From the NCBI RefSeq assembly GCF_003576455.2, contig NZ_CP032869.1, positions 1,054,001 to 1,118,000 of the forward strand: 64,000 nucleotides of DNA, given 5' to 3'. The DNA is from Mucilaginibacter celer (lineage in GTDB: Bacteria; Bacteroidota; Bacteroidia; Sphingobacteriales; Sphingobacteriaceae). Below the pieces are notes generated by a model. The model was not told where the DNA came from. It was given only the letters and a program-made list of their open reading frames with translations, and did not search any database. The position numbers and the translations under genes are program-made. Positions 1 through 64,000 of this stretch are shown here, one piece after another (the stretch's first letter is position 1; every line of letters starts with the position of its first letter).

Positions 1-1
1 G

Positions 2-3000
2 CGGATTAAGGTAAATGGGGTAGCTGTTGCCTCAGGTTCTTTTTCGGCAAGTATACCTTTAGACGTAGGCAATAATATTATCAACACAGAGGTAACCTCG
101 CGCGATGGTTCGGTTTCAACAATATACAGTACAACTGTGTCAAGAGCCCCGTTACCTCCAACGGTAAGCTACGCCGGTCCGCAAACCTTTTTTACAGGAA
201 CAGCAATATCACCCTTAACACCAAATACCAGCGGGGGCGCTAATTTCGCATTCAGCTCGATCCCTATACCGTATAATATACAGGGTAAAGCTTTAGCTAT
301 CGATACGGGCGGAAATTTATATTATAATAATACACAAACCAACAATATAGATAAATTGCCTCCGGGCGGTAATATACCGGTTACCATAGCCACTAATTTT
401 CCGGCAGTGGCCATTACAGTTGATTTGGCCGGAAACGTATATGTAGCAAACAGCACCCAGGTATCCCGAATTGCGGCAGGTGGTGGCGCTCCTGTGTTGA
501 TTGCGACAGGCCTTAGCAGCATCACCGGTATGGCGATCGACCGCACCGGGAGTCTTTACCTGATAAGCAGCACATCTCAGTCAATAATTAAAATACCGGC
601 AGGCGGAGGTGCCCAAACTTTAATTGCAACCGGAAAACAGCCCATATACATAACAAAAGATAACGATGATACGCTGTACATTCTTGCTAATAATGGAGAT
701 ATAGTAAAGTACTACCCTGTTACCACAAAAATGCAAACCATACCAGCAGCCGAGGGATATACCGCTGTTACTGCAATAGCCGTTGATGCCAGCTATAATA
801 TATTTTTGCGTTTAGGTGCCAATATATCCATGCTTCGCCCGGGAGCTTCATATCCTTCCTCGGTGCTCAACCCTGTTCTCACATCCGGAAAATTATACAT
901 AGCAACCGATAATAAGGATAACCTTTATATTAACGGTAATAACGGCCTGCAAAAAATCCCGCTGTTTGGCGGCTATTTAATAAGGCCTATATTGCCCGAT
1001 GGTTTAAGTATGGACAAAAACACGGGTATAATAAGCGGTAACGCAACGGTCGGCAGCCCGGCAACCGATTATACGGTTACGTCCTTTAACCCGGGAGGGA
1101 GCGCATCGGCAGTAGTTAATATTAAAGTGGTATCAACTATAGCCAGCCTTAGTGCTTTAAAAATCAACAAAGGTTTACTGAATTTTGTAAGCCAAACCAG
1201 TGTTTATAATATTACGGTGCCAAATTCTGTATCTGCAATTACATTAACGCCCACAGCTACCGATAGCACAGCCAACATCCTGGTAAATGGTAGCCCGGTT
1301 TTTAGTGGCAAAGTATCGCCGGCAGTGCCGCTTAGCGTAGGTAACAATACGGTAACCGTAAAAGTTACCGCTCCGGATGGTGTTACAACCCGCACATACA
1401 CCTTAAATATAACCAGGCTGGCTTCGCCTGCAATTAATTATTCAAGCCCTCATTTATATACCACTAATACCGCCATAGCACCTTTAACACCAAGCAGCAG
1501 TAATATAGGTGCTTTAGGTTTTAGTAATACCGATCCGGCAGTTGTTTACAGCGGCAAGGCGGTTGACGTAAGAACAGACTTTGCCGGTAATGTATATTTT
1601 GCCGGTATTACAAGCACAACTCCGGCGGCACCAACGGGGATTTTTAAAATTAACGCAAGCAGTGGGGTTATTGACACGGTGGCAAAAAATTTTGGAGATG
1701 GGGGCAATCACATCAACTATGATTTTACTATAGATCCTGCCGGTAATATCTACGTTTTACAACTTAGTGCTAATAACGTACTGAAAATACCTGCCGGGGG
1801 CGGTGCCCGGGTTAATATTCCTGTTACTTCGCCTATAGCTATCACTACCGATCCTAAAGGCAATATTTATGTAATAAATAACATCAGCAAGCTTTATAAA
1901 ATTCCGGTTAATGGTACAAGCCCTATTTTGGTTACCACCCCGGCTACAACTTTGTTTGGAGGGCTGGCAGCAGATGCGCTGGGAAATATTTACCTGGCTA
2001 CCCAGATTGGTTTGGTGAAAATATTGCCGGATGGCAGCGCTCAAACGGTACTTACCGGCTTTACCGTATCAAACCTTACGCTTGATAATGCGGGAAACCT
2101 TTACATCAACGATGTAAGCAACAGGGTATTAAAAATGCTGCCTGCCGCCGGTGGGGCGGCCGTATCCCTTATGAGCAATTTCTCGTCAATAAGCAAAGCA
2201 ACGATATCGCCAACGGGTGAGTTTTATTATATCAACGGTTCATTAAACGGTGTACAAAAATTAATAACAACCGGAGGTTATTTTATAAAACCCACCCTGC
2301 CCAATGGTTTAAACTTTAACGTGAACACCGGTACCATCAGCGGTACACCAACAACACCACTGCCATTAACCAACTACATCGTTAATGCTTATTTAGGCGG
2401 AGACAGCAATCCCGATACGGTAGGTATAAAAATAGGAACAAATAATCCCTTTCTGTCGGGCCTGCAGTTAAGTAAGGGTACATTAAACCCGGTATTTACA
2501 CCCGCTGTTACAGGTTATACAGCTACGGTGAGTTATGCCGATTCGTTAATTACAGTTACGCCTTCGGCTACCGATTCTGTTGCATCTGTTAAAGTAAATG
2601 ATGTAGCTGTAAATTCGGGCCACACATCACCAGGGATCCATTTAAATTTAGGCCCGAATACCATCAGTACCGTGGTTACATCATCTGATGGTACGGTTTC
2701 AAAAACATATACCACTACGGTTACCCGTCTTGATTTTCCACCGCCGCTTGCATCGTTAACAGTAAGTGATGGTACACTATCGCCCGCCTTTGCCGATTCG
2801 ACAATGCATTATAACGTTACCGTGCCAAATGCCACAACAAATTTAACGGTAACCCCAACGGCTAAAGATGCCGGTGCTGTAATAACGGTTAACGGTATAT
2901 CTGTGGCAAGCGGAACAGCGTCGGCGGCTATACCGCTTAACAATGGTGCCAATACTGTTACCGTAAGCGTAAGTCAGGCAGGTCATCCCGCGGCAAATTA

Positions 3001-4588
3001 TATTATATCGGTTTTGAGGATCTCAAGCAACGCCAGCCTCGGGGGCCTTTCTATAAGTACAGGTACGGTTTTAACGCCAACCTCAGTTGCAGGTGTTACC
3101 AATTTTAATACCTCGGTTGATTATGGTGCAACCTCTGTTACAGTAACTCCAACAACTGCCGATGCAAACGCAACGGTAACGGTTAACGGTGTTTCTGTAA
3201 GCAGCGGCACGCCTTCGGGAGCTATTAATCTTAATGCCACAGGCAGTACCGTTATCAATATACTGGTTACATCTCAAAATGGAAATACCAGGCCTTACAC
3301 TATCACGGTAAGTAAAAACGGATCGAGTAATGCAGCGTTAAAAGGCTTAACATTAAGTAGTGGCACTATACTTAACGCGGCACCGGTTGCCGGTATTTCG
3401 CATTACACTACATCGGTTGCGCCCGATGCAATTTCTATCGCCTTGAAGCCCGTCGCTGCCGATTCGAACGCCGTTATTACATTAAACGGTACCATTGTAC
3501 CAAGCGGAACATTGTCTCAACCTGTTGCTTTAAATGCTTCGGGAGCTACAACCATAAATTTGCTGGTAACCGCGCAGGATGGTGTTACTACCCGTACATA
3601 TTCTGTTACGGTTAATAAAACAGGCTCAAGTAATGCTAATTGTGCTATCGCTTTAAGCCCGGCAACGGCACTTAACAAGGTTGTTGGTACTGATGATAAT
3701 TTTACTGCCACAGTAGGTTTGCTTACCGATACTGTTTTGGTAAGAACCTACGCGGCCGATGCTAACGCTTCTGTTTTGGTAAATGGTGTTACTGTTAGTA
3801 ACGGAAGCAGCGGAACCCCGGTACTATTAAATAAAGTTGGGCCAACAGTTGTTAATGTGCTTGTAACCGCGCAGGATGGTGTTACTAAAAAAAACTACAG
3901 CATAACTATAACCAAGGTGCCCAAGGGATATGCATATTTAAAAATACTTCAGATAGGATCTTTGAATTTAAATCCGCTAAGAGATACCAGCGTGTTTAAT
4001 TATATCACAACCACTCCATCTAACCAGGTTTCGGTAACTGCCCGGCCAGCCGATGTAAAGGCAACAGTAAGCGTTACAGGTGTTTTAGTTTATAACGGCA
4101 GGGAAACGTCTTTTAGCGGCACACCTACAGCGCCTTTCTGGTACGTTCCAATTCATGAGTTGTTTAATGCAGGTACATTTACCTTTACTATTAAGGTGAC
4201 AGCAGCCGATGGCGTTACTACTAAAACTTACACGGTTGTATTAACCAATAGCTTATCTTTGGGCTTTACAAATAGTTTTGCCGCTTCGCAGGTTACAGGC
4301 AACGGGGAAGTGAACGTTCACCAGGCCTTATCTCCCAATGGGGATGGCATTGATGATTATCTTACCGTAGATGGCATAGGTGCTCATCCTGATAACACCC
4401 TGTATATTATGGATGTTAACGGCAAACTGCTGGCTACCCGGAAACAGTATGATAATGTTACCCATGTTTTTGACGGGCATGCCGATAATAATACGCTGCA
4501 AAAACCAGGCACCTATTACTATGTGCTGAAATATAAGGACGGAGGCCAGGAAAAAACAAAAACCGGATTTATCATATTGAGATACTAA
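2..4588 (+). CDS. T9SS-secreted NHL-propeller/cadherin-like repeat protein (5' partial)
   Basis: The frame is open to the window edge, so the N-terminus and any signal peptide lie upstream; about 1,528 residues are visible. In order: the tail of a cadherin-like beta-sandwich unit, an NHL-type propeller (AIDTGGNLYYNN, AVDLAGNVYVAN), a putative-Ig motif (LPDGLSMDKNTGIISGNAT), one cadherin-like unit, a second propeller and Ig motif, then six more cadherin-like units with the recurring phrase DGVTTRTY. The C-terminus is a type B T9SS sorting domain starting SPNGDGIDDYLTVDG and ending TGFIILRY. Proteins with this signal cross the outer membrane by the type IX system and are anchored or released. 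No catalytic motif is visible. A role in adhesion or matrix is inference. Domain families are recognised with good confidence, the function is not. Confidence 0.85.
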   Translation, partial: RIKVNGVAVASGSFSASIPLDVGNNIINTEVTSRDGSVSTIYSTTVSRAPLPPTVSYAGPQTFFTGTAISPLTPNTSGGANFAFSSIPIPYNIQGKALAIDTGGNLYYNNTQTNNIDKLPPGGNIPVTIATNFPAVAITVDLAGNVYVANSTQVSRIAAGGGAPVLIATGLSSITGMAIDRTGSLYLISSTSQSIIKIPAGGGAQTLIATGKQPIYITKDNDDTLYILANNGDIVKYYPVTTKMQTIPAAEGYTAVTAIAVDASYNIFLRLGANISMLRPGASYPSSVLNPVLTSGKLYIATDNKDNLYINGNNGLQKIPLFGGYLIRPILPDGLSMDKNTGIISGNATVGSPATDYTVTSFNPGGSASAVVNIKVVSTIASLSALKINKGLLNFVSQTSVYNITVPNSVSAITLTPTATDSTANILVNGSPVFSGKVSPAVPLSVGNNTVTVKVTAPDGVTTRTYTLNITRLASPAINYSSPHLYTTNTAIAPLTPSSSNIGALGFSNTDPAVVYSGKAVDVRTDFAGNVYFAGITSTTPAAPTGIFKINASSGVIDTVAKNFGDGGNHINYDFTIDPAGNIYVLQLSANNVLKIPAGGGARVNIPVTSPIAITTDPKGNIYVINNISKLYKIPVNGTSPILVTTPATTLFGGLAADALGNIYLATQIGLVKILPDGSAQTVLTGFTVSNLTLDNAGNLYINDVSNRVLKMLPAAGGAAVSLMSNFSSISKATISPTGEFYYINGSLNGVQKLITTGGYFIKPTLPNGLNFNVNTGTISGTPTTPLPLTNYIVNAYLGGDSNPDTVGIKIGTNNPFLSGLQLSKGTLNPVFTPAVTGYTATVSYADSLITVTPSATDSVASVKVNDVAVNSGHTSPGIHLNLGPNTISTVVTSSDGTVSKTYTTTVTRLDFPPPLASLTVSDGTLSPAFADSTMHYNVTVPNATTNLTVTPTAKDAGAVITVNGISVASGTASAAIPLNNGANTVTVSVSQAGHPAANYIISVLRISSNASLGGLSISTGTVLTPTSVAGVTNFNTSVDYGATSVTVTPTTADANATVTVNGVSVSSGTPSGAINLNATGSTVINILVTSQNGNTRPYTITVSKNGSSNAALKGLTLSSGTILNAAPVAGISHYTTSVAPDAISIALKPVAADSNAVITLNGTIVPSGTLSQPVALNASGATTINLLVTAQDGVTTRTYSVTVNKTGSSNANCAIALSPATALNKVVGTDDNFTATVGLLTDTVLVRTYAADANASVLVNGVTVSNGSSGTPVLLNKVGPTVVNVLVTAQDGVTKKNYSITITKVPKGYAYLKILQIGSLNLNPLRDTSVFNYITTTPSNQVSVTARPADVKATVSVTGVLVYNGRETSFSGTPTAPFWYVPIHELFNAGTFTFTIKVTAADGVTTKTYTVVLTNSLSLGFTNSFAASQVTGNGEVNVHQALSPNGDGIDDYLTVDGIGAHPDNTLYIMDVNGKLLATRKQYDNVTHVFDGHADNNTLQKPGTYYYVLKYKDGGQEKTKTGFIILRY

Positions 4589-4605
4589 CAAAATCACATT
4601 AAATG

Positions 4606-4644
4606 GCAAAGGCTTCTTTTTTACCGAAAGAAGCCTTTGCTTTT
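4606..4644 (+). terminator. Strong intrinsic terminator, probably bidirectional
   Basis: Perfect 14-bp stem (4606-4619 with 4627-4640, GCAAAGGCTTCTTT) with a 7-base loop, followed by TTTT. It lies 18 bases after the stop of the T9SS protein and between convergent genes, so it can serve both. Confidence 0.85.
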
Positions 4645-4669
4645 AATAGAGAGTTTTATCAACTAAACG

Positions 4670-5353
4670 CTACCGGTAATGATAAAAAATCCCCCGGTCA
4701 AAAGGTGTCCAAACGCAGGCAGTTTGGCCTCCGGCTTTTAGCGCGTTATTAGCCCAGGTATTACAGGTGTAAAACATATTATACTTGCGCTTAGCCTCAT
4801 AAAAAGCATCGTCATTACCGTAGTTAGCGTTGGTTTTTATGTTGATGACTTTGCCGGCGGCATTGCGTTTAAAACTGCTATCAATAAACGCCACCATGCG
4901 CTTGTATTGTTCATCGCTGATCATGATTTTCTTACAATCGTTATTCTCACGCATATCCCGGTAATAAGTAGCGTGGATGGCTGATGTGCTTAAGGCGAAG
5001 GCGGCTTTGAACGCTGTACTGAATTTGAGATCGGCCCAGGTAGGGGTGTTGAGGTAAAAGCCCTTATCGCCCCAGCCAATAGCAAGGTATTTGTTGGTGG
5101 TATCTTTGGCGATAGTGTTTTGATAACTCAACTCTTTACTCCAATCGATGACTGCAGTTTTTACAGGCAAAACTATATCGGTATGGTCGCCGTTGGTTAG
5201 GATATAGATGGCTACATCATTGGATGTTCCAGGCTCTTTATTAACAGTCCATATCGAAAATATGAATGCAGAAAGCGCGTAAAGCAGCACAAATGCTACA
5301 AAACCGAGCACAAATTTTAGAATGAGGCGGGCAATTTTTTTTTTGATGTTCAT
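4670..5353 (-). CDS. TIGR02117/DUF2459 family membrane-anchored protein
   Basis: 227 residues. A basic N-terminus (MNIKKKIARLILKF) is followed by one membrane segment at about residues 10-33; the rest should be periplasmic. The body matches the TIGR02117/DUF2459 family: NGDHTDIVLPVK near residue 54, AIGWGDKGFYLNTPTW near 91, and FYTCNTWANNALKAGG near 193. The biochemical role of the family is not established; the conserved His, Cys and Asn suggest a papain-like (NlpC/P60-like) fold, which is inference. It is the first protein gene downstream of the Y-RNA-like array on the same strand, about 65 bases beyond the last unit, so it may be transcribed from the same promoter. Confidence 0.7.
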   Translation of the reverse strand: MNIKKKIARLILKFVLGFVAFVLLYALSAFIFSIWTVNKEPGTSNDVAIYILTNGDHTDIVLPVKTAVIDWSKELSYQNTIAKDTTNKYLAIGWGDKGFYLNTPTWADLKFSTAFKAAFALSTSAIHATYYRDMRENNDCKKIMISDEQYKRMVAFIDSSFKRNAAGKVINIKTNANYGNDDAFYEAKRKYNMFYTCNTWANNALKAGGQTACVWTPFDRGIFYHYR

Positions 5354-5384
5354 AATTAAGGTTACAGGTTTGGTTTCCTTAATT
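5354..5384 (-). promoter_or_regulatory. Hairpin in the 5' leader of the DUF2459 gene
   Basis: AATTAAGG (5354-5361) pairs with CCTTAATT (5377-5384), directly in front of the start codon of the minus-strand gene. It could mask the ribosome site or be incidental in AT-rich sequence. Confidence 0.3.
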
Positions 5385-5418
5385 AATACTGGAATAATAT
5401 AAAGGTAACCTTACAAAT

Positions 5419-5503
5419 AAAGAAACCGGGAGCAATAATAGATGTGCGGTAGGTTTTGCATGAAAAGCGAAGTATCGCACGTACACGGCATCCTGGTTTC
5501 TTT
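5419..5503 (-). ncRNA. Y-RNA-like unit A (short form, no tRNA-like module)
   Basis: Last unit of the array downstream of the Ro60 gene. The outer stem is 13 bp (5419-5431 with 5491-5503, one G-U). The inner stem is 7 bp (GTGCGAT/ACCGCAC on the minus strand, one G-U). Between them on the minus strand lie the conserved core TGCCGT and its 3' partner ATTGC, and TACTTCG stands at the inner-stem exit. The loop holds only about 20 bases. The 3' side runs into a T-rich stretch, so the outer stem may also end the array transcript. Confidence 0.65.
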
Positions 5504-5532
5504 TACTGATAAAGGTTAGGTTGTAAAATTTT

Positions 5533-5694
5533 AATAAACAGCGGTTAAAGGCAACGGGCAACAAGTGTTTCTCTTTACCGTGCTCTGTTCTGTTGAGCTA
5601 CTTTAGTTTTTGCTAAAGGCCGGATTTTTACCGGCAACCCCGGGCTTAACAGGCGAAGTAACACTTATTTACGGCACTCTAACCGCTGTTTATT
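5533..5694 (-). ncRNA. Y-RNA-like unit B with permuted tRNA-like module
   Basis: Longest unit (162 nt). The outer stem is 15 bp and perfect (5533-5547 with 5680-5694); the inner stem is AAGTGTT/AACACTT. The minus strand carries the core TGCCGT on the 5' side and GTTGCC (present twice) on the 3' side, then ACTTCG. The module reads in permuted order: T-arm GCCGG-TAAAAAT-CCGGC, a capped acceptor-like stem CTTTAG-CAAAAA-CTAAAG, TA, and a D-arm GCTC-AACAGAACA-GAGC. The T-loop and D-loop sequences are degenerate although every helix is intact, so selection seems to act on the fold. Confidence 0.75.
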
Positions 5695-5700
5695 TAAAAA

Positions 5701-5834
5701 AATAAGGGCAACAGTCAACAAGTGTTCTGCATTATGCTCTACCAACTGAGCTACCGCAGTTACCCGCAGGCCGGGTTCGAACCGGCGACCCTAACGTCCC
5801 TAAACGAAGCAATACTTGTTTACGGCACCTTATT
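5701..5834 (-). ncRNA. Y-RNA-like unit C with near-canonical permuted tRNA-like module
   Basis: Best preserved unit. Outer stem AATAAGG/CCTTATT (5701-5707, 5828-5834), core TGCCGT/GTTGC, 9-bp inner stem (5718-5726, 5811-5819), then CTTCG. The module runs in permuted order on the minus strand: anticodon-stem 3' strand CGTTA, variable loop GGGTC, T-arm GCCGG-TTCGAAC-CCGGC (5770-5786), a 6-bp acceptor-like stem CTGCGG/CTGCGG capped by the GNRA loop GTAA (5754-5769), TA, D-arm GCTC-AGTTGGTA-GAGC (5736-5751), A, anticodon-stem 5' strand TAATG. The place of the anticodon loop opens into the inner stem. A tRNA finder could misread it as a broken tRNA. Confidence 0.85.
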
Positions 5835-5852
5835 TTATTTTAGTATTTTAAA

Positions 5853-5982
5853 AAGAAGGGTAACAAACTATAAGTGCGTGCTTACTGTGTTTTATTTATT
5901 TAAACTACCCTTGCGGGGCCGGCGTCAAACCGGCATTTCAGTCGTGAATTGACGAAGTAACACTTATAAACGACACCTTCCT
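5853..5982 (-). ncRNA. Y-RNA-like unit D with permuted tRNA-like module
   Basis: Outer stem GAAGG/CCTTC (5855-5859, 5976-5980) and an 8-bp perfect inner stem TATAAGTG/CACTTATA. The core is TGTCGT with 3' partner GTTAC instead of TGCCGT with GTTGC, a compensatory C-G to U-A exchange. Module: ACTG, T-arm GCCGG-TTTGACG-CCGGC, CCC-GCAA-GGG cap (GNRA), TA, D-arm GTTT-AAATAAATA-AAAC, CAGT pairing with ACTG. The D-loop has lost the GG pair of real tRNAs. Confidence 0.8.
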
Positions 5983-5985
5983 GAT

Positions 5986-6117
5986 ATAAAGAGCAACAAA
6001 CGGTAAGAGACTTAGGGGACTTGCCTGCGAGGACTCGAACCTCCATCATAGTTTTCACTACAATGCCCACCCCCGATTTTTGGTTGCGAAGTAACCCTCA
6101 CCTAACGGCATCTTTAT
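5986..6117 (-). ncRNA. Y-RNA-like unit E, divergent, D-arm-less tRNA-like module
   Basis: Outer stem ATAAAGA/TCTTTAT (5986-5992, 6111-6117), core TGCCGT/GTTGC, TTACTTCG and an inner stem made of GGT/ACC plus GAG/CTC with a 2-base bulge. The module is not permuted like its neighbours. On the minus strand it reads GGGG, an 8-bp hairpin CATTGTAG-TGAAAA-CTATGATG, a T-arm GAGG-TTCGAGT-CCTC, then CCCC closing on GGGG. No D-arm is seen. It may be an independently captured tRNA fragment. Confidence 0.65.
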
Positions 6118-6122
6118 TTTTT

Positions 6123-6145
6123 GCAGGAGAGATAAACCTCTCCGC
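6123..6145 (-). other. Inter-unit hairpin
   Basis: GGAGAG/CTCTCC stem with extra flanking pairs, in the 52-base linker between units E and F. A similar G-rich hairpin precedes unit G. No T-run follows on the minus strand, so a processing or insulating role is as likely as termination. Confidence 0.4.
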
Positions 6146-6169
6146 ATTTTACAATTTTCAATATTTTTA

Positions 6170-6301
6170 AAAGAAGGGCAACAGGTTACAAGTGCTGGCT
6201 TACGCTGCGTTTAACCATCTCAACTACCCTTTCGGGGCCGGACTCGAACCGGCGTCTCAGCTTTGGAAATCGAAGTAACACTTATATACGGCACCTTCTT
6301 T
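6170..6301 (-). ncRNA. Y-RNA-like unit F with permuted tRNA-like module
   Basis: Outer stem AAAGAAGG/CCTTCTTT (6170-6177, 6294-6301), core TGCCGT/GTTGC, inner stem AAGTG/CACTT (6190-6194, 6279-6283), then TTACTTCG. Module: GCTG, variable bases, T-arm GCCGG-TTCGAGT-CCGGC (6237-6253), acceptor stub CCC-GAAA-GGG (GNRA cap, 6227-6236), TA, D-arm GTTG-AGATGGTTA-AAAC, CAGC pairing with GCTG. The T-loop fits the consensus only on the minus strand, which fixes the orientation to that of the Ro60 gene. Confidence 0.8.
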
Positions 6302-6372
6302 ATAAAGAGCAACGGGCGGCCTGCGTACGTTTCATGTTAAGCGAAGTAACGCGGGCATACGGCATCTTTATA
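6301..6372 (-). ncRNA. Y-RNA-like unit G (short form), nearest Ro60
   Basis: Outer stem TATAAAGA/TCTTTATA (6301-6308, 6365-6372); inner 8-bp stem GCCCGCGT/ACGCAGGC on the minus strand with one G-U; core TGCCGT and GTTGC; TTACTTCG. The apical loop is about 20 bases with no tRNA-like module. Units A and G, both short, therefore bracket the five long ones. Confidence 0.7.
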
Positions 6373-6381
6373 TTTTTACCA

Positions 6382-6401
6382 GGGGAGGCCTTTTCCTCCC
6401 C
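6382..6401 (-). other. G-rich hairpin between the Ro60 stop and the RNA array
   Basis: GGGGAGG (6382-6388) pairs with CCTCCCC (6395-6401), six bases after the Ro60 stop codon. The T-run expected of a terminator is missing in the minus direction (TGGTAAAAATATAAAG follows), so read-through from Ro60 into the array is plausible. It may be a partial terminator or a cleavage site. Confidence 0.4.
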
Positions 6402-6406
6402 ATCAT

Positions 6407-7978
6407 TTATAAATCAATTTTGTTAATTAAATCCAACGCCGAGCCGCCTTTTTCAATCGCTGCCAATACATCGAAAACTTTATCGCTCCAGCCGGCAATC
6501 AGGTATACATCGTTTTGCAGCAGTTGCAAAGGCGTTTGGCCATAGCCTGCCAAATCGAACAGGTACAATTTTGCTGTTGGCGCGATGGTTCGTTTGTATT
6601 GAACCCATAGTTTCTGGATATCATCCGGACCGAAATTGCTGTTCCACAACTGGCAATCGGTAAATAGCATTACCTTATCCATTTGTACGCGGCGATCAAT
6701 CAGATCACGGATTACCAGGTAACCGTTGGTTGAATAACCCACTTCGCCTTCGCGGCGGTAAAACTCCTGTACATTGCCCAATATATTATGGCGCGGCACG
6801 GCAATGGTCTTCCAGTAGTTGCCAAACATACCCACTTCAACATTGTTACACCGCGATTGCAGCAGCATAGCCAGCATCAAACCGATATCGTACAACAATA
6901 CTTTCGATTTTGCCGAGATTGGTTTCTGCATTGAGCCCGAAACGTCGCAGGCCAGCAGCACGCGGGTGTTTTCGTCAAAGCCACGGATGTTGGCAGCGCT
7001 TGCCTGTACCGCTTTTTCCAAAGCGTCCAGCAATTCGCCGGTATAGCCTTTGTTGCCTGTTATGGCGGCTTTGGCGACCCTTGCAATGTTTTGCACCGCG
7101 TTAGTTGGTGTTATCAGCTCGCGGTAAGCAGCCAGGTAACGGAACGGGAACTGTTTGGCTTTGGCCACCTGCTCGCCATCGCTTAGGGTTGCGCATACTT
7201 TTTTAAAGTGCGCATAGCTTACGCCCGCATCCTGTATGTTACGCAGGTTACGCAATAAAGCCATGTAGCCCACTTTACCGCTATCTATCAGTTGTTCCCA
7301 CTTAGCGCGGAACGCGATAGCTTTAGCTTCAACGCTATCAAAATTTAGTTGACCTAAAGCTGATAGCTCCGTTTCCCATGTATAAGGCGCTTGCAAATTG
7401 TTAGCCACTATTTTGTTAAATATCAGCTGCTGCAAATCATCCTTGGCACGTGGGTGAACCAGGAACAGGGCGTCGCGCAGTTTAACAGCACCATCGCGGT
7501 TATATTTGGCAAATTGGTACTCATCAAAGCGGTTAAACGCCAGCGATAAACCTTTTTGCATCTGTTTAGATAAGCGGTTTAACTTTTTAGCACCGTTACG
7601 CTGGTTCAACACCTGGTAGCAGGCCAGCAATTCGGTAATTTCATCCGCACGGCCAACCACGCCATCCGTAACCCGGGCAACCAGATCGTCGCCCGAGTGC
7701 AGTTTAGCCAATTCGGTAGCCAGCACCAGCGGTACCGAACGCATATACATTTTAGTACGGGCATACACCGCCAGCTTACCCACAAATACCGGGTTGCATT
7801 GTGCTATCAGTTTGCGCAGGCGTTCCATACGTGCTTCATCTTTTTCGTAAAAGGTATCGTTTAAGCTCCAGGTTACTACCGTGGTGTACAGTTCCATCTC
7901 GGCGCTCATTTTAAAAGCTTTCGCGCCTTCATAATTTGTAACGATGGTTTTTACTTTGCTTAACAGGTTGAATTTCAT
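6407..7978 (-). CDS. rsr: Ro60/Rsr-like TROVE domain protein
   Basis: 523 residues from the ATG at 7978, preferred over the upstream start at 8011 because AGGAGG lies 6 bases ahead of it, a strong ribosome site for this phylum. The N-terminal two thirds is a TROVE domain (KAFKMSAEMELYTTVVTW, VGKLAVYARTKMYMRSVP, VARVTDGVVGRADEI), the HEAT-like ring that holds misfolded RNA ends and Y RNAs. The C-terminal third is a vWA fold with the MIDAS motif LLACDVSGSMQ and LFTDCQLW. Bacterial orthologues act with Y RNAs and exonucleases in RNA quality control and stress survival. Here the gene is followed on the same strand by seven Y-RNA-like units. No rtcB is in the window. Family assignment is firm; the RNA partners are inferred from position and structure. 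Confidence 0.92.
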   Translation of the reverse strand: MKFNLLSKVKTIVTNYEGAKAFKMSAEMELYTTVVTWSLNDTFYEKDEARMERLRKLIAQCNPVFVGKLAVYARTKMYMRSVPLVLATELAKLHSGDDLVARVTDGVVGRADEITELLACYQVLNQRNGAKKLNRLSKQMQKGLSLAFNRFDEYQFAKYNRDGAVKLRDALFLVHPRAKDDLQQLIFNKIVANNLQAPYTWETELSALGQLNFDSVEAKAIAFRAKWEQLIDSGKVGYMALLRNLRNIQDAGVSYAHFKKVCATLSDGEQVAKAKQFPFRYLAAYRELITPTNAVQNIARVAKAAITGNKGYTGELLDALEKAVQASAANIRGFDENTRVLLACDVSGSMQKPISAKSKVLLYDIGLMLAMLLQSRCNNVEVGMFGNYWKTIAVPRHNILGNVQEFYRREGEVGYSTNGYLVIRDLIDRRVQMDKVMLFTDCQLWNSNFGPDDIQKLWVQYKRTIAPTAKLYLFDLAGYGQTPLQLLQNDVYLIAGWSDKVFDVLAAIEKGGSALDLINKIDL

Positions 7979-8024
7979 TTTAAACCTCCTTTGTTTGTTT
8001 TGACGATACAAAGGTTAGAAGCTA

Positions 8025-8047
8025 CTGCGCAGTGTATTTGCGCAGTG
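8025..8047. promoter_or_regulatory. GCGCAGTG direct repeat in the Ro60 promoter region
   Basis: CTGCGCAGTG (8025-8034) and TTTGCGCAGTG (8037-8047) form a direct repeat about 13 bases apart, 47-69 bases upstream of the Ro60 start. The 12-mer ATTTGCGCAGTG (8036-8047) recurs on the other strand at 19136-19147 upstream of the WYL regulator. This suggests a shared operator; the binding protein is unknown. Confidence 0.45.
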
Positions 8048-8070
8048 AAAAAAAAGTTAAAATTTTTTTC

Positions 8071-8385
8071 TGAACCGGGGTTTTGGGGGGATTTTTATTT
8101 CTGGGATTACACCGATTGATTTTTGATTACGCCGATTTTGACCGTTGATGATTTTTAATTTCGTTGATTGCGCTGATTTTTTTGTCTGAACTCGAATTTT
8201 TAGAATTAAGGAACTAACGGAATGCCAGGCAAATTCGAAAAATTCTTTCATTCGAAAAATTTGGGTTCAGACAGAAAAATCCTGCTAATTCCAAAAATCC
8301 CCCCAAATCCCGGTTCAGACAATCAATCGGTGTAATCCCAGAAATAAAATCAGCGAAATCAACGTAATCAAAAAAATCAACGGTA
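8071..8385. repeat. Interspersed repeat, copy 1 (imperfect palindrome)
   Basis: Noncoding repeat with the phrases TCTGAACCGGG, ATTACACCGATTGATTTTTG, CGATTTTGACCGTTGAT and TTGATTGCGCTGATTTTT. The second half repeats these as reverse complement (AAATCCCGGTTCAGACAATC, AATCAGCGAAATCAACG), so the unit is a large imperfect inverted repeat. Other copies: 11403-11722, 18840-19107 and a copy split by the IS3 element (26004-26067 plus 27513-27785). No reading frame is conserved between copies. Confidence 0.8.
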
Positions 8386-8425
8386 ATATTTTTTCATAAT
8401 TATTTTTTAATTTAAATATTGTTTG

Positions 8426-8433
8426 TATACTTG
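8426..8433 (+). promoter_or_regulatory. Promoter -7 element of the leader/tRNA operon
   Basis: TATACTTG matches the Bacteroidota -7 consensus TAnnTTTG at 7 of 8 positions. Transcription would start about 5 bases downstream, at or next to the ATG at 8438, so the leader frame may be translated from a leaderless message. The -33 region is AT-rich without a clear TTTG. Confidence 0.5.
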
Positions 8434-8437
8434 CGTC

Positions 8438-8497
8438 ATGAAAGCAACAATATGTATACAGTGTCCATCACCCATACCGATTTATCGGAGGAGATAG
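8438..8497 (+). CDS. Leader peptide rich in Ile, Cys and Pro (putative attenuator)
   Basis: The 19-residue frame MKATICIQCPSPIPIYRRR ends in TAG. It holds three ATA plus one ATT (Ile), two TGT (Cys), and CCA, CCC and CCG (Pro): nine of 19 residues. The downstream genes are tRNA-Pro(UGG), tRNA-Ile(UAU) and tRNA-Cys(GCA), the same three identities, and UAU reads ATA exactly. A terminator lies between the two. The layout matches ribosome-mediated attenuation as in amino-acid biosynthetic operons: a ribosome stalled on these codons would leave GGAGGA (8487-8492) free to pair with TCCTCT (8536-8541) and break the terminator. Peptide and codons are direct reading; the control function is inference. 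Confidence 0.65.
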   Translation: MKATICIQCPSPIPIYRRR

Positions 8498-8499
8498 CT

Positions 8500-8511
8500 A
8501 TGTATATATAG
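8500..8511 (+). CDS. Three-codon minigene (Met-Tyr-Ile) behind a strong ribosome site
   Basis: ATG TAT ATA TAG, preceded by GGAGGAG (8487-8493) at a 6-base gap. The ribosome site overlaps the end and stop codon of the leader peptide and is also the proposed anti-terminator strand. The last sense codon is ATA, read by the tRNA-Ile(UAU) encoded downstream. Such a minigene could sense that tRNA or hold ribosomes on the leader. It is short enough to be chance. Confidence 0.35.
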   Translation: MYI

Positions 8512-8530
8512 TAAGTATATAACACATTCG

Positions 8531-8566
8531 AAAAATCCTCTTAGATAAAAACTAAGGGGATTTTTT
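8531..8566 (+). terminator. Attenuator: intrinsic terminator ahead of the tRNA genes
   Basis: Stem of 14 bp (8531-8544 with 8552-8565, one G-U), 7-base loop, six T at 8561-8566. It ends only 7 bases before tRNA-Pro, so it would stop transcription before the tRNA genes. The ascending strand contains TCCTCT (8536-8541), which can pair instead with GGAGGA (8487-8492) at the end of the leader frame. Confidence 0.75.
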
Positions 8567-8573
8567 GCGTTTT

Positions 8574-8647
8574 AGGGTAGTATATCAATTGGTCAGATTA
8601 CCACATTTGGGATGTGGAGGCTCCCGGTTCGAGTCCGGGTTACCCTA
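8574..8647 (+). tRNA. tRNA-Pro(UGG)
   Basis: Full 74-base cloverleaf: acceptor AGGGTAG/TTACCCT (one G-U), D-arm TATC/GATT with a U-U at the outer pair, anticodon arm CCACA-TTTGGGA-TGTGG with anticodon TGG, variable loop AGGCT, T-arm CCCGG-TTCGAGT-CCGGG, discriminator A. CCA is not encoded. The 5' AGGG acceptor is unlike usual bacterial tRNA-Pro (CGGGA...), which suggests an accessory or phage-type tRNA. Confidence 0.85.
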
Positions 8648-8660
8648 CTGATTTATAGCT

Positions 8661-8733
8661 GGAAATGTAGCTCAATGGTTAGAGCAGCACCCTTATACGG
8701 TGTCGGTTAAAGGTTCAAGTCCTTTTATTTCCA
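8661..8733 (+). tRNA. tRNA-Ile(UAU)
   Basis: 73-base cloverleaf: acceptor GGAAATG/TATTTCC, D-arm GCTC-AATGGTTA-GAGC, anticodon arm GCACC-CTTATAC-GGTGT with anticodon TAT at 8694-8696, variable loop CGGTT, T-arm AAAGG-TTCAAGT-CCTTT, discriminator A, no encoded CCA. Most bacteria read AUA with tRNA-Ile(CAU) carrying lysidine. A UAU anticodon is uncommon and mostly seen in accessory sets. It matches the three ATA codons of the leader peptide. Confidence 0.88.
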
Positions 8734-8740
8734 CATACAG

Positions 8741-8814
8741 GGCCGGTTGCCCGAGTGGTTCAAGGGAGTCCTCTGCAAAAGGAATGTTCGCAAGTTCGAA
8801 TCTTGTACCGGCCT
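8741..8814 (+). tRNA. tRNA-Cys(GCA)
   Basis: 74-base cloverleaf: acceptor GGCCGGT/ACCGGCC, short D-stem CCC/GGG, anticodon arm GTCCT-CTGCAAA-AGGAA (one outer mismatch) with anticodon GCA, T-arm GCAAG-TTCGAAT-CTTGT, and discriminator T as in tRNA-Cys. A run of T directly follows (8816-8821) and probably ends the operon. No CCA is encoded. Confidence 0.87.
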
Positions 8815-8821
8815 CTTTTTT

Positions 8822-9174
8822 CTTATTGAAGGTCCGGGTGTTTAATGCCCCAAGTATATCGCTGGTGTAGCCTGAAAGTACGCCGGGTTATTTTGTGTTT
8901 AAATATTATTAAATAATATTAAATGGTTGTTTGTTGTTATTTTTTTATTTTTTTTGGTCGGGAATTGATAAAGTCGGGTAGAAAGGCATGCACCAATACC
9001 CCTTGTCAACGTTTTAAAATATAGTTGATAAAGTGGTGAATAGTTTATAGAAAACCCGAATCGCTTCAGGTACCAAAATTATGGCTGTATTTCGTAGCCG
9101 AGATTGCTGATTTTTGAAATATAGCGGGCCGAAATAAAAGTTAAATATTGTAAGTTATTGATTTTTAGGTTTTT
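8822..9174. other. Intergenic stretch without recognised feature
   Basis: After the T-run behind tRNA-Cys no frame, tRNA or strong hairpin is seen. Parts are AT-rich (AAATATTATTAAATAATATT near 8900). Confidence 0.5.
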
Positions 9175-9182
9175 TATATTTG
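9175..9182 (+). promoter_or_regulatory. Promoter -7 element (TATATTTG)
   Basis: Perfect TAnnTTTG match. A transcript from about 9188 would start with the hairpin at 9192-9245 and run into a 54-codon frame at 9249. TTG at 9158-9160 is closer than the usual -33 spacing. Confidence 0.45.
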
Positions 9183-9191
9183 GCCCGTGTT

Positions 9192-9245
9192 TGGCAGAAC
9201 GATGTTTGATTAATGAAACATCAAATTTAAAAAAAACATCTGCCA
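9192..9245 (+). promoter_or_regulatory. Nested hairpin in a 5' leader
   Basis: TGGCAGA (9192-9198) pairs with TCTGCCA (9239-9245). Inside it GATGTTT (9201-9207) pairs with AAACATC (9216-9222). The outer stem ends 3 bases before the ATG at 9249, so it could gate translation of that frame or be a small RNA. Confidence 0.4.
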
Positions 9246-9248
9246 GGC

Positions 9249-9413
9249 ATGGAAGCATTAAAAACTACCAAAATTACGATCATCAACATTTACCAAACCT
9301 GTTTCAATCCAAAAAACAGGCTCAGCCCAAAACAAAAGTTGCATCATATAAAAGGCGATCTGATAGCGTTGTACCTTGTTGCTATCAGGCTTTATTATAT
9401 AATTTATAATTAA
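9249..9413 (+). CDS. Possible small protein, 54 residues, unrecognised
   Basis: Starts MEALKTTKITIINIY and ends RLYYIIYN. It has a basic middle and a hydrophobic C-terminal stretch (DLIALYLVAIRLYYII) that could be a membrane segment. Support is positional: a consensus promoter and a leader hairpin lie upstream. The hairpin CTGATAGC/GCTATCAG near its 3' end overlaps the coding sequence. No ribosome site is clear. It could be noncoding. Confidence 0.3.
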   Translation: MEALKTTKITIINIYQTCFNPKNRLSPKQKLHHIKGDLIALYLVAIRLYYIIYN

Positions 9414-9494
9414 CCGGCGTTTTGCAAAAGAGTTGATATTTTTGCCCGTATGACTATCGATGATGCAAATTTTATTGTTAAGTACTAAAACGGC

Positions 9495-9800
9495 GTGCTT
9501 GGCATAGTGCGTCATATCGAATTCAGAAAGCGTGTGCTGGCTTTGAAATTAAAAGAAATGCGCCCATGCGAGGTGCGAAGGCAGCTTTGGGAGGAAGGGA
9601 ATTATTTAACCAGCGATCCTGAGGTGTTGAATTATCTCGATCAGGAGTATATCCAGTATATATTGGCTTTTGCCGCCGAGATCCAGGAAAAGCATCCGGA
9701 TGTTATTGTTAACAGGTGTCCCGAATGCCGTGCCTATACCATTGCGCCGTTATCCCGCCAATGCAAGGTATGCGGGCATAAGTGGCATCCCAAAGGCTGA
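9495..9800 (+). CDS. Zinc-ribbon protein, unknown function, possibly 5'-disrupted
   Basis: 101 residues from a GTG. The C-terminus holds a four-cysteine ribbon (CPECRAY and CKVCGHKWHP, about 16 residues apart); the middle is helical and charged. An ATG at 9450 in the same frame, 5 bases behind a perfect -7 element TATTTTTG (9437-9444), begins MTIDDANFIVKY and then meets TAA at 9486-9488, after which the frame stays open to the ribbon. Either the gene starts at the GTG, or the intact gene began at 9450 and carries a nonsense mutation. The family is not recognised. Confidence 0.55.
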   Translation: MLGIVRHIEFRKRVLALKLKEMRPCEVRRQLWEEGNYLTSDPEVLNYLDQEYIQYILAFAAEIQEKHPDVIVNRCPECRAYTIAPLSRQCKVCGHKWHPKG

Positions 9801-9801
9801 T

Positions 9802-10026
9802 TTACTCGCTTTCTTCGTTCTTAATGCCTTTCAGCAAAGCGTAAATAGCCATAGCATGGCCATGGCCTAAATCAAAATCCTCCTTAAGCCATTTGGTAAT
9901 GTCGCCGGCTTTGGCGCTTAACTCGCCGTTTTTGGTAAATCCTTTCTCTTCGGCCAGGTGCCTGAAATCGGCCGGGCCTTTGCCCGTTTTTCCTTTAATG
10001 GTTTTTAAGTATCCCTGAAATGACAT
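9802..10026 (-). CDS. DUF4287 domain protein
   Basis: 74 residues filling one DUF4287 domain: MSFQGYLKTIKGKTGKGP, DFRHLAEEKGF, GDITKWLKEDFDLGHGHAMA. The domain occurs alone or fused to DUF5655-type proteins; its role is unknown and it is probably cytoplasmic. It ends one base after the convergent zinc-ribbon gene stops, leaving no room for a terminator between them. Confidence 0.85.
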   Translation of the reverse strand: MSFQGYLKTIKGKTGKGPADFRHLAEEKGFTKNGELSAKAGDITKWLKEDFDLGHGHAMAIYALLKGIKNEESE

Positions 10027-10069
10027 GGGTTATGTTATTTATAGCTAAGATCGGCAATGCCGACAAAAA

Positions 10070-11287
10070 TCAAACGCCTTTTTTGCCTTTTATAAGCTCA
10101 ACTATTTTTTGAGTTTCTTCGGGATAAATGCCGATGTAGTGGCTGCGCACCATATAGGGCACTTTCAGCTTGCTTTCGGCGGCTTCCAGCCTTATTACGT
10201 TTGATGCCTTATTGGGCATGTGGCAGTCAATACAATAATTGTTGATAACGGCACCCAGTTGTGGTGCCATTTTGCAAAAGTTATGATTGGTTTGGCTGTG
10301 GCAGCTTAAGCATTTTTGAGTGTACATAGCCATGCTTTGTTTAGCATTACTATGTGGGTTGTGGCAATTGCCGCAGTCCATTTTGCTCATGGTGTAGCAT
10401 TTGCTGGCAATTAATAAATCGTACTGGTTGCCGTGCACATCGGGCATGTTGGCGCCGGGTACAACGCGTGGCTGGGTGCGGTCTTTTAATAAGGTATCGC
10501 CCATTTCAAACCCGAATGATGAGCGTTGCGGGATATTTTTGTTACCCGAGTGGCAAACCGCGCAAGCATCCATTTTTTGTGCACGCGACAGTGAAGCATA
10601 AGTAGCAATGTATTTAGCCTTTTTATCATCCGGATTATCGGTATGGTAATTAACGTGGTTGGCGGCCGGGCCGTGGCAGCGTTCGCAGTCGATGCCATAA
10701 ACCAGCGAAGCTTTATCAAAACCGAACTCACCGCTTGCAGGGGGGAGTTCTTTTACGTACGAGCTATGACATTCCAGGCACCTGCGCAAAATTGGCCGAC
10801 CGAAGTTCATGTGATCGGGCAGGTAGCCGGGGCTGTTGGCCCAGTTGTGCAGCGCTACAAAATAAGATACCGGTAACTCATACAGCATTTTATTTTTCCA
10901 GTACATATAGGTTTGCGCCTTGCCGTTGCCAATGGCAATATCAAAAGGTTCGGCCTCGGTTTGCCGGCCGTCAACGTAACCTACCTGGTACAGGCTGTCG
11001 TTCCGTTTTTCCATTACAATTTTTTGCCCCATACCAAAGCTAAAGCTGTTGGAATCTTTAGCGAAGCTGCCCCTGATATTTTGCAGCGTGGCCAACTGTG
11101 AAGTTTGAAAATGCGCAGTATGCAAAAATGACGTATAAACATCGCTATGGCATTTTTTACAGCTTTCAGATCCAGCATAAACCTCACCCCGCGGATCGGC
11201 AGATGTACTGGTATAGCATTGTGTTAAAATGAAACTAAGGGGTATAAGAGCAAGAAGAACTAAAAAAAGGTATCTCTTTTTGAGCAT
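10070..11287 (-). CDS. Multihaem c-type cytochrome lipoprotein (7 CXXCH)
   Basis: 405 residues. The N-terminus is a signal with a possible lipobox (LSFILTQC, Cys near 24). Seven haem-binding motifs follow: CKKCH, CLECH, CERCH, CAVCH, CGNCH, CLSCH and CIDCH, with several distant His that could be second ligands. The spacing resembles cytochrome c554/NrfB-type domains. It would carry electrons at the periplasmic face of the outer or inner membrane. No partner oxidoreductase lies next to it, so its electron donor and acceptor are unknown. Confidence 0.85.
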   Translation of the reverse strand: MLKKRYLFLVLLALIPLSFILTQCYTSTSADPRGEVYAGSESCKKCHSDVYTSFLHTAHFQTSQLATLQNIRGSFAKDSNSFSFGMGQKIVMEKRNDSLYQVGYVDGRQTEAEPFDIAIGNGKAQTYMYWKNKMLYELPVSYFVALHNWANSPGYLPDHMNFGRPILRRCLECHSSYVKELPPASGEFGFDKASLVYGIDCERCHGPAANHVNYHTDNPDDKKAKYIATYASLSRAQKMDACAVCHSGNKNIPQRSSFGFEMGDTLLKDRTQPRVVPGANMPDVHGNQYDLLIASKCYTMSKMDCGNCHNPHSNAKQSMAMYTQKCLSCHSQTNHNFCKMAPQLGAVINNYCIDCHMPNKASNVIRLEAAESKLKVPYMVRSHYIGIYPEETQKIVELIKGKKGV

Positions 11288-11402
11288 TGTTTACGGCTAT
11301 ATGGCTGGTTATAAATTGGTTGGGTTTTTAGGCTAACCCCGAAAAATCCAATTACAATTTAAGGCAATATTTAGATAATACAAATGGTAAAAACGTTGGT
11401 AG

Positions 11403-11722
11403 TGGTGATGTAGGGGATTTTTTAATTCGGATTTCGGAATTTCGATTTCGGATTTGTTTTTTTGGATTACACCGATTGATTTTTGATTGCACCGATTTTG
11501 ACCGTTGATTTTATTGATTACGTTGATTTCGCTGATTTTGTCTGAACCGGGATTTGGGTGGATTTTTTTAGATTGCCAGGATTTTGATTGAATGAAATTA
11601 AACGAATTAAAGAATTTATTGAATTTGTCTGGCATTCAGTTAATTCTTTAATTCCCCCAAATTCGGGTTCAGACAATATTCTGTCAATTCTAAAATTCTG
11701 TAAATTCTGATTCAGACGGATT
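11403..11722. repeat. Interspersed repeat, copy 2
   Basis: Same family as 8071-8385: GGATTACACCGATTGATTTT, CGATTTTGACCGTTGAT, TTTCGCTGATTTTGTCTGAA, then an inverted part with CCCCCAAATTCGGGTTCAGAC. It fills most of the gap 11288-11825. Frames inside it are not conserved between copies. Confidence 0.8.
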
Positions 11723-11825
11723 GCGTTAGGGATAGGCGCGGATACCGGCCTGTGGCTAATGCCTGTGCAGTATGAGCAGATAGCCCGGCCGCAGGCAACG
11801 CCCAAAGCATAATTTGGAGAACGGG

Positions 11826-11990
11826 TTACTTACTGATAAAAGACTTGTGCGTAATAACGGCCTTGTTCATGGTTTGCTGTATTTTATACAGGCGCGTAGC
11901 CATTTCAAAGCGCTCTTTATAGCTGCGTTTCAGTCCTTCTTTTAAAAGTTCTATTTCGGCCGGGCTAAATACTTGCTTTTCCTTTTCCAT
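11826..11990 (-). CDS. Small hypothetical protein, 54 residues
   Basis: Too short for standard ORF cut-offs. Starts MEKEKQVFSPAEIELLKEGL and ends KAVITHKSFISK. It is strongly charged and predicted helical (KRSYKERFEMATRLYKIQQTM), with codon use like its neighbours. It follows the NIPSNAP gene by 37 bases on the same strand, so it is probably co-transcribed. Function unknown. Confidence 0.6.
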   Translation of the reverse strand: MEKEKQVFSPAEIELLKEGLKRSYKERFEMATRLYKIQQTMNKAVITHKSFISK

Positions 11991-12027
11991 TGCACTAATG
12001 ATCAAATTTAAAAAAATGATACCACAA

Positions 12028-12819
12028 TCAAATCTGCGAGTATGCCGTTGGTACCAGCATGGTTGATGTTATTTTGCTTACCAGCAGCGCATCGGCATAT
12101 TCGGGTACGGAACTGATCTTTTTCCATTGCGGGTCGGAGCCAAAGGCTTTCCAGTGGGCTGCTTTGGCTTCCATATCGTCAAAGGTAATCATGTAGGTAA
12201 GGTTTGGGCGTAAGGTGCCTATTACTGTTTCGCCCCAAAAAACAGGTGCAAAGCCAAGGCGTTTAAAAATATCAATCTCGCCCTCATCATTAAACATTTC
12301 AATCTTCTTTTTGCCGGCAGCCTCGCTTGCGCTCTGGTATTGGCGAAGTTCGAAGATGCGGTTTCTCTTTTCGAGCGCTTCAAGATGCGGCATGTGGGTA
12401 AAAGCCTTCATTAATGAGCTTTCAATGCGTTCGTAAGCCGGGGCAGTTGCCGGAGCGTTGAGGTACAGCGAACCCTTGTTTTGATATGCCTGATCTTTTT
12501 CTAAAGCATCGGCAATAGTAGCTAAATGCGCAATGCCGTTGTATTGCACCAGTACATATAGTTTGGTTGGGCCTGCCGGGTTCATTTCGGTAAACACACC
12601 AATATGTTTTACGCCCAGGCGGTTCATGGCCGGGATGGCAGCATCCTTCCAGTAATCTTCCGTTAGTTTTTGCTGAATTTCGTTTTTAAAACTGTATATC
12701 CTCAGCTCGTAATATTCGGCAGTAGGAGCAGGGGCTTCTGTTGCATTGCTCATGGCTGGTAGTATACTTGCTGCTACACCGGTTAATATTGATGATTTTA
12801 CGAATGTACGACGTTTCAT
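12028..12819 (-). CDS. NIPSNAP family protein with Tat-like signal
   Basis: 263 residues. The N-terminus MKRRTFVKSSILTGVAASIL has an RR-x-F-x-K pattern of Tat export, ending near SNA. Two ferredoxin-like NIPSNAP domains follow: YYELRIYSFKNEIQQKL from about residue 36 and IFELRQYQSASEAAGKKKIE from about 150, the usual doubled layout in Bacteroidota. Such proteins are stress-responsive dimeric-barrel proteins of unknown activity. The gene lies behind a small-RNA-like structure (12914-13000) that ends in a terminator on the same strand. Confidence 0.85.
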   Translation of the reverse strand: MKRRTFVKSSILTGVAASILPAMSNATEAPAPTAEYYELRIYSFKNEIQQKLTEDYWKDAAIPAMNRLGVKHIGVFTEMNPAGPTKLYVLVQYNGIAHLATIADALEKDQAYQNKGSLYLNAPATAPAYERIESSLMKAFTHMPHLEALEKRNRIFELRQYQSASEAAGKKKIEMFNDEGEIDIFKRLGFAPVFWGETVIGTLRPNLTYMITFDDMEAKAAHWKAFGSDPQWKKISSVPEYADALLVSKITSTMLVPTAYSQI

Positions 12820-12913
12820 GGAGATGCGTTTTTATAATGGTTTTTAATCAGCGGGCCAATATAGCATTTATAATAAACAGATATGTGTTAGCAGCACAAT
12901 CAATGCCAAAATA

Positions 12914-13000
12914 AAAGCCCCATAGCACTCGCTGCATGGGGCTTTAAACCTAAACCTTATCACAAATCAATGAGCGTTTTGGGAACGCCCACTAATCATT
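12914..13000 (-). ncRNA. Structured small RNA or attenuator, copy 1
   Basis: On the minus strand, 5' to 3': outer stem AATGA/TCATT enclosing hairpin GCGTT/AACGC, an invariant single strand GATTTGTGATAAGGTTTAGG, then a 10-bp terminator stem AAAGCCCCAT/ATGGGGCTTT with the loop GCAGCGAGTGCT, followed by TTTTATTTT. A second copy at 22275-22346 keeps loop and linker exactly while the terminator stem covaries. A TACTTTTA box upstream (minus strand, about 13012-13019) could be its promoter. Here it sits between doxX-like and NIPSNAP genes, so it is either a free RNA or a leader attenuator of the NIPSNAP gene. Confidence 0.7.
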
Positions 13001-13112
13001 GTGTAAAAGTAACGCATCTTTGGCTATTTTTCACAATTTATCTCAAATCTTTTCTGTTTATTACATATAAATTACAGTTTATGAGTGCTAAACATTACAC
13101 AGGTCATATAAT

Positions 13113-13544
13113 TTACACTGTTGCCTTCATGGTAAACATACCCTTATAGTATTTCCAATAGCCAAAGCCTAAAAGCACGTTAGGCACCATTAGCGTAACG
13201 CCCATTAACCAGCCGGATGGCACCAGGATGGTATGAAAAAGCAGCACGTTTAAACTTATGGGGAACAGCACTACCGCCGCAAATGGTGCATAACGGTTAA
13301 ATATTAAGGCCAGGCCGCCGGCAATCTGGATGGATTTGATCATGGGATAAAAATATCCTACGCCTTTTAACCCGGCAACAAAGGCACCCGTTTTGCCCGG
13401 ATGCAGGGGCTGATAGGGGATAAACTTAAAAAAATAATCAAGACCGAATATCAGATAAATAACGCCGAGCAACACGCGGGAGATTAATACAGTAGTTTTC
13501 ACGCCAATAGGATTTGTGTTTTGAATTAAGCCAAAGCTTGCCAA
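13113..13544 (-). CDS. DoxX-like integral membrane protein
   Basis: 143 residues with four predicted membrane helices (VLISRVLLGVIYLIFGLDYF, GYFYPMIKSIQIAGGLALIF, FAAVVLFPISLNVLLFHTIL, MGVTLMVPNVLLGFGYW), as in the DoxX/SURF4-type family. Members take part in respiration-linked or redox membrane functions that are poorly defined. No partner gene is adjacent. Confidence 0.7.
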   Translation of the reverse strand: MASFGLIQNTNPIGVKTTVLISRVLLGVIYLIFGLDYFFKFIPYQPLHPGKTGAFVAGLKGVGYFYPMIKSIQIAGGLALIFNRYAPFAAVVLFPISLNVLLFHTILVPSGWLMGVTLMVPNVLLGFGYWKYYKGMFTMKATV

Positions 13545-13690
13545 TTAACGGCACATTTTCAAGCATCGGGCTAAATTAATTTGGTTATGGTTGTTGATGA
13601 TTTGTAGGATATGGCTCCAAAAGAGAGGATTTAAAAAAACGTTCCCTCCTCTTTGGAGCATAGCTGCCAATTTAAGAAATTAAGCTTTTA

Positions 13691-13806
13691 AATTTCCCTC
13701 TTGAGAGGGGGCGCGATGGGAAAGAGCGAGAGCAGGGGTGTGTTATACGAGCGATAAACTCGCGCAGAGTAACACACCCCTCAACCCCTCTCAAGAGGGG
13801 AATCGC
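13691..13806. repeat. Palindromic intergenic repeat
   Basis: CCCTCTTGAGAGGGG and CAGGGGTGTGTTA on the left return as TAACACACCCCT and CCCCTCTCAAGAGGGG on the right, forming a long imperfect hairpin of REP/MITE type. The CCCCTCTAAATCTCCCCCGG at the end of the NUDIX gene (near 23110) looks related. The rest of 13545-13974 shows nothing else. Confidence 0.65.
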
Positions 13807-13974
13807 TCAATTCCACCGCTTTTTGCTTACGTTGACGGCCAGTAAAGGGGCGGGGAGAGGCTTATGTAGTGTACAAAATAGCCCTTCTGTTTTAAAAGCG
13901 ATTTTCCTGGGTATCGGTTTTCTGAAACTAAATTCTGAAATAAAATTTCTATCTTCCGGTCTAAAACCCTCACT

Positions 13975-15534
13975 ATGAAATTTTTAAAATCTACTTTAAC
14001 CTCAGCGGTTTTGTTGCTGGCTTGTGCAGGCAGCTATGCCCAGCAGCAGGAAGTTGTTGATACAGCGGTTTTTGCCCGCATTCGCAAAGCCGAGTTGAAC
14101 AGTTCACAAATTCCGCAGATAGCGCATTATATTACTGATGTTTCCGGCGGGCGGCTTACCGGGTCGCCGGCCTACACCCGGGCTGCCAACTGGGCCGTTG
14201 CAACCATGAAAAAATGGGGGCTGGCCAATGCTGCCACCGAATCATGGGGTACCTTTGGCAAACAATGGGAGATCCAGGATTTCAGCATCATGATGCGTGC
14301 ACCTTACCCCGCGCAGGTAAGGGCATATCCAAACCCCTGGAGTGAAAGTACCAATGGGTTGGTGCAAGGCGAGGTTACGCTGATTACCCCATCGCAGGCT
14401 ATGGATACCACTTATCTGGCCGCACACCAGGCCGATTTTAATGGCAAATTTGTGATGGTTGTTGGCTCGTCGCCAGGCACGAAGGCCAATTTTAAAGCTT
14501 CGGCCGAGCGTTTGACCGATGCCGAACTGGCTAACCTGAAAGACACTTACATGGTGCCGCCCGGAATGATTACCATGTACCTAAACTACATCAAAACCTT
14601 TAAAACGGCCGATGTGATATTTAAAAAAGCAGGTGCGCTTGCCTTTATCAATACCGGCGGAGGCAATATGAACGGAACTGTATTTGTACAGGGCGAATAC
14701 GGCTACAAATTAACCGACCCGGAAACGGTGCCGCGGGCAAGTATGGCTATGGAAGATGCACAGAAAATTAAACGATTGATAGCATCGGGGCAGAAAGTGC
14801 AGCTATCGCTCAATATTTCAGGCAAATTCTCAACGGATGATACCAATGGATATAATGTAGTTGGCGAAATTCCAGGTACCGACCCTAAACTAAAATCGCA
14901 GCTGGTGATGCTGGGCGGCCACCTCGATTCGTGGCAGGCCGCTACCGGTGCTACCGATAATGGTGCAGGTTGCATAGTGATGATGGAAGCCATCCGTCTG
15001 TTGGATTCGCTGGGCCTTAAACCTAAACGCACTATCCGCATAGCGCTTTGGGGTGGCGAGGAGCAAGGTTTGTATGGCTCTTTTGGTTATGTTAAAAATC
15101 ATTACCGCGAGGGTGAAAAAATAAAACCGGAGCAGGCAAAAGTATCTGCCTATTTTAACCTTGATAACGGCACCGGCAAAATTAGGGGGATTTATGCGCA
15201 GAGCAACCAGGCCGTGAAACCTATATTTGAGCAATGGTTTAAGCCTTTTAACGATTTGGGGGCACAAACCGTAACGCTGGCCAACACAGGTTCAACCGAT
15301 CACCTCTCGTTTGATTGGGCGGGCATCCCTGGTTTCCAGTTTGTGCAGGATCCTATCGACTACGAAACCCGCACCCACCACAGTAACATGGACGATTACG
15401 ACCACCTGCAAATTGACGACCTGAAACAGGCCGCCATTATAGTAGCCTCTTTTGTATACCAGGCCAGCATCCGCCCCGAAATGCTGCCACGCAAACCGCT
15501 GGAAAAAGGCGGGTTTGTGTTTGACGGATTTTAA
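13975..15534 (+). CDS. Secreted M28 family metallopeptidase
   Basis: 519 residues. Signal peptide MKFLKSTLTSAVLLLACAGS ending SYAQ. A PA-like insert (about 120-270) is followed by the M28 zinc peptidase core: GGHLDSWQ (first zinc His and bridging Asp), ATDNGAG, GGEEQGLYGS (catalytic Glu and zinc Glu), NLDNGTG, and STDHLSF for the last His. It resembles carboxypeptidase Q-type dipeptidases acting on exported peptides. The start is fixed by the signal peptide. It is monocistronic with repeats upstream. Confidence 0.9.
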   Translation: MKFLKSTLTSAVLLLACAGSYAQQQEVVDTAVFARIRKAELNSSQIPQIAHYITDVSGGRLTGSPAYTRAANWAVATMKKWGLANAATESWGTFGKQWEIQDFSIMMRAPYPAQVRAYPNPWSESTNGLVQGEVTLITPSQAMDTTYLAAHQADFNGKFVMVVGSSPGTKANFKASAERLTDAELANLKDTYMVPPGMITMYLNYIKTFKTADVIFKKAGALAFINTGGGNMNGTVFVQGEYGYKLTDPETVPRASMAMEDAQKIKRLIASGQKVQLSLNISGKFSTDDTNGYNVVGEIPGTDPKLKSQLVMLGGHLDSWQAATGATDNGAGCIVMMEAIRLLDSLGLKPKRTIRIALWGGEEQGLYGSFGYVKNHYREGEKIKPEQAKVSAYFNLDNGTGKIRGIYAQSNQAVKPIFEQWFKPFNDLGAQTVTLANTGSTDHLSFDWAGIPGFQFVQDPIDYETRTHHSNMDDYDHLQIDDLKQAAIIVASFVYQASIRPEMLPRKPLEKGGFVFDGF

Positions 15535-15680
15535 AGATGAAGCAGGCACAAAGCGCTATGGTTGACATGGCGCTTTGCGCTTGTATTGTTTGGTACCGGC
15601 ACTACCGCTGGTGCCGAAAAACAATATTTTAGTTTGATGATCGTTTAAACAGAAAATTATATAAACCTTAATTATCACAA

Positions 15681-15899
15681 ATGGATATAGTTGGCTTACT
15701 TTTAGTTGTTCTGCTCGTTACTGCTGCAATATCAGCCATTCCTGCTTTTTTTATTTCCAGAACAGTGCGCAGGCGATTGCAAGGCACCGGAAGTCCTTAC
15801 GCGCGGTCAACCAGCGTAATTGCATTTATATTAAGTATGGGATTGATACTGGTGGCTTTACTATTTGTTTTGTTTTACAACTTCAGGCTTGAACGATAA
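15681..15899 (+). CDS. Small two-helix membrane protein
   Basis: 72 residues: helix 1 IVGLLLVVLLVTAAISAIPA, a basic loop RTVRRRLQGTG, helix 2 VIAFILSMGLILVALLFVLF. Unrecognised. It converges with the DUF2306 gene 5 bases away. Confidence 0.6.
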   Translation: MDIVGLLLVVLLVTAAISAIPAFFISRTVRRRLQGTGSPYARSTSVIAFILSMGLILVALLFVLFYNFRLER

Positions 15900-15904
15900 G
15901 CATT

Positions 15905-16465
15905 TTAAACCCGCTTGGTACGGATCAGCCATTCGGCAAAAAGCAGGTTGGGTACAAAACCCATCCATGCATCAATCATATACAAATGCACAGGATCGAT
16001 GATTATAAAGCCTGATATAATCACTTTCCATAACCGCAGGGTTACAGCCGATAGTGTTAGCGCATAACTCCGCAACATGTATTGTTTATGTGCCTTAATA
16101 TCTTTTCTTTTTATTGCAGCCACCGCTTTGTAAGTAAACCAAAACCACAGGCAATCTAAAACTACAAAGGCCGTTTTACCGGGGAGCAATCCGTTGGCAT
16201 ATATAGCCATGATCATGGCTGCCGGAAAGTTTATAAACAAAATATCGTACGCATATATTTTGCCCATCAGTTTGTGCACTGCCCTATGTTCTTTTAAAAT
16301 CTGATCAGAAAACTGTGTAAAACCAGCCAGCAGCACCAGTATTACACTGAAAACATGGGTATAGAATGCTATTTTCCAGGGGAGGATGTGGAGATAGGCC
16401 TGTTTAAATTGCAGGAAACCGATGTTATCCTGCATGGGATAGTATCGAACTATACCTATCAGCAT
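15905..16465 (-). CDS. DUF2306 membrane protein, start uncertain
   Basis: 186 residues with several membrane helices (IAFYTHVFSVILVLLAGFTQ, ILFINFPAAMIMAIYANGLL) and the basic loop KRKDIKAHKQYMLRSYALT typical of DUF2306. The same frame stays open upstream of this ATG to a TAA at about 16544 and codes another hydrophobic helix (YIFKTLGLYLLLSIATFLML) that would suit the family, but no ATG, GTG or TTG opens it. A rare start codon or a lost start is possible. Function unknown. Confidence 0.75.
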   Translation of the reverse strand: MLIGIVRYYPMQDNIGFLQFKQAYLHILPWKIAFYTHVFSVILVLLAGFTQFSDQILKEHRAVHKLMGKIYAYDILFINFPAAMIMAIYANGLLPGKTAFVVLDCLWFWFTYKAVAAIKRKDIKAHKQYMLRSYALTLSAVTLRLWKVIISGFIIIDPVHLYMIDAWMGFVPNLLFAEWLIRTKRV

Positions 16466-16645
16466 CAGGAAAGTAGCGATGCTAAGCAGCAGGTAAAGGC
16501 CAAGGGTTTTAAATATATATTTCGCGGTTTCCAGTGTGATTGGTTATCAGTTAAGCTAAAGTAACTAAAACTTTCGTGTACTTCTCTGATAAAACTGCAT
16601 AAATCATTTTGTCGTATTTAGATATAATTTTTAGTGTTAGTAAAT

Positions 16646-16897
16646 ATGATGCAAGTGAATTTAACTCATGCAGAGATCAGGAGCAGGCTTAAAAATATAA
16701 TCATCAATATCAGGAAGATCAGGGAACGCAAGAGTTTTTCGCAGGAGTATATGGCCGCCCGGCTTAATATTTCGCAAAATACCTACAGCAAGCTGGAGTT
16801 GGGAAATACCGCGCTTACGGTTGAACGCTTTATACTTATTGCCGGGATTTTGGATGTGGATGTAACAGAATTGCTGCTGGCAAACAAGCAGCAGTAA
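16646..16897 (+). CDS. XRE-family helix-turn-helix regulator
   Basis: 83 residues from ATG 16646. One HTH_3 domain: SRLKNIIINIRKIRERKSFS, QEYMAARLNISQNTYSKLEL, GNTALTVERFILIAGILDVD. Small lone XRE proteins bind promoters or pair with toxins; no toxin is next door. A 14-bp terminator hairpin follows directly. Confidence 0.8.
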   Translation: MMQVNLTHAEIRSRLKNIIINIRKIRERKSFSQEYMAARLNISQNTYSKLELGNTALTVERFILIAGILDVDVTELLLANKQQ

Positions 16898-16908
16898 CCT
16901 ATTGGACT

Positions 16909-16940
16909 ACAAACCCGGCATGCCCACATGCCGGGTTTGT
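16909..16940 (+). terminator. Intrinsic terminator hairpin
   Basis: Perfect 14-bp stem ACAAACCCGGCATG (16909-16922) with 16927-16940 and loop CCCA. It lies between the XRE gene and a convergent small gene and probably serves both. Confidence 0.75.
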
Positions 16941-16948
16941 AAACTTTC

Positions 16949-17083
16949 TTAATCGCGAACAGGTTTTAATACCCTGCGCTCTGCCGCTTTCCTGGCCTGG
17001 CGGCATTTAACATAAGCGTTAATCATAATGCCCGCTATACAACAGGCTACCAATACGTAAATAATTAGGATGTGCTTTGGCAT
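16949..17083 (-). CDS. Small membrane protein, 44 residues
   Basis: Below usual length cut-offs. MPKHILIIYVLVACCIAGIM is a membrane segment, followed by a basic tail (KCRQARKAAERRVLKPVRD). The hydrophobic helix and basic tail, with a terminator directly behind, support a real gene. Function unknown. Confidence 0.5.
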   Translation of the reverse strand: MPKHILIIYVLVACCIAGIMINAYVKCRQARKAAERRVLKPVRD

Positions 17084-17187
17084 TTGAGTTTATAATTTGT
17101 TTAAATGTAACGGGTTTGATACAATTAAACGAAATATTTAAAAATAAAGTTTCGCTTGTTTGATAGCTGTAAAAGCCTGATCAGGGC

Positions 17188-17736
17188 CTATGCCTGGCTA
17201 ATAAATTGCGGCGGAACCTCGTCGGTAAGCCATACTTTATTTTCTGAAAGGTAAAATTTGTAGCCCTCTTTATGCATTTCGCCGGTCAGGATGGTTAATA
17301 CTACCGGTTTGCCATGCCTGCCACCTACGTTTACGGCTGTGTCTGTATCGATGCTTAAATGCACATGCTGCCGGCTGCGCTTTTCCAGTCCGTTTTGCAT
17401 AATGCTTTCTACCGAGCTTGCGGCTGTTCCATGATACAATACATCGGGCGGAGTTTGCGGGGCGTAACCCAGTTCCACCTCAACCGAGTGGCCCTGGCTT
17501 GCACGGATATTCAGTTTATCATCGCTAAAGGCAAAGCGCTTTTTGGCGTTGGTATCTACCACGTGTTCCAGCGCCTCAAGGGTTACATTGTTGCCGTATG
17601 CATTTAACTTGTTTAACAGTTCGGCAACTGGTACCCAGCCTTGCTCATCAAGTGTAATTCCTATTTCTTCGGGTTTGTGGCGCAATACAAGGCTTAAAAA
17701 TTTGCTAAGGTTTGTGGTTTCTTTTTCGGTTAACAT
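17188..17736 (-). CDS. kptA: RNA 2'-phosphotransferase KptA/Tpt1
   Basis: 182 residues, standard length. Family motifs: LSKFLSLVLRHKPEEIGI, LDEQGWVPVAELL, IRASQGHSVEV, DVLYHGTAASSVESI, RQHVHLSIDTDTAVNVGGRH. The enzyme moves an internal 2'-phosphate from RNA to NAD+, the last step after ligation of cleaved tRNA by fungal or plant-type ligases. In bacteria its natural substrate is uncertain. It lies 37 bases downstream of the WYL regulator on the same strand and 9 kb from Ro60 and the tRNA operon. Confidence 0.93.
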   Translation of the reverse strand: MLTEKETTNLSKFLSLVLRHKPEEIGITLDEQGWVPVAELLNKLNAYGNNVTLEALEHVVDTNAKKRFAFSDDKLNIRASQGHSVEVELGYAPQTPPDVLYHGTAASSVESIMQNGLEKRSRQHVHLSIDTDTAVNVGGRHGKPVVLTILTGEMHKEGYKFYLSENKVWLTDEVPPQFISQA

Positions 17737-17773
17737 AATGCTTTAAAGATATCAAAATCCGGTTTAATATTAT

Positions 17774-18835
17774 TTACTCATCCAGCAAACTGCTCAGGTT
17801 TTTGCCCTGAGGTATCGGGCTGTCGGCTGCGTAGTGACCTAATGCTTTCTGTAGTTGCTGTTTTATCTGCTTAACCAATATCCGCGGACTAATCACTTTT
17901 AGCTTGGCACCAAAACCCAGCAGCTCGCGCTCCAATTCAAAATTCATAATCACCTTTATGCTGAATAACTTACCGTCGGCCTCTTCCCTCAGCAGCTTTT
18001 GGGTATGGTGCAATGGTTTGGTAATTACATAGGGTGCGTTGGCTTTATCTATCCAAAATATAATGGTGGTATCCCGCTGCCCCGGCGACTTGGTTACTCC
18101 CAATGCGTCATCATAATAGGTGGCGAGGTTGATGGTTTTGTTTTCGATATAGTCCTCGTCATGCAGTTCAATGGTTTGAATCCTGTCGAGCGCCAAAGTA
18201 AGCAAGGGTTTGTTTCGCTGATGCGACAGCCCGAGTACAAACCAACGGTTCCGGTACTCTTTCAATAAATATCCGCTAAAACAAAAGGTACTTGCATCCC
18301 TGGCTTTGAACGATTGATAGGTTACACACATAGTACGTTTAGCCACAATTGCCTTGCGGATCACCTCAATCCATTCAAGCCCTTTCAGGTTATCATTTTT
18401 TTCAAAATCAACCACCGGTACGCTATGCGTTTTCTGGCTGTAAATCTTATCTTCCAGCCGGGTGACCATCTCGCTGATATCAGTAAAATGACTGAAACCC
18501 TTAAATTGCTGCAGCAAGCCCGCCACCTCGCCAAGCACCTGTATGTCCTGGTTGTTGATAGGGATATTGGTGATACTGTAGCCTTTATCGGCGTAGGTAT
18601 AGTATTTTTTATCTACCACAACAATCGGAGCCTCATAACCCAGTTTGTTGCTGCGCATCATCTCTATATCAGCCTGTACCGTACGGCGGCTTACTCCGCT
18701 GTCAATGCCCTGGTATTCGTACAGGGCTTCGGAGCAGGCTTCTATTAAATCGTCCAGCGTCCATTGTTTGCGGCGGTTTTGCAGGCAGCTATCTATGGTT
18801 CGGTAGCGGATGAGTGCGTTGCGGTTTACAGGCAT
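17774..18835 (-). CDS. WYL-domain transcriptional regulator
   Basis: 353 residues: N-terminal winged helix (IRYRTIDSCLQNRRKQWTLD, GVSRRTVQADIEMMR), then a WYL domain (about 150-240) with GYLLKEYRNRWFVLGL, and a C-terminal WCX-like extension. WYL proteins sense small ligands or nucleic acid ends and often control defence and RNA-repair genes. It probably forms an operon with kptA downstream. The 12-mer CACTGCGCAAAT 300 bases upstream recurs in the Ro60 promoter. Confidence 0.9.
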   Translation of the reverse strand: MPVNRNALIRYRTIDSCLQNRRKQWTLDDLIEACSEALYEYQGIDSGVSRRTVQADIEMMRSNKLGYEAPIVVVDKKYYTYADKGYSITNIPINNQDIQVLGEVAGLLQQFKGFSHFTDISEMVTRLEDKIYSQKTHSVPVVDFEKNDNLKGLEWIEVIRKAIVAKRTMCVTYQSFKARDASTFCFSGYLLKEYRNRWFVLGLSHQRNKPLLTLALDRIQTIELHDEDYIENKTINLATYYDDALGVTKSPGQRDTTIIFWIDKANAPYVITKPLHHTQKLLREEADGKLFSIKVIMNFELERELLGFGAKLKVISPRILVKQIKQQLQKALGHYAADSPIPQGKNLSSLLDE

Positions 18836-18839
18836 AGGT

Positions 18840-19107
18840 TATTGATTTCGGATTTCGGATGTTCGATTTCGGATTTGTTTTTTGGGATTATACCGATTGA
18901 TTTTTGATTAAATTGATTTCGACCGTTGATTTTTTTGATTTAGTTGCTTGCGCTGATTTTTTGTTTGAACTGGAATTTTAAGGAATTTATTGAATTAACA
19001 GAAAGCTAAGCGAATTCAATAAATTTCAATAATTCCCCCAAATTCGGGTTCAGACAAGAAAAATCCTGCAATGCCAAAAATCTCCCCAAATCCCGGTTCA
19101 GACAAAT
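18840..19107. repeat. Interspersed repeat, copy 3
   Basis: Same family as 8071-8385 (TATACCGATTGATTTTTG, TTCGACCGTTGATTTTTT, CCCAAATTCGGGTTCAGAC, AAATCCCGGTTCAGAC). It lies between the WYL gene and its probable upstream control region. Confidence 0.75.
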
Positions 19108-19135
19108 TCTTTGATAATATTATTAAAATAATTTT

Positions 19136-19147
19136 CACTGCGCAAAT
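19136..19147. promoter_or_regulatory. 12-mer shared with the Ro60 promoter
   Basis: CACTGCGCAAAT is the exact complement of ATTTGCGCAGTG at 8036-8047. In both places an AT-rich spacer and an interspersed repeat follow on the same side, so common descent of a larger block is an alternative to a shared operator. Confidence 0.35.
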
Positions 19148-19310
19148 GACTTGCGTAGACGTAGCTCTGCAAAGTCGGAGCGTTTATCTATCCGGTAACG
19201 TTAGTGAGATTCCGTATTTCAAACAGTTGTGAATAATGATTTTTTTACCAATGGATAATACACTATAGCACCACTTCGTTATCAGAATAATAAACTTAAA
19301 TCTTAATATT

Positions 19311-21482
19311 ATGATCCAAACAACAATCCAGGGAATCCGCGATTTTACCGGTACCATTACTGACCCTATTTTTTACACAACAGACATTAACCAGGAAGGC
19401 AACTGGCGTTACGACCCTAATGACACTACTTCGGCCGACGATACCGGTTCGATTTTAGTTACTGCCGATGGTAAAAGAGTTAAAAGAATTTACGAAGGTG
19501 TATTTGATGTGAAATGGTTCGGCGCAAAGGCAAATTTTGCTTCCGCCTCCAGCCAGTTCGTTTTAGCCAGTGCCACAGCCGGATCATTGATAGCAAACGG
19601 CAGTAACAGCTTTACTATATCTACAGGCCAATTTAGCTCATCAGACGTAGGTAAAATTATCAACATCCGATACAGTAACGATGCTAACACAAATTTTATC
19701 ACCTCAACAATAACAGCCGTAGCTTCGGCAACCCAGATCACCTTAAACAATAATTCAACATTTGACCTGCCCTCGGCAGCTCAAATTGCAGGCGCCCAAC
19801 CCGACGAAAAGTTAACAGTTACCGTTTTGTATGGTAACGACGACACCGCCGCAATTCAGAAAGCTATCGATGCATCGTTCGCATTAAAGGTTTACAAGCA
19901 ACCACAGGTATATCTTTCCGCTGGATCTTATTTTGTAACACAACTGGTTATGAAAACCGGAACTCAGTTTTATGGCGATGGGGCCACACAACAAAATATC
20001 AGGGCACAAAGCAAGTTATACCAGATTCCGGGCTCCAATGCTGATGTTATCCGTGTGGAATCGGGCGCTAATACCACCGGCGCACTGTTTTGGTCTGGCT
20101 TTCTGCATGATTTTTCTATTATGGGAAATCCCTCAAATACAGGCGGCTGGGGAATAAGCATACGTAACACAGACGGGAGCCGTGTATCTCCCGCTGATAT
20201 TACCATGATTCAAAGGCTAACTGTAAGATATATGCCTTCTGGCGGAATTGAATTTCCGTTAGCAGGGATACCTTTGTTTGTAACCGATATTAAACTGTAT
20301 TGCAACGGAGGGCCTGGTATTGGTCTGGGTTCAAAGGAAGGTTCGGAAGGCAAAAAGCATGCTCAGTCTGTAAATCTTACCAATATCTCGGCCGATTCAA
20401 ATGTAGGTGCCGCTATCAAAATCAATAATCTTGATATGAACAGCAACGTGGTTATTGTGAATCTTAAGTGCGAAGATTTTGCTATAAATCCTTATGATAC
20501 GAGTGTACCCAAAGTTACTGTACAACCTTACCCGGTTTTAATTGATAATTGCCAGGGTACCGGGATAACTTTACTTGGGGCCAACAACCAGGGGCCAACA
20601 ACCAGCGGTTCTTTGAAGGTAAAATCAACCATAAAAAGTACCAACAGTTCGCCTAACATACTTTGGAACAACTGCTACTCAAGAATAACATCAGCTAATG
20701 ATGTACCTCTTGATCCCGATCCGGAAATAGTAGAAGGCAGCGGTATTCCCTATACCACCTTTTTTGGTACATACCCCAATTTTAACCTGGCTACCACGTT
20801 TACGCAAAGTCACAGAACCCCACTTATTAGACTAATAAAAACTGATAATATTGATGATGAAAAAGTATGGGATTACCGCTTATCATCAACACGGCTCGAA
20901 TTAGGTATAAACAATGATGCCTTAAACCAATTTAAACCGGTAATTCAGTTTCAGCGTACGGGTAATAATGTAAAAGGGGTTTATTATCCAAACAAAATAA
21001 TCAGAATTCCAATTGCCGGAAGTATCCCGACACTCAGCGGCAATCCCGTTACCGCTGCCGATTCATCTTTATATGAATTGATTAATACCTCGGCTCTTAA
21101 CATGCCAACAATATCCGGATCATTGATAGGGCAGGAACTGGAGTTGATATTTGATGGCTTCACCACCATCGTTCACGGCACCGGTAATATTACCCTTGCC
21201 TCCGGGGCTAATTTTAAACCTGCCGCGGGACAGATTGTTCGTTTTATTAAAGGAAACACAACATGGCTTGAAGTTGGCGGTGCAAGCTGTACGCCAACAG
21301 CGTTAGCTATTACCAATACTACCACCTCGGCGCTTAGCAAATCGTCACTCAACTCATCGTACCCGGCAGCTATAGTAGGTACCAAGGTGGTTTGTGCATC
21401 TATTACCGGCGGTGGCATTGTGTACGAGAAAGTGGATAATTCATCAACCGGAAACTGGATCTCAAGTGCGATGATATCTTAA
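19311..21482 (+). CDS. Right-handed beta-helix (pectate-lyase superfamily) protein
   Basis: 723 residues. After about 60 residues comes the phage-tail-spike-like phrase VFDVKWFGAKA, then NDDTAAIQKAIDAS, VYLSAGSYFVT and repeated strand-turn units to about residue 470, as in the pectate_lyase_3/tail-spike fold. The C-terminal 200 residues form another beta-rich region. No signal peptide is visible at the only good start, which is odd for a polysaccharide-active enzyme and closer to tail-spike or particle-bound proteins. Catalytic residues cannot be assigned from sequence alone. Confidence 0.75.
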   Translation: MIQTTIQGIRDFTGTITDPIFYTTDINQEGNWRYDPNDTTSADDTGSILVTADGKRVKRIYEGVFDVKWFGAKANFASASSQFVLASATAGSLIANGSNSFTISTGQFSSSDVGKIINIRYSNDANTNFITSTITAVASATQITLNNNSTFDLPSAAQIAGAQPDEKLTVTVLYGNDDTAAIQKAIDASFALKVYKQPQVYLSAGSYFVTQLVMKTGTQFYGDGATQQNIRAQSKLYQIPGSNADVIRVESGANTTGALFWSGFLHDFSIMGNPSNTGGWGISIRNTDGSRVSPADITMIQRLTVRYMPSGGIEFPLAGIPLFVTDIKLYCNGGPGIGLGSKEGSEGKKHAQSVNLTNISADSNVGAAIKINNLDMNSNVVIVNLKCEDFAINPYDTSVPKVTVQPYPVLIDNCQGTGITLLGANNQGPTTSGSLKVKSTIKSTNSSPNILWNNCYSRITSANDVPLDPDPEIVEGSGIPYTTFFGTYPNFNLATTFTQSHRTPLIRLIKTDNIDDEKVWDYRLSSTRLELGINNDALNQFKPVIQFQRTGNNVKGVYYPNKIIRIPIAGSIPTLSGNPVTAADSSLYELINTSALNMPTISGSLIGQELELIFDGFTTIVHGTGNITLASGANFKPAAGQIVRFIKGNTTWLEVGGASCTPTALAITNTTTSALSKSSLNSSYPAAIVGTKVVCASITGGGIVYEKVDNSSTGNWISSAMIS

Positions 21483-21493
21483 ATAAATATTAA

Positions 21494-21538
21494 AAGTACC
21501 GGTATAATGGTTATGCCGGTACTTTACCTGTTTTTTTA
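21494..21538 (+). terminator. Intrinsic terminator
   Basis: AAAGTACCGG (21494-21503) pairs with 21517-21526, and TTTTTTT follows at 21532. It lies 12 bases after the beta-helix gene. Confidence 0.8.
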
Positions 21539-21596
21539 TTTGTGGTACTGAAAGTATCCGTTTATATCATATCTTCATTCCACAAATCTTATCACC

Positions 21597-22064
21597 ATGA
21601 AATCTATCGTAAAAAGAAATCAAAATCTGTTGCCAATATTAATACTCAGCCTCATTCTTCAACTATTAAGCAGCAACAGCTCCGAGGCCTCAACAACCAA
21701 AAGGTTCCCCACCGATTCCATCGCCCACTCATCAAAAACCAGGGAAGTACTTCTGTCCCAACAGTTATTCGTTGTCAAACTATCCAAACCCAAAGCAAAA
21801 AACGCCAGGCCAGGCAAGGTTGATCTTAAAGCCGAACTGCGCGACGCTTTTATGATAGTTTGCTACGATAAAAACAAAACATACAACGAATTAAACTGGA
21901 CGATGTGCCCCGATGGCCATTGCCCGGTAGCAGGAGAGTACCAGTTTGGCTCGGTAAAGTACAGGCAACTGGATACACTAATAGCCAAAACCAAGCTTGC
22001 TGAAGCCGAAGCAGCGAAAAAGACAGCTGCGCTGATAAAATCTGTCCAAAATAAAACACATTGA
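21597..22064 (+). CDS. Secreted hypothetical protein, 155 residues
   Basis: N-terminal signal (LLPILILSLILQLLSSNSSE) then a basic region (KLSKPKAKNARPGK), CPDGHCPVAGEYQFGSVKYR with two cysteines 5 apart, and an Ala/Lys-rich C-terminal helix. Not recognised. The overlapping frame at 21542 is a shadow. Confidence 0.6.
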   Translation: MKSIVKRNQNLLPILILSLILQLLSSNSSEASTTKRFPTDSIAHSSKTREVLLSQQLFVVKLSKPKAKNARPGKVDLKAELRDAFMIVCYDKNKTYNELNWTMCPDGHCPVAGEYQFGSVKYRQLDTLIAKTKLAEAEAAKKTAALIKSVQNKTH

Positions 22065-22075
22065 TTGCGTGTTTA

Positions 22076-22260
22076 AAATCTCTAACAAGGGCTTAACCAA
22101 CCATTTACAAAAAATCTTTGCGTCTCAGCACCTTTGCGCGCTTAAAAATCTCCAACAAGCACTTAACCAGCCATCCACAAAAAGACCTTTGCGTCTCCGC
22201 GTCTTTGCGTGCCTAAAAATCTGCAACACGCGTTCACGCATCTATCAGCAAAACACTTAA
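22076..22260. repeat. Tandem repeat, about 68-71 bp, 2.6 copies
   Basis: Units begin AAAATCTCTAACAAGGGC (22076), AAAAATCTCCAACAAGC (22143) and AAAAATCTGCAACACG (22215), each followed by CTTTGCGTCT.. and GCGTG/GCGCG. The same family occurs inverted at 40490-40680. Noncoding. Confidence 0.75.
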
Positions 22261-22274
22261 GGCCTAAAAAAATA

Positions 22275-22346
22275 AAATCCCCACAGCACTCGCTGCGTGG
22301 GGATTTAAACCTAAACCTTATCACAAATCGTGAGCAAGGCGCTCAC
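22275..22346 (-). ncRNA. Structured small RNA, copy 2
   Basis: Minus strand: hairpin GTGAGC/GCTCAC, the invariant GATTTGTGATAAGGTTTAGG, terminator stem AAATCCCCAC/GTGGGGATTT with loop GCAGCGAGTGCT, then TTTTATTTTTTT. Compared with copy 1 (12914-13000) the terminator stem has paired changes. A promoter fits upstream on the minus strand: TTG, 19 bases, TAACTTAG (22355-22362). No gene on this strand is near, so a free RNA of about 80-90 bases is likely. Confidence 0.75.
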
Positions 22347-22526
22347 TATTTATACGGCTAAGTTAACACAACTTTAATTAATTGCAACTTTTTTGTTACA
22401 AACATTCATCAAATCTTCATAACAAAACAGCTTTGCGCTGCCAGCAGTAATATCGCCAGGCTTCACAATTTGTTTACTGCTGTTTATTTGCCGCTTAACT
22501 ATTTTGCCCGATATTGCAGGTATCTC

Positions 22527-23132
22527 ATGAAAAACCAACTCGATCTGCTCGAAAAAATATACGCCCTGGCACAAACCGGCATCAAATACACCCGGAACCC
22601 CTTCGATCTGGACCGCTACCAAACCTTGCTGGCCATAGCAACCGATGAGTACAGCCAGCTTACAGGTTTAGATACCGAAATTTTACGCGAGCGCTTTAAC
22701 AATGACCTGGGTTATGCCACGCCCAAATTTGGCGTTAACGGAGCCCTGTTTAATGCCGAAGGCAAAATATTGCTTGAACACCGTACAGATGATAATTTAT
22801 GGGGCCTCCCCGGCGGCTGGGTTGATGTTGGCGAAGACCCGGTATCGGCCCTGAAACGTGAATTTGTGGAAGAAGCAAGCCTGGTTGTAGAACCGGTTGA
22901 ATTAATTAATTTTTATACCCGCCTGCCGGGGCCCTTCGCGCAGCCGCATACCTCTGTGCATGCATTGTATTTTTGCAGGTACATCAGCGGCAACATAACA
23001 AAATCTATCGAGAGTTTTGATATTGATTACTTTGATCCGGCAACTATAACTGCCTGGCATAAAGATCATGGCGAGCTGGCCCGGCAGGCGGTGGGTTATT
23101 TTAAAAAGCCCCCTCTAAATCTCCCCCGGTAG
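22527..23132 (+). CDS. NUDIX hydrolase with NUDIX_N domain
   Basis: 201 residues from ATG 22527, chosen because the domain begins MKNQLDLLEKIYALAQTGI; the frame upstream to 22470 is not typical. The N-terminal NUDIX_N helix region is followed by a NUDIX box (GGWVDVGEDPVSALKREFVE, EEASLVV). Related proteins hydrolyse ADP-ribose or similar nucleoside diphosphates. The last residues (KKPPLNLPR) are encoded by a C-rich repeat resembling the palindromic intergenic repeat, so the natural C-terminus has been extended or replaced. Confidence 0.85.
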   Translation: MKNQLDLLEKIYALAQTGIKYTRNPFDLDRYQTLLAIATDEYSQLTGLDTEILRERFNNDLGYATPKFGVNGALFNAEGKILLEHRTDDNLWGLPGGWVDVGEDPVSALKREFVEEASLVVEPVELINFYTRLPGPFAQPHTSVHALYFCRYISGNITKSIESFDIDYFDPATITAWHKDHGELARQAVGYFKKPPLNLPR

Positions 23133-23365
23133 AGGAGACTTTCCTGCTTTTCTGTTTTTATATGTACCTGCTGGCCGTAGTCGGTTAATAGCCCGGTTAA
23201 AATTAGGGTTAACAACTTTTTGCTGGTTAAAACCTATACAAGGCCTTGTTTTTTGCCTTATCATTGTTTTGCCGACAGCAATTAATCGATAATTAGGAGG
23301 CTCCTTATTGCACTGCTATCTGCCAAAAATTATTAAACCTGTTTACAAACCTATATTTATAATCT

Positions 23366-24493
23366 ATGAAAAAAACGTGCTGTATTTTAGCGCTCAGCCT
23401 GTTAATCACTATCGCGAGTTGCAGTAAGAGCAAATCGCTTAACCCGGTAAATGCTCCAAAAACCGATACCGGCAAAACCAACAGCAAACCAGGATTTACC
23501 AGCGCCGATGCCGACCTGGCTTACACCGCCTTTAATAATGCTTTTTACGATACCAATAACAAACTTTACTTCAGCACCACTAAAAAGGGTGGCGTAGCCG
23601 CCATCTGGACACAGGCCATTTACTGGGATATGGCCATGAACGTTTACGAGCGCACCAAAGCACCAGCCCAGCTTACCAAAATAAGCGACATTTACCAGGG
23701 TAACTATAACCACTACGATGGCTATAACTGGAACAATACCACCGTTTGGTTTATTTATGATGATATGATGTGGTGGGTGATAGCCCTGGCCCGCGCCAAC
23801 CAGCTTACCGGTAATGCTACCTACCTTGAAAAGGCAAAATCGGGATTTGAAAGGGTTTGGAACGGATCGTACGATGCTGCAGGGGGCGGCATGTTTTGGG
23901 ATTTTCAGCACAGCGGCAAAAACTCGTGTATCAATTTCCCTACGGTTATTGCGGCTATGAAGCTGTACAGCATTACCAAAGATGCTGCATACCTGGATAA
24001 GGCCAAAATGATCTACACATGGTCGAAAACTAACCTGGTTGATGCATCGGGCAAGGTGAACGATAATAAAATAGGCAACAACCCGCCGGGTGGGCAGGAT
24101 TATACCTATAACTCGGGTACGGCCATTGGCGCAGCTATGGCGCTGTATAAACAAAGCAACGATGCGGCGTACCTTAACGATGCCAAACTATATGCAGATT
24201 ATGTTAAAAACAACATGTGCACCAACGGCATCCTCCCGGCCGAGGGCGACTTTAACGAGCAAGGCGTGCTGAAAGCCATTTTTGCCCAGTATATTATGCA
24301 ACTGATTAACGACGGTGGCCAAAACCAATACCTAAGCTGGATCCAAACCAATGTTAACACCGGCTGGGGCAACCGCGACGGACGTAATCTTACTTATCGC
24401 AATTATGCTGTGGGCACGCCAACGGGCGATATCCAATCGTACGAGGCCAGTAGTATTGTTACTTTTATGCAATTGGTACTGCCAACTAAATAA
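23366..24493 (+). CDS. GH76 family lipoprotein (endo-alpha-1,6-mannanase-like)
   Basis: 375 residues. Lipoprotein signal MKKTCCILALSLLITIASCS with Cys at 19. GH76 (alpha/alpha)6 barrel: AIYWDMAMNVYERT, WFIYDDMMWWVIALARA with the paired catalytic Asp, GGGMFWDFQHSGKNSC, YTYNSGTAIGAAMALYK, TYRNYAVGTP. GH76 enzymes cut alpha-1,6-mannan, for example of fungal walls. No SusC/SusD pair is adjacent, so it is not in a classical utilisation locus. A TATATTTA box lies about 15 bases upstream. Confidence 0.9.
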   Translation: MKKTCCILALSLLITIASCSKSKSLNPVNAPKTDTGKTNSKPGFTSADADLAYTAFNNAFYDTNNKLYFSTTKKGGVAAIWTQAIYWDMAMNVYERTKAPAQLTKISDIYQGNYNHYDGYNWNNTTVWFIYDDMMWWVIALARANQLTGNATYLEKAKSGFERVWNGSYDAAGGGMFWDFQHSGKNSCINFPTVIAAMKLYSITKDAAYLDKAKMIYTWSKTNLVDASGKVNDNKIGNNPPGGQDYTYNSGTAIGAAMALYKQSNDAAYLNDAKLYADYVKNNMCTNGILPAEGDFNEQGVLKAIFAQYIMQLINDGGQNQYLSWIQTNVNTGWGNRDGRNLTYRNYAVGTPTGDIQSYEASSIVTFMQLVLPTK

Positions 24494-24507
24494 AATTTGA
24501 TTTAAAT

Positions 24508-24547
24508 AAAAAAGGGACCGTTGTTTTAAAACAATAGTCCCTTTTTT
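24508..24547 (+). terminator. Intrinsic terminator
   Basis: AAAAAAGGGAC pairs with GTCCCTTTTTT across a loop that itself pairs (GTTGTTTT/AAAACAAT). It lies behind the GH76 gene and ahead of a convergent gene. Confidence 0.75.
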
Positions 24548-24562
24548 GTTTATACGGATGGC

Positions 24563-25273
24563 TTACCTCCTGTAGGTGCGCACCTGCTGAAGCCTTGTTA
24601 AAGCCTGTGTGTGATTGAATTTATCGGGCGGGAGCGTTTCAATCCATCCATAATTAATAAACTGAATTTGTCTTATACCCTTGCCAAACGATAACAGGTT
24701 AAACTCGTTACAGTTATTGCACCGTACAATCATCCAGCCCTGGTCCGGTATCCCCTCTTGTTTGCTTATAATGTGGGTTTCCAGCTCAACTTCGCATCCG
24801 GTGCAGGAGGTAAATTGTATTTCGGCTGGTTTGGTTTTGTTAAATATGCTCTTTAATTTCCACAATACGTTCAGCGTGCGCCCGTGAAGCCAGTTGTTTA
24901 AATCATCATTGATATTTACCCCGATTATATGCGCCATTTCTTCAAACAGGTCGCATATAAACTCTCCCTCTTCGGTATCGTAATCGCGGTATTTTATCTT
25001 GCCAAGGTAACGCTTCAGCAACGATTTTAATTTAGCGGGCGATGCCTCATTTTCTACAGCATCAGCAAGACCGGCAGCGCAATCGTTAAAAAACTGTTGC
25101 AGGTAATGGCTCATTTCATCATCAGGAGATGGGTTTAATCCCCGCTCTTCCCAGGCTGATGATGAAAATTTATCTCTTTCTTTAAAAGCAATCAGTTTGG
25201 TAATAGTACTCTGGTTATCGGGCATGTGTTTATGCTTTAGGCTTTGCAAACCTACATAATCAAACGCATTCAT
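24563..25273 (-). CDS. Hypothetical protein with CxxC zinc site
   Basis: 236 residues from the first ATG; MPDNQST at residue 17 is an alternative start. The first 150 residues look helical and acidic (DYDTEEGEFICDLFEEMAHI). The C-terminal third holds CTGCEVELETHIIS and VRCNNCNEFNLLSFGKG, a pair of CxxC that should bind zinc. Not recognised. It starts 22 bases after the next upstream gene ends, so the two may be co-transcribed. Confidence 0.6.
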   Translation of the reverse strand: MNAFDYVGLQSLKHKHMPDNQSTITKLIAFKERDKFSSSAWEERGLNPSPDDEMSHYLQQFFNDCAAGLADAVENEASPAKLKSLLKRYLGKIKYRDYDTEEGEFICDLFEEMAHIIGVNINDDLNNWLHGRTLNVLWKLKSIFNKTKPAEIQFTSCTGCEVELETHIISKQEGIPDQGWMIVRCNNCNEFNLLSFGKGIRQIQFINYGWIETLPPDKFNHTQALTRLQQVRTYRR

Positions 25274-25295
25274 ATGGCCAAAACAATCAGCGTTA

Positions 25296-25631
25296 TTAAA
25301 TCGACCACAATTGCGGCGTATCCCGGTAACGGTTTATTTCTTCAATCACGTCCTCAACTTCGGCGCGTGATAGAGCCTCATGCCCATCGGCAATGTAATT
25401 GAACACCTTTCCGGGCTGTTCAAAATTAATATGACCTAAATAGTTGGGATTATTTTTTTTAGTGGTTTGCAAAAGCGCATCATAGTTTTCGGAGATGTTC
25501 AGTACCGACGGTTCGCGGCGAAAAATGCTGTAGCTGTAGGTGAGTACCGGGTGCCCGTCTATATGGGCTTCGCTTTCGGGTAAAACTATCAGGTGCAGGT
25601 TGTAGGCTATGGTAATAAAAAAAGGTTTCAT
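25296..25631 (-). CDS. Hypothetical protein, 111 residues
   Basis: Begins MKPFFITIAYNLHLIVLPES with beta-strand character, then HVLTYSYSIFRREPS-like sequence and an acidic C-terminus (AEVEDVIEEINRYRD). No signal peptide and no known family. Probably in one operon with the CxxC protein downstream. Confidence 0.55.
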   Translation of the reverse strand: MKPFFITIAYNLHLIVLPESEAHIDGHPVLTYSYSIFRREPSVLNISENYDALLQTTKKNNPNYLGHINFEQPGKVFNYIADGHEALSRAEVEDVIEEINRYRDTPQLWSI

Positions 25632-25790
25632 AATGCTGGTGGTATTTATTTAAACATGCAAGCATGGTGCCATAATACTTCATAAGTCATTATTTAATTT
25701 ATTTTACTTAAAGAATAATATTTTTTGATACTGTAAAATTATGGCACGGTTTTTACGATGTATTTTACAACAAACTAAATACATACTACT

Positions 25791-25946
25791 ATGAGATCAT
25801 TATTGTATATCATCGCCGTTATCCTGATTATAGGTTGGGCGATAAGCGTATTTGCCTACTCGGCAACAGGTTTAATACATACTTTATTAGTGATAGCTGT
25901 GATATCCTTTTTACTGGGTATCATCCGCAGCCCATCAACAGTTTAA
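25791..25946 (+). CDS. lmo0937-family small membrane protein
   Basis: 51 residues, below usual cut-offs: MRSLLYIIAVILIIGWAISV, a short YSATGLIHTLLVI link and a second helix ending IIRSPSTV. The pattern of two helices joined by a Gly/Leu/Ile/His turn matches the lmo0937 family, common in Bacteroidota and often stress-induced. Function unknown. Confidence 0.7.
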   Translation: MRSLLYIIAVILIIGWAISVFAYSATGLIHTLLVIAVISFLLGIIRSPSTV

Positions 25947-26003
25947 TTGCCGATACCATAAATATTGCAACATAATTTTGAACGCGGACCGGTTGGTTCG
26001 CGT

Positions 26004-26067
26004 TTATTGTTTGTTGTCTGAATCTGAATTTACAGAATTTTAGGATTAGCAGAATGTTTGTCTGAAC
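26004..26067. repeat. Left part of interspersed repeat copy 4, split by the IS3 element
   Basis: GTTTGTTGTCTGAATCTGAA through TGTCTGAAC. It rejoins CGGAATTTGGGGG at 27516 once the IS and one copy of AAC are removed, restoring the family phrase TCTGAACCGGAATTTGGGGG. Confidence 0.75.
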
Positions 26068-26131
26068 TGACTTGTCCTAAAAAAGGTTGACAGTGATTTT
26101 ATAAAAATAAAGATAATTATTGTTTGTTTGT

Positions 26132-26178
26132 CGTGTTAGGATGTGGGTAACGCGTAGCGTTATCCACATCCTAACACG
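26132..26178. terminator. Long hairpin inside the IS3 left end
   Basis: About 22 bp of stem (CGTGTTAGGATGTGG then TAACGC, arms 26132-26153 and 26157-26178, one G-U, loop GTA), followed by TTTTTCTTTTTTT on the plus strand. It lies behind the transposase stop and would block outside transcription from entering the element. Confidence 0.75.
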
Positions 26179-26234
26179 TTTTTCTTTTTTTGCTTCTTTT
26201 TTTCTTTTTAAAAACGGGCGTTTGTTGTTGATAA

Positions 26235-27143
26235 CTACCCGGCTGTCTCCTCCCTTTTTGCAGGTTTACTCTTATAATTGTTCCTCCAGAGGCGTTTGAG
26301 TTTAAACTTTCTGGTATGTACCAGTGCAGGTGTTAACATCGATATGCTGCTATGAGGGCGTAAGTAATTATAAATATTGACTGCCTGTGTCACAGCAGTT
26401 CTTGCATCTTCAATATCTATGAACGATGGCTTTAGTAGTTCCATTTTCAGGATCCCGTTTACCCGCTCAGCAATCGCATTGTCTCTTGGATCCCCGCTTT
26501 GGGTCATGCTAATATCTATGTTGTTCTCCTGTAGTGTTTTTATATAATCGTGGCAACAATATTGCGTTCCCCGATCTGAGTGATGGATCAATTCTTCTTT
26601 ATTCTGACGCCCCTCAATAGCCATTTTCAATGCTAATATGCTGCCTTCGGCTGTAAGGTTCCCGCTAACATGAAAACCAACGATCTTACGGCTATAGGCA
26701 TCCGTTACAAGGCTCAGATAAGCAAATTCACTGCTGAGTTCAAGGTAAGTGATATCACTTACCCATAACTGTTCTGAGCGCGTAGGGACCATGTTTTTGA
26801 TCAGGTCGGGATATTTCTTCATCCAGTGATTGGAATCAGTAGTTTGTGGTTTACCACGCCGCTTTTTGTTCAACAAGCCATACTTGCCCAGCATCCTGAA
26901 AAAGTGATCTCTACCCATTTTTAATTTATGGGCCTTGATAAAAGGGGTCATAAGGAAGAATAGTTTACGGCCTCCGATACGGGGCTGTAAATCCCTGTAG
27001 CCGATAACCTGCTGAACCAGCAATTCCTCCTTGATGGGTTCCTCCTCTTCCAATAAACGTCGCTTATAATAGGCTTGGCGCGAATACCCAGACAGTGAAC
27101 ATAACAGGGATAAGCTACAACCCTGGCTTTGTTCTACTTTCAT
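26235..27143 (-). CDS. IS3-family transposase OrfB (DDE integrase)
   Basis: 302 residues: HTH_21 region (SGYSRQAYYKRRLL, RDLQPRIGGRKLFFL), then the rve integrase core with catalytic Asp in WVSDITYLEL, Asp in IHHSDRGTQYC and Glu in DNAIAERVNGILKMELL, and the Leu-rich C-terminal LRPHSSISMLTP. Its start overlaps the orfA stop as ATGA, so translation is probably by coupling rather than the -1 frameshift usual in the family. Confidence 0.92.
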   Translation of the reverse strand: MKVEQSQGCSLSLLCSLSGYSRQAYYKRRLLEEEEPIKEELLVQQVIGYRDLQPRIGGRKLFFLMTPFIKAHKLKMGRDHFFRMLGKYGLLNKKRRGKPQTTDSNHWMKKYPDLIKNMVPTRSEQLWVSDITYLELSSEFAYLSLVTDAYSRKIVGFHVSGNLTAEGSILALKMAIEGRQNKEELIHHSDRGTQYCCHDYIKTLQENNIDISMTQSGDPRDNAIAERVNGILKMELLKPSFIDIEDARTAVTQAVNIYNYLRPHSSISMLTPALVHTRKFKLKRLWRNNYKSKPAKREETAG

Positions 27144-27472
27144 GACTGCCTGGGGCCAGCTTTTTTTCTGATATCGGTGCCATACTGCTCATCCGATATA
27201 TCAATCATTGCTTCCAGTAGATGGATCTTCAATTGGGCTTTACGTAACTCTTCCTGTAAGGCCTTGATGTCCTCTGGCATGCCCTCCCGTTCTTTTGCCA
27301 CTTGAAGGGATGCTGCCCTTTGCGCTATTTTATTGTTCTTTTTCTTTTCTTCCACAACCCATCTTGATACGCTCGCGTTTCCGAATCCGTATTTCTGCCC
27401 TAATTTAGCTGATGTTGTGCCGCCCGCCAAATATTCTTCTATGGCAAGCGCTTTTCTTAATGTATAATCCAT
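27140..27472 (-). CDS. IS3-family OrfA
   Basis: 110 residues: HTH (RKALAIEEYLAGGTTSAKLG, YGFGNASVSRWVVEEKKKN) and a leucine-zipper-like helix (IKALQEELRKAQLKIHLLEA). It binds the element ends and partners OrfB. Starts 40 bases inside the right end. Confidence 0.9.
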   Translation of the reverse strand: MDYTLRKALAIEEYLAGGTTSAKLGQKYGFGNASVSRWVVEEKKKNNKIAQRAASLQVAKEREGMPEDIKALQEELRKAQLKIHLLEAMIDISDEQYGTDIRKKAGPRQS

Positions 27473-27512
27473 TGCTGACTACTTTTGTGTCAACCTATAG
27501 CAGGACAAGTCA

Positions 27513-27785
27513 AACCGGAATTTGGGGGAATTAAATGAATGGGCAGAATGCCAGGCAAATCCAATAAATTGTCTGAACCGGAATTTGGGGGAATTAATGA
27601 ATTCACAGAATGCCGGGTAACACTAATCAGTGCGATCAAAATAATCTGTGTAATCATCTAAAAAATCGGAGTAATCCCAGTGAAAAAATCAGCGAAATCA
27701 ACGCAATCAAAAAAATCAACGGTCAAAATCGGCGAAATCCCCAAAAAGTAAATCCGAAATCGAACATCCGAAATCCCAAATCAAA
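27513..27785. repeat. Right part of interspersed repeat copy 4
   Basis: AACCGGAATTTGGGGGAATT, a doubled TCTGAACCGGAATTTGGGGG, then AAAAAATCAGCGAAATCAAC and ATCAACGGTCAAAATCGG. Same family as 8071-8385. Frames through it are not coding. Confidence 0.75.
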
Positions 27786-27840
27786 AACCCTTTCCATCGC
27801 CGCTTGTTTAACTCCATACATCTATTTAAATACTACAATT

Positions 27841-28182
27841 ATGGCACTAAGTGATGAAGAATTTCGCGAAGAGTATAAACCTTTATACATCCCTGCACAT
27901 TTCGAGATACAGGATACGCAGCAGAATAAAATAATTTTCGCCCTGGCCCAAATAGGCGAGGGCTCGGCGGCTGATGTGATTAATGAACTGGAAACCCTGC
28001 AGCCCGGCATTACCGATGAGCAGCTTACCGCCATTACCAAAACCGTTTTGGCCGATCTGCACAATAAAGGACTGCTTAAGGGTGAAGAACATAATGGCCG
28101 GATGCAATACAACCTGAGCAAAATAACCGAAGCAAATGATGGACCGGCCGATCAGGATGTGCCGGTGACGGGTTTGTCGTGA
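27841..28182 (+). CDS. Hypothetical winged-helix-like protein
   Basis: 113 residues from ATG 27841; the longer frame upstream runs through the repeat and is rejected. The helical core (QNKIIFALAQIGEGSAADVI, LQPGITDEQLTAITKTVLA, DLHNKGLLKGEEHNGRMQYN) reads like a winged helix ending in a beta wing. It overlaps the next gene by 4 bases (GTGA) if that uses its GTG, which suggests coupled expression with the DUF72 protein. Confidence 0.6.
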   Translation: MALSDEEFREEYKPLYIPAHFEIQDTQQNKIIFALAQIGEGSAADVINELETLQPGITDEQLTAITKTVLADLHNKGLLKGEEHNGRMQYNLSKITEANDGPADQDVPVTGLS

Positions 28183-28187
28183 GCCGT

Positions 28188-28940
28188 ATGCGCGGCGATT
28201 TTTATTTGGGCACCAGCAATATCGTACTGCCGGTGCCCAATAAGCTGGCCTTTCCCGAGGCCTGGCGCGATAAAAGCCGCCTTAGTTTTTACGCGTCGTT
28301 GTTTAACAGTTTGGAGGTGAACAGTACGTTTTATAAAGTTCCGCTGGGTAAAACTGTAGCGCGATGGTCGGCCGAAGTGCCTGCCGGTTTCAGGTTTACC
28401 TTTAAGTTTTGGAAGGAGATCACCCACAATAAAAACCTTGCTTTTAAGCCTGCCGATGTAGAGCGCTTTTTTGAGGTTATTAACCGGTGCGATAAAAAAG
28501 GCTGCCTGCTGATCCAATTACCGCCAGGTACCCGCTTTGAGAGTTTCGGGCAGTTGGCAGCTTTGTTAGCCATTATTCAGCAATATAACCGGGAATCGCC
28601 ATGGCGCATTGTGGTTGAGTTCAGGCATTCGTCGTGGTATAATCAGCAAACCTATCAGTTGTTGCAAAATAATGATGTGGCGATAGTTATGCATGATATG
28701 AAGGCATCGGCTCCACCCTTTATCGAATCCACTGCCGATTTTGTTTACCTCAGGTTTCATGGACCGGAAGCAGGGTATCGAGGCAATTATGCCGATGATG
28801 TTATTGCCGAATATGCGGCTTATATTAATGAGTGGCGTGGGGAGGGTAAAACCGTGTATGCTTATTTTAATAATACGCTGGGTAGTGCGTTGGGTAATTT
28901 GGTGGGGTTGAATAGTGTTGTTGTGAAGGATGATCAATAA
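28188..28940 (+). CDS. DUF72 (YecE-like) protein
   Basis: 250 residues from ATG 28188 (a GTG at 28179 is possible). TIM-barrel DUF72 motifs: FYLGTSNIVLPVPNKLAF, FNSLEVNSTFYKVP, RFTFKFWKEITH, LLIQLPPGTRF, RIVVEFRHSSWY, DFVYLRFHG, KTVYAYFNNT. The family is widespread with no settled activity; a link to Fe-S or nucleic-acid repair has been proposed. Confidence 0.88.
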   Translation: MRGDFYLGTSNIVLPVPNKLAFPEAWRDKSRLSFYASLFNSLEVNSTFYKVPLGKTVARWSAEVPAGFRFTFKFWKEITHNKNLAFKPADVERFFEVINRCDKKGCLLIQLPPGTRFESFGQLAALLAIIQQYNRESPWRIVVEFRHSSWYNQQTYQLLQNNDVAIVMHDMKASAPPFIESTADFVYLRFHGPEAGYRGNYADDVIAEYAAYINEWRGEGKTVYAYFNNTLGSALGNLVGLNSVVVKDDQ

Positions 28941-28969
28941 CCTGTGCCCAAAAATAGTAGCTTTACGAT

Positions 28970-30199
28970 ATGAAACCACAAATACTTTGTTTCTGCCTAT
29001 TACTAAGCTTGTTGCGCCCTGCACATGCGCAGCAACAACGAGGCGGCATCCGTTTTTTGGGCGGAAGCTGGAAACAATTGCTGGCCACGGCCCAGGCAAA
29101 ACAACTCCCCATTTTTGTAGATGTGTATACCGATTGGTGTGGCCCCTGCAAGCGCATGGAGAAGGAGATTTTTCCGCTGCCCGAAGTTGGTAAGTTTTAC
29201 AACAATAATTTTATCTGCTACCGCCTTAATGCCGAAAAAGGGGAGGGGCCGGCAATTGCCAAAGCCTTCGGCATAAGTGCATACCCAACCTGGCTTTACC
29301 TCGACCCTAAAGGCGTGCTGCGCAGTAAACGTACCGACTATATGCCCGTCGATGAATTTATTGCGGCTGCGAAATTGGCATTGGGCAGTGACAGTACATC
29401 GCTAAGGTTATCTGCTTTAGACGCCCGATTTGCCGGTGGCGAACGCAGTAAATCATTCTTTCATACTTACCTGGAAGCGCGAACAGCGGTACAGTTGGAT
29501 AACGCCAGGATACTGAACGCCTACGTAGCAACCCTGAAAAAGCAAGACATGAACGCCGCAGAGCTTCGTTTCCTGTTGAAAAACTGCGGACGCACATGGT
29601 CGGCAGCGGTGCCGTTGATTGCTGAAAATCTTAATGTATTTGATCATGACGAACAAAAACAGGTGGCCAACAATCTGTTTGATAATACCCTATACTTTGC
29701 CTGGGGCGATGCCGCCAAAGCCGGCGACCGGCAAACAGCCCTGCAGGCTTTGGCTATTGAAGAAAAGTTGTATCCGCTACTAACCGAAGCCGCCCAACTA
29801 ACTGCCGACCATGCTGCCCTGTACCATTGTCGAAAACTGCAACTTACCGATGGCCTAAAAAAAGCAGGCAACCGTTTGGCTGTGAAACAGATGGCGGTTG
29901 ATACTTTGTTGGCTCGTGAAAAAGATAAAGAGTTGTTTGATAAAGTAATGGCTCCGTTTTTAAGCGGACAGCAGGATAGTACTAAAATACCGGGTTTTGC
30001 CGAAGAGAAACTTTTGGCCGCGAGGCAGTATTCGGGTAATGTGGCTACGCTTTTGTTTGAGGTTGCAGATGCTTTCAGGGAGTTGTTGCCGGGGGATGAT
30101 GCCGCGCAAAAGGATGCAGCAAAGTGGGCGGAGCGGGCTTATTTGTTGGTGCCTAATGAGCATACCAGGGCGCTGGTGGCGAAGTTTAAAGCGAAGTAA
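28970..30199 (+). CDS. Secreted thioredoxin-fold protein
   Basis: 409 residues. Signal peptide ending PAHAQ, then a thioredoxin domain (about 25-140) with active site TDWCGPCKRME, cis-Pro in SAYPTWLYLDPKG, and a long helical C-terminus of TPR-like character (GDRQTALQALAIEEKLYPLL, AAKWAERAYLLVPNEH). Such two-part proteins act in periplasmic thiol-disulfide exchange. The C-terminal role is unknown. Confidence 0.87.
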   Translation: MKPQILCFCLLLSLLRPAHAQQQRGGIRFLGGSWKQLLATAQAKQLPIFVDVYTDWCGPCKRMEKEIFPLPEVGKFYNNNFICYRLNAEKGEGPAIAKAFGISAYPTWLYLDPKGVLRSKRTDYMPVDEFIAAAKLALGSDSTSLRLSALDARFAGGERSKSFFHTYLEARTAVQLDNARILNAYVATLKKQDMNAAELRFLLKNCGRTWSAAVPLIAENLNVFDHDEQKQVANNLFDNTLYFAWGDAAKAGDRQTALQALAIEEKLYPLLTEAAQLTADHAALYHCRKLQLTDGLKKAGNRLAVKQMAVDTLLAREKDKELFDKVMAPFLSGQQDSTKIPGFAEEKLLAARQYSGNVATLLFEVADAFRELLPGDDAAQKDAAKWAERAYLLVPNEHTRALVAKFKAK

Positions 30200-30257
30200 A
30201 ATATTTAATTTAAAATGTTTTTGTTTAGTACCCAAAGTTGTAATATAAATATTTAAT

Positions 30258-30872
30258 TTAAAGGGAGTTAAGATCAGTCTGTGGCTCGGTATGATCAAGC
30301 TGCTTTTTAATTGCTGATAGCTTTCGCTTTTGCTTTACAAATCCGGTAATAAAATAAAACCCAAGCAGGTACATGAGCATGGTAACGGGGGCGGTGGTTT
30401 TGAACAGTATTGTAAGGCCATTATTAATATCCACATAAAAGAATATACCTGAAATAACAATTACAACGGAATACACCGAAAGATAACCCGCCATAAGTTT
30501 AACCTGCCCGGTTATTTTTTGAATGCGGTATTGCAGGTAGCTGATTCTTATATCGGTGCTGCCGGTATCCCGGTAAACAATACCCCTCCATACAAAGAAT
30601 AAGTATAATGCCAGCATGATCATAATCAGGATAAGGGTAGCAGCCAATAACACGGGGTGCCCTCCCGTCAAACTCCCGTAAAGCCTGCTGATGGTAAAAA
30701 TTACCTGGATACAGGCGCACAGGGTAAGTATATTACTCCAGAGCAGCATGCGCTGTAACTTATCATCTAACGCCTCAATACGATTTTTTACGCTTTTACG
30801 GGCATTCGCATCAGCCTCTTTTTCGGGCCAAAAGGGCCGGAGGTGATGGGCTTTATCAGTGTTCATCTTCAT
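30258..30872 (-). CDS. Hypothetical membrane protein, four helices
   Basis: 204 residues: basic soluble N-terminus with a coiled-coil-like stretch (ARKSVKNRIEALDDKLQRML), membrane helices near 45-65, 75-100, 135-155 and 160-180, basic C-terminus (KQKRKLSAIKKQLDH). No known family. Confidence 0.6.
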   Translation of the reverse strand: MKMNTDKAHHLRPFWPEKEADANARKSVKNRIEALDDKLQRMLLWSNILTLCACIQVIFTISRLYGSLTGGHPVLLAATLILIMIMLALYLFFVWRGIVYRDTGSTDIRISYLQYRIQKITGQVKLMAGYLSVYSVVIVISGIFFYVDINNGLTILFKTTAPVTMLMYLLGFYFITGFVKQKRKLSAIKKQLDHTEPQTDLNSL

Positions 30873-31188
30873 CCTTAATTGCTGCGGTATTTTTACAGCA
30901 GGATGCAGTTGCTATAGTTATGCCATGGCTTGTTATTTATATTAAAAACGCGTTTAGAAGCCTCGGTAAACCGTTTTTTATTTTGCTGGTTATTTTGAAA
31001 TTATGTCATTTTGATTAATTGGCTTTCTCGATTTGAGAATGTTGATGGGGATGTTTGTAGTTTCAGCTAAAATTACATAACCGATATAGTTGGAAGTAAA
31101 ATATCCCGTACGCGCAAGCAGAATGCTTGCATGAATTTAGGACGAAGTTATGCCTGCGCTAAACTTCGACCAGTAGGGAATGAAGTAA
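30873..31188. other. Intergenic stretch with two small hairpins
   Basis: GCAAGC/GCTTGC near 31115-31131 and CGAAGTT/AACTTCG near 31142-31168 resemble the small repeats at 33400 and 34150. Nothing else is seen. Confidence 0.4.
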
Positions 31189-31566
31189 TCAAAGAGAGTT
31201 CCTGACGAATGTACCTTTTTGCTCTGTAACCTGGTTCCCCCAGGCCGTGATAGCCTCCAGTACAGGAATGAAGGTCTTGCCGAAATCCGTTAAGCTATAA
31301 ACCACTTTTACGGGTGGTTTGTTACCATATACCTTCCTTGTAATCAAACCGTCCTTTTCCAGTTGCTTTAGTTGCAGGCTTAGGGTCATTTCCGTTACGG
31401 CCTGCATTTCCTTTAAAAGTTCGCTGTACCTTTTAGGTTCCGATTTTAAATGGTACAGGATCACTGTTTTCCATTTCCCGCCAACAAGGTCCATTGCCAG
31501 GCTTACCGTACAGGGATAAACCTTATCGTTCAGTTTAACACCCTCGCCAATGCATTCTATTTTCAT
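31189..31566 (-). CDS. HxlR-family transcriptional regulator
   Basis: 125 residues: winged helix with CTVSLAMDLVGGKWKTVILY, EPKRYSELLKEMQAVTEMTL, SLQLKQLEKDGLITRKVYGN, VVYSLTDFGKTFIPVLEAI, all hallmarks of HxlR. A Cys near residue 18 is the usual redox or electrophile-sensing site. Divergent from the NmrA-like gene, which it probably controls. Confidence 0.92.
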   Translation of the reverse strand: MKIECIGEGVKLNDKVYPCTVSLAMDLVGGKWKTVILYHLKSEPKRYSELLKEMQAVTEMTLSLQLKQLEKDGLITRKVYGNKPPVKVVYSLTDFGKTFIPVLEAITAWGNQVTEQKGTFVRNSL

Positions 31567-31624
31567 ATGCCAGGTATTTTGAGCTATCGAAAATGATAGT
31601 TATTGCAAATGTACAGAGCTATAA

Positions 31625-31652
31625 ATAGTTTTGCAACTATAATTATTATAGT
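31625..31652. promoter_or_regulatory. Overlapping palindromes in the HxlR/NmrA divergent promoter
   Basis: ATAGTT-TTGC-AACTAT (31625-31640) and ACTATAA-TTA-TTATAGT (31636-31652) share the ACTAT half site. They lie between the two starts, where an HxlR operator would be expected. Related GATAGTTATTGCAA is at 31594. Confidence 0.55.
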
Positions 31653-31664
31653 ACAAAATTACAG

Positions 31665-32639
31665 ATGACGATGGCTAACATAAGTAAAGACTCTACGTTA
31701 CAAAACAAACCGCTAATTACCATAACTGGTGTTTTGGGCAAGCAGGGATACAGTGCTGCGCACACGCTTTTACAAAGCGGGCTATACCGCGTACGCGGTA
31801 TTACCCGACGAATTGACTCACCGCAGGCACGCGCCTTAATAGAAATGGGGGCGGAACTCATTAACCTGCCGCTTGACGCAGGGTATCAGCACGAATATGC
31901 AAGGGCATTCTTCGGCTCTGATGCTGTTTTCATGATGACACCGGGTATAGCCCCTCCACAAACCCACGAGTTTGAATTGGGTAAACAGCTGGCAGACGCC
32001 GCCCTGAAGGCCGGTGTAAAACATTTGATATTCAGCAGCCTGGAAAATGTAGATAAGATCACAGGAGGAAAAAAGTTCGCTCCCCATTTTACGGATAAGG
32101 CACGGGTAGAAGAATATATACGTACGCTTCCAATTAAAAGCACGTTTATCTACATGGCCTTTTTTTATACAAACCTCATTGAATTTTATACCCCTTATCA
32201 GCACGGCGATACCCTTGTATTTCCTATATACCTCCCGGAAGATTTCCGGGCGCCGTTTGCCGATCCCCTTACTGCCACCGGCCCCGCAGTTTTAGAGATC
32301 TTATCAGATCCGGACAGGTATTCTGGCAAATCCTTACCGGTAATAGGCGATGTGATCTCACCCCGCGAGATGGTTGATACTTTTATGCGTGTTACCGGAA
32401 AGAAGGCAGTGTACAGTTCAGCCTTTTCGCGTGAGGATTTCCTCCGGCATTTTCCTGAATTTGGGGCAAATGAGCTTTTGCTGCAAGAAACACTGGGGAT
32501 GGTGGAATACGCTGTTGAATATGGCTATTTCAGCAAAGATCGCGATTGGTTATGGAGCCGACGCGTAAATCCAAATAGCCTAACCTGGGAACAGTTCCTG
32601 CGCTCAACAGGCTGGCAAGGGGAAAAACGCTCATATTAG
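31665..32639 (+). CDS. NmrA-like NAD(P)-binding protein
   Basis: 324 residues; ATG 31671 is an alternative start. Rossmann fold with ITGVLGKQGYSAAHTLL, GITRRIDSPQARALI, AVFMMTPGI and HLIFSSLENV. NmrA/HSCARG-type proteins sense NADPH or reduce small molecules. In bacteria a divergent HxlR regulator usually controls such quinone- or electrophile-response genes. Confidence 0.88.
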   Translation: MTMANISKDSTLQNKPLITITGVLGKQGYSAAHTLLQSGLYRVRGITRRIDSPQARALIEMGAELINLPLDAGYQHEYARAFFGSDAVFMMTPGIAPPQTHEFELGKQLADAALKAGVKHLIFSSLENVDKITGGKKFAPHFTDKARVEEYIRTLPIKSTFIYMAFFYTNLIEFYTPYQHGDTLVFPIYLPEDFRAPFADPLTATGPAVLEILSDPDRYSGKSLPVIGDVISPREMVDTFMRVTGKKAVYSSAFSREDFLRHFPEFGANELLLQETLGMVEYAVEYGYFSKDRDWLWSRRVNPNSLTWEQFLRSTGWQGEKRSY

Positions 32640-32936
32640 GTAGTGCAAATGCTAAAATGAAACAGACATTGCACTTTGAGGTAGATGCGATAAATGTGCA
32701 GTAGCTTAAACTTACTTTTAGCATCCGCCATTACTTCCCTGATCTGCTGGGTATGGCGGTTATTATAGGCAGCAATGAGCAGGATGAATTGGTAGCTGTC
32801 CCCAGCCGACGCGGGTTTGCAGACTGGATATGAGGGATTGGGTACTCGTGACCTTTATCGCTTAGAAAGTCTCGAGTAAGCCAGGCTTTTGTCCTGTGCT
32901 GCATACTCGCGCCAGTTGGGGGTTCTCAAATTAGCG
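32640..32936. other. Intergenic stretch, possible gene remnant
   Basis: A minus-strand frame of about 70 codons includes AAYNNRHTQQIREVMADAKS, which looks protein-like, but it has no proper start and no recognised relative. It may be the decayed end of a gene at the border of the hypothetical island that follows. Confidence 0.25.
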
Positions 32937-33296
32937 TCAATTAAAATAGTTTTCAATTTCGCAATTCGTTGTTTGAAACTTTTTAAGGCTATTCAAAGCG
33001 TTTTCAGAAACTAATAATGATGCATTCGGTGATAAAGAAAAGTCGTTGTTAGCATCGCCATTAACTACTAACCAATAAAATACAGGTAAGATTCTATCCG
33101 GATAAAGATCAGTAAACTGCTCCGATTTACTGATTTCGCAATCCGCAAAACCTGTTAAATCAGAACTTTTCAGATACTCCATTAATTTTTCGGTACAGAT
33201 AAAACAAGGAAAACATTCAAGAAGATAGTCGCCGAGCCAGCCATCAAATTGATAGTGCAGTTTGCTGACAATCGGCGGATGTACATTTCTATCCAA
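32937..33296 (-). CDS. Hypothetical acidic protein, 119 residues
   Basis: Begins MDRNVHPPIVSKLHYQFDGW; three Cys near residues 29-34 and 53, and an acidic middle. No signal or membrane helix. Size, acidity and the AT-rich setting are reminiscent of immunity proteins, which is inference only. Confidence 0.5.
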   Translation of the reverse strand: MDRNVHPPIVSKLHYQFDGWLGDYLLECFPCFICTEKLMEYLKSSDLTGFADCEISKSEQFTDLYPDRILPVFYWLVVNGDANNDFSLSPNASLLVSENALNSLKKFQTTNCEIENYFN

Positions 33297-33498
33297 TGTA
33301 GTCTTTGTACCTAACTGTCCGGCTACTTCCGGATAAAGTATGTATATCTACTTTGCATGAACTTGGATTTTTGATGAATATTTTAGGCTTCTACTTGTGC
33401 TGAATACTGGCGCCAGTTAGCGTAGACCTAAATGCGGGGCACACGCGGCACGCGTGCGCCAGCGAGAATTAAACTTCCACCAGTTAGATTGTTGTTGT

Positions 33499-33984
33499 TT
33501 AAATATTCGCACGAAGGTTAATGATATGGTAAGTTGCCAGAAGATAAATAGCGATCCCTCCTAAAAATACAAATACGTGCGGTAACATAACGTGTGGCCA
33601 AAAGAGGACTTTGAAAGTGCCTTTTTTGTATTTACCATGCCATCTTTTGCTCCAAAAATGACTTAGCTGTAAAGGTTGTATCGGTTTTTTTATTTCAGCG
33701 TTAAAATGATCTTCAATTGTATAAACGCGGTCGTAAAAAGACTGTTGAAAAGCCTTCCAAATACCTTCAATATACCAGAATAATAATGATGCAAAAGACG
33801 CAACTAAAAATAACTCGTTACTTCCTTTATCTGTAAATCCGGCTCCCATAACAACAAGGCTACCTGAAATACTCCAAGCTTTGATTGTTATACTTTTGCT
33901 ATCAAAAGATTCTATCGTATTTTGAAGATGAAAATATTCTTCCTTCAGAAGAGTTTCAATATTGGTAAGATCAGGAGTAGGCAT
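33499..33984 (-). CDS. Hypothetical membrane protein, three helices
   Basis: 161 residues. An N-terminal amphipathic helix (EEYFHLQNTIESFDSKSITI), membrane helices near 38-55, 58-75 and 130-155 and a basic cytoplasmic loop (HFWSKRWHGKYKKGTF). The pattern recalls small accessory membrane proteins of defence cassettes. Family not identified. Confidence 0.6.
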   Translation of the reverse strand: MPTPDLTNIETLLKEEYFHLQNTIESFDSKSITIKAWSISGSLVVMGAGFTDKGSNELFLVASFASLLFWYIEGIWKAFQQSFYDRVYTIEDHFNAEIKKPIQPLQLSHFWSKRWHGKYKKGTFKVLFWPHVMLPHVFVFLGGIAIYLLATYHIINLRANI

Positions 33985-34188
33985 AGCGGATGGTTGTTTA
34001 TCAAATATAATATTAAATCTACATTCTAACTTTTCTTTATTTAAAAAGCCAGTGTCAAATACTCAAAAGCTACTGCAAGCATCCCCACTTGTGGTCATTA
34101 TGCTAAGTTATATGAGCGATTTAGCATGTTGTATACCTAAACGCGGGCCACAAGCGAGGACGCTTGCGGCAGCGGGGGAAGCCGGAAC

Positions 34189-34869
34189 TTATAGGTATTT
34201 CTTGAGCCTATCGATTGTCGTATTAAGTGATGATGGAATTTTTCCTTCTAAAACTTGCTGGTAATTTACCGTTTCTTTACTCAGAGCATCCACAATTATG
34301 CAGTAAGTAGGATTTACTTTATGCTCTCGTGAATAAAGATGTGATATGTATCTGAACAGCGCATCGGAAAATGTACCTAAATCACTTGGTTTGAACCCTT
34401 CTAACCAGACAACAAACCAAATGCCACCAACTGAAAGTTCGCCTTTGTTTTTAAAAGAAAATATATGATGAGGGAGAATCTGTATTGGTACATCCTTTAT
34501 AAGTAGGGGTGAGTTTGATTTTGAAAGAAATTTTAAATCATTAGATGGACGCCAAATCGAAAAATCGAAGTCTTCATAATTGTGGAGTATCTCAAGATTT
34601 CGCTTGAACATTATTTTTGTATTGTTGAATTCTGTCGATTCAAAATCAGTTGATAGGTCTTCAATTTTTTCTTTTATGACCGATGGACTGTTTTCTTTAA
34701 ATGCGCGAGCTAACCCGCTGGTACTTCGTATCCAATAATCACCGCCATTACTATTTTCGTCTAAATCAATTTTCTTTGGAACTTTTAGCTTGTTCGCGAA
34801 AGTTGTTTGTCTTCTTTCAGAAAATCTGCCAAATTCAATTAGCTTTTTTACAGGTACTTTATTGATCAT
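34189..34869 (-). CDS. Hypothetical protein, 226 residues
   Basis: Soluble, no signal. Notable stretches: KKLIEFGRFSERRQTTFANK, ISIWRPSNDL-like sequence near 100, LPHHIFSFKNKGELSVGGIW and VWLEGFKPSDLGTFSDALFR. No known family. It lies 134 bases downstream of the TIR-like gene on the same strand. Confidence 0.6.
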   Translation of the reverse strand: MINKVPVKKLIEFGRFSERRQTTFANKLKVPKKIDLDENSNGGDYWIRSTSGLARAFKENSPSVIKEKIEDLSTDFESTEFNNTKIMFKRNLEILHNYEDFDFSIWRPSNDLKFLSKSNSPLLIKDVPIQILPHHIFSFKNKGELSVGGIWFVVWLEGFKPSDLGTFSDALFRYISHLYSREHKVNPTYCIIVDALSKETVNYQQVLEGKIPSSLNTTIDRLKKYL

Positions 34870-35003
34870 GATAATAAATTTAGGTTCGTTTTTATTTTAA
34901 AATTGCGAAGAAATTAAGTTTTCTTGCTCTTGGATAATCTTATCAACTTTTATGATTCGGAAGTTATAAACTCGATGATTAGCTATTTTCTATAGAGGAA
35001 GCG

Positions 35004-36089
35004 CTATTGACGCTGCCTAAGAAGTTTCATGTACGTTTGAGTGCTTCCTTTATTTTCCCAAGCTGCCTTTATGTGATCAGACAGTTCTGGAATATCCGCT
35101 TCAATCGACGACTTCCATAACACTGGATTATACTCAAAGTATCTCATCATATTATCAACATCGAAAATATTACCAGTACCCTTAGCTTTAATTATTACAA
35201 CAGGCTTGTCAAGAGCCATTCGCATTCCAAGTTCAAACAATACATTGGGATTGTGATCTGTTAAGTCGGCAACCACCAAATCGGCATCTAATAATTCGTT
35301 AATGATAGTTGAATGAATTATATCACTGCCCTTAATATTTGCTGTGTAAGCTTCAAAGCCAGCTTTTTCTACCGCAGGAGTTATTAAACTTTGTAAAACT
35401 TCTTTGAAAAAACCTAATGGACGTTCCGGATTTTTCTCGCTAAAGGGAATGGCGACGAAAATTCTTTTTGATCCTTTTTTTCCGGTTGAGCTAAGATGTG
35501 TATGTGACACAACCTCAATTTTTTCCGTATCTGCAACATTACCGGTATTAATTAATGGTGTATCTAAATTAGATAAATTATTTATACCGAGGTCTACGCA
35601 ATTTTGATTAAATAATTCAGCGAACTCCTTATGGAAGTTCGGATTTAATTTAAACTTGTTTTCTAAAGTATTACTTAGATAGGTCATCTCAGGTAAAGTA
35701 GAACCTTTATAATGATCTAATACCTTTTTAAAAAGAGGAATCCTTAGAAAAGCTTCTATCTTTTTTTCTCTTTCTACCACTGGGTTGTCGGCATAGATTA
35801 TTTCTCTACCGAGTGGTTCTATATTAATGGTTTCTGAATGTCTCGTTCCCGATGTGATTCCAAATTCTCTGGATGATGCGGCATAATAAACAAAGTCATT
35901 ATTAGTAATGGACAAGTTTATCGCCTTTCCCACCTCTTTGGGACTCCAAGGATTTCCTCCGTTTAACTCCCGTATCTTTCTTCCGATTATTAAGCACTTT
36001 TCTAAAGTTATTCTTGGATAAGGCCTTAACTCACGCTTGTTTTCTGTCTTATTAGAAGTGCCTTTAATACTTCCTTCTTTCTTTGCCAT
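35004..36089 (-). CDS. TIR/nucleoside deoxyribosyltransferase-like protein with N-terminal helical domain
   Basis: 361 residues. The N-terminal 110 residues resemble a winged helix (LEKCLIIGRKIRELNGGNPW, SPKEVGKAINLSITNNDFVY). The C-terminal 150 residues have a Rossmann-like fold of the TIR/NDT class: KRIFVAIPFSEKN, ADLVVADLTDHNPNVLFELG with the probable catalytic Glu, RMALDKPVVIIKA. Such domains hydrolyse or move the glycosidic bond of NAD or nucleotides and are common effectors of anti-phage systems. The neighbours are unknown genes in AT-rich DNA. Effector function is inference. Confidence 0.7.
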   Translation of the reverse strand: MAKKEGSIKGTSNKTENKRELRPYPRITLEKCLIIGRKIRELNGGNPWSPKEVGKAINLSITNNDFVYYAASSREFGITSGTRHSETINIEPLGREIIYADNPVVEREKKIEAFLRIPLFKKVLDHYKGSTLPEMTYLSNTLENKFKLNPNFHKEFAELFNQNCVDLGINNLSNLDTPLINTGNVADTEKIEVVSHTHLSSTGKKGSKRIFVAIPFSEKNPERPLGFFKEVLQSLITPAVEKAGFEAYTANIKGSDIIHSTIINELLDADLVVADLTDHNPNVLFELGMRMALDKPVVIIKAKGTGNIFDVDNMMRYFEYNPVLWKSSIEADIPELSDHIKAAWENKGSTQTYMKLLRQRQ

Positions 36090-36215
36090 TTTTATTTAAT
36101 TTACAATATTATCTTAATGATAATTAAATATGTTTTTTGTATCAAGTTGTTCTAAATTAGATAATTAATATTCATTTCCAAATATTTATATTTTGCAGAG
36201 TATTTAGCATTCTTC

Positions 36216-37118
36216 TCACCCGCAAATCAACCCCGCCACACTCTTCACCTCCACAAAGTCATCCCCTTCCAAATCCTTACAATTCACATGCGTATCGGTA
36301 CAAATCAGCTTCTTAATAACCCCGCAAGCCTTTAACTTCCCAATCCCATCATTTACAAACAAACCATGCGTGGTGATCACATAAATATCACCGGCACCGG
36401 CGTTTTTGTAGGTTAGCGCCGCGTTTACAATGCTGCCGCCCGAGCGGATCATATCATCATATATAATAACCGTTTTGCAGGCTACGTCGGCGTTGATGGC
36501 GCTTACTTCTGTGTGGTCGCCTTTTAGGCGGCGTTTGAGGATGAAGGCGGCGTTTACGCCCATATCGTTCGCTAATGATTCAACCCATTTGGCGCGGCCG
36601 GCATCTGTGCTGGCCATTACAAAATTGTCGCCGCCGTAACGGGTGGCTGCCTCAATTACGATATCCTTGCAATACACGTGTACGGGGTACAGGTCCTGCT
36701 CAAAATAGTACTGGATGCCTTCGCTATGTAAGTCGAACAGCATTACCTTGTTGCCCCGGTTTGATTTGGGTATGGCCGAGAGCAGGCGGGCACGGGTTTT
36801 GGCAGTCACAATTTCGCCGGGTTTAACGGCGCGCTCCATGGTGCTGTAGCCAAAGTAGGGGATCACCAGCGTAAGCGAATCGGCACCATAACTTACCAGC
36901 GATGAGGCCAGATCGTACAGTTCGAGGGTGGCGCTATCGCTCACCGTGCCGCCTATCAGCAGTACCTCGCGGCCTTCTACATTGGAGAGGATGCGCTGGT
37001 AGCGCTCGCCATCGGTAAAGTGGCTCACTTCAATTTCTCCGCGTTCGCAGTGGCCAAGGGCAAGCACTTTTTCGGCAAGGTATTCGTATCCGGTTATGGC
37101 AAAAAGTAGTTTCTTCAT
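36216..37118 (-). CDS. prs: Ribose-phosphate pyrophosphokinase, NAD-salvage type
   Basis: 300 residues. PRPP synthetase layout: VSHFTDGERYQRILSNVEG, LVIPYFGYSTMERAVKPGE (ATP loop), MLFDLHSEGIQYYFEQ, ASTDAGRAKWVESLAN and the PRPP loop VIIYDDMIRSGGSIVNAAL. It makes PRPP from ribose-5-phosphate and ATP. Being last in an operon with nadV and nadM, it supplies the PRPP that nicotinamide phosphoribosyltransferase consumes; the sequence is divergent from housekeeping Prs. Confidence 0.9.
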   Translation of the reverse strand: MKKLLFAITGYEYLAEKVLALGHCERGEIEVSHFTDGERYQRILSNVEGREVLLIGGTVSDSATLELYDLASSLVSYGADSLTLVIPYFGYSTMERAVKPGEIVTAKTRARLLSAIPKSNRGNKVMLFDLHSEGIQYYFEQDLYPVHVYCKDIVIEAATRYGGDNFVMASTDAGRAKWVESLANDMGVNAAFILKRRLKGDHTEVSAINADVACKTVIIYDDMIRSGGSIVNAALTYKNAGAGDIYVITTHGLFVNDGIGKLKACGVIKKLICTDTHVNCKDLEGDDFVEVKSVAGLICG

Positions 37119-37182
37119 TATTTTAAGCTGAAAGCTGAATGCACAAGGCCTAAAGCTTTTGGATTAGTGGTTGGCTATTAGT

Positions 37183-38601
37183 TTACTGATTCTGCAAGGT
37201 ATCAATTACCTGCTCAAAGGTAAATTCTTTCACAATATGGCCGTTTTCAAAAACGGTTTGGAGCTGGTCGGCCAGTTCGGGTTGTTCATCCTGGTGGATG
37301 GTTTTGTAGCCCTCGTTGGTTTTAACCAGTTTCAGGCGGCCGCCTTTGCTCTTTTTAAAGCTTGTGGTAATGTTGCCGTTGGCATCCATTTCGGTAGGGC
37401 TTTTTTCTACGTTAACCTCTTTACCATCTATTACCGCGGCGCTGCATTTCAGGGCGAACTTTTGGGTATCGCGGTCAACCTTTTGCAGTAGCGCGCCGCC
37501 CATGCCCAGTACCAGGTTTTCGGCGCCGATGTTGTTGGCTTTAAGGGCTTCGTATATCACGCCTATCTCGGTGTAGTTAACGCCATCGCCCTGTATCACC
37601 CTAACCTGTGGCGGCAATACTTTGTAGCCCTTGGCATTGGTAGTAAAGCCGAATTTATCAAACAGGATGTTAAAAATCTCGAGCAGGGTACGTACCGGGT
37701 CGCCGCTATCGGGGCGGATCACCAGGGTGCCGTCGCGTTTCAGGATCTCCTGTTTCAAATCCTCGCCCCAGTATTCGCTGCAGGCTCGGAAAATATTGAA
37801 GCTATCACTCACGCAGGCAATAACGCCGGTAGGGAAGCTGCGCAGCACATGTTTAAATACCTCCAGCTCGCCTTCCTGGCCAAGCAGGGTACAAATGCTG
37901 TGTTCGGTAGCCGGGATGCTTAACCCGTACACTTTTTGCGCGTGGTAGTATTTAAGGGCCATACTTGATCCCGCTAAATTATCGCTTCCCATAAAGCTTA
38001 ATAAATGCGCGGCACCGCCCAGTTTGGCGCTCTCCACGCTGCTCACCCCGCGGAAACCGAAATCGTTGAGCACAAAACCTATCCCGCCAAAAGCTTCGGG
38101 TGTGGCGGTTTCTTCGTAGTAGCGGGTAACTACTTTTTTAACCTCGTGGCTTAGGGTGGCTACGGTGCAGGGGTACCAAACCTGCATCAGCAAAGTTTCT
38201 AAAAAGTTGGTGAGCCAGTAGCATTCCGGGTCGGTGTTTTCGATGGTCATGAGCACGTTGCCGGTGGGTATGCTGGTGCCTTCGGCTACGGCTTTGATAC
38301 GTACGGGCAGGTGGCCGTTGTATTTATCCAGTATGTATTGAAATTTGCTGCAATCAAACACATCGTTACGGCCAAAAACCTGTTTTAAAAACTCGTCGGC
38401 CTCATCCAAATCAATTTGGTTAAAGGCGGGGCCTTGCAGGTATTCCTTCAAAAAATATTGCAGACCGAAAAAAATGGTCTCATTAAACATACCCCCGCGG
38501 CTTTCCAGGTAGCTGTAAATTTGGGTGGTGCCGGGGTAGTAAAATTTATGGTGGGCGTATTTATAGGCGTCGGCTAAGAGGATCAGATTTTCCTTTTTCA
38601 T
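37183..38601 (-). CDS. nadV: Nicotinamide phosphoribosyltransferase
   Basis: 472 residues from ATG 38601, in front of which lies the junction sequence shared with the next gene. NAMPT motifs: DAYKYAHHKFYYPGTTQIYS, YLESRGG, LNDFGFRGVSSVESAKLGGA, RPDSGDP, VIQGDGVNYTEIGVI, VLGMGGALLQKVDRDT. It makes NMN from nicotinamide and PRPP, in one step of NAD salvage. Co-transcribed with prs 64 bases downstream. Confidence 0.95.
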   Translation of the reverse strand: MKKENLILLADAYKYAHHKFYYPGTTQIYSYLESRGGMFNETIFFGLQYFLKEYLQGPAFNQIDLDEADEFLKQVFGRNDVFDCSKFQYILDKYNGHLPVRIKAVAEGTSIPTGNVLMTIENTDPECYWLTNFLETLLMQVWYPCTVATLSHEVKKVVTRYYEETATPEAFGGIGFVLNDFGFRGVSSVESAKLGGAAHLLSFMGSDNLAGSSMALKYYHAQKVYGLSIPATEHSICTLLGQEGELEVFKHVLRSFPTGVIACVSDSFNIFRACSEYWGEDLKQEILKRDGTLVIRPDSGDPVRTLLEIFNILFDKFGFTTNAKGYKVLPPQVRVIQGDGVNYTEIGVIYEALKANNIGAENLVLGMGGALLQKVDRDTQKFALKCSAAVIDGKEVNVEKSPTEMDANGNITTSFKKSKGGRLKLVKTNEGYKTIHQDEQPELADQLQTVFENGHIVKEFTFEQVIDTLQNQ

Positions 38602-38605
38602 GGCT

Positions 38606-39445
38606 TTAGTTTTTAAGGTAGTTCTCAACTACGACTCTATCATTTTGTAAAAACGCTTTTTTTATTTTGACATGATTTAGTTCGCTTGGAATGGAAGATA
38701 ATAATGAGTCTTCATTCTCCTTTGATATTTTAAAACCTAATATGATTTCTTTTACGGCATCAGGATGGATTACTGATATTCTTTCCGCTTTTGTAAATGG
38801 ATTTAATCTGAATTTGAAAGCACGGTACTCCTTTTCGAAGCTCCATTTATTGTGTTTGTTAAATACTTGTAGCAATGCTTGATTTATATAAGAATGTTTT
38901 GGAAATGGATGAATAATTGGTAACTCATCGTGATAAATGACTTTGCCTCCCGAATTGCAAATTTGTGGGAGCATAAGTTTTGTATCGAAGCCAATACAAA
39001 AGCCAGTGTACATACTTGAATATTTTTCCCACATTCTTGTTTCGCAAGGGTATTCTGTAAGGCTTAAAACACCGGTCCGTTCGCAATATTGGTTGAAGCT
39101 TTCTTGTTGCATTTGCGCAATGAAATCTTTGTTTCTAACTTGGGTGTTATTTGACCAATATATTGCATACTCCATGTGTTGTTCAATTGTATATTGGGGA
39201 TTTTTATATTGAGAATCTCGGTAAAATTTATTCAAGATGTCCTCCTCGGTGAGTAAATCCCATCTTGTTGGATTTTTACAATCAAGTTCATCCTCAAATT
39301 GATTGGGAGCTGCAAAGTAGACTTCTCTCTGTGTTATAATTTTTTTATGTGAGTCATTATTCCAATCTCTATATTTATAAACCATAGGCGGCATTTCAAA
39401 ATCCCGTAGTGAGATTATTTCTGGTTTTGATATTTCTAAATCCAT
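38606..39445 (-). CDS. DUF2971 protein inserted in the NAD operon
   Basis: 279 residues from MDLEISKPEI. DUF2971 features: MVYKYRDWNNDSHKKIITQR, VYFAAPNQFEDELDCKNP, GVLSLTEYPCETRMWEKYSS, YTGFCIGFDTKL, KEYRAFKF. The family is frequent among accessory and defence genes, function unknown. It sits between nadM and nadV with 4-base gaps at both ends, and the 16-base sequence AAAAACTAAAGCCATG occurs at both junctions. It is more AT-rich than the genes around it, suggesting later insertion. Confidence 0.85.
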   Translation of the reverse strand: MDLEISKPEIISLRDFEMPPMVYKYRDWNNDSHKKIITQREVYFAAPNQFEDELDCKNPTRWDLLTEEDILNKFYRDSQYKNPQYTIEQHMEYAIYWSNNTQVRNKDFIAQMQQESFNQYCERTGVLSLTEYPCETRMWEKYSSMYTGFCIGFDTKLMLPQICNSGGKVIYHDELPIIHPFPKHSYINQALLQVFNKHNKWSFEKEYRAFKFRLNPFTKAERISVIHPDAVKEIILGFKISKENEDSLLSSIPSELNHVKIKKAFLQNDRVVVENYLKN

Positions 39446-39449
39446 GGCT

Positions 39450-40346
39450 TTAGTTTTTTTGGTATTTGCTGGTGATGAAATTAAACAAATCAACGTGTTC
39501 TTCGCTTATCGCGCCATCTTTTATCATCAATGGCAGATCGGTAAGTTTAAACCAGGCCAGGTCGGCAATATCATCCTGGGCCTGTGGTTCGCCTTCAATA
39601 AAATCGCAGCTAAACAGCAGGGTAATAATCTTATCTACCTCGCTGCGGTAGCGCCAATCATTTATTTTGGCCGATGTTTCGTACTGCATGGCGGTGGTTT
39701 GCATCTCGCCGCACTCTTCGATAAGCTCGCGTTTGGCGGCATCTTCGTAACAGGCATCTTCCGGATCAGAAAAGCCGCCCACAAAGCGCCATTTATTGTT
39801 GATGGCCTTTTTGCCAAGCAATATCTCGCTGCGGTTATTCCTGAACAGGGCCACATCAACCGTAGGGTACACTTTAGGGTACTGGTTGTAGTATGCGTAA
39901 AGGATCCCCGCCCGGAAATCGTTCGAATCAAAAACTTTATCCGCATATTGTTTACGCAATTCGGTGGCATTGTAATCGCCATGCTCGGGTAGCTCTACGG
40001 TCTCAAACTTGCCGCTGTAGTAGGGGATAAAGCTATCGCGGCTGCCGTATAAACAAAACTGCTCGGCGCTGAAAACGCTTTTCAGCAGGTTATCCAAATT
40101 CTCCGACCAGATCTTGTCGCTCGGGTTATCGCTTATGGGGAGAACAACTACTTCGGGGTAGTCTTTCTTGATCATTTTTTCGCGGGTGTAATAGTCGTAA
40201 GGGTTTTTGCGGCTGCCTTTAATGGGGCTTACACCCAGCAAGATAATCAGCTTGGCGTGTTTTTGCTTAACCTGTGCAATCAACTCCTTATGGCCTTCGT
40301 GAAGGTATGGGGTTTGAAAGCGTGCTATAATTACTGCGGTTTTCAT
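39450..40346 (-). CDS. nadM: Bifunctional NMN adenylyltransferase / NUDIX hydrolase
   Basis: 298 residues. The N-terminal 170 residues are an archaeal-type NMN adenylyltransferase (IIARFQTPYLHEGHKELIA with a TPYLHEGH nucleotide site; GSRKNPYDYYTREKMI). The C-terminal 130 are a NUDIX domain (GGFSDPEDACYEDAAKRELI, EECGEMQ). It makes NAD from NMN and ATP, and the NUDIX part hydrolyses ADP-ribose. First gene of the salvage operon, behind two NrtR-like operators. Confidence 0.93.
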   Translation of the reverse strand: MKTAVIIARFQTPYLHEGHKELIAQVKQKHAKLIILLGVSPIKGSRKNPYDYYTREKMIKKDYPEVVVLPISDNPSDKIWSENLDNLLKSVFSAEQFCLYGSRDSFIPYYSGKFETVELPEHGDYNATELRKQYADKVFDSNDFRAGILYAYYNQYPKVYPTVDVALFRNNRSEILLGKKAINNKWRFVGGFSDPEDACYEDAAKRELIEECGEMQTTAMQYETSAKINDWRYRSEVDKIITLLFSCDFIEGEPQAQDDIADLAWFKLTDLPLMIKDGAISEEHVDLFNFITSKYQKN

Positions 40347-40352
40347 TTGTAT

Positions 40353-40400
40353 TTTGTGTTAATTATACGCAAATATAAATATGTGTTTTAAATACGCAAA
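40353..40400 (-). promoter_or_regulatory. nadM promoter bracketed by two NrtR-like operators
   Basis: Minus strand: -33 TTG and -7 TATATTTG (perfect) with a 19-base spacer. One palindrome, TGTGTTTT-AAATACGCA (40382-40398), covers the -33 side; another, TTGTGTTAATTATACGCAA (40354-40372), follows the -7 box over the start of transcription. Both have the TGyGTn..nACrCA form. NrtR, encoded 0.7 kb upstream, is the obvious binder. Repression in high ADP-ribose/NAD conditions is inferred from the family. Confidence 0.75.
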
Positions 40401-40489
40401 TTATTTTTTTATTTTTTTGCGATTGATGCTTAGCTAAAGCGGGGAGGGGTGGGTTTTGTTTGGGGGGTTAAGCGCGCAGAGTGTTTTTT

Positions 40490-40680
40490 ATGGATGACGG
40501 AGATTTTTAGGCACGCAAAGGCGCGAAGGCGCTAAGTTTTTTGTGAATAGTTGTTAAATGTATGTTGGAGATTTTAAGCACGCAAAGGAGCTAAGCACGC
40601 AAAGTGTTTTTTGTGGATGGTTGGTTGGGGGGAGATTTTTAAGCACGCAAAAGAGCTAAGACGCAAAGTGTTTTAAATTA
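40490..40680. repeat. Tandem repeat, about 65-70 bp, inverted relative to 22076-22260
   Basis: Three units of GGAGATTTT..GCACGCAAAG..GCTAAG..CGCAAAGTGTTTT, the reverse complement of the family at 22076. A further part (CTTTGCGCCCCCGCGCCTTT) is near 40960. Noncoding. Confidence 0.7.
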
Positions 40681-40682
40681 GT

Positions 40683-40920
40683 AACCAGGGCAAAAATGGG
40701 GTGTCATGCTGAGTAATAAAGTCCTGCGACTCCGAAAATGAAATGACATTTATCTCTTTGTCATCCTGAGGAACGAAGGATCTTCTTCGCCCTATATAGC
40801 CGCTATGCTTGTTGTAGAAGATGCTTCGTGCCTCAGCATGACAACGTGTTTTTAATGATGGCATGCTGAGCCTGTCGAAGCATGATGGGCGGGGCTTTGC
40901 GCACGACTTTTGATAAGTTT
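40683..40920. repeat. Palindromic interspersed repeats (GTCATCCTGAG family)
   Basis: GTCATCCTGAGGAACGAAGG pairs with GATGCTTCGTGCCTCAGCATGAC-type sequence, and GAGCCTGTCGAAGCATGATG with GGGCGGGGCTTTGCG forms a second type. The same two types recur at 54460-54745. Confidence 0.65.
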
Positions 40921-41014
40921 AAAGGGACAGGCTATTCCGTAAATGCACAAAAAAACTTTGCGCCCCCGCGCCTTTGCGTGCCTTAATTAACCCAATAGCA
41001 GAAAAATCGCGATC

Positions 41015-41701
41015 TTATATCTCAAAGCTAATCCCTTCCTTCTTCAACAAAAAATACTTCTCTTCGTTAAAGCGGAACAGGTTGCCTGGCCTTCCGGCAC
41101 CTTCAAGGGCTTGTTTTTCGGTGGTTTCTTCCAGGAAACCGTATTTGGTGATCTTCTTTTTAAAGTTACGACGATCGAAGGGGCGGTCGAGTACGGCGAG
41201 GTAGAGTTTCTCCAGTTCGGAGAAGGGGAATTTTTCTTCCAGTAGTTCAAAGCCTACCGGCTGGTAAAGCATTTTGCTTTTAAGGCGCTCATGAGCTACG
41301 CTGATGATGGTGGTATGGTCAAAAGCCAGCGAAGGCAGTTTTTTGATGTTGAACCAGGCTACGTCGCTGGCATCGGTATCGGCTTTTACGTCGAAGGCAT
41401 CCGGTCGTACAAGGCCGTAGTACGTTATGGAAATTACCCGGTTACGCGGATCGCGGCCCGGCTGGCCAAAGCTGTATAGTTGCTCAAGGTAACTGATGCT
41501 GATGCTGGTTTCCTCACGAAGTTCGCGCTGAACAGCGTCTTCTAACGATTCATCGTTGCGTACCAGTCCGCCGGGTAGGGCCCAACTGTTTTTAAAAGGC
41601 TGAATATTGCGTTTAATAAGCAGTACAGATAAACCCTCTTTTGAGGTATATCCGAAAACTACGGCATCAACAGCAACTTTTATATTTTGGGTACCCGGCA
41701 T
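41015..41701 (-). CDS. nrtR: NrtR-type NUDIX transcriptional regulator
   Basis: 228 residues: NUDIX-fold N-terminus (VDAVVFGYTSKEGLSVLLIK, WALPGGLVRNDESLEDAVQR, ELREETSISI) and C-terminal winged helix (FDRRNFKKKITKYGFLEETT, GRPGNLFRFNEEKYFLLKKE). This is the NrtR layout, a repressor of NAD biosynthesis released by ADP-ribose. Its position just upstream of the salvage operon and the two palindromes at the nadM promoter support that role. Confidence 0.88.
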   Translation of the reverse strand: MPGTQNIKVAVDAVVFGYTSKEGLSVLLIKRNIQPFKNSWALPGGLVRNDESLEDAVQRELREETSISISYLEQLYSFGQPGRDPRNRVISITYYGLVRPDAFDVKADTDASDVAWFNIKKLPSLAFDHTTIISVAHERLKSKMLYQPVGFELLEEKFPFSELEKLYLAVLDRPFDRRNFKKKITKYGFLEETTEKQALEGAGRPGNLFRFNEEKYFLLKKEGISFEI

Positions 41702-41752
41702 AATACAAAGTTAGGGAATGGGAAACGGCGGGGCAAGGGTTAGCAAAATTAA

Positions 41753-42151
41753 TCAGTCGTATTGTGCCACGGTATCGAACACCATTTTCCGGTATTTAAT
41801 CACCGAATCGAGTTTATTATAATTTTTATCCTGAGACGTGTTGAATAGAATATGACGACCATCATTGTTATAAATCTCCATTATTTTCCGGGCAATAGCG
41901 GTGTCTGCTTTTTCTGAATAAGATTGACACAGGCAAACGGCCAATCTGCCCCTGGCAGCATAGTCTTCTTCGCCTTCCATATCGGGCCACTTAGTACTGT
42001 AATAATAATTCTCCGTGCAATTTTTGAAGGTGATGGTTTGTACCTGGCGCTCACTCATATTGTTAACCAGTTTACAGGTGCCAATACCCAATGCAACTAA
42101 GAGTAGTATAATCAGCAGCCATTTCTTTTTATTCACTTTAATCGTCCACAT
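41753..42151 (-). CDS. Hypothetical membrane-anchored protein, 132 residues
   Basis: N-terminal anchor KKWLLIILLLVALGIGTCKL then a periplasmic domain with two Cys (FKNCTENYYYSTKWPDMEGE, AVCLCQSYSEKADTAIARKI). No known family. Confidence 0.6.
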   Translation of the reverse strand: MWTIKVNKKKWLLIILLLVALGIGTCKLVNNMSERQVQTITFKNCTENYYYSTKWPDMEGEEDYAARGRLAVCLCQSYSEKADTAIARKIMEIYNNDGRHILFNTSQDKNYNKLDSVIKYRKMVFDTVAQYD

Positions 42152-42324
42152 TAATAAGCAGTTTATCCATTAATACCGGTTCATATTAAATGTAACCCTG
42201 CATCAAATGATTAATTAAATATTAATTTGGTAGCTCCTTTATAATATAATTTAAATTTGGGTTTTATAAGATGTAATATCCCCCTAACCTCTAATCTCCA
42301 ACCTCCAATCTCTCCCCGCCATCC

Positions 42325-42374
42325 GTTCATTCCGTTCATTATCATTCAGTCGTTCACTTTGTTCATAACATTCA
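42325..42374 (+). promoter_or_regulatory. Array of six GTTCA/ATTCA boxes upstream of wzc
   Basis: Boxes start at 42325, 42334, 42344, 42352, 42361 and 42370 (spacing 9, 10, 8, 9, 9). A -7 box TAACTTTC (7 of 8) lies at 42404-42411, 30 bases after the last box, so the array covers the -37 to -87 region, where an activator would sit. The same box pattern precedes 55799 and 59294. Confidence 0.6.
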
Positions 42375-42524
42375 TTTGCAAGGTAAAAACGGCTTTTCTG
42401 CCTTAACTTTCGGTCAAATAATAGCAAGTAAAAATTGTTGCCCTGATCATTGTAGCTGCTTATTATTTCTGCCTTATGGAAAAATAGCTTTATCGTGATT
42501 GTTGGCATTTTAATAAATGTTAAT

Positions 42525-44924
42525 ATGGATAAATTGGACCTTTTAGCCGACAAGATCGACTTTGTGTACAAAAAAGAGGAAACGCCCGGTGATGTTCGGA
42601 GTCTTGTCGCCATCTGCCTCAATTATTGGTATGTTTTCTTTATCGGGATAATTGTGTGTGTGCTCGGTGTGTTTGTTTACATTCAGTACGAGCCCAGCAA
42701 ATGGAATATCAGCAGTAAAATTATTGTTGAGGATGATAAGAATACTCCGGCCAAAGCGCTCACCAACGGCGTAAACTCAGATCTGGCTTCGTTGTTTGAT
42801 ATTAAAAGCAATGCCGATAACGAGGTAAAAGTGCTTAAATCGCGCAGCCTGATAAAAAAGGTGGTTTACCTGCTCGATTTAAATATGCATGTGTATGATA
42901 ACAATGGCTTCCGCAAAGTTGAAGTATTTGAAGATGCACCCTTTACAGTTAATATCGGTTACAAAACAGATAAACTTAAACTTTCCGAATATTCGATGGA
43001 GGTTTTGGGGAGCAATACTTTCAGGCTGATTAACGGTAAAAGCGGCGAAGATGTAGCCGGCACTTTTGATAAACCCGTAAGTCTCAACCAGTATAACCTC
43101 ACCTTTCATAAAACAAAATATTTTAAGCCCGAAGGCGATTACAAGGTAAAAATTCAAACCCCTAAACAGGTTGAAAAAGACCTGGACGAGAACCTTGGCG
43201 TTGGGCTTGATGATAAACAGGCCACCGTAATTGATCTCAACCTAAGCTACAGCAACCCCGACCGTGGCCGCGTTATCCTTCAAAAACTAATGGATGTGTA
43301 CCTGCAAAACAACCTGGCCAACAAGGTACGCATTGCCGATAGCACCATGAAGTTTATAGACAGGCGACTGGTTGTAGTAGGGGCCGAGCTTGGCAAGGTT
43401 GAAAAAAACCTGGAGCAGTATAAGGTTCAAAACAAAATCTCAGATATCAACGCTCAGTCGAAAGCTTTGATTGAGGGAGCCAATGCTTATCAAAATAAGC
43501 TGAATGATAACGAGGTGCAACTGGCTATAGCAAATGATCTGTTTAAATATGTTAGCGACGCTGCCAACCCGCAGGTAGTGCCAAGCTCGTTAATTACCAA
43601 GGATATGGCCTTTGGTACCGCTATAAACGGCTATAACGAAATGCTGCTGCGTAAGGAACAGTTGAGGATGACACTTACCGATAACAGCGTGGTGATCACC
43701 AACCTCGATCAGCAGATTGAACTTGCCCGTAAGGCTTTGCTGAGCAGCCTGAACAACTATCGCAACAGTTTGCAGGTATCGCAGGCGGCCGTTAAAAAAC
43801 AGAATGCCGGTATTGAAGATAAAATAACCAGTGCACCCACTAAAGAACGTATTTATTTGGATTATGCCCGCGAACAAAGCCTTAAACAGGATTTGTATCT
43901 CTTTCTGCTTCAAAAGCGTGAGGAGACGGCCATTTCGCAAACGGCCACGCTTTCAAGCTGCCGCATTTTGGATAATGCCGATGCCGACGAAAAGCCTTTC
44001 GCCCCTAAAAAATCATTGCTTTACCTGATAGGTTTGGTGGCAGGCATCTGCATCCCGGCAGCAGGTATCAGCATTAAGGAAATGCTGAATACCCGCATCA
44101 ATACCAAGGCCGATATTGATAAACATACCAGTGTACCATTATTTGGTGAGATAAGTCGCGGAGAAAAGCGCGTAAAATCGCTGGTTTACAATGATGCCCG
44201 CTCAACCATAGCCGAAGAGATCAGGGCTTTGCGAACGAGTTTAAAGTACGTTACCGATACAAAAAACTCTAACGTAATTATGTTTACCTCCAGCATGAGC
44301 GGCGAGGGGAAATCATTTATATCGCTTAACCTGGCTAATTCAATAGCATTAACCGGCAAACGGGTGGTGCTGTTGGAACTGGACCTGCGCAAACCCAAAC
44401 TGCTTAAAAACATAGGCAGCGCCAATGATGAATATGGCTTTACCAATTACGTGATCTCGCCCGATGGCTGTGTTGATTGCTTGCTTAATCCATCCGAAAA
44501 TAACCCGAATTTCTTCTATATCTCATCGGGCCCGGTACCACCAAACCCGGCCGAGTTACTGATGGACGACAGGCTTAAAAACCTGATAGGCGACCTGAAA
44601 AAACGCTTCGACTATGTGATTATCGATACTGCGCCGGTAGGCCTTGTTTCGGATGCGCTCATCATCGAGGAGTTTGTTGATGTTACTTTTTATGTGGTAA
44701 GGCAAAATTATACGCTTAAAACACAGCTTGGTATCGTTAATGATCTGCACAAAACCCGGAAAGCCAAACACATGTACCTCATTGTAAATGATATCGAAAT
44801 GCGTACCAACAACATTACCGGCTACGGACATGGTTATGGCAGCTATGGTTACGGATCGCCTTATGATGATAATAAAAGCAAGGTGGCCGAGTGGCTAAAA
44901 AAAATTAAAATGAATGTTTGGTAA
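42525..44924 (+). CDS. wzc: Wzc-type polysaccharide co-polymerase and tyrosine autokinase
   Basis: 799 residues from ATG 42525 (MDKLDLLADK). Wzz domain with helix 1 (YWYVFFIGIIVCVLGVFVYI), a long coiled periplasmic part, a GNVR-like segment and helix 2 (LLYLIGLVAGICIPAAGISI), then a BY-kinase: Walker A SSMSGEGKSFISLNLANSIA, Walker A' VVLLELDLRKPKL, Walker B DYVIIDTAPVGLVSDALI, and a C-terminal Tyr cluster (YGHGYGSYGYGSPYDD) for autophosphorylation. It sets exopolysaccharide chain length and export with Wza. First gene of the cluster. Confidence 0.93.
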   Translation: MDKLDLLADKIDFVYKKEETPGDVRSLVAICLNYWYVFFIGIIVCVLGVFVYIQYEPSKWNISSKIIVEDDKNTPAKALTNGVNSDLASLFDIKSNADNEVKVLKSRSLIKKVVYLLDLNMHVYDNNGFRKVEVFEDAPFTVNIGYKTDKLKLSEYSMEVLGSNTFRLINGKSGEDVAGTFDKPVSLNQYNLTFHKTKYFKPEGDYKVKIQTPKQVEKDLDENLGVGLDDKQATVIDLNLSYSNPDRGRVILQKLMDVYLQNNLANKVRIADSTMKFIDRRLVVVGAELGKVEKNLEQYKVQNKISDINAQSKALIEGANAYQNKLNDNEVQLAIANDLFKYVSDAANPQVVPSSLITKDMAFGTAINGYNEMLLRKEQLRMTLTDNSVVITNLDQQIELARKALLSSLNNYRNSLQVSQAAVKKQNAGIEDKITSAPTKERIYLDYAREQSLKQDLYLFLLQKREETAISQTATLSSCRILDNADADEKPFAPKKSLLYLIGLVAGICIPAAGISIKEMLNTRINTKADIDKHTSVPLFGEISRGEKRVKSLVYNDARSTIAEEIRALRTSLKYVTDTKNSNVIMFTSSMSGEGKSFISLNLANSIALTGKRVVLLELDLRKPKLLKNIGSANDEYGFTNYVISPDGCVDCLLNPSENNPNFFYISSGPVPPNPAELLMDDRLKNLIGDLKKRFDYVIIDTAPVGLVSDALIIEEFVDVTFYVVRQNYTLKTQLGIVNDLHKTRKAKHMYLIVNDIEMRTNNITGYGHGYGSYGYGSPYDDNKSKVAEWLKKIKMNVW

Positions 44925-44952
44925 TTAAAATAGTCAGTAACCTAAACCCAAT

Positions 44953-46314
44953 ATGCTGCAGGCACTAACAATAAATATTAACCGGTTTTTTAACAAAGGC
45001 CATGAGCGCTCGGTAAGGGCACGGAAAAATATTTTCCGCTCGGTTTTGTTAAAGGTAGGTAGCGTGGTTATTACTTTGGTAATGATTCCGCTTACTATCA
45101 GGTATGTTAATCCTACCCAGTACGGAATCTGGCTTACTTTAAGCTCGCTGATAACCTGGGCGGCGCTGTTTGATATGGGTTTGGGTAACGGCTTAAAAAA
45201 CAAGCTTGCCGAAGCCATTGCACTTAACCAAACCGAAAAAGGCAGGGTGTATGTAAGCTCAACCTATGCTATCATGGCGGTTATAGGTCTGCTGATGTTT
45301 GTGGTGTTTTATTTTATAAACCCTTTTATAAAATGGACAAGCGTTTTAAACGTACCCGATGACGGCAGCGGATCCCTGAACAATATAGTGCTCATCATCT
45401 TTGCTTTTTTCTGCTTTCAGTTTGTGATTCAGTTAATCAATACGGTATTGGCGGCCAATCAGCAGCCTGCAAAAACGGCCCAGTTAAACCTGGTGGGGCA
45501 GGTGTGTTCGCTGATAGCTATACTGTTACTTATAAAATTGGTGCCGGGTTCTTTAACCTGGCTGGTGATGGTGATGGCGGGTGTGCCTTTGCTGGTACTG
45601 CTTGGGGGAAGCATACTGGCGTTTAAAGGCGATTACAGGTCACTGGCACCCGCCATCAGCGTGATAAACTTTAAAAGCGCCAGGCAGATGCTGAGCGTGG
45701 GAAGCACGTTTTTCATTATCCAGATCTGCGCACTGGTAATGTATGAATCGGATAATATGGTGATCACCCAGTTATTCGGACCTAAAGAGGTTACTACGTT
45801 CAATATCGCCTATCGTTTATTTTCGGTAGTGCTGATGTTTTTTGTGGTGGTGATCACGCCCTTCTGGAGCGCCTTTACCGAGGCTTTCACTAAAAACGAG
45901 TTTGAGTGGATTAAAAACGCTCTCGCCCGCATCAATAAACTTTGGATTGGTTTAAGCTTGTGTACCGTTGTGCTTACCGCTATCTCGCCCTGGGTGTATG
46001 ATGTGTGGGTTGGCAAAAGTGTATCGGTACCTTTTAGCCTTTCTATCGCTATGTGTATCTATATTATCACACTGATATACCAGGCAATTCATGTGCAGTT
46101 TTTAAACGGGATAGGGAAGATCAAGCTGCAGCTTTACCTGGGTGTCGGCACATCGGTAATTAACATCCCGCTATCTATACTAATGGGTAAGTGGATAGGT
46201 GTGGCCGGGATCCCCATAGCCAATGCCCTCATTTTTGTAATTATGGGAATAGTTTTTTCAACCCAAACCAACCGTATCATTAACCGTACCGCCACAGGTA
46301 TTTTTAACAGGTAG
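44953..46314 (+). CDS. wzx: Wzx-type oligosaccharide flippase
   Basis: 453 residues with about 12-14 membrane helices of the polysaccharide_synt/MATE type: VGSVVITLVMIPLTIRYVNP near the start, QYGIWLTLSSLITWAALFDM, GLGNGLKNKLAEA. It flips lipid-linked repeat units across the inner membrane. It lies 28 bases after wzc. Confidence 0.87.
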   Translation: MLQALTININRFFNKGHERSVRARKNIFRSVLLKVGSVVITLVMIPLTIRYVNPTQYGIWLTLSSLITWAALFDMGLGNGLKNKLAEAIALNQTEKGRVYVSSTYAIMAVIGLLMFVVFYFINPFIKWTSVLNVPDDGSGSLNNIVLIIFAFFCFQFVIQLINTVLAANQQPAKTAQLNLVGQVCSLIAILLLIKLVPGSLTWLVMVMAGVPLLVLLGGSILAFKGDYRSLAPAISVINFKSARQMLSVGSTFFIIQICALVMYESDNMVITQLFGPKEVTTFNIAYRLFSVVLMFFVVVITPFWSAFTEAFTKNEFEWIKNALARINKLWIGLSLCTVVLTAISPWVYDVWVGKSVSVPFSLSIAMCIYIITLIYQAIHVQFLNGIGKIKLQLYLGVGTSVINIPLSILMGKWIGVAGIPIANALIFVIMGIVFSTQTNRIINRTATGIFNR

Positions 46315-46318
46315 CAAC

Positions 46319-46975
46319 ATGGCAACAGCATATCTTATCCGGAAATTTTACAGGGGCCTGCGGGTAATGTATTTCGGCATGGCGCGGAGATACTCGCATG
46401 CCGTTACTACTTTTAAATTCCACTTGAATGGCGTGAAATTCAATAAAGATTTTGTTGGATACGGCATCCCCATTTTGGATGTTAACATGGAGGGGCAGTT
46501 CAGTATCGGCAAAAAATTCTGGTTTAACAGCGGTAAATACCATGCTATGGGTGGCCGCCAGCAGCAGTGCTACTTTGTAGTGGCCAAAGGTGCCGAGTTA
46601 AGCATTGGCGATTATGTGGGCTGCACCTCGGTAGCCTTTATCTGCCACGATAAAATAAAGATAGGCAACCATGTAAAAATCGGCATCAATACCGTAATCT
46701 ACGATACGGATTTCCACTCGCTTTATGCCGAAGCCCGTAACGATATTCCTGAGCGGCTGGATGGGCTTCGTACCAAGCCTGTAATTATTAAAGACGGCGC
46801 TTTTATAGGCGGACACACCACCATACTAAAAGGCGTTACCATCGGCAAAAATTCGATAGTAGGGGCAGGTTCGGTGGTTTTTCAAAGTATTCCTGATGAG
46901 CAGATCTGGGCCGGCAATCCGGCGGTTTATGTACGCGATACATATAAAATGGAGTTAGAAACATGCAGCAGGTAA
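46319..46975 (+). CDS. Hexapeptide-repeat acyltransferase
   Basis: 218 residues. Left-handed beta-helix repeats (IGDYVGCTSVAFICHDKIKI, GNHVKIGINTVIYDTDFHSL, GAFIGGHTTILKGVTIGKNS, IVGAGSVVF) with the D-FHSL loop of the maltose/galactoside acetyltransferase class. Probably adds acetyl groups to the polysaccharide. Overlaps the polymerase gene by 13 bases. Confidence 0.85.
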   Translation: MATAYLIRKFYRGLRVMYFGMARRYSHAVTTFKFHLNGVKFNKDFVGYGIPILDVNMEGQFSIGKKFWFNSGKYHAMGGRQQQCYFVVAKGAELSIGDYVGCTSVAFICHDKIKIGNHVKIGINTVIYDTDFHSLYAEARNDIPERLDGLRTKPVIIKDGAFIGGHTTILKGVTIGKNSIVGAGSVVFQSIPDEQIWAGNPAVYVRDTYKMELETCSR

Positions 46976-48240
46976 ACCAGGCATTTTATGCGCTTTTATT
47001 TTTAATTATGGTGCTGGTATCGTTTTTTCACATGCAGGCGCCCGTGCTTGGGCTGGCATTGCTCATTATTTTGCCGCCGGTAAAACATCAATTCGCCGTA
47101 TTTAAAATGGCGGGGATCTTTACGTTATTATTTGTGCCGGCTGTGCTGGGGCTGATAGCGGGCTATCAAAACAGTACTTATCTTATTGTAAAGGATTTTT
47201 ACTACTTCTCCATCCCTGTATTGTTCATGCTTTCGGGCATTGTATTGGCCCGCCGTATCGAGGTTGAACTATTCCTTAAAACCATCGTTATAGCCGGTGT
47301 GCTGGTATCATTTGTGGTTACCGGTATTTCTATATCATACATGGGCCTGGGGGCGCTTACCGATCCTTATTCGGCCCATTACGCTATCGGTATTGTGGGT
47401 ACGCCGGCCCCGCCGCTGGCCTTTGCGTGCTTGCTGTTTACACGCAAGTTTAATATCACTTTGTTCAGGCGTTCGTTGTTCAATATTTTTCTGGGTGTTA
47501 ATGCCTTTGGCATTTATATGTTTGCCTCACGCACTTACCTTATTATCACGCTTTGCTTTATCATGCTGCTGGTGATTGACAAGATCAAAAAGGTGTGGAT
47601 CTTCCCGGTAATTTTCGCTCTCGGATTGCTGGTGATCGTGCTGCCCTTTATCACTTTCAGTGTTGATTCAGATAGCACTTTCATTAACAAAATAATGGGC
47701 TCATTTAATGAAGTGAGCATCGGTAACTACAATACCGAGCAGGATATTAACCTGCGCTACCGCGGCTACGAATCGTTCATGGCCCTGCGGGGATACCTGG
47801 AAGGCGGCATGCGCGACTGGATTTTCGGTGGGCTTGGCAAGCTTATCGACCTGAAAACTTTTGTGCGCCTTGGCGAAGATGCCGATTTTCAATACATCCC
47901 TGTTTTGCACAACGGCTGGCTGTACATACTGGTAAAAACCGGCGCAGTGGGCGTTATTACCTATATAACCATATTTTTTGGCTTGATCATTACCAAATGG
48001 CGTCTTTACGCCAACAAGGCAGGCAAGCCTGTAATCCGGATGTTCTCAGCCTTTATTATAGGTTGTGTATTCAGTTTGTTGCTTACCAACTATATCGTAA
48101 CCGCATTTTTCAATATGGAAATGAGCATACTGATGGTGGCATTGGGTTATAGTTATATCAATGTACATGTGCTTGTACATCAGTTAAAAGCACGGCAGGA
48201 AACTGTTAAAATAAAACTTGCCGGTTTAGCAGCTCATTAA
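46963..48240 (+). CDS. Wzy/O-antigen-ligase-like membrane polymerase
   Basis: 425 residues, about 11 helices. The large periplasmic loop between late helices (NLRYRGYESFMALRGYLEGG, DWIFGGLGKLIDL, VLHNGWLYILVKTGAVGVIT) carries the HNGWL phrase typical of Wzy/WaaL. It would join repeat units in the periplasm. Confidence 0.82.
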   Translation: MQQVNQAFYALLFLIMVLVSFFHMQAPVLGLALLIILPPVKHQFAVFKMAGIFTLLFVPAVLGLIAGYQNSTYLIVKDFYYFSIPVLFMLSGIVLARRIEVELFLKTIVIAGVLVSFVVTGISISYMGLGALTDPYSAHYAIGIVGTPAPPLAFACLLFTRKFNITLFRRSLFNIFLGVNAFGIYMFASRTYLIITLCFIMLLVIDKIKKVWIFPVIFALGLLVIVLPFITFSVDSDSTFINKIMGSFNEVSIGNYNTEQDINLRYRGYESFMALRGYLEGGMRDWIFGGLGKLIDLKTFVRLGEDADFQYIPVLHNGWLYILVKTGAVGVITYITIFFGLIITKWRLYANKAGKPVIRMFSAFIIGCVFSLLLTNYIVTAFFNMEMSILMVALGYSYINVHVLVHQLKARQETVKIKLAGLAAH

Positions 48241-48251
48241 AATTAAGCTAT

Positions 48252-49022
48252 ATGGAACACACCTACAAAGCAAATAAGGTAAGTATCATCACTGTTGTTT
48301 ACAATGCAGTAAACACCATCGAGGATACCATTCAAAGCGTTATAGGGCAAACCTATAAGGATATTGAATATATTATTGTTGATGGCGGATCAACCGACGG
48401 TACACTGGCCATCATCGAAAAATACCGCGAACACATAGCACAATTTATCAGCGAGCCCGACAGGGGCATTGGAGATGGTTTTAACAAAGGCATCTCAATG
48501 GCCAACGGCGAATGGATAGGCATGATCAATGCCGACGACTGGTACACCCCCGATGCCGTTGAGGTGATGATGAAAAACGTGGCAAAAGGCGACTATGTGT
48601 GCTGCGGCAACATCCGGCTAATAGGCAGCAACGGAACCGAACGCGATAAAAAAAGTAAGGTGAGCTGGCTAAACTTCGGCATGTACATTATGCACCCCAG
48701 CTGCTTCGTAAGGCACTGTGTTTACCGCAAAGTAGGCAACTATGATATATCCCTGCGTATCGCTATGGATTTTGATATGTTTTTGCGCATCAAAAGGCTG
48801 GGTTATAACATTCAATACATCAACCATGTAATTGCCTGTATGCGTACAGATGGCGTTAGTAATGATACCGTTAAAATGCACAAAGAGGAACTGGCCGTGA
48901 TGCGGAGGCATCTGCACGGCATCAATTACCTGTTATCATGCCTGTTTAATTATCTAAACCGCCTCAGGTGGCGTTTCTTTTATAAAGATCCTTTTCGTAA
49001 ACAAATTACCCTACAGGCATAG
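48252..49022 (+). CDS. Family 2 glycosyltransferase
   Basis: 256 residues: GT-A fold with SIITVVYNAVNTIEDTIQSV, IEYIIVDGGSTDGTLAIIEK, DRGIGDGFNKGI and the metal-binding NADDWY. Adds one sugar to the lipid-linked unit at the inner membrane. Confidence 0.92.
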   Translation: MEHTYKANKVSIITVVYNAVNTIEDTIQSVIGQTYKDIEYIIVDGGSTDGTLAIIEKYREHIAQFISEPDRGIGDGFNKGISMANGEWIGMINADDWYTPDAVEVMMKNVAKGDYVCCGNIRLIGSNGTERDKKSKVSWLNFGMYIMHPSCFVRHCVYRKVGNYDISLRIAMDFDMFLRIKRLGYNIQYINHVIACMRTDGVSNDTVKMHKEELAVMRRHLHGINYLLSCLFNYLNRLRWRFFYKDPFRKQITLQA

Positions 49023-49025
49023 TGT

Positions 49026-50324
49026 ATGAAAAAAAAGATCCTCATATCTGCTTATGCCATATCGCCATACAAAGGCTCGGAATATGGCGCTGCATGGAAT
49101 ACGGTTATCAACCTTTCATCTAAACATGAGTTGTGGGTGCTCTACGGCATGTCTGACGATCACATGGGTGATACACAAACCATGCGCAAATTTCTGGAAA
49201 ACAATGAAGTGCCCAATGTACGTTTTGTTGAAGTGCAGCCTGGGCCTTTGGCCAGGGCTATCAACCTGCTCAATAAAGCCGGTTTGGGCTGGTTTTTTTA
49301 CTTCGCTTACACCCTTTGGCAAAAGGAAGCTTATAAAGCCGCCCGGCAGTTGCTGGTAACAGAAGATATTGATGTGGTACACCAGCTTGGCCCCATAGGT
49401 TACCGCGAGCCGGGCTTTTTATACCGCCTGGGCAAACCAATGGTTTGGGGGCCGATAGGTGGTATGATGGTTATTGATAAATGCCTCATGCATAATAAAC
49501 CATTGCTTACGCAGATAAAGTTCGGGCTTAAAAATATTATCAATCAAATTCAGCTTGGTTATTCGGCACGTATTAAGCAGGCTTTTGAGCATGCCGATGT
49601 ATTGATATCGGCTACCCGGGCGGGGCAGCAAACCATCATGAACAGGTTTGATCGCGAAAGTTATTATTTGTCCGAGCAGGGCATCATCGGTAGTATCTCG
49701 CTCAATGAAGCAAAGTTTACAAACGGGGTAATCCAACTGATCTGGTGCGGTACCCATATCGAGCGTAAAAATCTGCAGCTATGCCTTGATGCCCTGGCAC
49801 AGGTTAGGCAAAGCAACTGGCAGCTTCATGTTTTGGGTTGCGGACCGCTTACCGGTAAGCTAAAGCAATACGCCGGCAAACTTGGTTTAAATGAAAAAAT
49901 TACATGGCATGGCCAGCTTAACCGCAGCGAAGCCATCCAAATGATGGCAGCATCTCACCTGCACATCATTACCAGCATAGCGGAGGATAACCCTGCCGTG
50001 GTTTTTGAGGCCATGAGTTGCGGTGTTCCTTCGCTTACTATCAATCATCATGGTATGGGCGATGTAATCAGCAGCGAAAACGGCATCAAGGTGCCGGTTA
50101 ATGAGTATCCGGTGCTGGTAAACGACATCGCAAAAAGGCTCGACGAATTGTTTGAAAAACCTTACCTGTTACAGTGCCTGGCTTACACCACAATTGCCAA
50201 TGCCGGTGCTTTTCAATGGGATGCCAGGCTTAACCTGCTTAACCGAATTTATGATGAGGCTATCATGATGCACGAAAAACGAAACGCCTATTTATTACCC
50301 AATGAAAATTTAATCGCCCTATAA
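49026..50324 (+). CDS. Family 4 glycosyltransferase
   Basis: 432 residues. GT-B fold: N-terminal ILISAYAISPYKGSEYGAAW, C-terminal WCGTHIERKNLQLCLDALAQ, ITWHGQLNRSEAIQMMAASH and AEDNPAVVFEAMSCGVPSLT with the family E-x7-E pair. Starts 4 bases after the previous gene. Confidence 0.9.
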   Translation: MKKKILISAYAISPYKGSEYGAAWNTVINLSSKHELWVLYGMSDDHMGDTQTMRKFLENNEVPNVRFVEVQPGPLARAINLLNKAGLGWFFYFAYTLWQKEAYKAARQLLVTEDIDVVHQLGPIGYREPGFLYRLGKPMVWGPIGGMMVIDKCLMHNKPLLTQIKFGLKNIINQIQLGYSARIKQAFEHADVLISATRAGQQTIMNRFDRESYYLSEQGIIGSISLNEAKFTNGVIQLIWCGTHIERKNLQLCLDALAQVRQSNWQLHVLGCGPLTGKLKQYAGKLGLNEKITWHGQLNRSEAIQMMAASHLHIITSIAEDNPAVVFEAMSCGVPSLTINHHGMGDVISSENGIKVPVNEYPVLVNDIAKRLDELFEKPYLLQCLAYTTIANAGAFQWDARLNLLNRIYDEAIMMHEKRNAYLLPNENLIAL

Positions 50325-50325
50325 T

Positions 50326-51504
50326 ATGAACAACATCCACGATCAGCGAATAAGGGTTGGTATTGATGCCAAATGGTATTTTGACGGCCCGCCCAGCGGC
50401 CATGTGGTGGTTAAAAACCTGGTTGATGAAATTATAAAAAATAATGATGGCCGCTTTGAACTTTACCTGTTTATAACCGATAAGTTTAAGCAGCAGGCTT
50501 CACTGCATTTCCCCATCTACGTAAAGCTGGTTTTTTTACCCGGGATTCCCAACATGCTTTCGAACCTGTTTTTGGTGCCCGTAATGACCTTTATTTACGG
50601 TATTGATGTGCTGCTGTTTCAAAATTTTGGCAGTGCCTGGCCGGCGCTGGCTTTAAAGATAGCCTATATCCACGATGTACTTTTTCTTGATCACCCGGAA
50701 TATTATACCCCCGGCGAGGTGACTTATTTTAAGCAGATGATTCGCTTTGCGGCAAAGGCCGATAAAATTATCACGATATCCAACAGCGAAAAACAGCGCA
50801 TGCTTGAGCATAATGTGCTAAGCTCAAACAATATCGATGTAGTTTATCATGGTATAAACGAAAAGTTTAAGCCACTTTCATCGTATCAGCCCGATGCTAT
50901 CGAGGCGTTAGAAGACAAATACAAATTGCCACAAAAATACCTGTTGTATGTTGGCAGGGTTAATATCCGCAAAAACCTGGTTACGTTGGTGCGGGCTTTC
51001 GCGCTGTTAAAACAACACAATATTAAACTGGTGATAGCCGGAAAAAACACCGGTGCCTACCCCCAACTGGATAGTTTTATTGCCGATAACGGGCTTGCCG
51101 GAGATATCATTTTCACCGGGCATGTGCCCGAAGATGATTTGTACCTGCTTTATGCCCGGGCTACTGTTTTTTGTTTCCCGTCGTACGCCGAAGGGTTTGG
51201 GCTGCCCCCGCTTGAGGCTATGCAATGTGGTGTGCCCGTGGTGGTTTCAAACCGAACCGCCATGCCCGAGGTTTGCGGTACAGCAGCGCTGTACGCCGAC
51301 CCGGACAGTGCAGAAAACATGGCCGGCAAAATTGAATTGTTGTTGGCCGATGCAGATTTATATCAGATGAAAGCGAAGCAAGGCATTGCCCAGGCCCGCA
51401 AATTTTCGTGGAAAAAAGCCGCTAACGAAATATTAACCTTAATTACCGAAGCTTATGCTGGTAGAAAAAATTATCCGAAAGCTGAAACGCAACCCCGATT
51501 ATAA
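50326..51504 (+). CDS. Family 4 glycosyltransferase
   Basis: 392 residues: GIDAKWYFDGPPSGHVVVKN at the start, YLLYVGRVNIRKNLVTLVRA, FTGHVPEDDLYLLYARATVF and FPSYAEGFGLPPLEAMQCGV with the E-x7-E donor-sugar motif, mannosyltransferase-like. Its 3' end overlaps the next gene by 50 bases in another frame. Confidence 0.9.
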   Translation: MNNIHDQRIRVGIDAKWYFDGPPSGHVVVKNLVDEIIKNNDGRFELYLFITDKFKQQASLHFPIYVKLVFLPGIPNMLSNLFLVPVMTFIYGIDVLLFQNFGSAWPALALKIAYIHDVLFLDHPEYYTPGEVTYFKQMIRFAAKADKIITISNSEKQRMLEHNVLSSNNIDVVYHGINEKFKPLSSYQPDAIEALEDKYKLPQKYLLYVGRVNIRKNLVTLVRAFALLKQHNIKLVIAGKNTGAYPQLDSFIADNGLAGDIIFTGHVPEDDLYLLYARATVFCFPSYAEGFGLPPLEAMQCGVPVVVSNRTAMPEVCGTAALYADPDSAENMAGKIELLLADADLYQMKAKQGIAQARKFSWKKAANEILTLITEAYAGRKNYPKAETQPRL

Positions 51505-52171
51505 GTGGGAAAGCCGTTATACCCTCAGAGATCTGAGAGTGATCCTCACGGGCAGGTTAGGCCAGATTTTACGCGGAAGTTGGGTGCGCCTGTTTTTAAA
51601 ACATGTGGAAGGCTTGCTTTTTATTGGCAGCAATGTGAAAATAAGGCATGCCTACCTGGTTTCGGCAGGCAAAAATCTTATTATCGAGGATAATGTGTTT
51701 ATTAATGCCCTCTCGTTTGATGGGATCCTGATAAAGGATAACGTATCCATAGCACGTAACTGCACCTTGATTGGTACCGGTATTGTTTCGCAAAAAGGTA
51801 AGGGGATTAAAATTGGGAGCAATACCGGTATCAACGCCGGTACTTACCTTGGCGGACAGGGCGGTATCGATATTGGCGATAATGTAATTATCGGTCCGGG
51901 AGTGCAGGTTTTTTCCGAAAATCACAATTTTTCGGATCTCAACGTAAATATTAAAGACCAGGGTGTATCGCGCGATGGAGTTGTTATTAAAAACGACTGC
52001 TGGATAGGGGCAGGAGCCATTATCCTGGCCGGTGTAACCATAGGCAGCGGCTGCGTAATAGCCGCCGGAAGCGTTGTAACCCGCTCGGTTGGTGATGATT
52101 CGGTGGTGGCCGGTGTGCCGGGCAAAGTTTTAAAAAATCGTAAAGTAGTAACTGTAGGTAAGGTTGCATAA
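51455..52171 (+). CDS. Hexapeptide-repeat acyltransferase
   Basis: 238 residues. Basic N-terminus, then about eight hexapeptide turns (AGKNLIIEDNVFINALSFDG, IGSNTGINAGTYLGGQGGID, IGDNVIIGPGVQVFSENHNF) and WIGAGAIILAGVTIGSGCVI. Acetyltransferase-type, acting on the polysaccharide. The start lies inside the preceding gene, implying coupled translation. Confidence 0.85.
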   Translation: MLVEKIIRKLKRNPDYKWESRYTLRDLRVILTGRLGQILRGSWVRLFLKHVEGLLFIGSNVKIRHAYLVSAGKNLIIEDNVFINALSFDGILIKDNVSIARNCTLIGTGIVSQKGKGIKIGSNTGINAGTYLGGQGGIDIGDNVIIGPGVQVFSENHNFSDLNVNIKDQGVSRDGVVIKNDCWIGAGAIILAGVTIGSGCVIAAGSVVTRSVGDDSVVAGVPGKVLKNRKVVTVGKVA

Positions 52172-52183
52172 AACCACGAACGG

Positions 52184-52786
52184 ATGAACATTGCACAACA
52201 ACATATTATCAACCAACAGCAAACCGAAAAACAGCCCGGTTCAATGACCACTGGTTTTAACAAGCTAAAAGGAGCCTGCTTGTATATAGCTTGTGGGGCT
52301 ATCGGTTATTTGCCTTTTCATACGTTCAGAATTTTTTTTCTGCGGATGCTGAAAGCAAATATTGGCAAGCGCACGGGTATTTACCGTGGTTTTGAAGTGC
52401 GGAGCCCCTGGAAACTGACTATCGGGAATGGATCAATCATCGGTCATGATGCTTTGCTCGATGCCCGATGTGGTTTAACCATTGGCAATAGTGTTAACCT
52501 GAGTAACGAAGTGATGATTTGGACTTTGCACCATGACTATAATGATAGCGGTTTTGCCCAAACAGGTGCGCCGGTAACTATCGGCAATTACGCCTGGATC
52601 TGCTCGCGCGCAATTATTTTACCGGGTGTAACCATTGGCGATGGCGCAGTTGTTGCCGCCGGTGCCGTTGTTACCCGCGATGTTGCACCGTATACCGTGG
52701 TTGGCGGTGTACCGGCTAAGCCCATTGCCAAACGGAACGAAAATTTGAATTATGATTTGGGCGATGCTATTTTGCCGATAATCTGA
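52184..52786 (+). CDS. Hexapeptide-repeat acyltransferase (WcaF-like)
   Basis: 200 residues. The layout resembles colanic-acid acetyltransferases: [20 protein letters not shown], then turns [40 protein letters not shown] and [20 protein letters not shown]. Last gene before the IS110 insertion. Confidence 0.85.
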
Positions 52787-52829
52787 TTTTGATTATAAAA
52801 GAAAATGTCATTCCGGTTAGGTAAATAAT

Positions 52830-53128
52830 GACCTTTGATGGATGTATAAGGTTACGCGGGTGAGCCTGTCACCCTGAGTAGGGTTTATTTGCGCACAAAT
52901 AATAGCATTGCAGATGACAAGCGAATGCTGAACTTTGCAAAAGCAACTTATGGCAGAGTAGCAGTTTAGCTCTTGGTGTTATTTACCCGCCCCTGAGATT
53001 TGCTTTAGGAAATAGCGTAAGCATTTTGGTGATACTGTTACCTGCAGTATTCCCGTATGGCAGCGTGCCTTTTATTTATCGCTTTCCTGAGCCATAAGTT
53101 GCTTGATTTTAAAATCTAAAGTAAAGTT
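52830..53128 (+). ncRNA. Candidate bridge RNA region of the IS110 element
   Basis: About 300 noncoding bases between the flanking acyltransferase and the transposase start. IS110-group elements encode a bridge RNA in the left end that pairs with donor and target. Hairpins are visible, for example GGGTGA-GCCTG-TCACCC (52859-52875), and internal loops follow. Exact ends, loops and guides cannot be set without other copies. Confidence 0.45.
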
Positions 53129-54448
53129 ATGGCAAAAGAAACGACTTTTGAAACAGTCCACCAAAATGTTGCAGGTATTGATATCGGTGCTGAGCAGATT
53201 TTTGTATCCCCTGATGGGAAAGAGGTGGTCAGCTTTGAAACCTTCACATCAAGTTATTATGCTTGTGCAGTGTATCTGAAAGAGAGAGGCGTAAAAAAGG
53301 TAGCAATGGAAGCCACAGGTGTTTACTGGATCGCTTTATACTTTCTGTTAGAAGAACTTGGCATATTGGTTTGCCTGGTCAACCCTAAAGAAACCAAACA
53401 GGTGAAAGGCAGAAAAACTGATGTAAGGGATTGCCAGTGGATCCAGAAGCTGTTTTCTGCCGGCATCCTCAGACATAGCTTTATCCCCCAGGGCAAGTTC
53501 ATGGAACTTCGTCATTTGGTGCGGGAACGCCTGGATATCATCAGTATGGGCAGTACCTATGTTAACAAGATGCAGAAATGCCTGGAGTTGATGAACATCA
53601 AACTTCCGGAGGTACTTAGCCAGATCCATGGTACCAGCGGCATTAATATGATCAAAGCTATATTATCCGGGAACCGGGACAGCAACTATTTACTTAGCCT
53701 TTGTGATGAACGCATTCAAAAATATAAAGGTGAAAAAGTATTAAAAGCATTGGAAGGCCGGTATAATGATACCTATTTATTCATGCTTGAGCAGAACATG
53801 CAGCTTTGGGATATACACCAAAACCAAATAAAAAAGATAGACGGGGAGATTAGCCGCCTGTTGGACGAACTAAGTGTAGATAAAGAAGAGGTAGTTACAG
53901 GAAAAGCCAAAGCAGTACGGCATCATGCCCCAAAAATACCGGGGCTTCACGCCACTATGGCGCGCTTATACGGTGTTGACCTTACCAGCATTCCCGGGAT
54001 AAATGATTATACGGCATTGCGGCTGATTGGGGAAACTGGTGTGGATATGAGCCGTTTTCCTACAGTTAAAAGCTTTGTAAACTGGTTAACCTTATCCCCT
54101 AAAAGTCATCGGAGCGGAAAAATGAAAAAGAATGTCAGGGGTATGCCTTGCAATGTTGCCGGGCAGATCTTTAAACAATGTGCCCAGTCATTATTGAATA
54201 GTAAGAATAATGCTATCGGTAGTTTCATGAGAAAGCTCCGTGGCCGTAAAGATTCGGGGATTGCTATAAAAGCCGGTGCCAGAAAGTTGGCCATTGCTTA
54301 CTATAATACATTAACCAAAGGAACCGCATATGTTGAGGAAGGAACTAAACGCTACGAAGATCAATTGCAGAGAAGAGAAATGGCATTGTTGAAAAAAATG
54401 GCTAAAAAATACAATATGCAACTTTCTGAAAACCAAATAGCTGCATAA
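53129..54448 (+). CDS. IS110-family transposase
   Basis: 439 residues. N-terminal RuvC-like DEDD domain (AGIDIGAEQIFVSPDGKEVV, AMEATGVYWIALYFLLEELG, VNPKETKQVKGRKTDVRDCQ), then a coiled middle and a C-terminal transposase_20 domain (LTSIPGINDYTALRLIGETG, TLSPKSHRSGKMKKNVRGMP) that holds the catalytic Ser. These enzymes recombine DNA guided by a bridge RNA and leave no inverted repeats. The frame is complete, so the element may be active. Confidence 0.93.
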   Translation: MAKETTFETVHQNVAGIDIGAEQIFVSPDGKEVVSFETFTSSYYACAVYLKERGVKKVAMEATGVYWIALYFLLEELGILVCLVNPKETKQVKGRKTDVRDCQWIQKLFSAGILRHSFIPQGKFMELRHLVRERLDIISMGSTYVNKMQKCLELMNIKLPEVLSQIHGTSGINMIKAILSGNRDSNYLLSLCDERIQKYKGEKVLKALEGRYNDTYLFMLEQNMQLWDIHQNQIKKIDGEISRLLDELSVDKEEVVTGKAKAVRHHAPKIPGLHATMARLYGVDLTSIPGINDYTALRLIGETGVDMSRFPTVKSFVNWLTLSPKSHRSGKMKKNVRGMPCNVAGQIFKQCAQSLLNSKNNAIGSFMRKLRGRKDSGIAIKAGARKLAIAYYNTLTKGTAYVEEGTKRYEDQLQRREMALLKKMAKKYNMQLSENQIAA

Positions 54449-54459
54449 TGTGTCAATGG

Positions 54460-54745
54460 CAGCTTGTCGAAGGGTCGCGCGCAGAGGCCCCGCCCACGAT
54501 GCTTCGACAGGCTACCCATGACATAATTAAAGAAGTTTGTCATCCTGAGCAATAGCGAAGGATCTTCTTCAACAAGCATGGCGGCTATACAGGGCTAAGA
54601 AGATGCTTCGTTCCTCAGCATGACAAAGGTGAAAATGTTATATCACCTTCAAATACCGCGGCTTTTATTTACTCAGGATGACAAAAGGAAAAATGTCATT
54701 CCACTTTCGGAGTCGCCGAATTTTATTCCTCAGCATGACGCTCAT
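54460..54745. repeat. Palindromic interspersed repeats
   Basis: AGCTTGTCGAAG..CTTCGACAGGCT (54460-54515) and GTCATCCTGAGCAATAGCG..CTTCGTTCCTCAGCATGAC (54539-54624), then a third partial unit ending CCTCAGCATGAC (about 54740). Same families as 40683-40920. They fill the gap behind the IS110 gene, so the right end of the IS may lie within them. Confidence 0.65.
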
Positions 54746-54764
54746 TTTAAAACGATTAGCTTTC

Positions 54765-55430
54765 CTAATACTGCCAGGTAATATTCTCCTTTAAAACCCG
54801 CATTGGGTTCCCGCCAAAAATACTGTTATTGCCAACCAGCTTTTTGGTAACTAATGATCCGGCCGCAATAATACTTCCATCGGGTAGGTTAGCGCCCTTT
54901 AAAATGGTGCAGCGGCAGCCAACCCAAACATTATCACCTATAATAACCTCTTTCGGGTGATTAATAATCTGCCCGTTCTCATCAAAAATATGATGGAAAT
55001 CGGTATCCATTACCAGGCTTTCCCAGCTAATGCCGCTGTTGTTGCCAATGGTTATTTGCTTTTCGGCCACAATGGCAACTTCGGTGCTCATGTTAAAATT
55101 TTCGCCAAACGTAAGTTTGCCGTTTTTACCTACATTTATTTTACAGCCGTGCATGATAAAGGCGCGGCCGTTAAAAACCACATCGCCAAAAACCTGCCAC
55201 ACGCCACGCGCCCGCTTAAAATCAGAAATCCCCACTTTGCCGTAGCCAATTTGCACCAGGGCTGTTTTAATTGGTCCGTTTATCATAACCGTTCCGCCCA
55301 TTTTGTGCAGGTAAATATTGTTCGAAATTAAAACCGGCAGTTTAATGGCTGTTTTAAACGGAAAGTATTTAAAATTAAAAATAACCGATTTAAGGTTGAT
55401 GCGCGAAAGCAGCTTTAAAGTTTTGCTCAT
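54765..55430 (-). CDS. Hexapeptide-repeat acyltransferase, opposite strand
   Basis: 221 residues, left-handed beta-helix (ISDFKRARGVWQVFGDVVFN, MHGCKINVGKNGKLTFGENF, NMSTEVAIVAEKQITIGNNS, VWVGCRCTILKGANLPDGSI) with the D-FHHIF loop. The only exopolysaccharide gene on the minus strand, between the IS110 element and the next operon, so it was probably gained or inverted separately. Confidence 0.85.
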   Translation of the reverse strand: MSKTLKLLSRINLKSVIFNFKYFPFKTAIKLPVLISNNIYLHKMGGTVMINGPIKTALVQIGYGKVGISDFKRARGVWQVFGDVVFNGRAFIMHGCKINVGKNGKLTFGENFNMSTEVAIVAEKQITIGNNSGISWESLVMDTDFHHIFDENGQIINHPKEVIIGDNVWVGCRCTILKGANLPDGSIIAAGSLVTKKLVGNNSIFGGNPMRVLKENITWQY

Positions 55431-55624
55431 TTATGTTCAGGGTTAAATGGCGTTTTTAATTATTTGAATTTACCGAAATACTCCCACAATTTTTCGCATC
55501 GGTATAATACCAAAAACAAGTGGCTTTTTCTTTCAGCGGATGCTAATTTATATAAATAGTTTAATAAATAATAGATTGTAAAATAGTATTATTCTTAATT
55601 TATTATTGAATTGCTGTTTGTTTT
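55431..55624. other. AT-rich intergenic stretch
   Basis: Divergent promoter space between the minus-strand acyltransferase and the GTTCA array; no gene, tRNA or clear hairpin seen. Confidence 0.4.
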
Positions 55625-55657
55625 GTTCATATCCATTCACTCCATTCATTCCGTTCA
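55625..55657 (+). promoter_or_regulatory. Array of four GTTCA/ATTCA boxes
   Basis: Boxes start at 55625, 55635, 55644 and 55653 (spacing 10, 9, 9), about 140 bases upstream of the DUF1972 glycosyltransferase. Same pattern as at 42325 and 59013. Downstream to 55798 only AT-rich DNA is seen. Confidence 0.6.
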
Positions 55658-55798
55658 TGTACCTTAAAAAAGCATCAAAAAAGGCTTTTTATGCGTAATA
55701 TTAATCATTCAATTGCTTTTGATGATCTCGGTTTGTGAGAATATTAAAGTTAGTGAATTTGAAATTAATATTTATATAATATCTAAAGAAAACAACTT

Positions 55799-56968
55799 AT
55801 GCGTATTGCCATCATCGGAACAAGAGGTATCCCCAACCACTACGGTGGATTTGAACAATGTGCCGAATACCTATCGGCTGGGTTAGTAAAGAAAGGTTAT
55901 GAAGTTGTGGTATACAACTCGCATAATCACCCGTATCAGCAAAAGGAATGGAACGGCGTAGAGATCCGGCATTGCTACGACCCCGAATGTAAAATGGGTA
56001 CGATAGGTCAGTTTTTTTACGATTTGAATTGTATAAAGGATGTGCGCAAGGGTAATTTTGATATTATACTGCAATTAGGTTATACCAGCAGCTCGGTATG
56101 GTCGTGGTTGTTTCCGGGTAATGCGGTGGTAACTACCAATATGGATGGCCTGGAATGGAAAAGGGCCAAATACTCTAAACCTGTACAGCGTTTTTTGCAT
56201 TTTGCCGAACGCCTTGCTGTAAAATACAGCGATCACCTGATCGCCGATTCGCTGGAGATTCAGCGCTACCTGGGTCATAAATTTAAAAAAGAGGCCACCT
56301 TTATTCCATACGGTGCCGAGATGTTTGAAACGCCCGACCAAAGCGTACTTGCCGATTATGACCTGAAACCCCATGGCTATGACATGCTGATAGCCCGCAT
56401 GGAACCCGAAAACAGCGTTGAAACTATTTTAGACGGTGTACTAAGGGCCGACAGGCACAGGCCTTTCCTGGTGGTAGGCAATGCCAATAATGATTTTGGC
56501 GAATACCTTAAACTAAAATTTGCGCATTACCCGCGCATCAGGTTTGTTGGCGGTATTTATAATATAGGTAAGCTCAACAACCTGCGCTACTATTCAAACC
56601 TTTATTTTCACGGGCATACAGTAGGTGGTACAAACCCATCACTGCTGGAGGCCATGGCATCAAACAGTCTTATCTGCTCGCATGACAACAAATTTAACAG
56701 GGCGGTATTAAATGATGATGCCTTTTATTTCAGCACAGCCATGGATGTTGCCGAACACCTGAGGGCAGTTGAAAAAAGTGCCGAAACCTATCAGCATTTT
56801 TTGGCTAACAACACTCATAAAATAAGAACGGTTTACACCTGCCAAAACATTGTTGATGCCTACGCTGCACATTTTGAAGCCATAAAACTAAAAGACGCCA
56901 AAACTCAACCTGCACTGCCAAACGCTGTGGAAGTTGCTTTATACTTAGAAAACGCACAAATTTTATAA
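55799..56968 (+). CDS. DUF1972-type family 4 glycosyltransferase
   Basis: 389 residues. N-terminal DUF1972 signature MRIAIIGTRGIPNHYGGFEQ, GYEVVVYNSHNHPYQQKEWN; C-terminal GT-B half with IRFVGGIYNIGKLNNLRYYS and HTVGGTNPSLLEAMASNSLI. Related enzymes transfer rhamnose or similar sugars in exopolysaccharide assembly. Followed 15 bases later by wza. Confidence 0.9.
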   Translation: MRIAIIGTRGIPNHYGGFEQCAEYLSAGLVKKGYEVVVYNSHNHPYQQKEWNGVEIRHCYDPECKMGTIGQFFYDLNCIKDVRKGNFDIILQLGYTSSSVWSWLFPGNAVVTTNMDGLEWKRAKYSKPVQRFLHFAERLAVKYSDHLIADSLEIQRYLGHKFKKEATFIPYGAEMFETPDQSVLADYDLKPHGYDMLIARMEPENSVETILDGVLRADRHRPFLVVGNANNDFGEYLKLKFAHYPRIRFVGGIYNIGKLNNLRYYSNLYFHGHTVGGTNPSLLEAMASNSLICSHDNKFNRAVLNDDAFYFSTAMDVAEHLRAVEKSAETYQHFLANNTHKIRTVYTCQNIVDAYAAHFEAIKLKDAKTQPALPNAVEVALYLENAQIL

Positions 56969-56982
56969 CCCAAATAAACCAG

Positions 56983-57786
56983 ATGACCAGGAATAGTTTC
57001 CCCCAGCAATTATTAATGGTTTTTGTTTTAGGTGTAATGACTGCCTTTGGCAGCTCATGCTCGTACAAACAAAGCCAGGCATTTTTAGAGCGTAAAAACG
57101 CTAATGCACCCATTACCGGTTTTACCGGCAGTACCGATGTTTATAAAATAAAAGCCCAGGATGTTTTGCAGGTACGCAACCTGCAAAACATTAAATACAT
57201 TGTTGATGATGTGCCTGCATCGCCGGGTACGGGCGGGGCAGCGGCATCAACCGGCACGGCCGGCTTAGGGCAAAGTTATGAGGTAGCCGAAGACGGCAGC
57301 GTGGCCTTGCCTGTTATTGGCCGGGTAACGGTTGCCGGTTTGTCGCGGTTGGAGGCTGCCAATAAAATCCAGGATTTGTACAGCAAAAACCTCATCAAAA
57401 ACCCTATCATTGATGTTAAGATCATCAATTTAAAAGTAACCGTATTGGGCGAGGTGCGCCGGCCCGGCAACTATCCGCTGATAAGGGATAACACCAGCCT
57501 GATTGACATGCTTGGCGAAGCCGGCGGCATAACTGATAAAGGGAACGAAAAGCACATCAAAATTGTTAGGGGAGGGGTAGCTAATCCGCAGATACTGGAA
57601 ATTGACCTGAGCGATGTAAATGCACTCACCAACCCTGCCATTATGCTGCAAAACCAGGATGTTATCTACATCGAACAAAACAGGAAAGCTATCCGGAATG
57701 AAAAACTTCAGAATTTTTCAACCCTGATTCAGCCGGCGCTGATTTTGCTTAACTCTGCTTTAATAATTTTTACGCTGCGTAAGTAA
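56983..57786 (+). CDS. wza: Wza-type polysaccharide export lipoprotein
   Basis: 267 residues. Lipoprotein signal with lipobox near GSSC (Cys 26). Poly_export domain (DVYKIKAQDVLQVRNLQNIK, VAEDGSVALPVIGRVTVAGL, EAANKIQDLYSKNLIKNPII), an SLBB domain (VTVLGEVRRPGNYPLIRDNT, SLIDMLGEAGGITDKGNEKH) and a C-terminal membrane helix (LIQPALILLNSALIIFTL). Forms the outer-membrane channel fed by Wzc, although encoded 12 kb from it in a separate unit. Confidence 0.92.
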   Translation: MTRNSFPQQLLMVFVLGVMTAFGSSCSYKQSQAFLERKNANAPITGFTGSTDVYKIKAQDVLQVRNLQNIKYIVDDVPASPGTGGAAASTGTAGLGQSYEVAEDGSVALPVIGRVTVAGLSRLEAANKIQDLYSKNLIKNPIIDVKIINLKVTVLGEVRRPGNYPLIRDNTSLIDMLGEAGGITDKGNEKHIKIVRGGVANPQILEIDLSDVNALTNPAIMLQNQDVIYIEQNRKAIRNEKLQNFSTLIQPALILLNSALIIFTLRK

Positions 57787-57809
57787 GCGGGTTTATAGTT
57801 AATTTTTTT

Positions 57810-57850
57810 AACCTGTTATTGGCTGCTTCTCGGCAGTCCGGTAACAGGTT
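57810..57850 (+). terminator. Hairpin behind wza
   Basis: AACCTGTTA (57810-57818) pairs with 57842-57850, and inside it CTGC pairs with GCAG. Only a short T stretch follows, so termination strength is uncertain. Confidence 0.5.
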
Positions 57851-58425
57851 TTGCGCGTTCGTTTTGTGCTAAATGCAATTGAATAAAATGAATTGCCTTA
57901 ATATGCGTTAACGTTCATGGTTATTGCATATATTTCAATATTGAAACCTAAATATTGAATTTTTGTTAAAAGCACGCAATTTATTGCCGTTGCCGGTTTG
58001 CTATGAAGTTACCCGGCAATGTACTGGTGCCGGCAGTTTTGCAGTTGACATAACCCGTAAACATGCTTTTTTAACTTAGAAAACCTAATGACGAGCCGGT
58101 AACAGGCTATTTAAAGGAGATGGGAATTAGAAGATGATTTGGTGCCGGGTATAAAAAAGCAGCAAAAACATAATGCTGCCGGCCCAGATTGAACTCCATA
58201 AAGATTAATTTGCAGTTAGAATTTATTTTAAATGGCAGATTTACAAATATTTAATTAATTTTAACAAACTTACCTGGATGCTTGTATGGCTGCAAAAATA
58301 GATGAGGTTGGCCGCTAAGCAAAAAGATTAAAAACCTGTTTTAGCTATACTTCGTAATTTAATTTAATTTAATTGTGAAGTTTAGCTGTTATTATAGCGC
58401 TAACCAATACCCTTATTAATTGTTG
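57851..58425. other. Long intergenic stretch without recognised gene
   Basis: AT-rich; a small AATTT tandem run near 58358-58375. No conserved frame, tRNA or strong hairpin was found. Confidence 0.5.
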
Positions 58426-58947
58426 ATGGAAAACGAATCAGGTAAAGTATTTGCACCCTTAAGCCCCGGAGCCGAAAAGCTGCAATCATTTTTTATGGAG
58501 CATCTAAACCGGCTTTACTGCGCCAAGGCCCACGTGGTTGAGCGCTTACCTGATATTGTTGATGCCGCACGTTTTAAAAGCATAAAGCCGGCCATCAATG
58601 CAACCATTGAGCAAGCCGAATTGCAGGTAAGTAAAATGGACCAGATTTACTGCTTATTTAACACCCGCTATTCGTTTGAAAATGTTAACGGCCTGATTGA
58701 ATTTTTAGAAAAATCATTCATCGGTTTTCAATGGAACATCGGCGATCCGGATTTGGGGGCCATCATGATCATCTCATACCTTAGCTTTATTGAATGCCTG
58801 GAAGCTAATGCTGTTCATGTTTTAAAACTCCTTGCGGTAAAATTGCATAATGACAAGTTATCGCAATTATTAAAAGATAACTTTGGCAAGGTTGATCGTA
58901 CCTTAACCTACCACATCACCAATATTTATACTGATACTGCTCAATAA
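58426..58947 (+). CDS. DUF892 (YciE/YciF-like) protein
   Basis: 173 residues from ATG 58426. Ferritin-like four-helix family: FFMEHLNRLYCAKAHVVERL, IKPAINATIEQAELQVSKMD, QIYCLFNTRYS, IISYLSFIECLEANAVHVLK. Members are stress-induced. The usual metal-ligand Glu/His pattern is only partly kept. No operon partner. Confidence 0.8.
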   Translation: MENESGKVFAPLSPGAEKLQSFFMEHLNRLYCAKAHVVERLPDIVDAARFKSIKPAINATIEQAELQVSKMDQIYCLFNTRYSFENVNGLIEFLEKSFIGFQWNIGDPDLGAIMIISYLSFIECLEANAVHVLKLLAVKLHNDKLSQLLKDNFGKVDRTLTYHITNIYTDTAQ

Positions 58948-59012
58948 AAACCACACATTTTATACTTTTTGCAAATAACGGTTAACCTATAGTTATAACT
59001 GTTTATCATGCT

Positions 59013-59046
59013 GTTCATTTTTAAAATTGCTGTTCATTGTTGTTCA
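59013..59046 (+). promoter_or_regulatory. Three GTTCATT boxes
   Basis: GTTCATT at 59013, 59032 and 59042 (spacing 19 and 10, the first gap being two periods), about 250 bases upstream of the STAND-like ATPase gene. A weak -7 match TAGTTCGT starts at 59079. Third location of the box family. Confidence 0.5.
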
Positions 59047-59293
59047 TTTTACAACTGTACAACTTACAGGAATTTTTTAGTTCGTTTTTACCCAACTTAA
59101 TTTTTTCAATTCCGTAATATTGTAGCAACCCTTATTCATAAATCAACACTGCTAAGGTGGGTGTTATTAAAAAGGTTGTTAAATATTAGTTAAAAAGAAA
59201 ATCTTGTGTAAAGTATTGGTTTAGTCGTGTATTCCCCTAATGCAGAAAAACTTACCGGTTAATACTTGAATTGCATTATTAACGTGTGTATAT

Positions 59294-61849
59294 ATGACAG
59301 TTATTTCCCATCCCCATTACGATCTGTTAAAAAGGAAGTTACTTGCCGAAGCCGGATTTAAAAGCATCAGCCCTGCCGATTGCAGGGCCATATCGGTACT
59401 GGTTACCAACAAAACCAGGCATTGTATAAGCGAAACCACGCTGAAACGCATTTATGGGTTTGCATTGAGCAGATTTAATCCATCAGGTTTTACGCTTGAT
59501 GTGCTTGCGCAATATTGTAACTACAATAGCTGGAAGGCCTTTTGCGATATAAAGATTCCTGATGAAACCGAACCGGCAGTTAATGATTTTGATTGGCAGA
59601 TCTTTCAAAAAAAACTCTCTAATGTCACAAATTCAACCCTGCAAACAATCAGGAACCGGTCTGGTATTCCTTATCATTACACTATAAAAAGAGAGCTGGT
59701 AGGGGCTCATTTAAATGAGTTTATCCATTCGGCACATACAAGCACTGTACTTTGTGCTCCTGCCGGATATGGAAAAACGCTGGCCCTGTGCCAATGGGTT
59801 GAAGAGCGAATGGAAATGAATGCCGCAGGCATGCGTAATGATGCCGTATTGTTTATAAACGGCAGCTCCCTGATTAATGCCTGGCAAAGCGGACGCAATT
59901 TGATTGAATGGGCACTTGGGCTGGGAGGCTGCTGTACCCACCAGCAATTAAATGATCTGATAAACAGAAAACAAAATAAGGGACTTAAATTTTACCTGGT
60001 TATTGATGCGTTTGATGAACATGTGCTTGGTGCCGAACAGTTTGAATTAATTTTAAACTACCTGGCAAAAGGCTTGTCGTTATATCAAAGCGAGGGCTGG
60101 CTTAAGTTTGTTTTAACCTTACGCTCATCAACCTGGATAAATTACCGCCATAAGCTTCAGGCTGATGGCAGCACCTGGTTTACCGGTTTCAGCACCGCAA
60201 ATAACGAACGCGTAAACGTGCCCCTGTTAACCTATAAGGAGGTTTGCCAGCTTTGTTTAAAAATCAGCCCGGCATTTCAAAACAATATTAGCCCCGAAAC
60301 GGCCGAAAAGCTCAGTCATCCTTTATTTTTTCAATATTACTATAAACAACACCGCGGCAATTTTACCTCCGCAAGCCTCGATAATGTTTGTTTGTATGAA
60401 TTATCATCGGCTTTTATATTTAATAATGTTTACCTGGGTAGAAATGCCGCCGAAAAGGTATTTGTTATAAAAAGTCTGGTTAGCCTGATGGATTTTAAAA
60501 AGGAGCAATATAGTGTGCCTCTGTCTGCGGCGGCTCAGCTACTTAAGCTTTATAACCAGGCCTATCGCAATTTGCTTGGGATTGGAATTTTAAAAGAAGT
60601 TACCGAAGGTGCCGATCATGACTTACAGTGTCATATTGCTTTTAATAATAATTTTTTAGAGCACAGCATAGCAAAAACAATCCTTGCAGGCACTGATAAC
60701 CGGCTTGATGCTCAATTTGTAACCTGCTTTAACAATGCTTTTGTCAATAGCGATTATAAACTGCCTATTTTAAAGTGGTGTTTGATATTTGCTATAAAAA
60801 CCGGGCAACAAAATAGTTTGGAGCACCTTACCGGCATTGATTTAAGCGCAGCCGAAAAAGCCGACATTATGTTATTTATAGGCAACCTGCTGGAGCGCGA
60901 ATGTTCATCCCTGAAAGAAAACGAACTGCTGTTGCAGTATTTTAAACAGGTTTTCAGCGGGAAGATGTTCGATTATTTTTTTAGTCTCGAACTGATTAAC
61001 CCCTCGCATAAAAAAACGCTTTTAACCATGCTAAGGTTTGAACTTTCGGCAGATCAGAAAATCATTCTTCAAAGTGCTTTAGGTATAATTGCCGTTATTC
61101 AACTCGACTTAAAGGAGTTGAAAATACGATTAGATTACTTAACCAGGTTTAGCCAGGATGATTTGGACGCCCTGGCACTTGATCCGGTAAATTGCCTCGA
61201 GGCCTTTTATGGTTTCCTGCATAATGGCATTTTTCCTCACGAAGCTTTTAACCGTATCGATCAATTATCGTTCTCAGCAGCTTTTAGCCCCGCTAAATTA
61301 AAACCATGCGCCGCCAACGATATGCTTTATATTTTGGGTGCCTACACCATGCTTATTTGCGGTGATCCTTACAAAGTGGTGCGCTTTGTGAACATGGTGA
61401 AAAACAATTACAAAACCGCTGAAATAGAGGAAGCTAAAACCCAGTTTGCCTTCTTTATCAATTTACTGCAGGCCGAGGCCTGGTATGGTGTTGGCGAAAC
61501 CGACAAAGCATTGGAATTGTTTAGCCCCATTGCCGAAACCTTTGGTGCCGATGGCAGGCAGCTAAGCCCGATAATTAAAGCACGTTTTTATAACCTTAAA
61601 ATAAAGCTGCTCATGAATACCCCACGCGAAGATCTGATCATCGAGGAACTGAAATGTATCAATGCCGTTGCCGACGATTCGGGGAATAAAATTTTAAAAA
61701 TGAACGTGTTGATGATGTTGTTGAAACACAACGGTGTACTTGATCAATACCCCTTTTTTAAACGGCAGGCCGTGCATGATCTTACCATGATCATTAACCG
61801 CAGCGGCCTTAACAGGGATAGGTTTACCGTGCCGGATGTGGTGGGGTAA
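59294..61849 (+). CDS. STAND/NACHT-like ATPase with N-terminal HTH-like domain
   Basis: 851 residues. The N-terminal 85 residues follow a pattern seen in Bacteroidota (ISETTLKRIYGFALSRFNPS, GFTLDVLAQYCNYNSWKAFC) that may be a helix-turn-helix. The NTPase core has Walker A VLCAPAGYGKTLALCQW near residue 155 and Walker B FYLVIDAFDEHVLG near 235. The C-terminal 450 residues are helical, TPR/HEAT-like. STAND proteins act as signal switches, including transcription regulators and anti-phage sensors. It sits just beyond the exopolysaccharide cluster and behind its box family, so it may be a regulator of the cluster; this is inference. Confidence 0.7.
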   Translation: MTVISHPHYDLLKRKLLAEAGFKSISPADCRAISVLVTNKTRHCISETTLKRIYGFALSRFNPSGFTLDVLAQYCNYNSWKAFCDIKIPDETEPAVNDFDWQIFQKKLSNVTNSTLQTIRNRSGIPYHYTIKRELVGAHLNEFIHSAHTSTVLCAPAGYGKTLALCQWVEERMEMNAAGMRNDAVLFINGSSLINAWQSGRNLIEWALGLGGCCTHQQLNDLINRKQNKGLKFYLVIDAFDEHVLGAEQFELILNYLAKGLSLYQSEGWLKFVLTLRSSTWINYRHKLQADGSTWFTGFSTANNERVNVPLLTYKEVCQLCLKISPAFQNNISPETAEKLSHPLFFQYYYKQHRGNFTSASLDNVCLYELSSAFIFNNVYLGRNAAEKVFVIKSLVSLMDFKKEQYSVPLSAAAQLLKLYNQAYRNLLGIGILKEVTEGADHDLQCHIAFNNNFLEHSIAKTILAGTDNRLDAQFVTCFNNAFVNSDYKLPILKWCLIFAIKTGQQNSLEHLTGIDLSAAEKADIMLFIGNLLERECSSLKENELLLQYFKQVFSGKMFDYFFSLELINPSHKKTLLTMLRFELSADQKIILQSALGIIAVIQLDLKELKIRLDYLTRFSQDDLDALALDPVNCLEAFYGFLHNGIFPHEAFNRIDQLSFSAAFSPAKLKPCAANDMLYILGAYTMLICGDPYKVVRFVNMVKNNYKTAEIEEAKTQFAFFINLLQAEAWYGVGETDKALELFSPIAETFGADGRQLSPIIKARFYNLKIKLLMNTPREDLIIEELKCINAVADDSGNKILKMNVLMMLLKHNGVLDQYPFFKRQAVHDLTMIINRSGLNRDRFTVPDVVG

Positions 61850-61992
61850 TGGGTTACGCCATGCCGGGTTTGCTTCAGTACGACACCGGATAGGTAGGCG
61901 GCGAACTTAGTGAATGCGTGTCAACAAGCTGCGTGGTCATTATTTCCGCCCGTCGTGCCGAAAAAGTAATCGGCATGACGGTGGGGGAGGGT

Positions 61993-63900
61993 TTACCCAA
62001 ACAAATTATTGGTAAACTCCAGCTTTATCCTCGTCTGGAAGTTATCAATCGTTTTGAAAATCTCTTTGAGCGCTACCTTTTCAATTTTGGTGAGTTTATC
62101 AGGGTCGATATAGTTATCGGGTTCGGTGCGGTCCTGGATAATTTGGGAGGCCTGGTTTCTTAAGCGCAGGCTCATTAAAAAGTAATAGGATTGCGTGAGC
62201 TCGTGTGCTTCCTGCTCGTTAAATACTCCTTTTTCTTTCAGAGCTTTCAAACGTTCACCGGTATTAACTTCAAAAATACGATGGCGTAAGGCATACACAC
62301 GCACCAGATCAACAATAGGCGTCATCGATTTTTTAATGTCGAAAACCTCCTGGCTGCCTTTGGTGAATGTTTTGATGTTTTTGAAAAAGGTTAACGGTGG
62401 CTCGTACTGCAATGCATTTTTAGCCAGGTGGAAAAAGATCTTACCTAATGGTTTTTGCAATTCTTCATCCAAAAAATCCTTCAGTTCGTCCATTATACCG
62501 GCCTCGCCGTACAGGTATCGACAATCGAAAAAGGTGGAGAACTGGATTACTGTTTCGGGTACCGCCTCGGTCATCCAGCTTTCATAGTTGCGTTTCCAAT
62601 GGGAAAGCGAGTGCGTCCATTTGGGGTTTTGGGCCATGTAGCCGCCGGTGCAAAAGCTAAAGCCAATATGGTCAAGCTTTTCGGATACCTGCTGGGCAAA
62701 GCTCAAAAAATATTCGCGTACCTGTTCGCGGTGTTCGTTGGCTTTATCTTCGTATATGATGGCATTATCCTGGTCGGTTTTAAAGGTTTGCTCTTTGCGG
62801 CCTTCGCTGCCCAACACCATAAAAACAAATTTGGCAGGTGGCTGCCCCATGGTTTCAATAACGCTTTCAATTACTTTAATGGCAATAGTATCGGCTATGG
62901 TGGTGATTACCTGGTTCACAATCTCGGCATTAACGCCGCGGCCAAGTAATTGGGTTACCATCTGCGGTACCGATTCCCATTTACGTTTCAACTCCTGTAC
63001 TGAGATAGCCTGTTTAACCGACTGGATAAACACCAGCGGCGATTGCGCCTGCTCGGCCAGTAATTTGTTCCTGCTGATGCTGCCTACAAACTCATCGCCG
63101 TTTTTAATAAGCAGGTAACGCGTTTTGGTGCGAAACATCATTAAAATAGCCTCATAAACATACGCGTTGGTGCTGATGCAAACAATGGGGTTATCCATTA
63201 CGCTGGCTACCGGCTGCGTGGTATCAACCTGTTTGGCTATCACGTTATCGCGCAGGGTGATATCGGTTACATAGCCAACGATTTTACCTTGCGCATCGCG
63301 GATAAAAATGCAGCTTACCTTGTGTTTGGCCATTAGCCGGGCTGTTTCAAAAACAGGAGTACTGCCACTGCACGAAACGATGTCACGGTATTCGATATTC
63401 TCAATTTTGCGCGAATACAGTTGTTCCGAAGCAATATAACTTTCCTCAAAAGTTGCGGGCTTTTTATAAAAATGGGCAAACTCATCATTCAGCATCCGCT
63501 TGCCAAAATCGGAAGTGAAGTATTGAAAAAACTCCTCGTAAGCTTTGCAAAGCGAACGGAAATCCTTGCGGTGTAAAAAGAAAACTGTGGTGCCTTTTTT
63601 AGCTATAACCGTGCGGATGGATTGCTTGCGGTTCAACAATACCGAAATGCCGCCGTAGCAATAACCCGGATAATGATGTTCCAACAGGCGTTTGTTTTGC
63701 TTACTATCGTAAAAAAAAGATTCGTATTCGCCTTCAGCAATGATATCCACGCCGCGCATTTTGGTTACTTCCTGTTGGTAAATGAGCGTATCCTTGCTGT
63801 AGCGGATCTCCTGCAGCTGATCTGCAACTTCCTCCAGCACCTCCTGCGGTAGCAGGTTAAAAGGGGCAACCTTGCTTAAAAATTCAAGACGTTGAACCAT
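61993..63900 (-). CDS. cNMP-binding/CBS/DUF294 nucleotidyltransferase-like protein
   Basis: 635 residues in the order: cyclic-nucleotide-binding-like domain (about 1-140; LLPQEVLEEVADQLQEIRYS, GYCYGGISVLL), two CBS motifs (about 165-290; VSCIFIRDAQGKIVGYVTDI, YLLIKNGDEFVGSISRNKLL), a DUF294 nucleotidyltransferase-like domain (VFMVLGSEGRKEQTFKTDQD, with the GS..R and D-D pattern) and DUF294_C. Related proteins accompany acetate/solute symporters or act in second-messenger and GlnD-like signalling. Start overlaps the gene upstream by 17 bases. Confidence 0.88.
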   Translation of the reverse strand: MVQRLEFLSKVAPFNLLPQEVLEEVADQLQEIRYSKDTLIYQQEVTKMRGVDIIAEGEYESFFYDSKQNKRLLEHHYPGYCYGGISVLLNRKQSIRTVIAKKGTTVFFLHRKDFRSLCKAYEEFFQYFTSDFGKRMLNDEFAHFYKKPATFEESYIASEQLYSRKIENIEYRDIVSCSGSTPVFETARLMAKHKVSCIFIRDAQGKIVGYVTDITLRDNVIAKQVDTTQPVASVMDNPIVCISTNAYVYEAILMMFRTKTRYLLIKNGDEFVGSISRNKLLAEQAQSPLVFIQSVKQAISVQELKRKWESVPQMVTQLLGRGVNAEIVNQVITTIADTIAIKVIESVIETMGQPPAKFVFMVLGSEGRKEQTFKTDQDNAIIYEDKANEHREQVREYFLSFAQQVSEKLDHIGFSFCTGGYMAQNPKWTHSLSHWKRNYESWMTEAVPETVIQFSTFFDCRYLYGEAGIMDELKDFLDEELQKPLGKIFFHLAKNALQYEPPLTFFKNIKTFTKGSQEVFDIKKSMTPIVDLVRVYALRHRIFEVNTGERLKALKEKGVFNEQEAHELTQSYYFLMSLRLRNQASQIIQDRTEPDNYIDPDKLTKIEKVALKEIFKTIDNFQTRIKLEFTNNLFG

Positions 63901-64000
63901 GGATCCAAACAGCTAAAATGATGATCAATATTAAAACGATAGCCGCCGGCAAAAGGTATTTTTTTTCCGAACGGATTTTTTGCAGGTAAACCTCCTGGTG
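63884..64000 (-). CDS. C-terminal end of a membrane protein (partial)
   Basis: 39 codons in frame to the window edge: a basic stretch (QEVYLQKIRSEKKYLL) and one membrane helix (PAAIVLILIIILAVWIHG) before the stop. It overlaps the start of the cNMP/CBS gene, so the two should be coupled. The protein cannot be identified from this fragment. Confidence 0.55.
   Translation of the reverse strand, partial: HQEVYLQKIRSEKKYLLPAAIVLILIIILAVWIHGSTS

Follow-up and report, generated by a model that had tools for sequence, protein, structure and literature searches.

A putative coding-leader attenuator precedes tRNA genes that decode the leader's own codons in Mucilaginibacter and relatives

Introduction

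Attenuators of the trp and his type combine a short leader gene, whose control codons match the product of the operon, with alternative antiterminator and terminator hairpins and a further hairpin that hides the antiterminator. T-box riboswitches sense tRNA charging and control a terminator, binding the tRNA directly and without translation. tRNA genes themselves are usually regarded as constitutive or growth-rate controlled. Ribosome-mediated transcriptional attenuation is described for BmrC/BmrD of Bacillus subtilis (PMC4191407), there for a drug transporter and in response to antibiotics. For a flavobacterium, one report gives 5.5% leaderless mRNAs and hints of attenuation by leader peptides located in front of amino-acid biosynthesis operons (PMC9723704), so that, going by that report, both ingredients exist in the phylum. 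In the RNA repair operon rsr-yrlBA-rtcBA, RtcR is reported to bind tRNA fragments ending in a 2',3'-cyclic phosphate (PMC7790460), and phage tRNAs are reported to evade host defences that target tRNAs (PMC10264068).

Here we analyse a locus within a 64,000-nucleotide stretch of Mucilaginibacter celer DNA, hereafter the window, taken from a genome of 7.15 Mb in a single contig. A leader frame, a terminator and genes for tRNA-Pro(UGG), tRNA-Ile(UAU) and tRNA-Cys(GCA) follow one another head to tail. The arrangement resembles trp and his attenuators in its short leader gene with matched control codons, its alternative hairpins and its further hairpin. However, the product is a set of tRNA genes of the same identities rather than biosynthetic or synthetase genes, several amino acids would be sensed together, and translation would start almost where transcription is predicted to begin. 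As in a T-box, tRNA charging would govern a terminator, but a translation-based reading is predicted, and the T-box covariance model found no match at the locus, even at a relaxed threshold. BmrC/BmrD shares the ribosome-mediated mode and differs in its product and its signal (PMC4191407). The RtcR operon as reported (PMC7790460) has Ro60, RtcB and a response to damaged tRNA in common with the present case, whereas the predicted sensor here is a ribosome on the leader and the output is replacement tRNA. Extra tRNAs would compensate for targeted ones, as described for phages (PMC10264068), but this array is chromosomal and stands behind an attenuator. The original prediction for this locus knew of no described case in which a coding leader controls tRNA genes of the same identities. 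A literature search over titles and the opening parts of abstracts, with few subscription journals and preprints covered, likewise returned no coding leader controlling tRNA genes.

Results

The features of the locus and its neighbourhood are given in Table 1. The 19-codon frame that had been placed at 8438 was confirmed by translation (M K A T I C I Q C P S P I P I Y R R R stop), including its four Ile codons (three ATA, one ATT), two Cys and three Pro codons. Of leader codons 5-14, a span picked post hoc, eight of ten are Pro, Cys or ATA, where codon usage in the long frames of the window predicts 7.1% (p = 2.6e-8). The same test on all 18 codons after the ATG gave p = 1.5e-5. We take the box in front of the leader to be a Bacteroidota-type -7 promoter element, and both the -7-like box and its spacing to the ATG are kept across an alignment of 43 leaders. 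Because the ATG stands so close behind the box, the transcript is probably nearly leaderless. The homologous frame is open in all 71 loci analysed below, and the leader alignment contains an in-frame insertion of three bases. Frame +2 is open too in 64 of the 71, so openness by itself proves little.

Table 1. Positions of features in the window, with strand and basis or remark
Feature	Position	Strand	Remark
-7 promoter box (assumed), TATACTTG	8426-8433	+	4 nt 5' of leader ATG; conserved in the 43-leader alignment
Leader gene, MKATICIQCPSPIPIYRRR	8438-8497	+	19 codons and TAG
Control codons ATA TGT ATA CAG TGT CCA TCA CCC ATA CCG	8450-8479	+	8 of 10 are Pro, Cys or ATA
Stem P1	8456-8505	+	ATACA 8456-8460 with TGTAT 8501-8505; belongs to the ribosome-free fold
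Anti-antiterminator (small) hairpin	8477-8488	+	CCGA 8477-8480 with TCGG 8485-8488
Antiterminator, 5' strand	8481-8495	+	Pairing, covariation and folding model
Antiterminator, 3' strand	8535-8549	+	Overlaps the ascending arm of the terminator
Intrinsic terminator	8531-8566	+	Arms 8531-8544 and 8552-8565, 93% complementary
tRNA-Pro(UGG)	8574-8648	+	ARAGORN and Rfam; diverged from other tRNA-Pro(UGG) genes
tRNA-Ile(UAU)	8661-8734	+	ARAGORN and Rfam
tRNA-Cys(GCA)	8741-8815	+	ARAGORN and Rfam; diverged second copy
Ro60/Rsr homologue (TROVE and vWA_Ro60)	6407-7978	-	Divergent neighbour of the array
KptA/Tpt1 RNA 2'-phosphotransferase	17188-17736	-	Wider neighbourhood
WYL/WCX-domain regulator	17774-18835	-	Wider neighbourhood

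All three tRNA genes claimed 3' of the terminator were found by both programs, the modelled end of the leader-terminator region (8567) lying 6 nt from tRNA-Pro(UGG). A further tRNA-Ile call at 60293-60381 is absent from the Rfam results and was set aside. A survey of the genome's tRNAs, covering stretches around 58 of 59 Rfam places, showed two tRNA-Pro(UGG) genes and one tRNA-Cys(GCA) elsewhere, with bodies quite unlike those of the array copies; the array tRNA-Pro has the anticodon arm in common with the other tRNA-Pro(UGG) genes and differs in the remainder. The array tRNA-Ile(UAU), which we assume to decode AUA without lysidine, was the only UAU gene seen there, next to Ile(GAU) and three CAU kinds, among them presumably the Ile tRNA of the lysidine type. 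Given their different bodies, the array tRNAs look like replacements. We rejected a phage or plasmid origin of the array: phage matches span one tRNA only (56-70 of 242 query bases, over tRNA-Ile, in the 15 listed of 33 records), and there were no plasmid matches.

Of 60 genomes compared by DNA search, that of the window among them, 15 showed long matches; the other matches were short pieces, mostly single tRNAs. A terminator pattern run over 84,980 species genomes returned 49 stretches. A leader is present in 42 of them, from Mucilaginibacter, Pedobacter, Hufsiella, one Chitinophaga and three entries named Bacteroidetes bacterium; the terminators in the other seven stand alone or belong to ordinary tRNA genes. 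A covariance model built from 43 leaders matched 65 of 149 genomes of the genus Mucilaginibacter, with no match in the other 84. In samples drawn at higher ranks it matched 62 of 399 genomes (family), 41 of 300 (order) and 6 of 295 (class), in the last strongly only in the window's own genome. The weak class-sample matches (G056, G528, G680, G686 and G726; E 2e-4 to 9e-4) were taken as chance because the four examined, all but G686, are without tRNA genes. From 78 loci fetched, 71 were analysed. Those dropped were six weak family matches without tRNAs (L226-L231, among which L227 nonetheless has a leader-like frame) and one locus in which no leader ATG was found (L212 in G170, whose tRNA-Ile is altered too). 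Two unusual arrangements were seen along the way. In G036, contig C14, a decayed second copy of the array (L113) consists of a terminator and broken tRNA-Pro and tRNA-Ile genes, has no leader frame, and still yields a tRNA-Gln call. In the neighbouring genus g37, L221, L223 and L224 carry two leader-terminator units in tandem, with or without tRNAs between them.

The first tRNA begins 3-38 nt past the terminator in 70 of 74 units. Two of the remaining four have a decayed tRNA-Pro, and two are the first units of tandem attenuators. At the Chitinophaga locus L084, outside these 74 units, the first called tRNA lies about 200 nt from the terminator. Since a gap of 3-38 nt is too short for a promoter, tRNA expression would likely need read-through of the terminator, the only evident route.

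The tRNA sets differ among loci, with five main identities, Pro, Ile, Cys, Gln and Phe. A common leader core, found for example in L154, reads ATA CAA TGC TTT ATA CCC CAA (Ile Gln Cys Phe Ile Pro Gln). When leader codons were compared with tRNA identities across the homologous loci, as the original prediction had proposed, Cys agreed with few exceptions, Phe in one direction only and Gln in codon number. Among the 71 loci, the leader has a Cys codon in all of those with tRNA-Cys (38 of 38) and in 3 of the 33 that lack the gene (Fisher 5.7e-17). This counts control-region codons before the small hairpin, a region delimited after inspection of the data, and leaves out Cys codons inside or after the hairpin. 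The tRNA-Cys genes of L173 and L155, missed or mis-called by ARAGORN, were added by eye; if these two are set aside, the figures become 36 of 36 and 5 of 35. With distinct leaders only, they are 35 of 35 and 3 of 27 (p = 3e-14). The three exceptions are G108, G195 and G155, the last with an insert that interrupts its tRNA-Cys. Outside the 71, L084 goes against the rule with a Cys codon and no tRNA-Cys called, and the pattern locus L103 has neither. Loci lacking tRNA-Cys have AGC, CGC, CAC or ATA-CAA at the position of the Cys codon.

We also followed these changes on an rpoB tree. rpoB was found in 63 of 70 genomes, giving 62 tips with a leader (62 of the 71 loci). A Pagel test preferred dependent change of Cys codon and tRNA-Cys (LR 31.8, p = 2e-6). 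By Fitch counting, the gene changed 6 times, the codon 7 times and the two taken jointly 8 times; by subtraction, five of the six inferred tRNA-Cys changes coincide with a codon change. Identical control regions stand in separate parts of the tree (G100 and G036, for example), which suggests transfer of the locus, and therefore fewer independent events; leader and array may have moved as a block.

The other amino acids follow less strictly. A Phe codon is found in 11 of 11 loci with tRNA-Phe, yet also in 17 of 60 without it (Pagel p = 0.0096). Gln codons average 2.51 in loci with tRNA-Gln versus 1.14 in those without, and are present in 17 of the 22 loci that have no tRNA-Gln. The apparent tracking by Phe and Gln codons is one-sided. 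Over all core codons, 395 of 582 match a tRNA of their own locus, against 339.8 +/- 6.3 when arrays are swapped among loci (2000 permutations, maximum 360). ATA accounts for 141 of 795 control-region codons, against 2.1% in the window's long frames. In a single case, G092, tRNA-Ile(GAU) is in the array and one leader ATA is ATT. The tandem leaders of genus g37 have nearly identical control codons though the tRNAs behind them differ, and are not tailored to the tRNAs that follow.

Three divergent loci (L218, L219 and L220) have tRNA-Pro(CGG) and/or tRNA-Gln(CUG) and leaders rich in CCG and/or CAG. At these loci the sequences suggest tracking at the level of the codon besides that of the amino acid. 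The match of Pro(CGG) and Gln(CUG) arrays to CCG and CAG is striking in L218, and we discarded it as a general rule.

Several tRNA genes of the arrays are themselves unusual. In L189, L197, L164, L188 and L215, arrays without tRNA-Cys keep a tRNA-Cys-like gene with a changed or enlarged anticodon loop, called as tcta, ttta, Gln or Asn. These genes are perhaps decaying or changed in their reading. In L155 (G029) the anticodon loop of the array tRNA-Cys is apparently 8 nt long. Four tRNA genes of three genomes contain a similar insert, about 45 nt in length (CTCTTGAGC...GCGAAAAAT), at the same T-loop site after GTTCGAA: tRNA-Cys of L160 (G155), tRNA-Gln and tRNA-Asp of L154 = L076 (G105), and tRNA-Gln of L040 (G022). 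It could be a tiny mobile insert or intron-like. An element, GGGTAGGG, occurs within 900 nt past the terminator in 21 loci (L154, L160, L177 and L196 among them). It stands behind or inside the arrays, mostly followed by a palindrome like AAAGAAATTTCTTTA. A similar palindrome is found upstream of many leader promoters, the window's own not among them.

The original prediction had paired GGAGGA (8487-8492) with TCCTCT (8536-8541). This pairing is possible, inside a longer one whose strands are 73% complementary in the window, and compensating changes over 43 leaders support it. The antiterminator and the terminator are mutually exclusive, the antiterminator 3' strand being common to both. None of 200 shuffles folded as well as the RNA from leader to terminator (8438-8572; z -4.4). 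Across the 43 leaders, 90.0% of antiterminator cells are paired, both-sided changes occur at 4 of 12 pairs, and none of 500 shuffles scored as high on any of five covariation measures. Sliding the register by 1-3 columns lowers pairing to 52.5% or less. The small hairpin is paired in 99.4% of cells, and one of its pairs is UA in 25 leaders and CG in 18, hence paired in all 43. For P1, the inner five pairs reach 92.6% and the outer two 77.9%. P1 and the hairpin combined are 92.4% paired, with four of five covariation measures above nearly all shuffles; further pair types were no better than shuffled (452 of 500 shuffles reach the value). The invariance of the terminator among the 43 leaders stems partly from the search pattern used. 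A conserved ATG-TAT-TGA 3' of the leader was considered as a second tiny gene and rejected, P1 pairing being the better explanation.

To represent a translating ribosome we used a mask extending 12 nt beyond the A-site start on transcripts ending before the descending arm of the terminator. Of the 71 leaders, 68 were modelled and three without an exact TCCTCT were left out. With the ribosome at the control codons, the antiterminator exceeded 0.5 in 68 of 68 leaders. With the ribosome at the stop codon it did so in 0 of 68, an outcome dictated by the mask itself. Without a ribosome the antiterminator was still favoured (median 0.71; above 0.5 in 44 of 68). The mean for the antiterminator was 0.92, versus 0.21 with shuffled linkers. 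At full-length equilibrium the terminator wins in every condition (median 1.00; departures in G135, G108 and G130, among 11 leaders listed), and the switch must therefore be kinetic. Classical attenuators likewise decide kinetically.

Ro60 was matched in 38 of 65 array genomes versus 14 of 84 others (hand counts; Fisher 1.3e-7); in 22 of the 65 it stands no more than 6 kb from the array. No Ro60 match was obtained in 27 of the 65, so the link is only partial. At least 30 of 65 array genomes have RtcB no more than 25 kb from the array, and at least 35 have Ro60 or RtcB within that distance. The window's own genome (G000) has a single RtcB match, at a great distance from the window. When neighbour families were counted without preselection, Ro60 came top (21 loci), followed by RtcB (10), level with one uncharacterised family (10); the RtcB neighbour family was named from sequence, and the family was confirmed for other RtcB copies. 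In G154 the array stands between RtcB and Ro60, in an island that also holds KptA, WYL, a HEPN protein and two RlaP. At 38606-39445 the window encodes a protein matching the candidate defence family PDC-S31 (PADLOC, E 2.3e-104). In the leader region 8380-8572 no Rfam family, Y RNA included, reached its gathering score, a threshold that a divergent Y RNA could escape. Y RNA and T-box readings of the leader were rejected, being without Rfam support.

Discussion

We consider it probable that these tRNA genes undergo ribosome-mediated attenuation by their own codons, a stall being predicted to break the terminator and switch the tRNAs on. The original prediction had read the locus in this way, and Cys-codon tracking and antiterminator covariation support that reading. 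Transcription would begin almost at the leader ATG, with a ribosome following the polymerase. As long as charged tRNA-Pro, tRNA-Ile(AUA) and tRNA-Cys were ample, the ribosome would reach the stop codon (8495-8497) and cover the antiterminator 5' strand, and the terminator would form. If one of these charged tRNAs ran short, the ribosome would stall upstream and melt P1 and the small hairpin. The freed 5' strand would then pair with the 3' strand, and the polymerase would read into the tRNA genes. The new tRNAs would decode the leader's own codons, closing a negative feedback loop.

Other explanations have to be weighed against this attenuation. The leader might respond to any slowing of the ribosome, by antibiotics or general starvation, with codon identity of minor importance. 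That would suit the preference of the ribosome-free RNA for the antiterminator, the richness of the leaders in ATA, and the Phe and Gln codons found without a matching tRNA gene. It does not predict that Cys codons track tRNA-Cys with so few exceptions, however, and we judge it distinctly unlikely. The agreement of codons and tRNAs could also come merely from inheritance or transfer of the locus as a block, as the identical control regions across the rpoB tree and the small number of gene and codon changes in the Fitch counts would allow. Against this, nearly all inferred tRNA-Cys changes coincide with a codon change, several different codons occupy the Cys place where tRNA-Cys is absent, and the original agreement is left unexplained; block inheritance as the whole explanation seems to us very doubtful. 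It is highly improbable, in our estimate, that the leader is a separate small RNA ending at the terminator, such as a Y RNA of the neighbouring Ro60, with the tRNAs expressed independently. The leader transcript is structured, and Ro60 is the divergent neighbour in the window and stands close to the array in a third of array genomes (22 of 65), as such an RNA would lead one to expect. Yet the space between terminator and first tRNA is too small for a promoter in 70 of 74 units, the leader has no Rfam family, its codon content tracks tRNA content, and 27 of the 65 array genomes gave no Ro60 match.

A real switch could instead answer starvation for Pro, Cys or Ile, as biosynthesis operons do. 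Stalling on uncharged tRNA would give identical behaviour of the leader, and clues for leader-peptide attenuation are reported at flavobacterial amino-acid operons (PMC9723704). But a lack of amino acid would not be relieved by more tRNA, the most frequent neighbours are Ro60 and RtcB, and AUA with its own tRNA-Ile(UAU) is singled out rather than Ile codons generally. We therefore regard starvation as an unlikely signal. If the tRNA genes are attenuated through their own codons, the signal is more likely to be that tRNA has been lost, through cleavage or some other damage, than that an amino acid is in short supply, since an extra tRNA is useful only if the tRNA itself is missing. With Ro60 or RtcB near many arrays and KptA in the window, RNA damage also fits better than starvation. 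A fuller proposal, to which we give about even chances, is a codon-specific sensor of tRNA loss in which the leader monitors as many as five decoding capacities (Pro, Ile-AUA, Cys, Gln and Phe) and, once a tRNA-cleaving attack has destroyed any of them, brings in divergent tRNAs to replace precisely these identities. The array would then serve as supply arm within an RNA-repair island of Ro60, RtcB, KptA and RlaP.

If our reading holds, this would be the first known attenuator that controls tRNA genes through their own codons. Translation of codons read by a set of tRNAs appears to switch that very set, so that decoding feeds back directly on the supply of tRNA. The variation of codons and tRNA sets over some 70 loci makes the idea testable at once, and the leader would offer a ready-made, codon-programmable sensor for tRNA shortage. 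It would also mean that a bacterium answers a tRNA-destroying attack by replacement as well as by repair.
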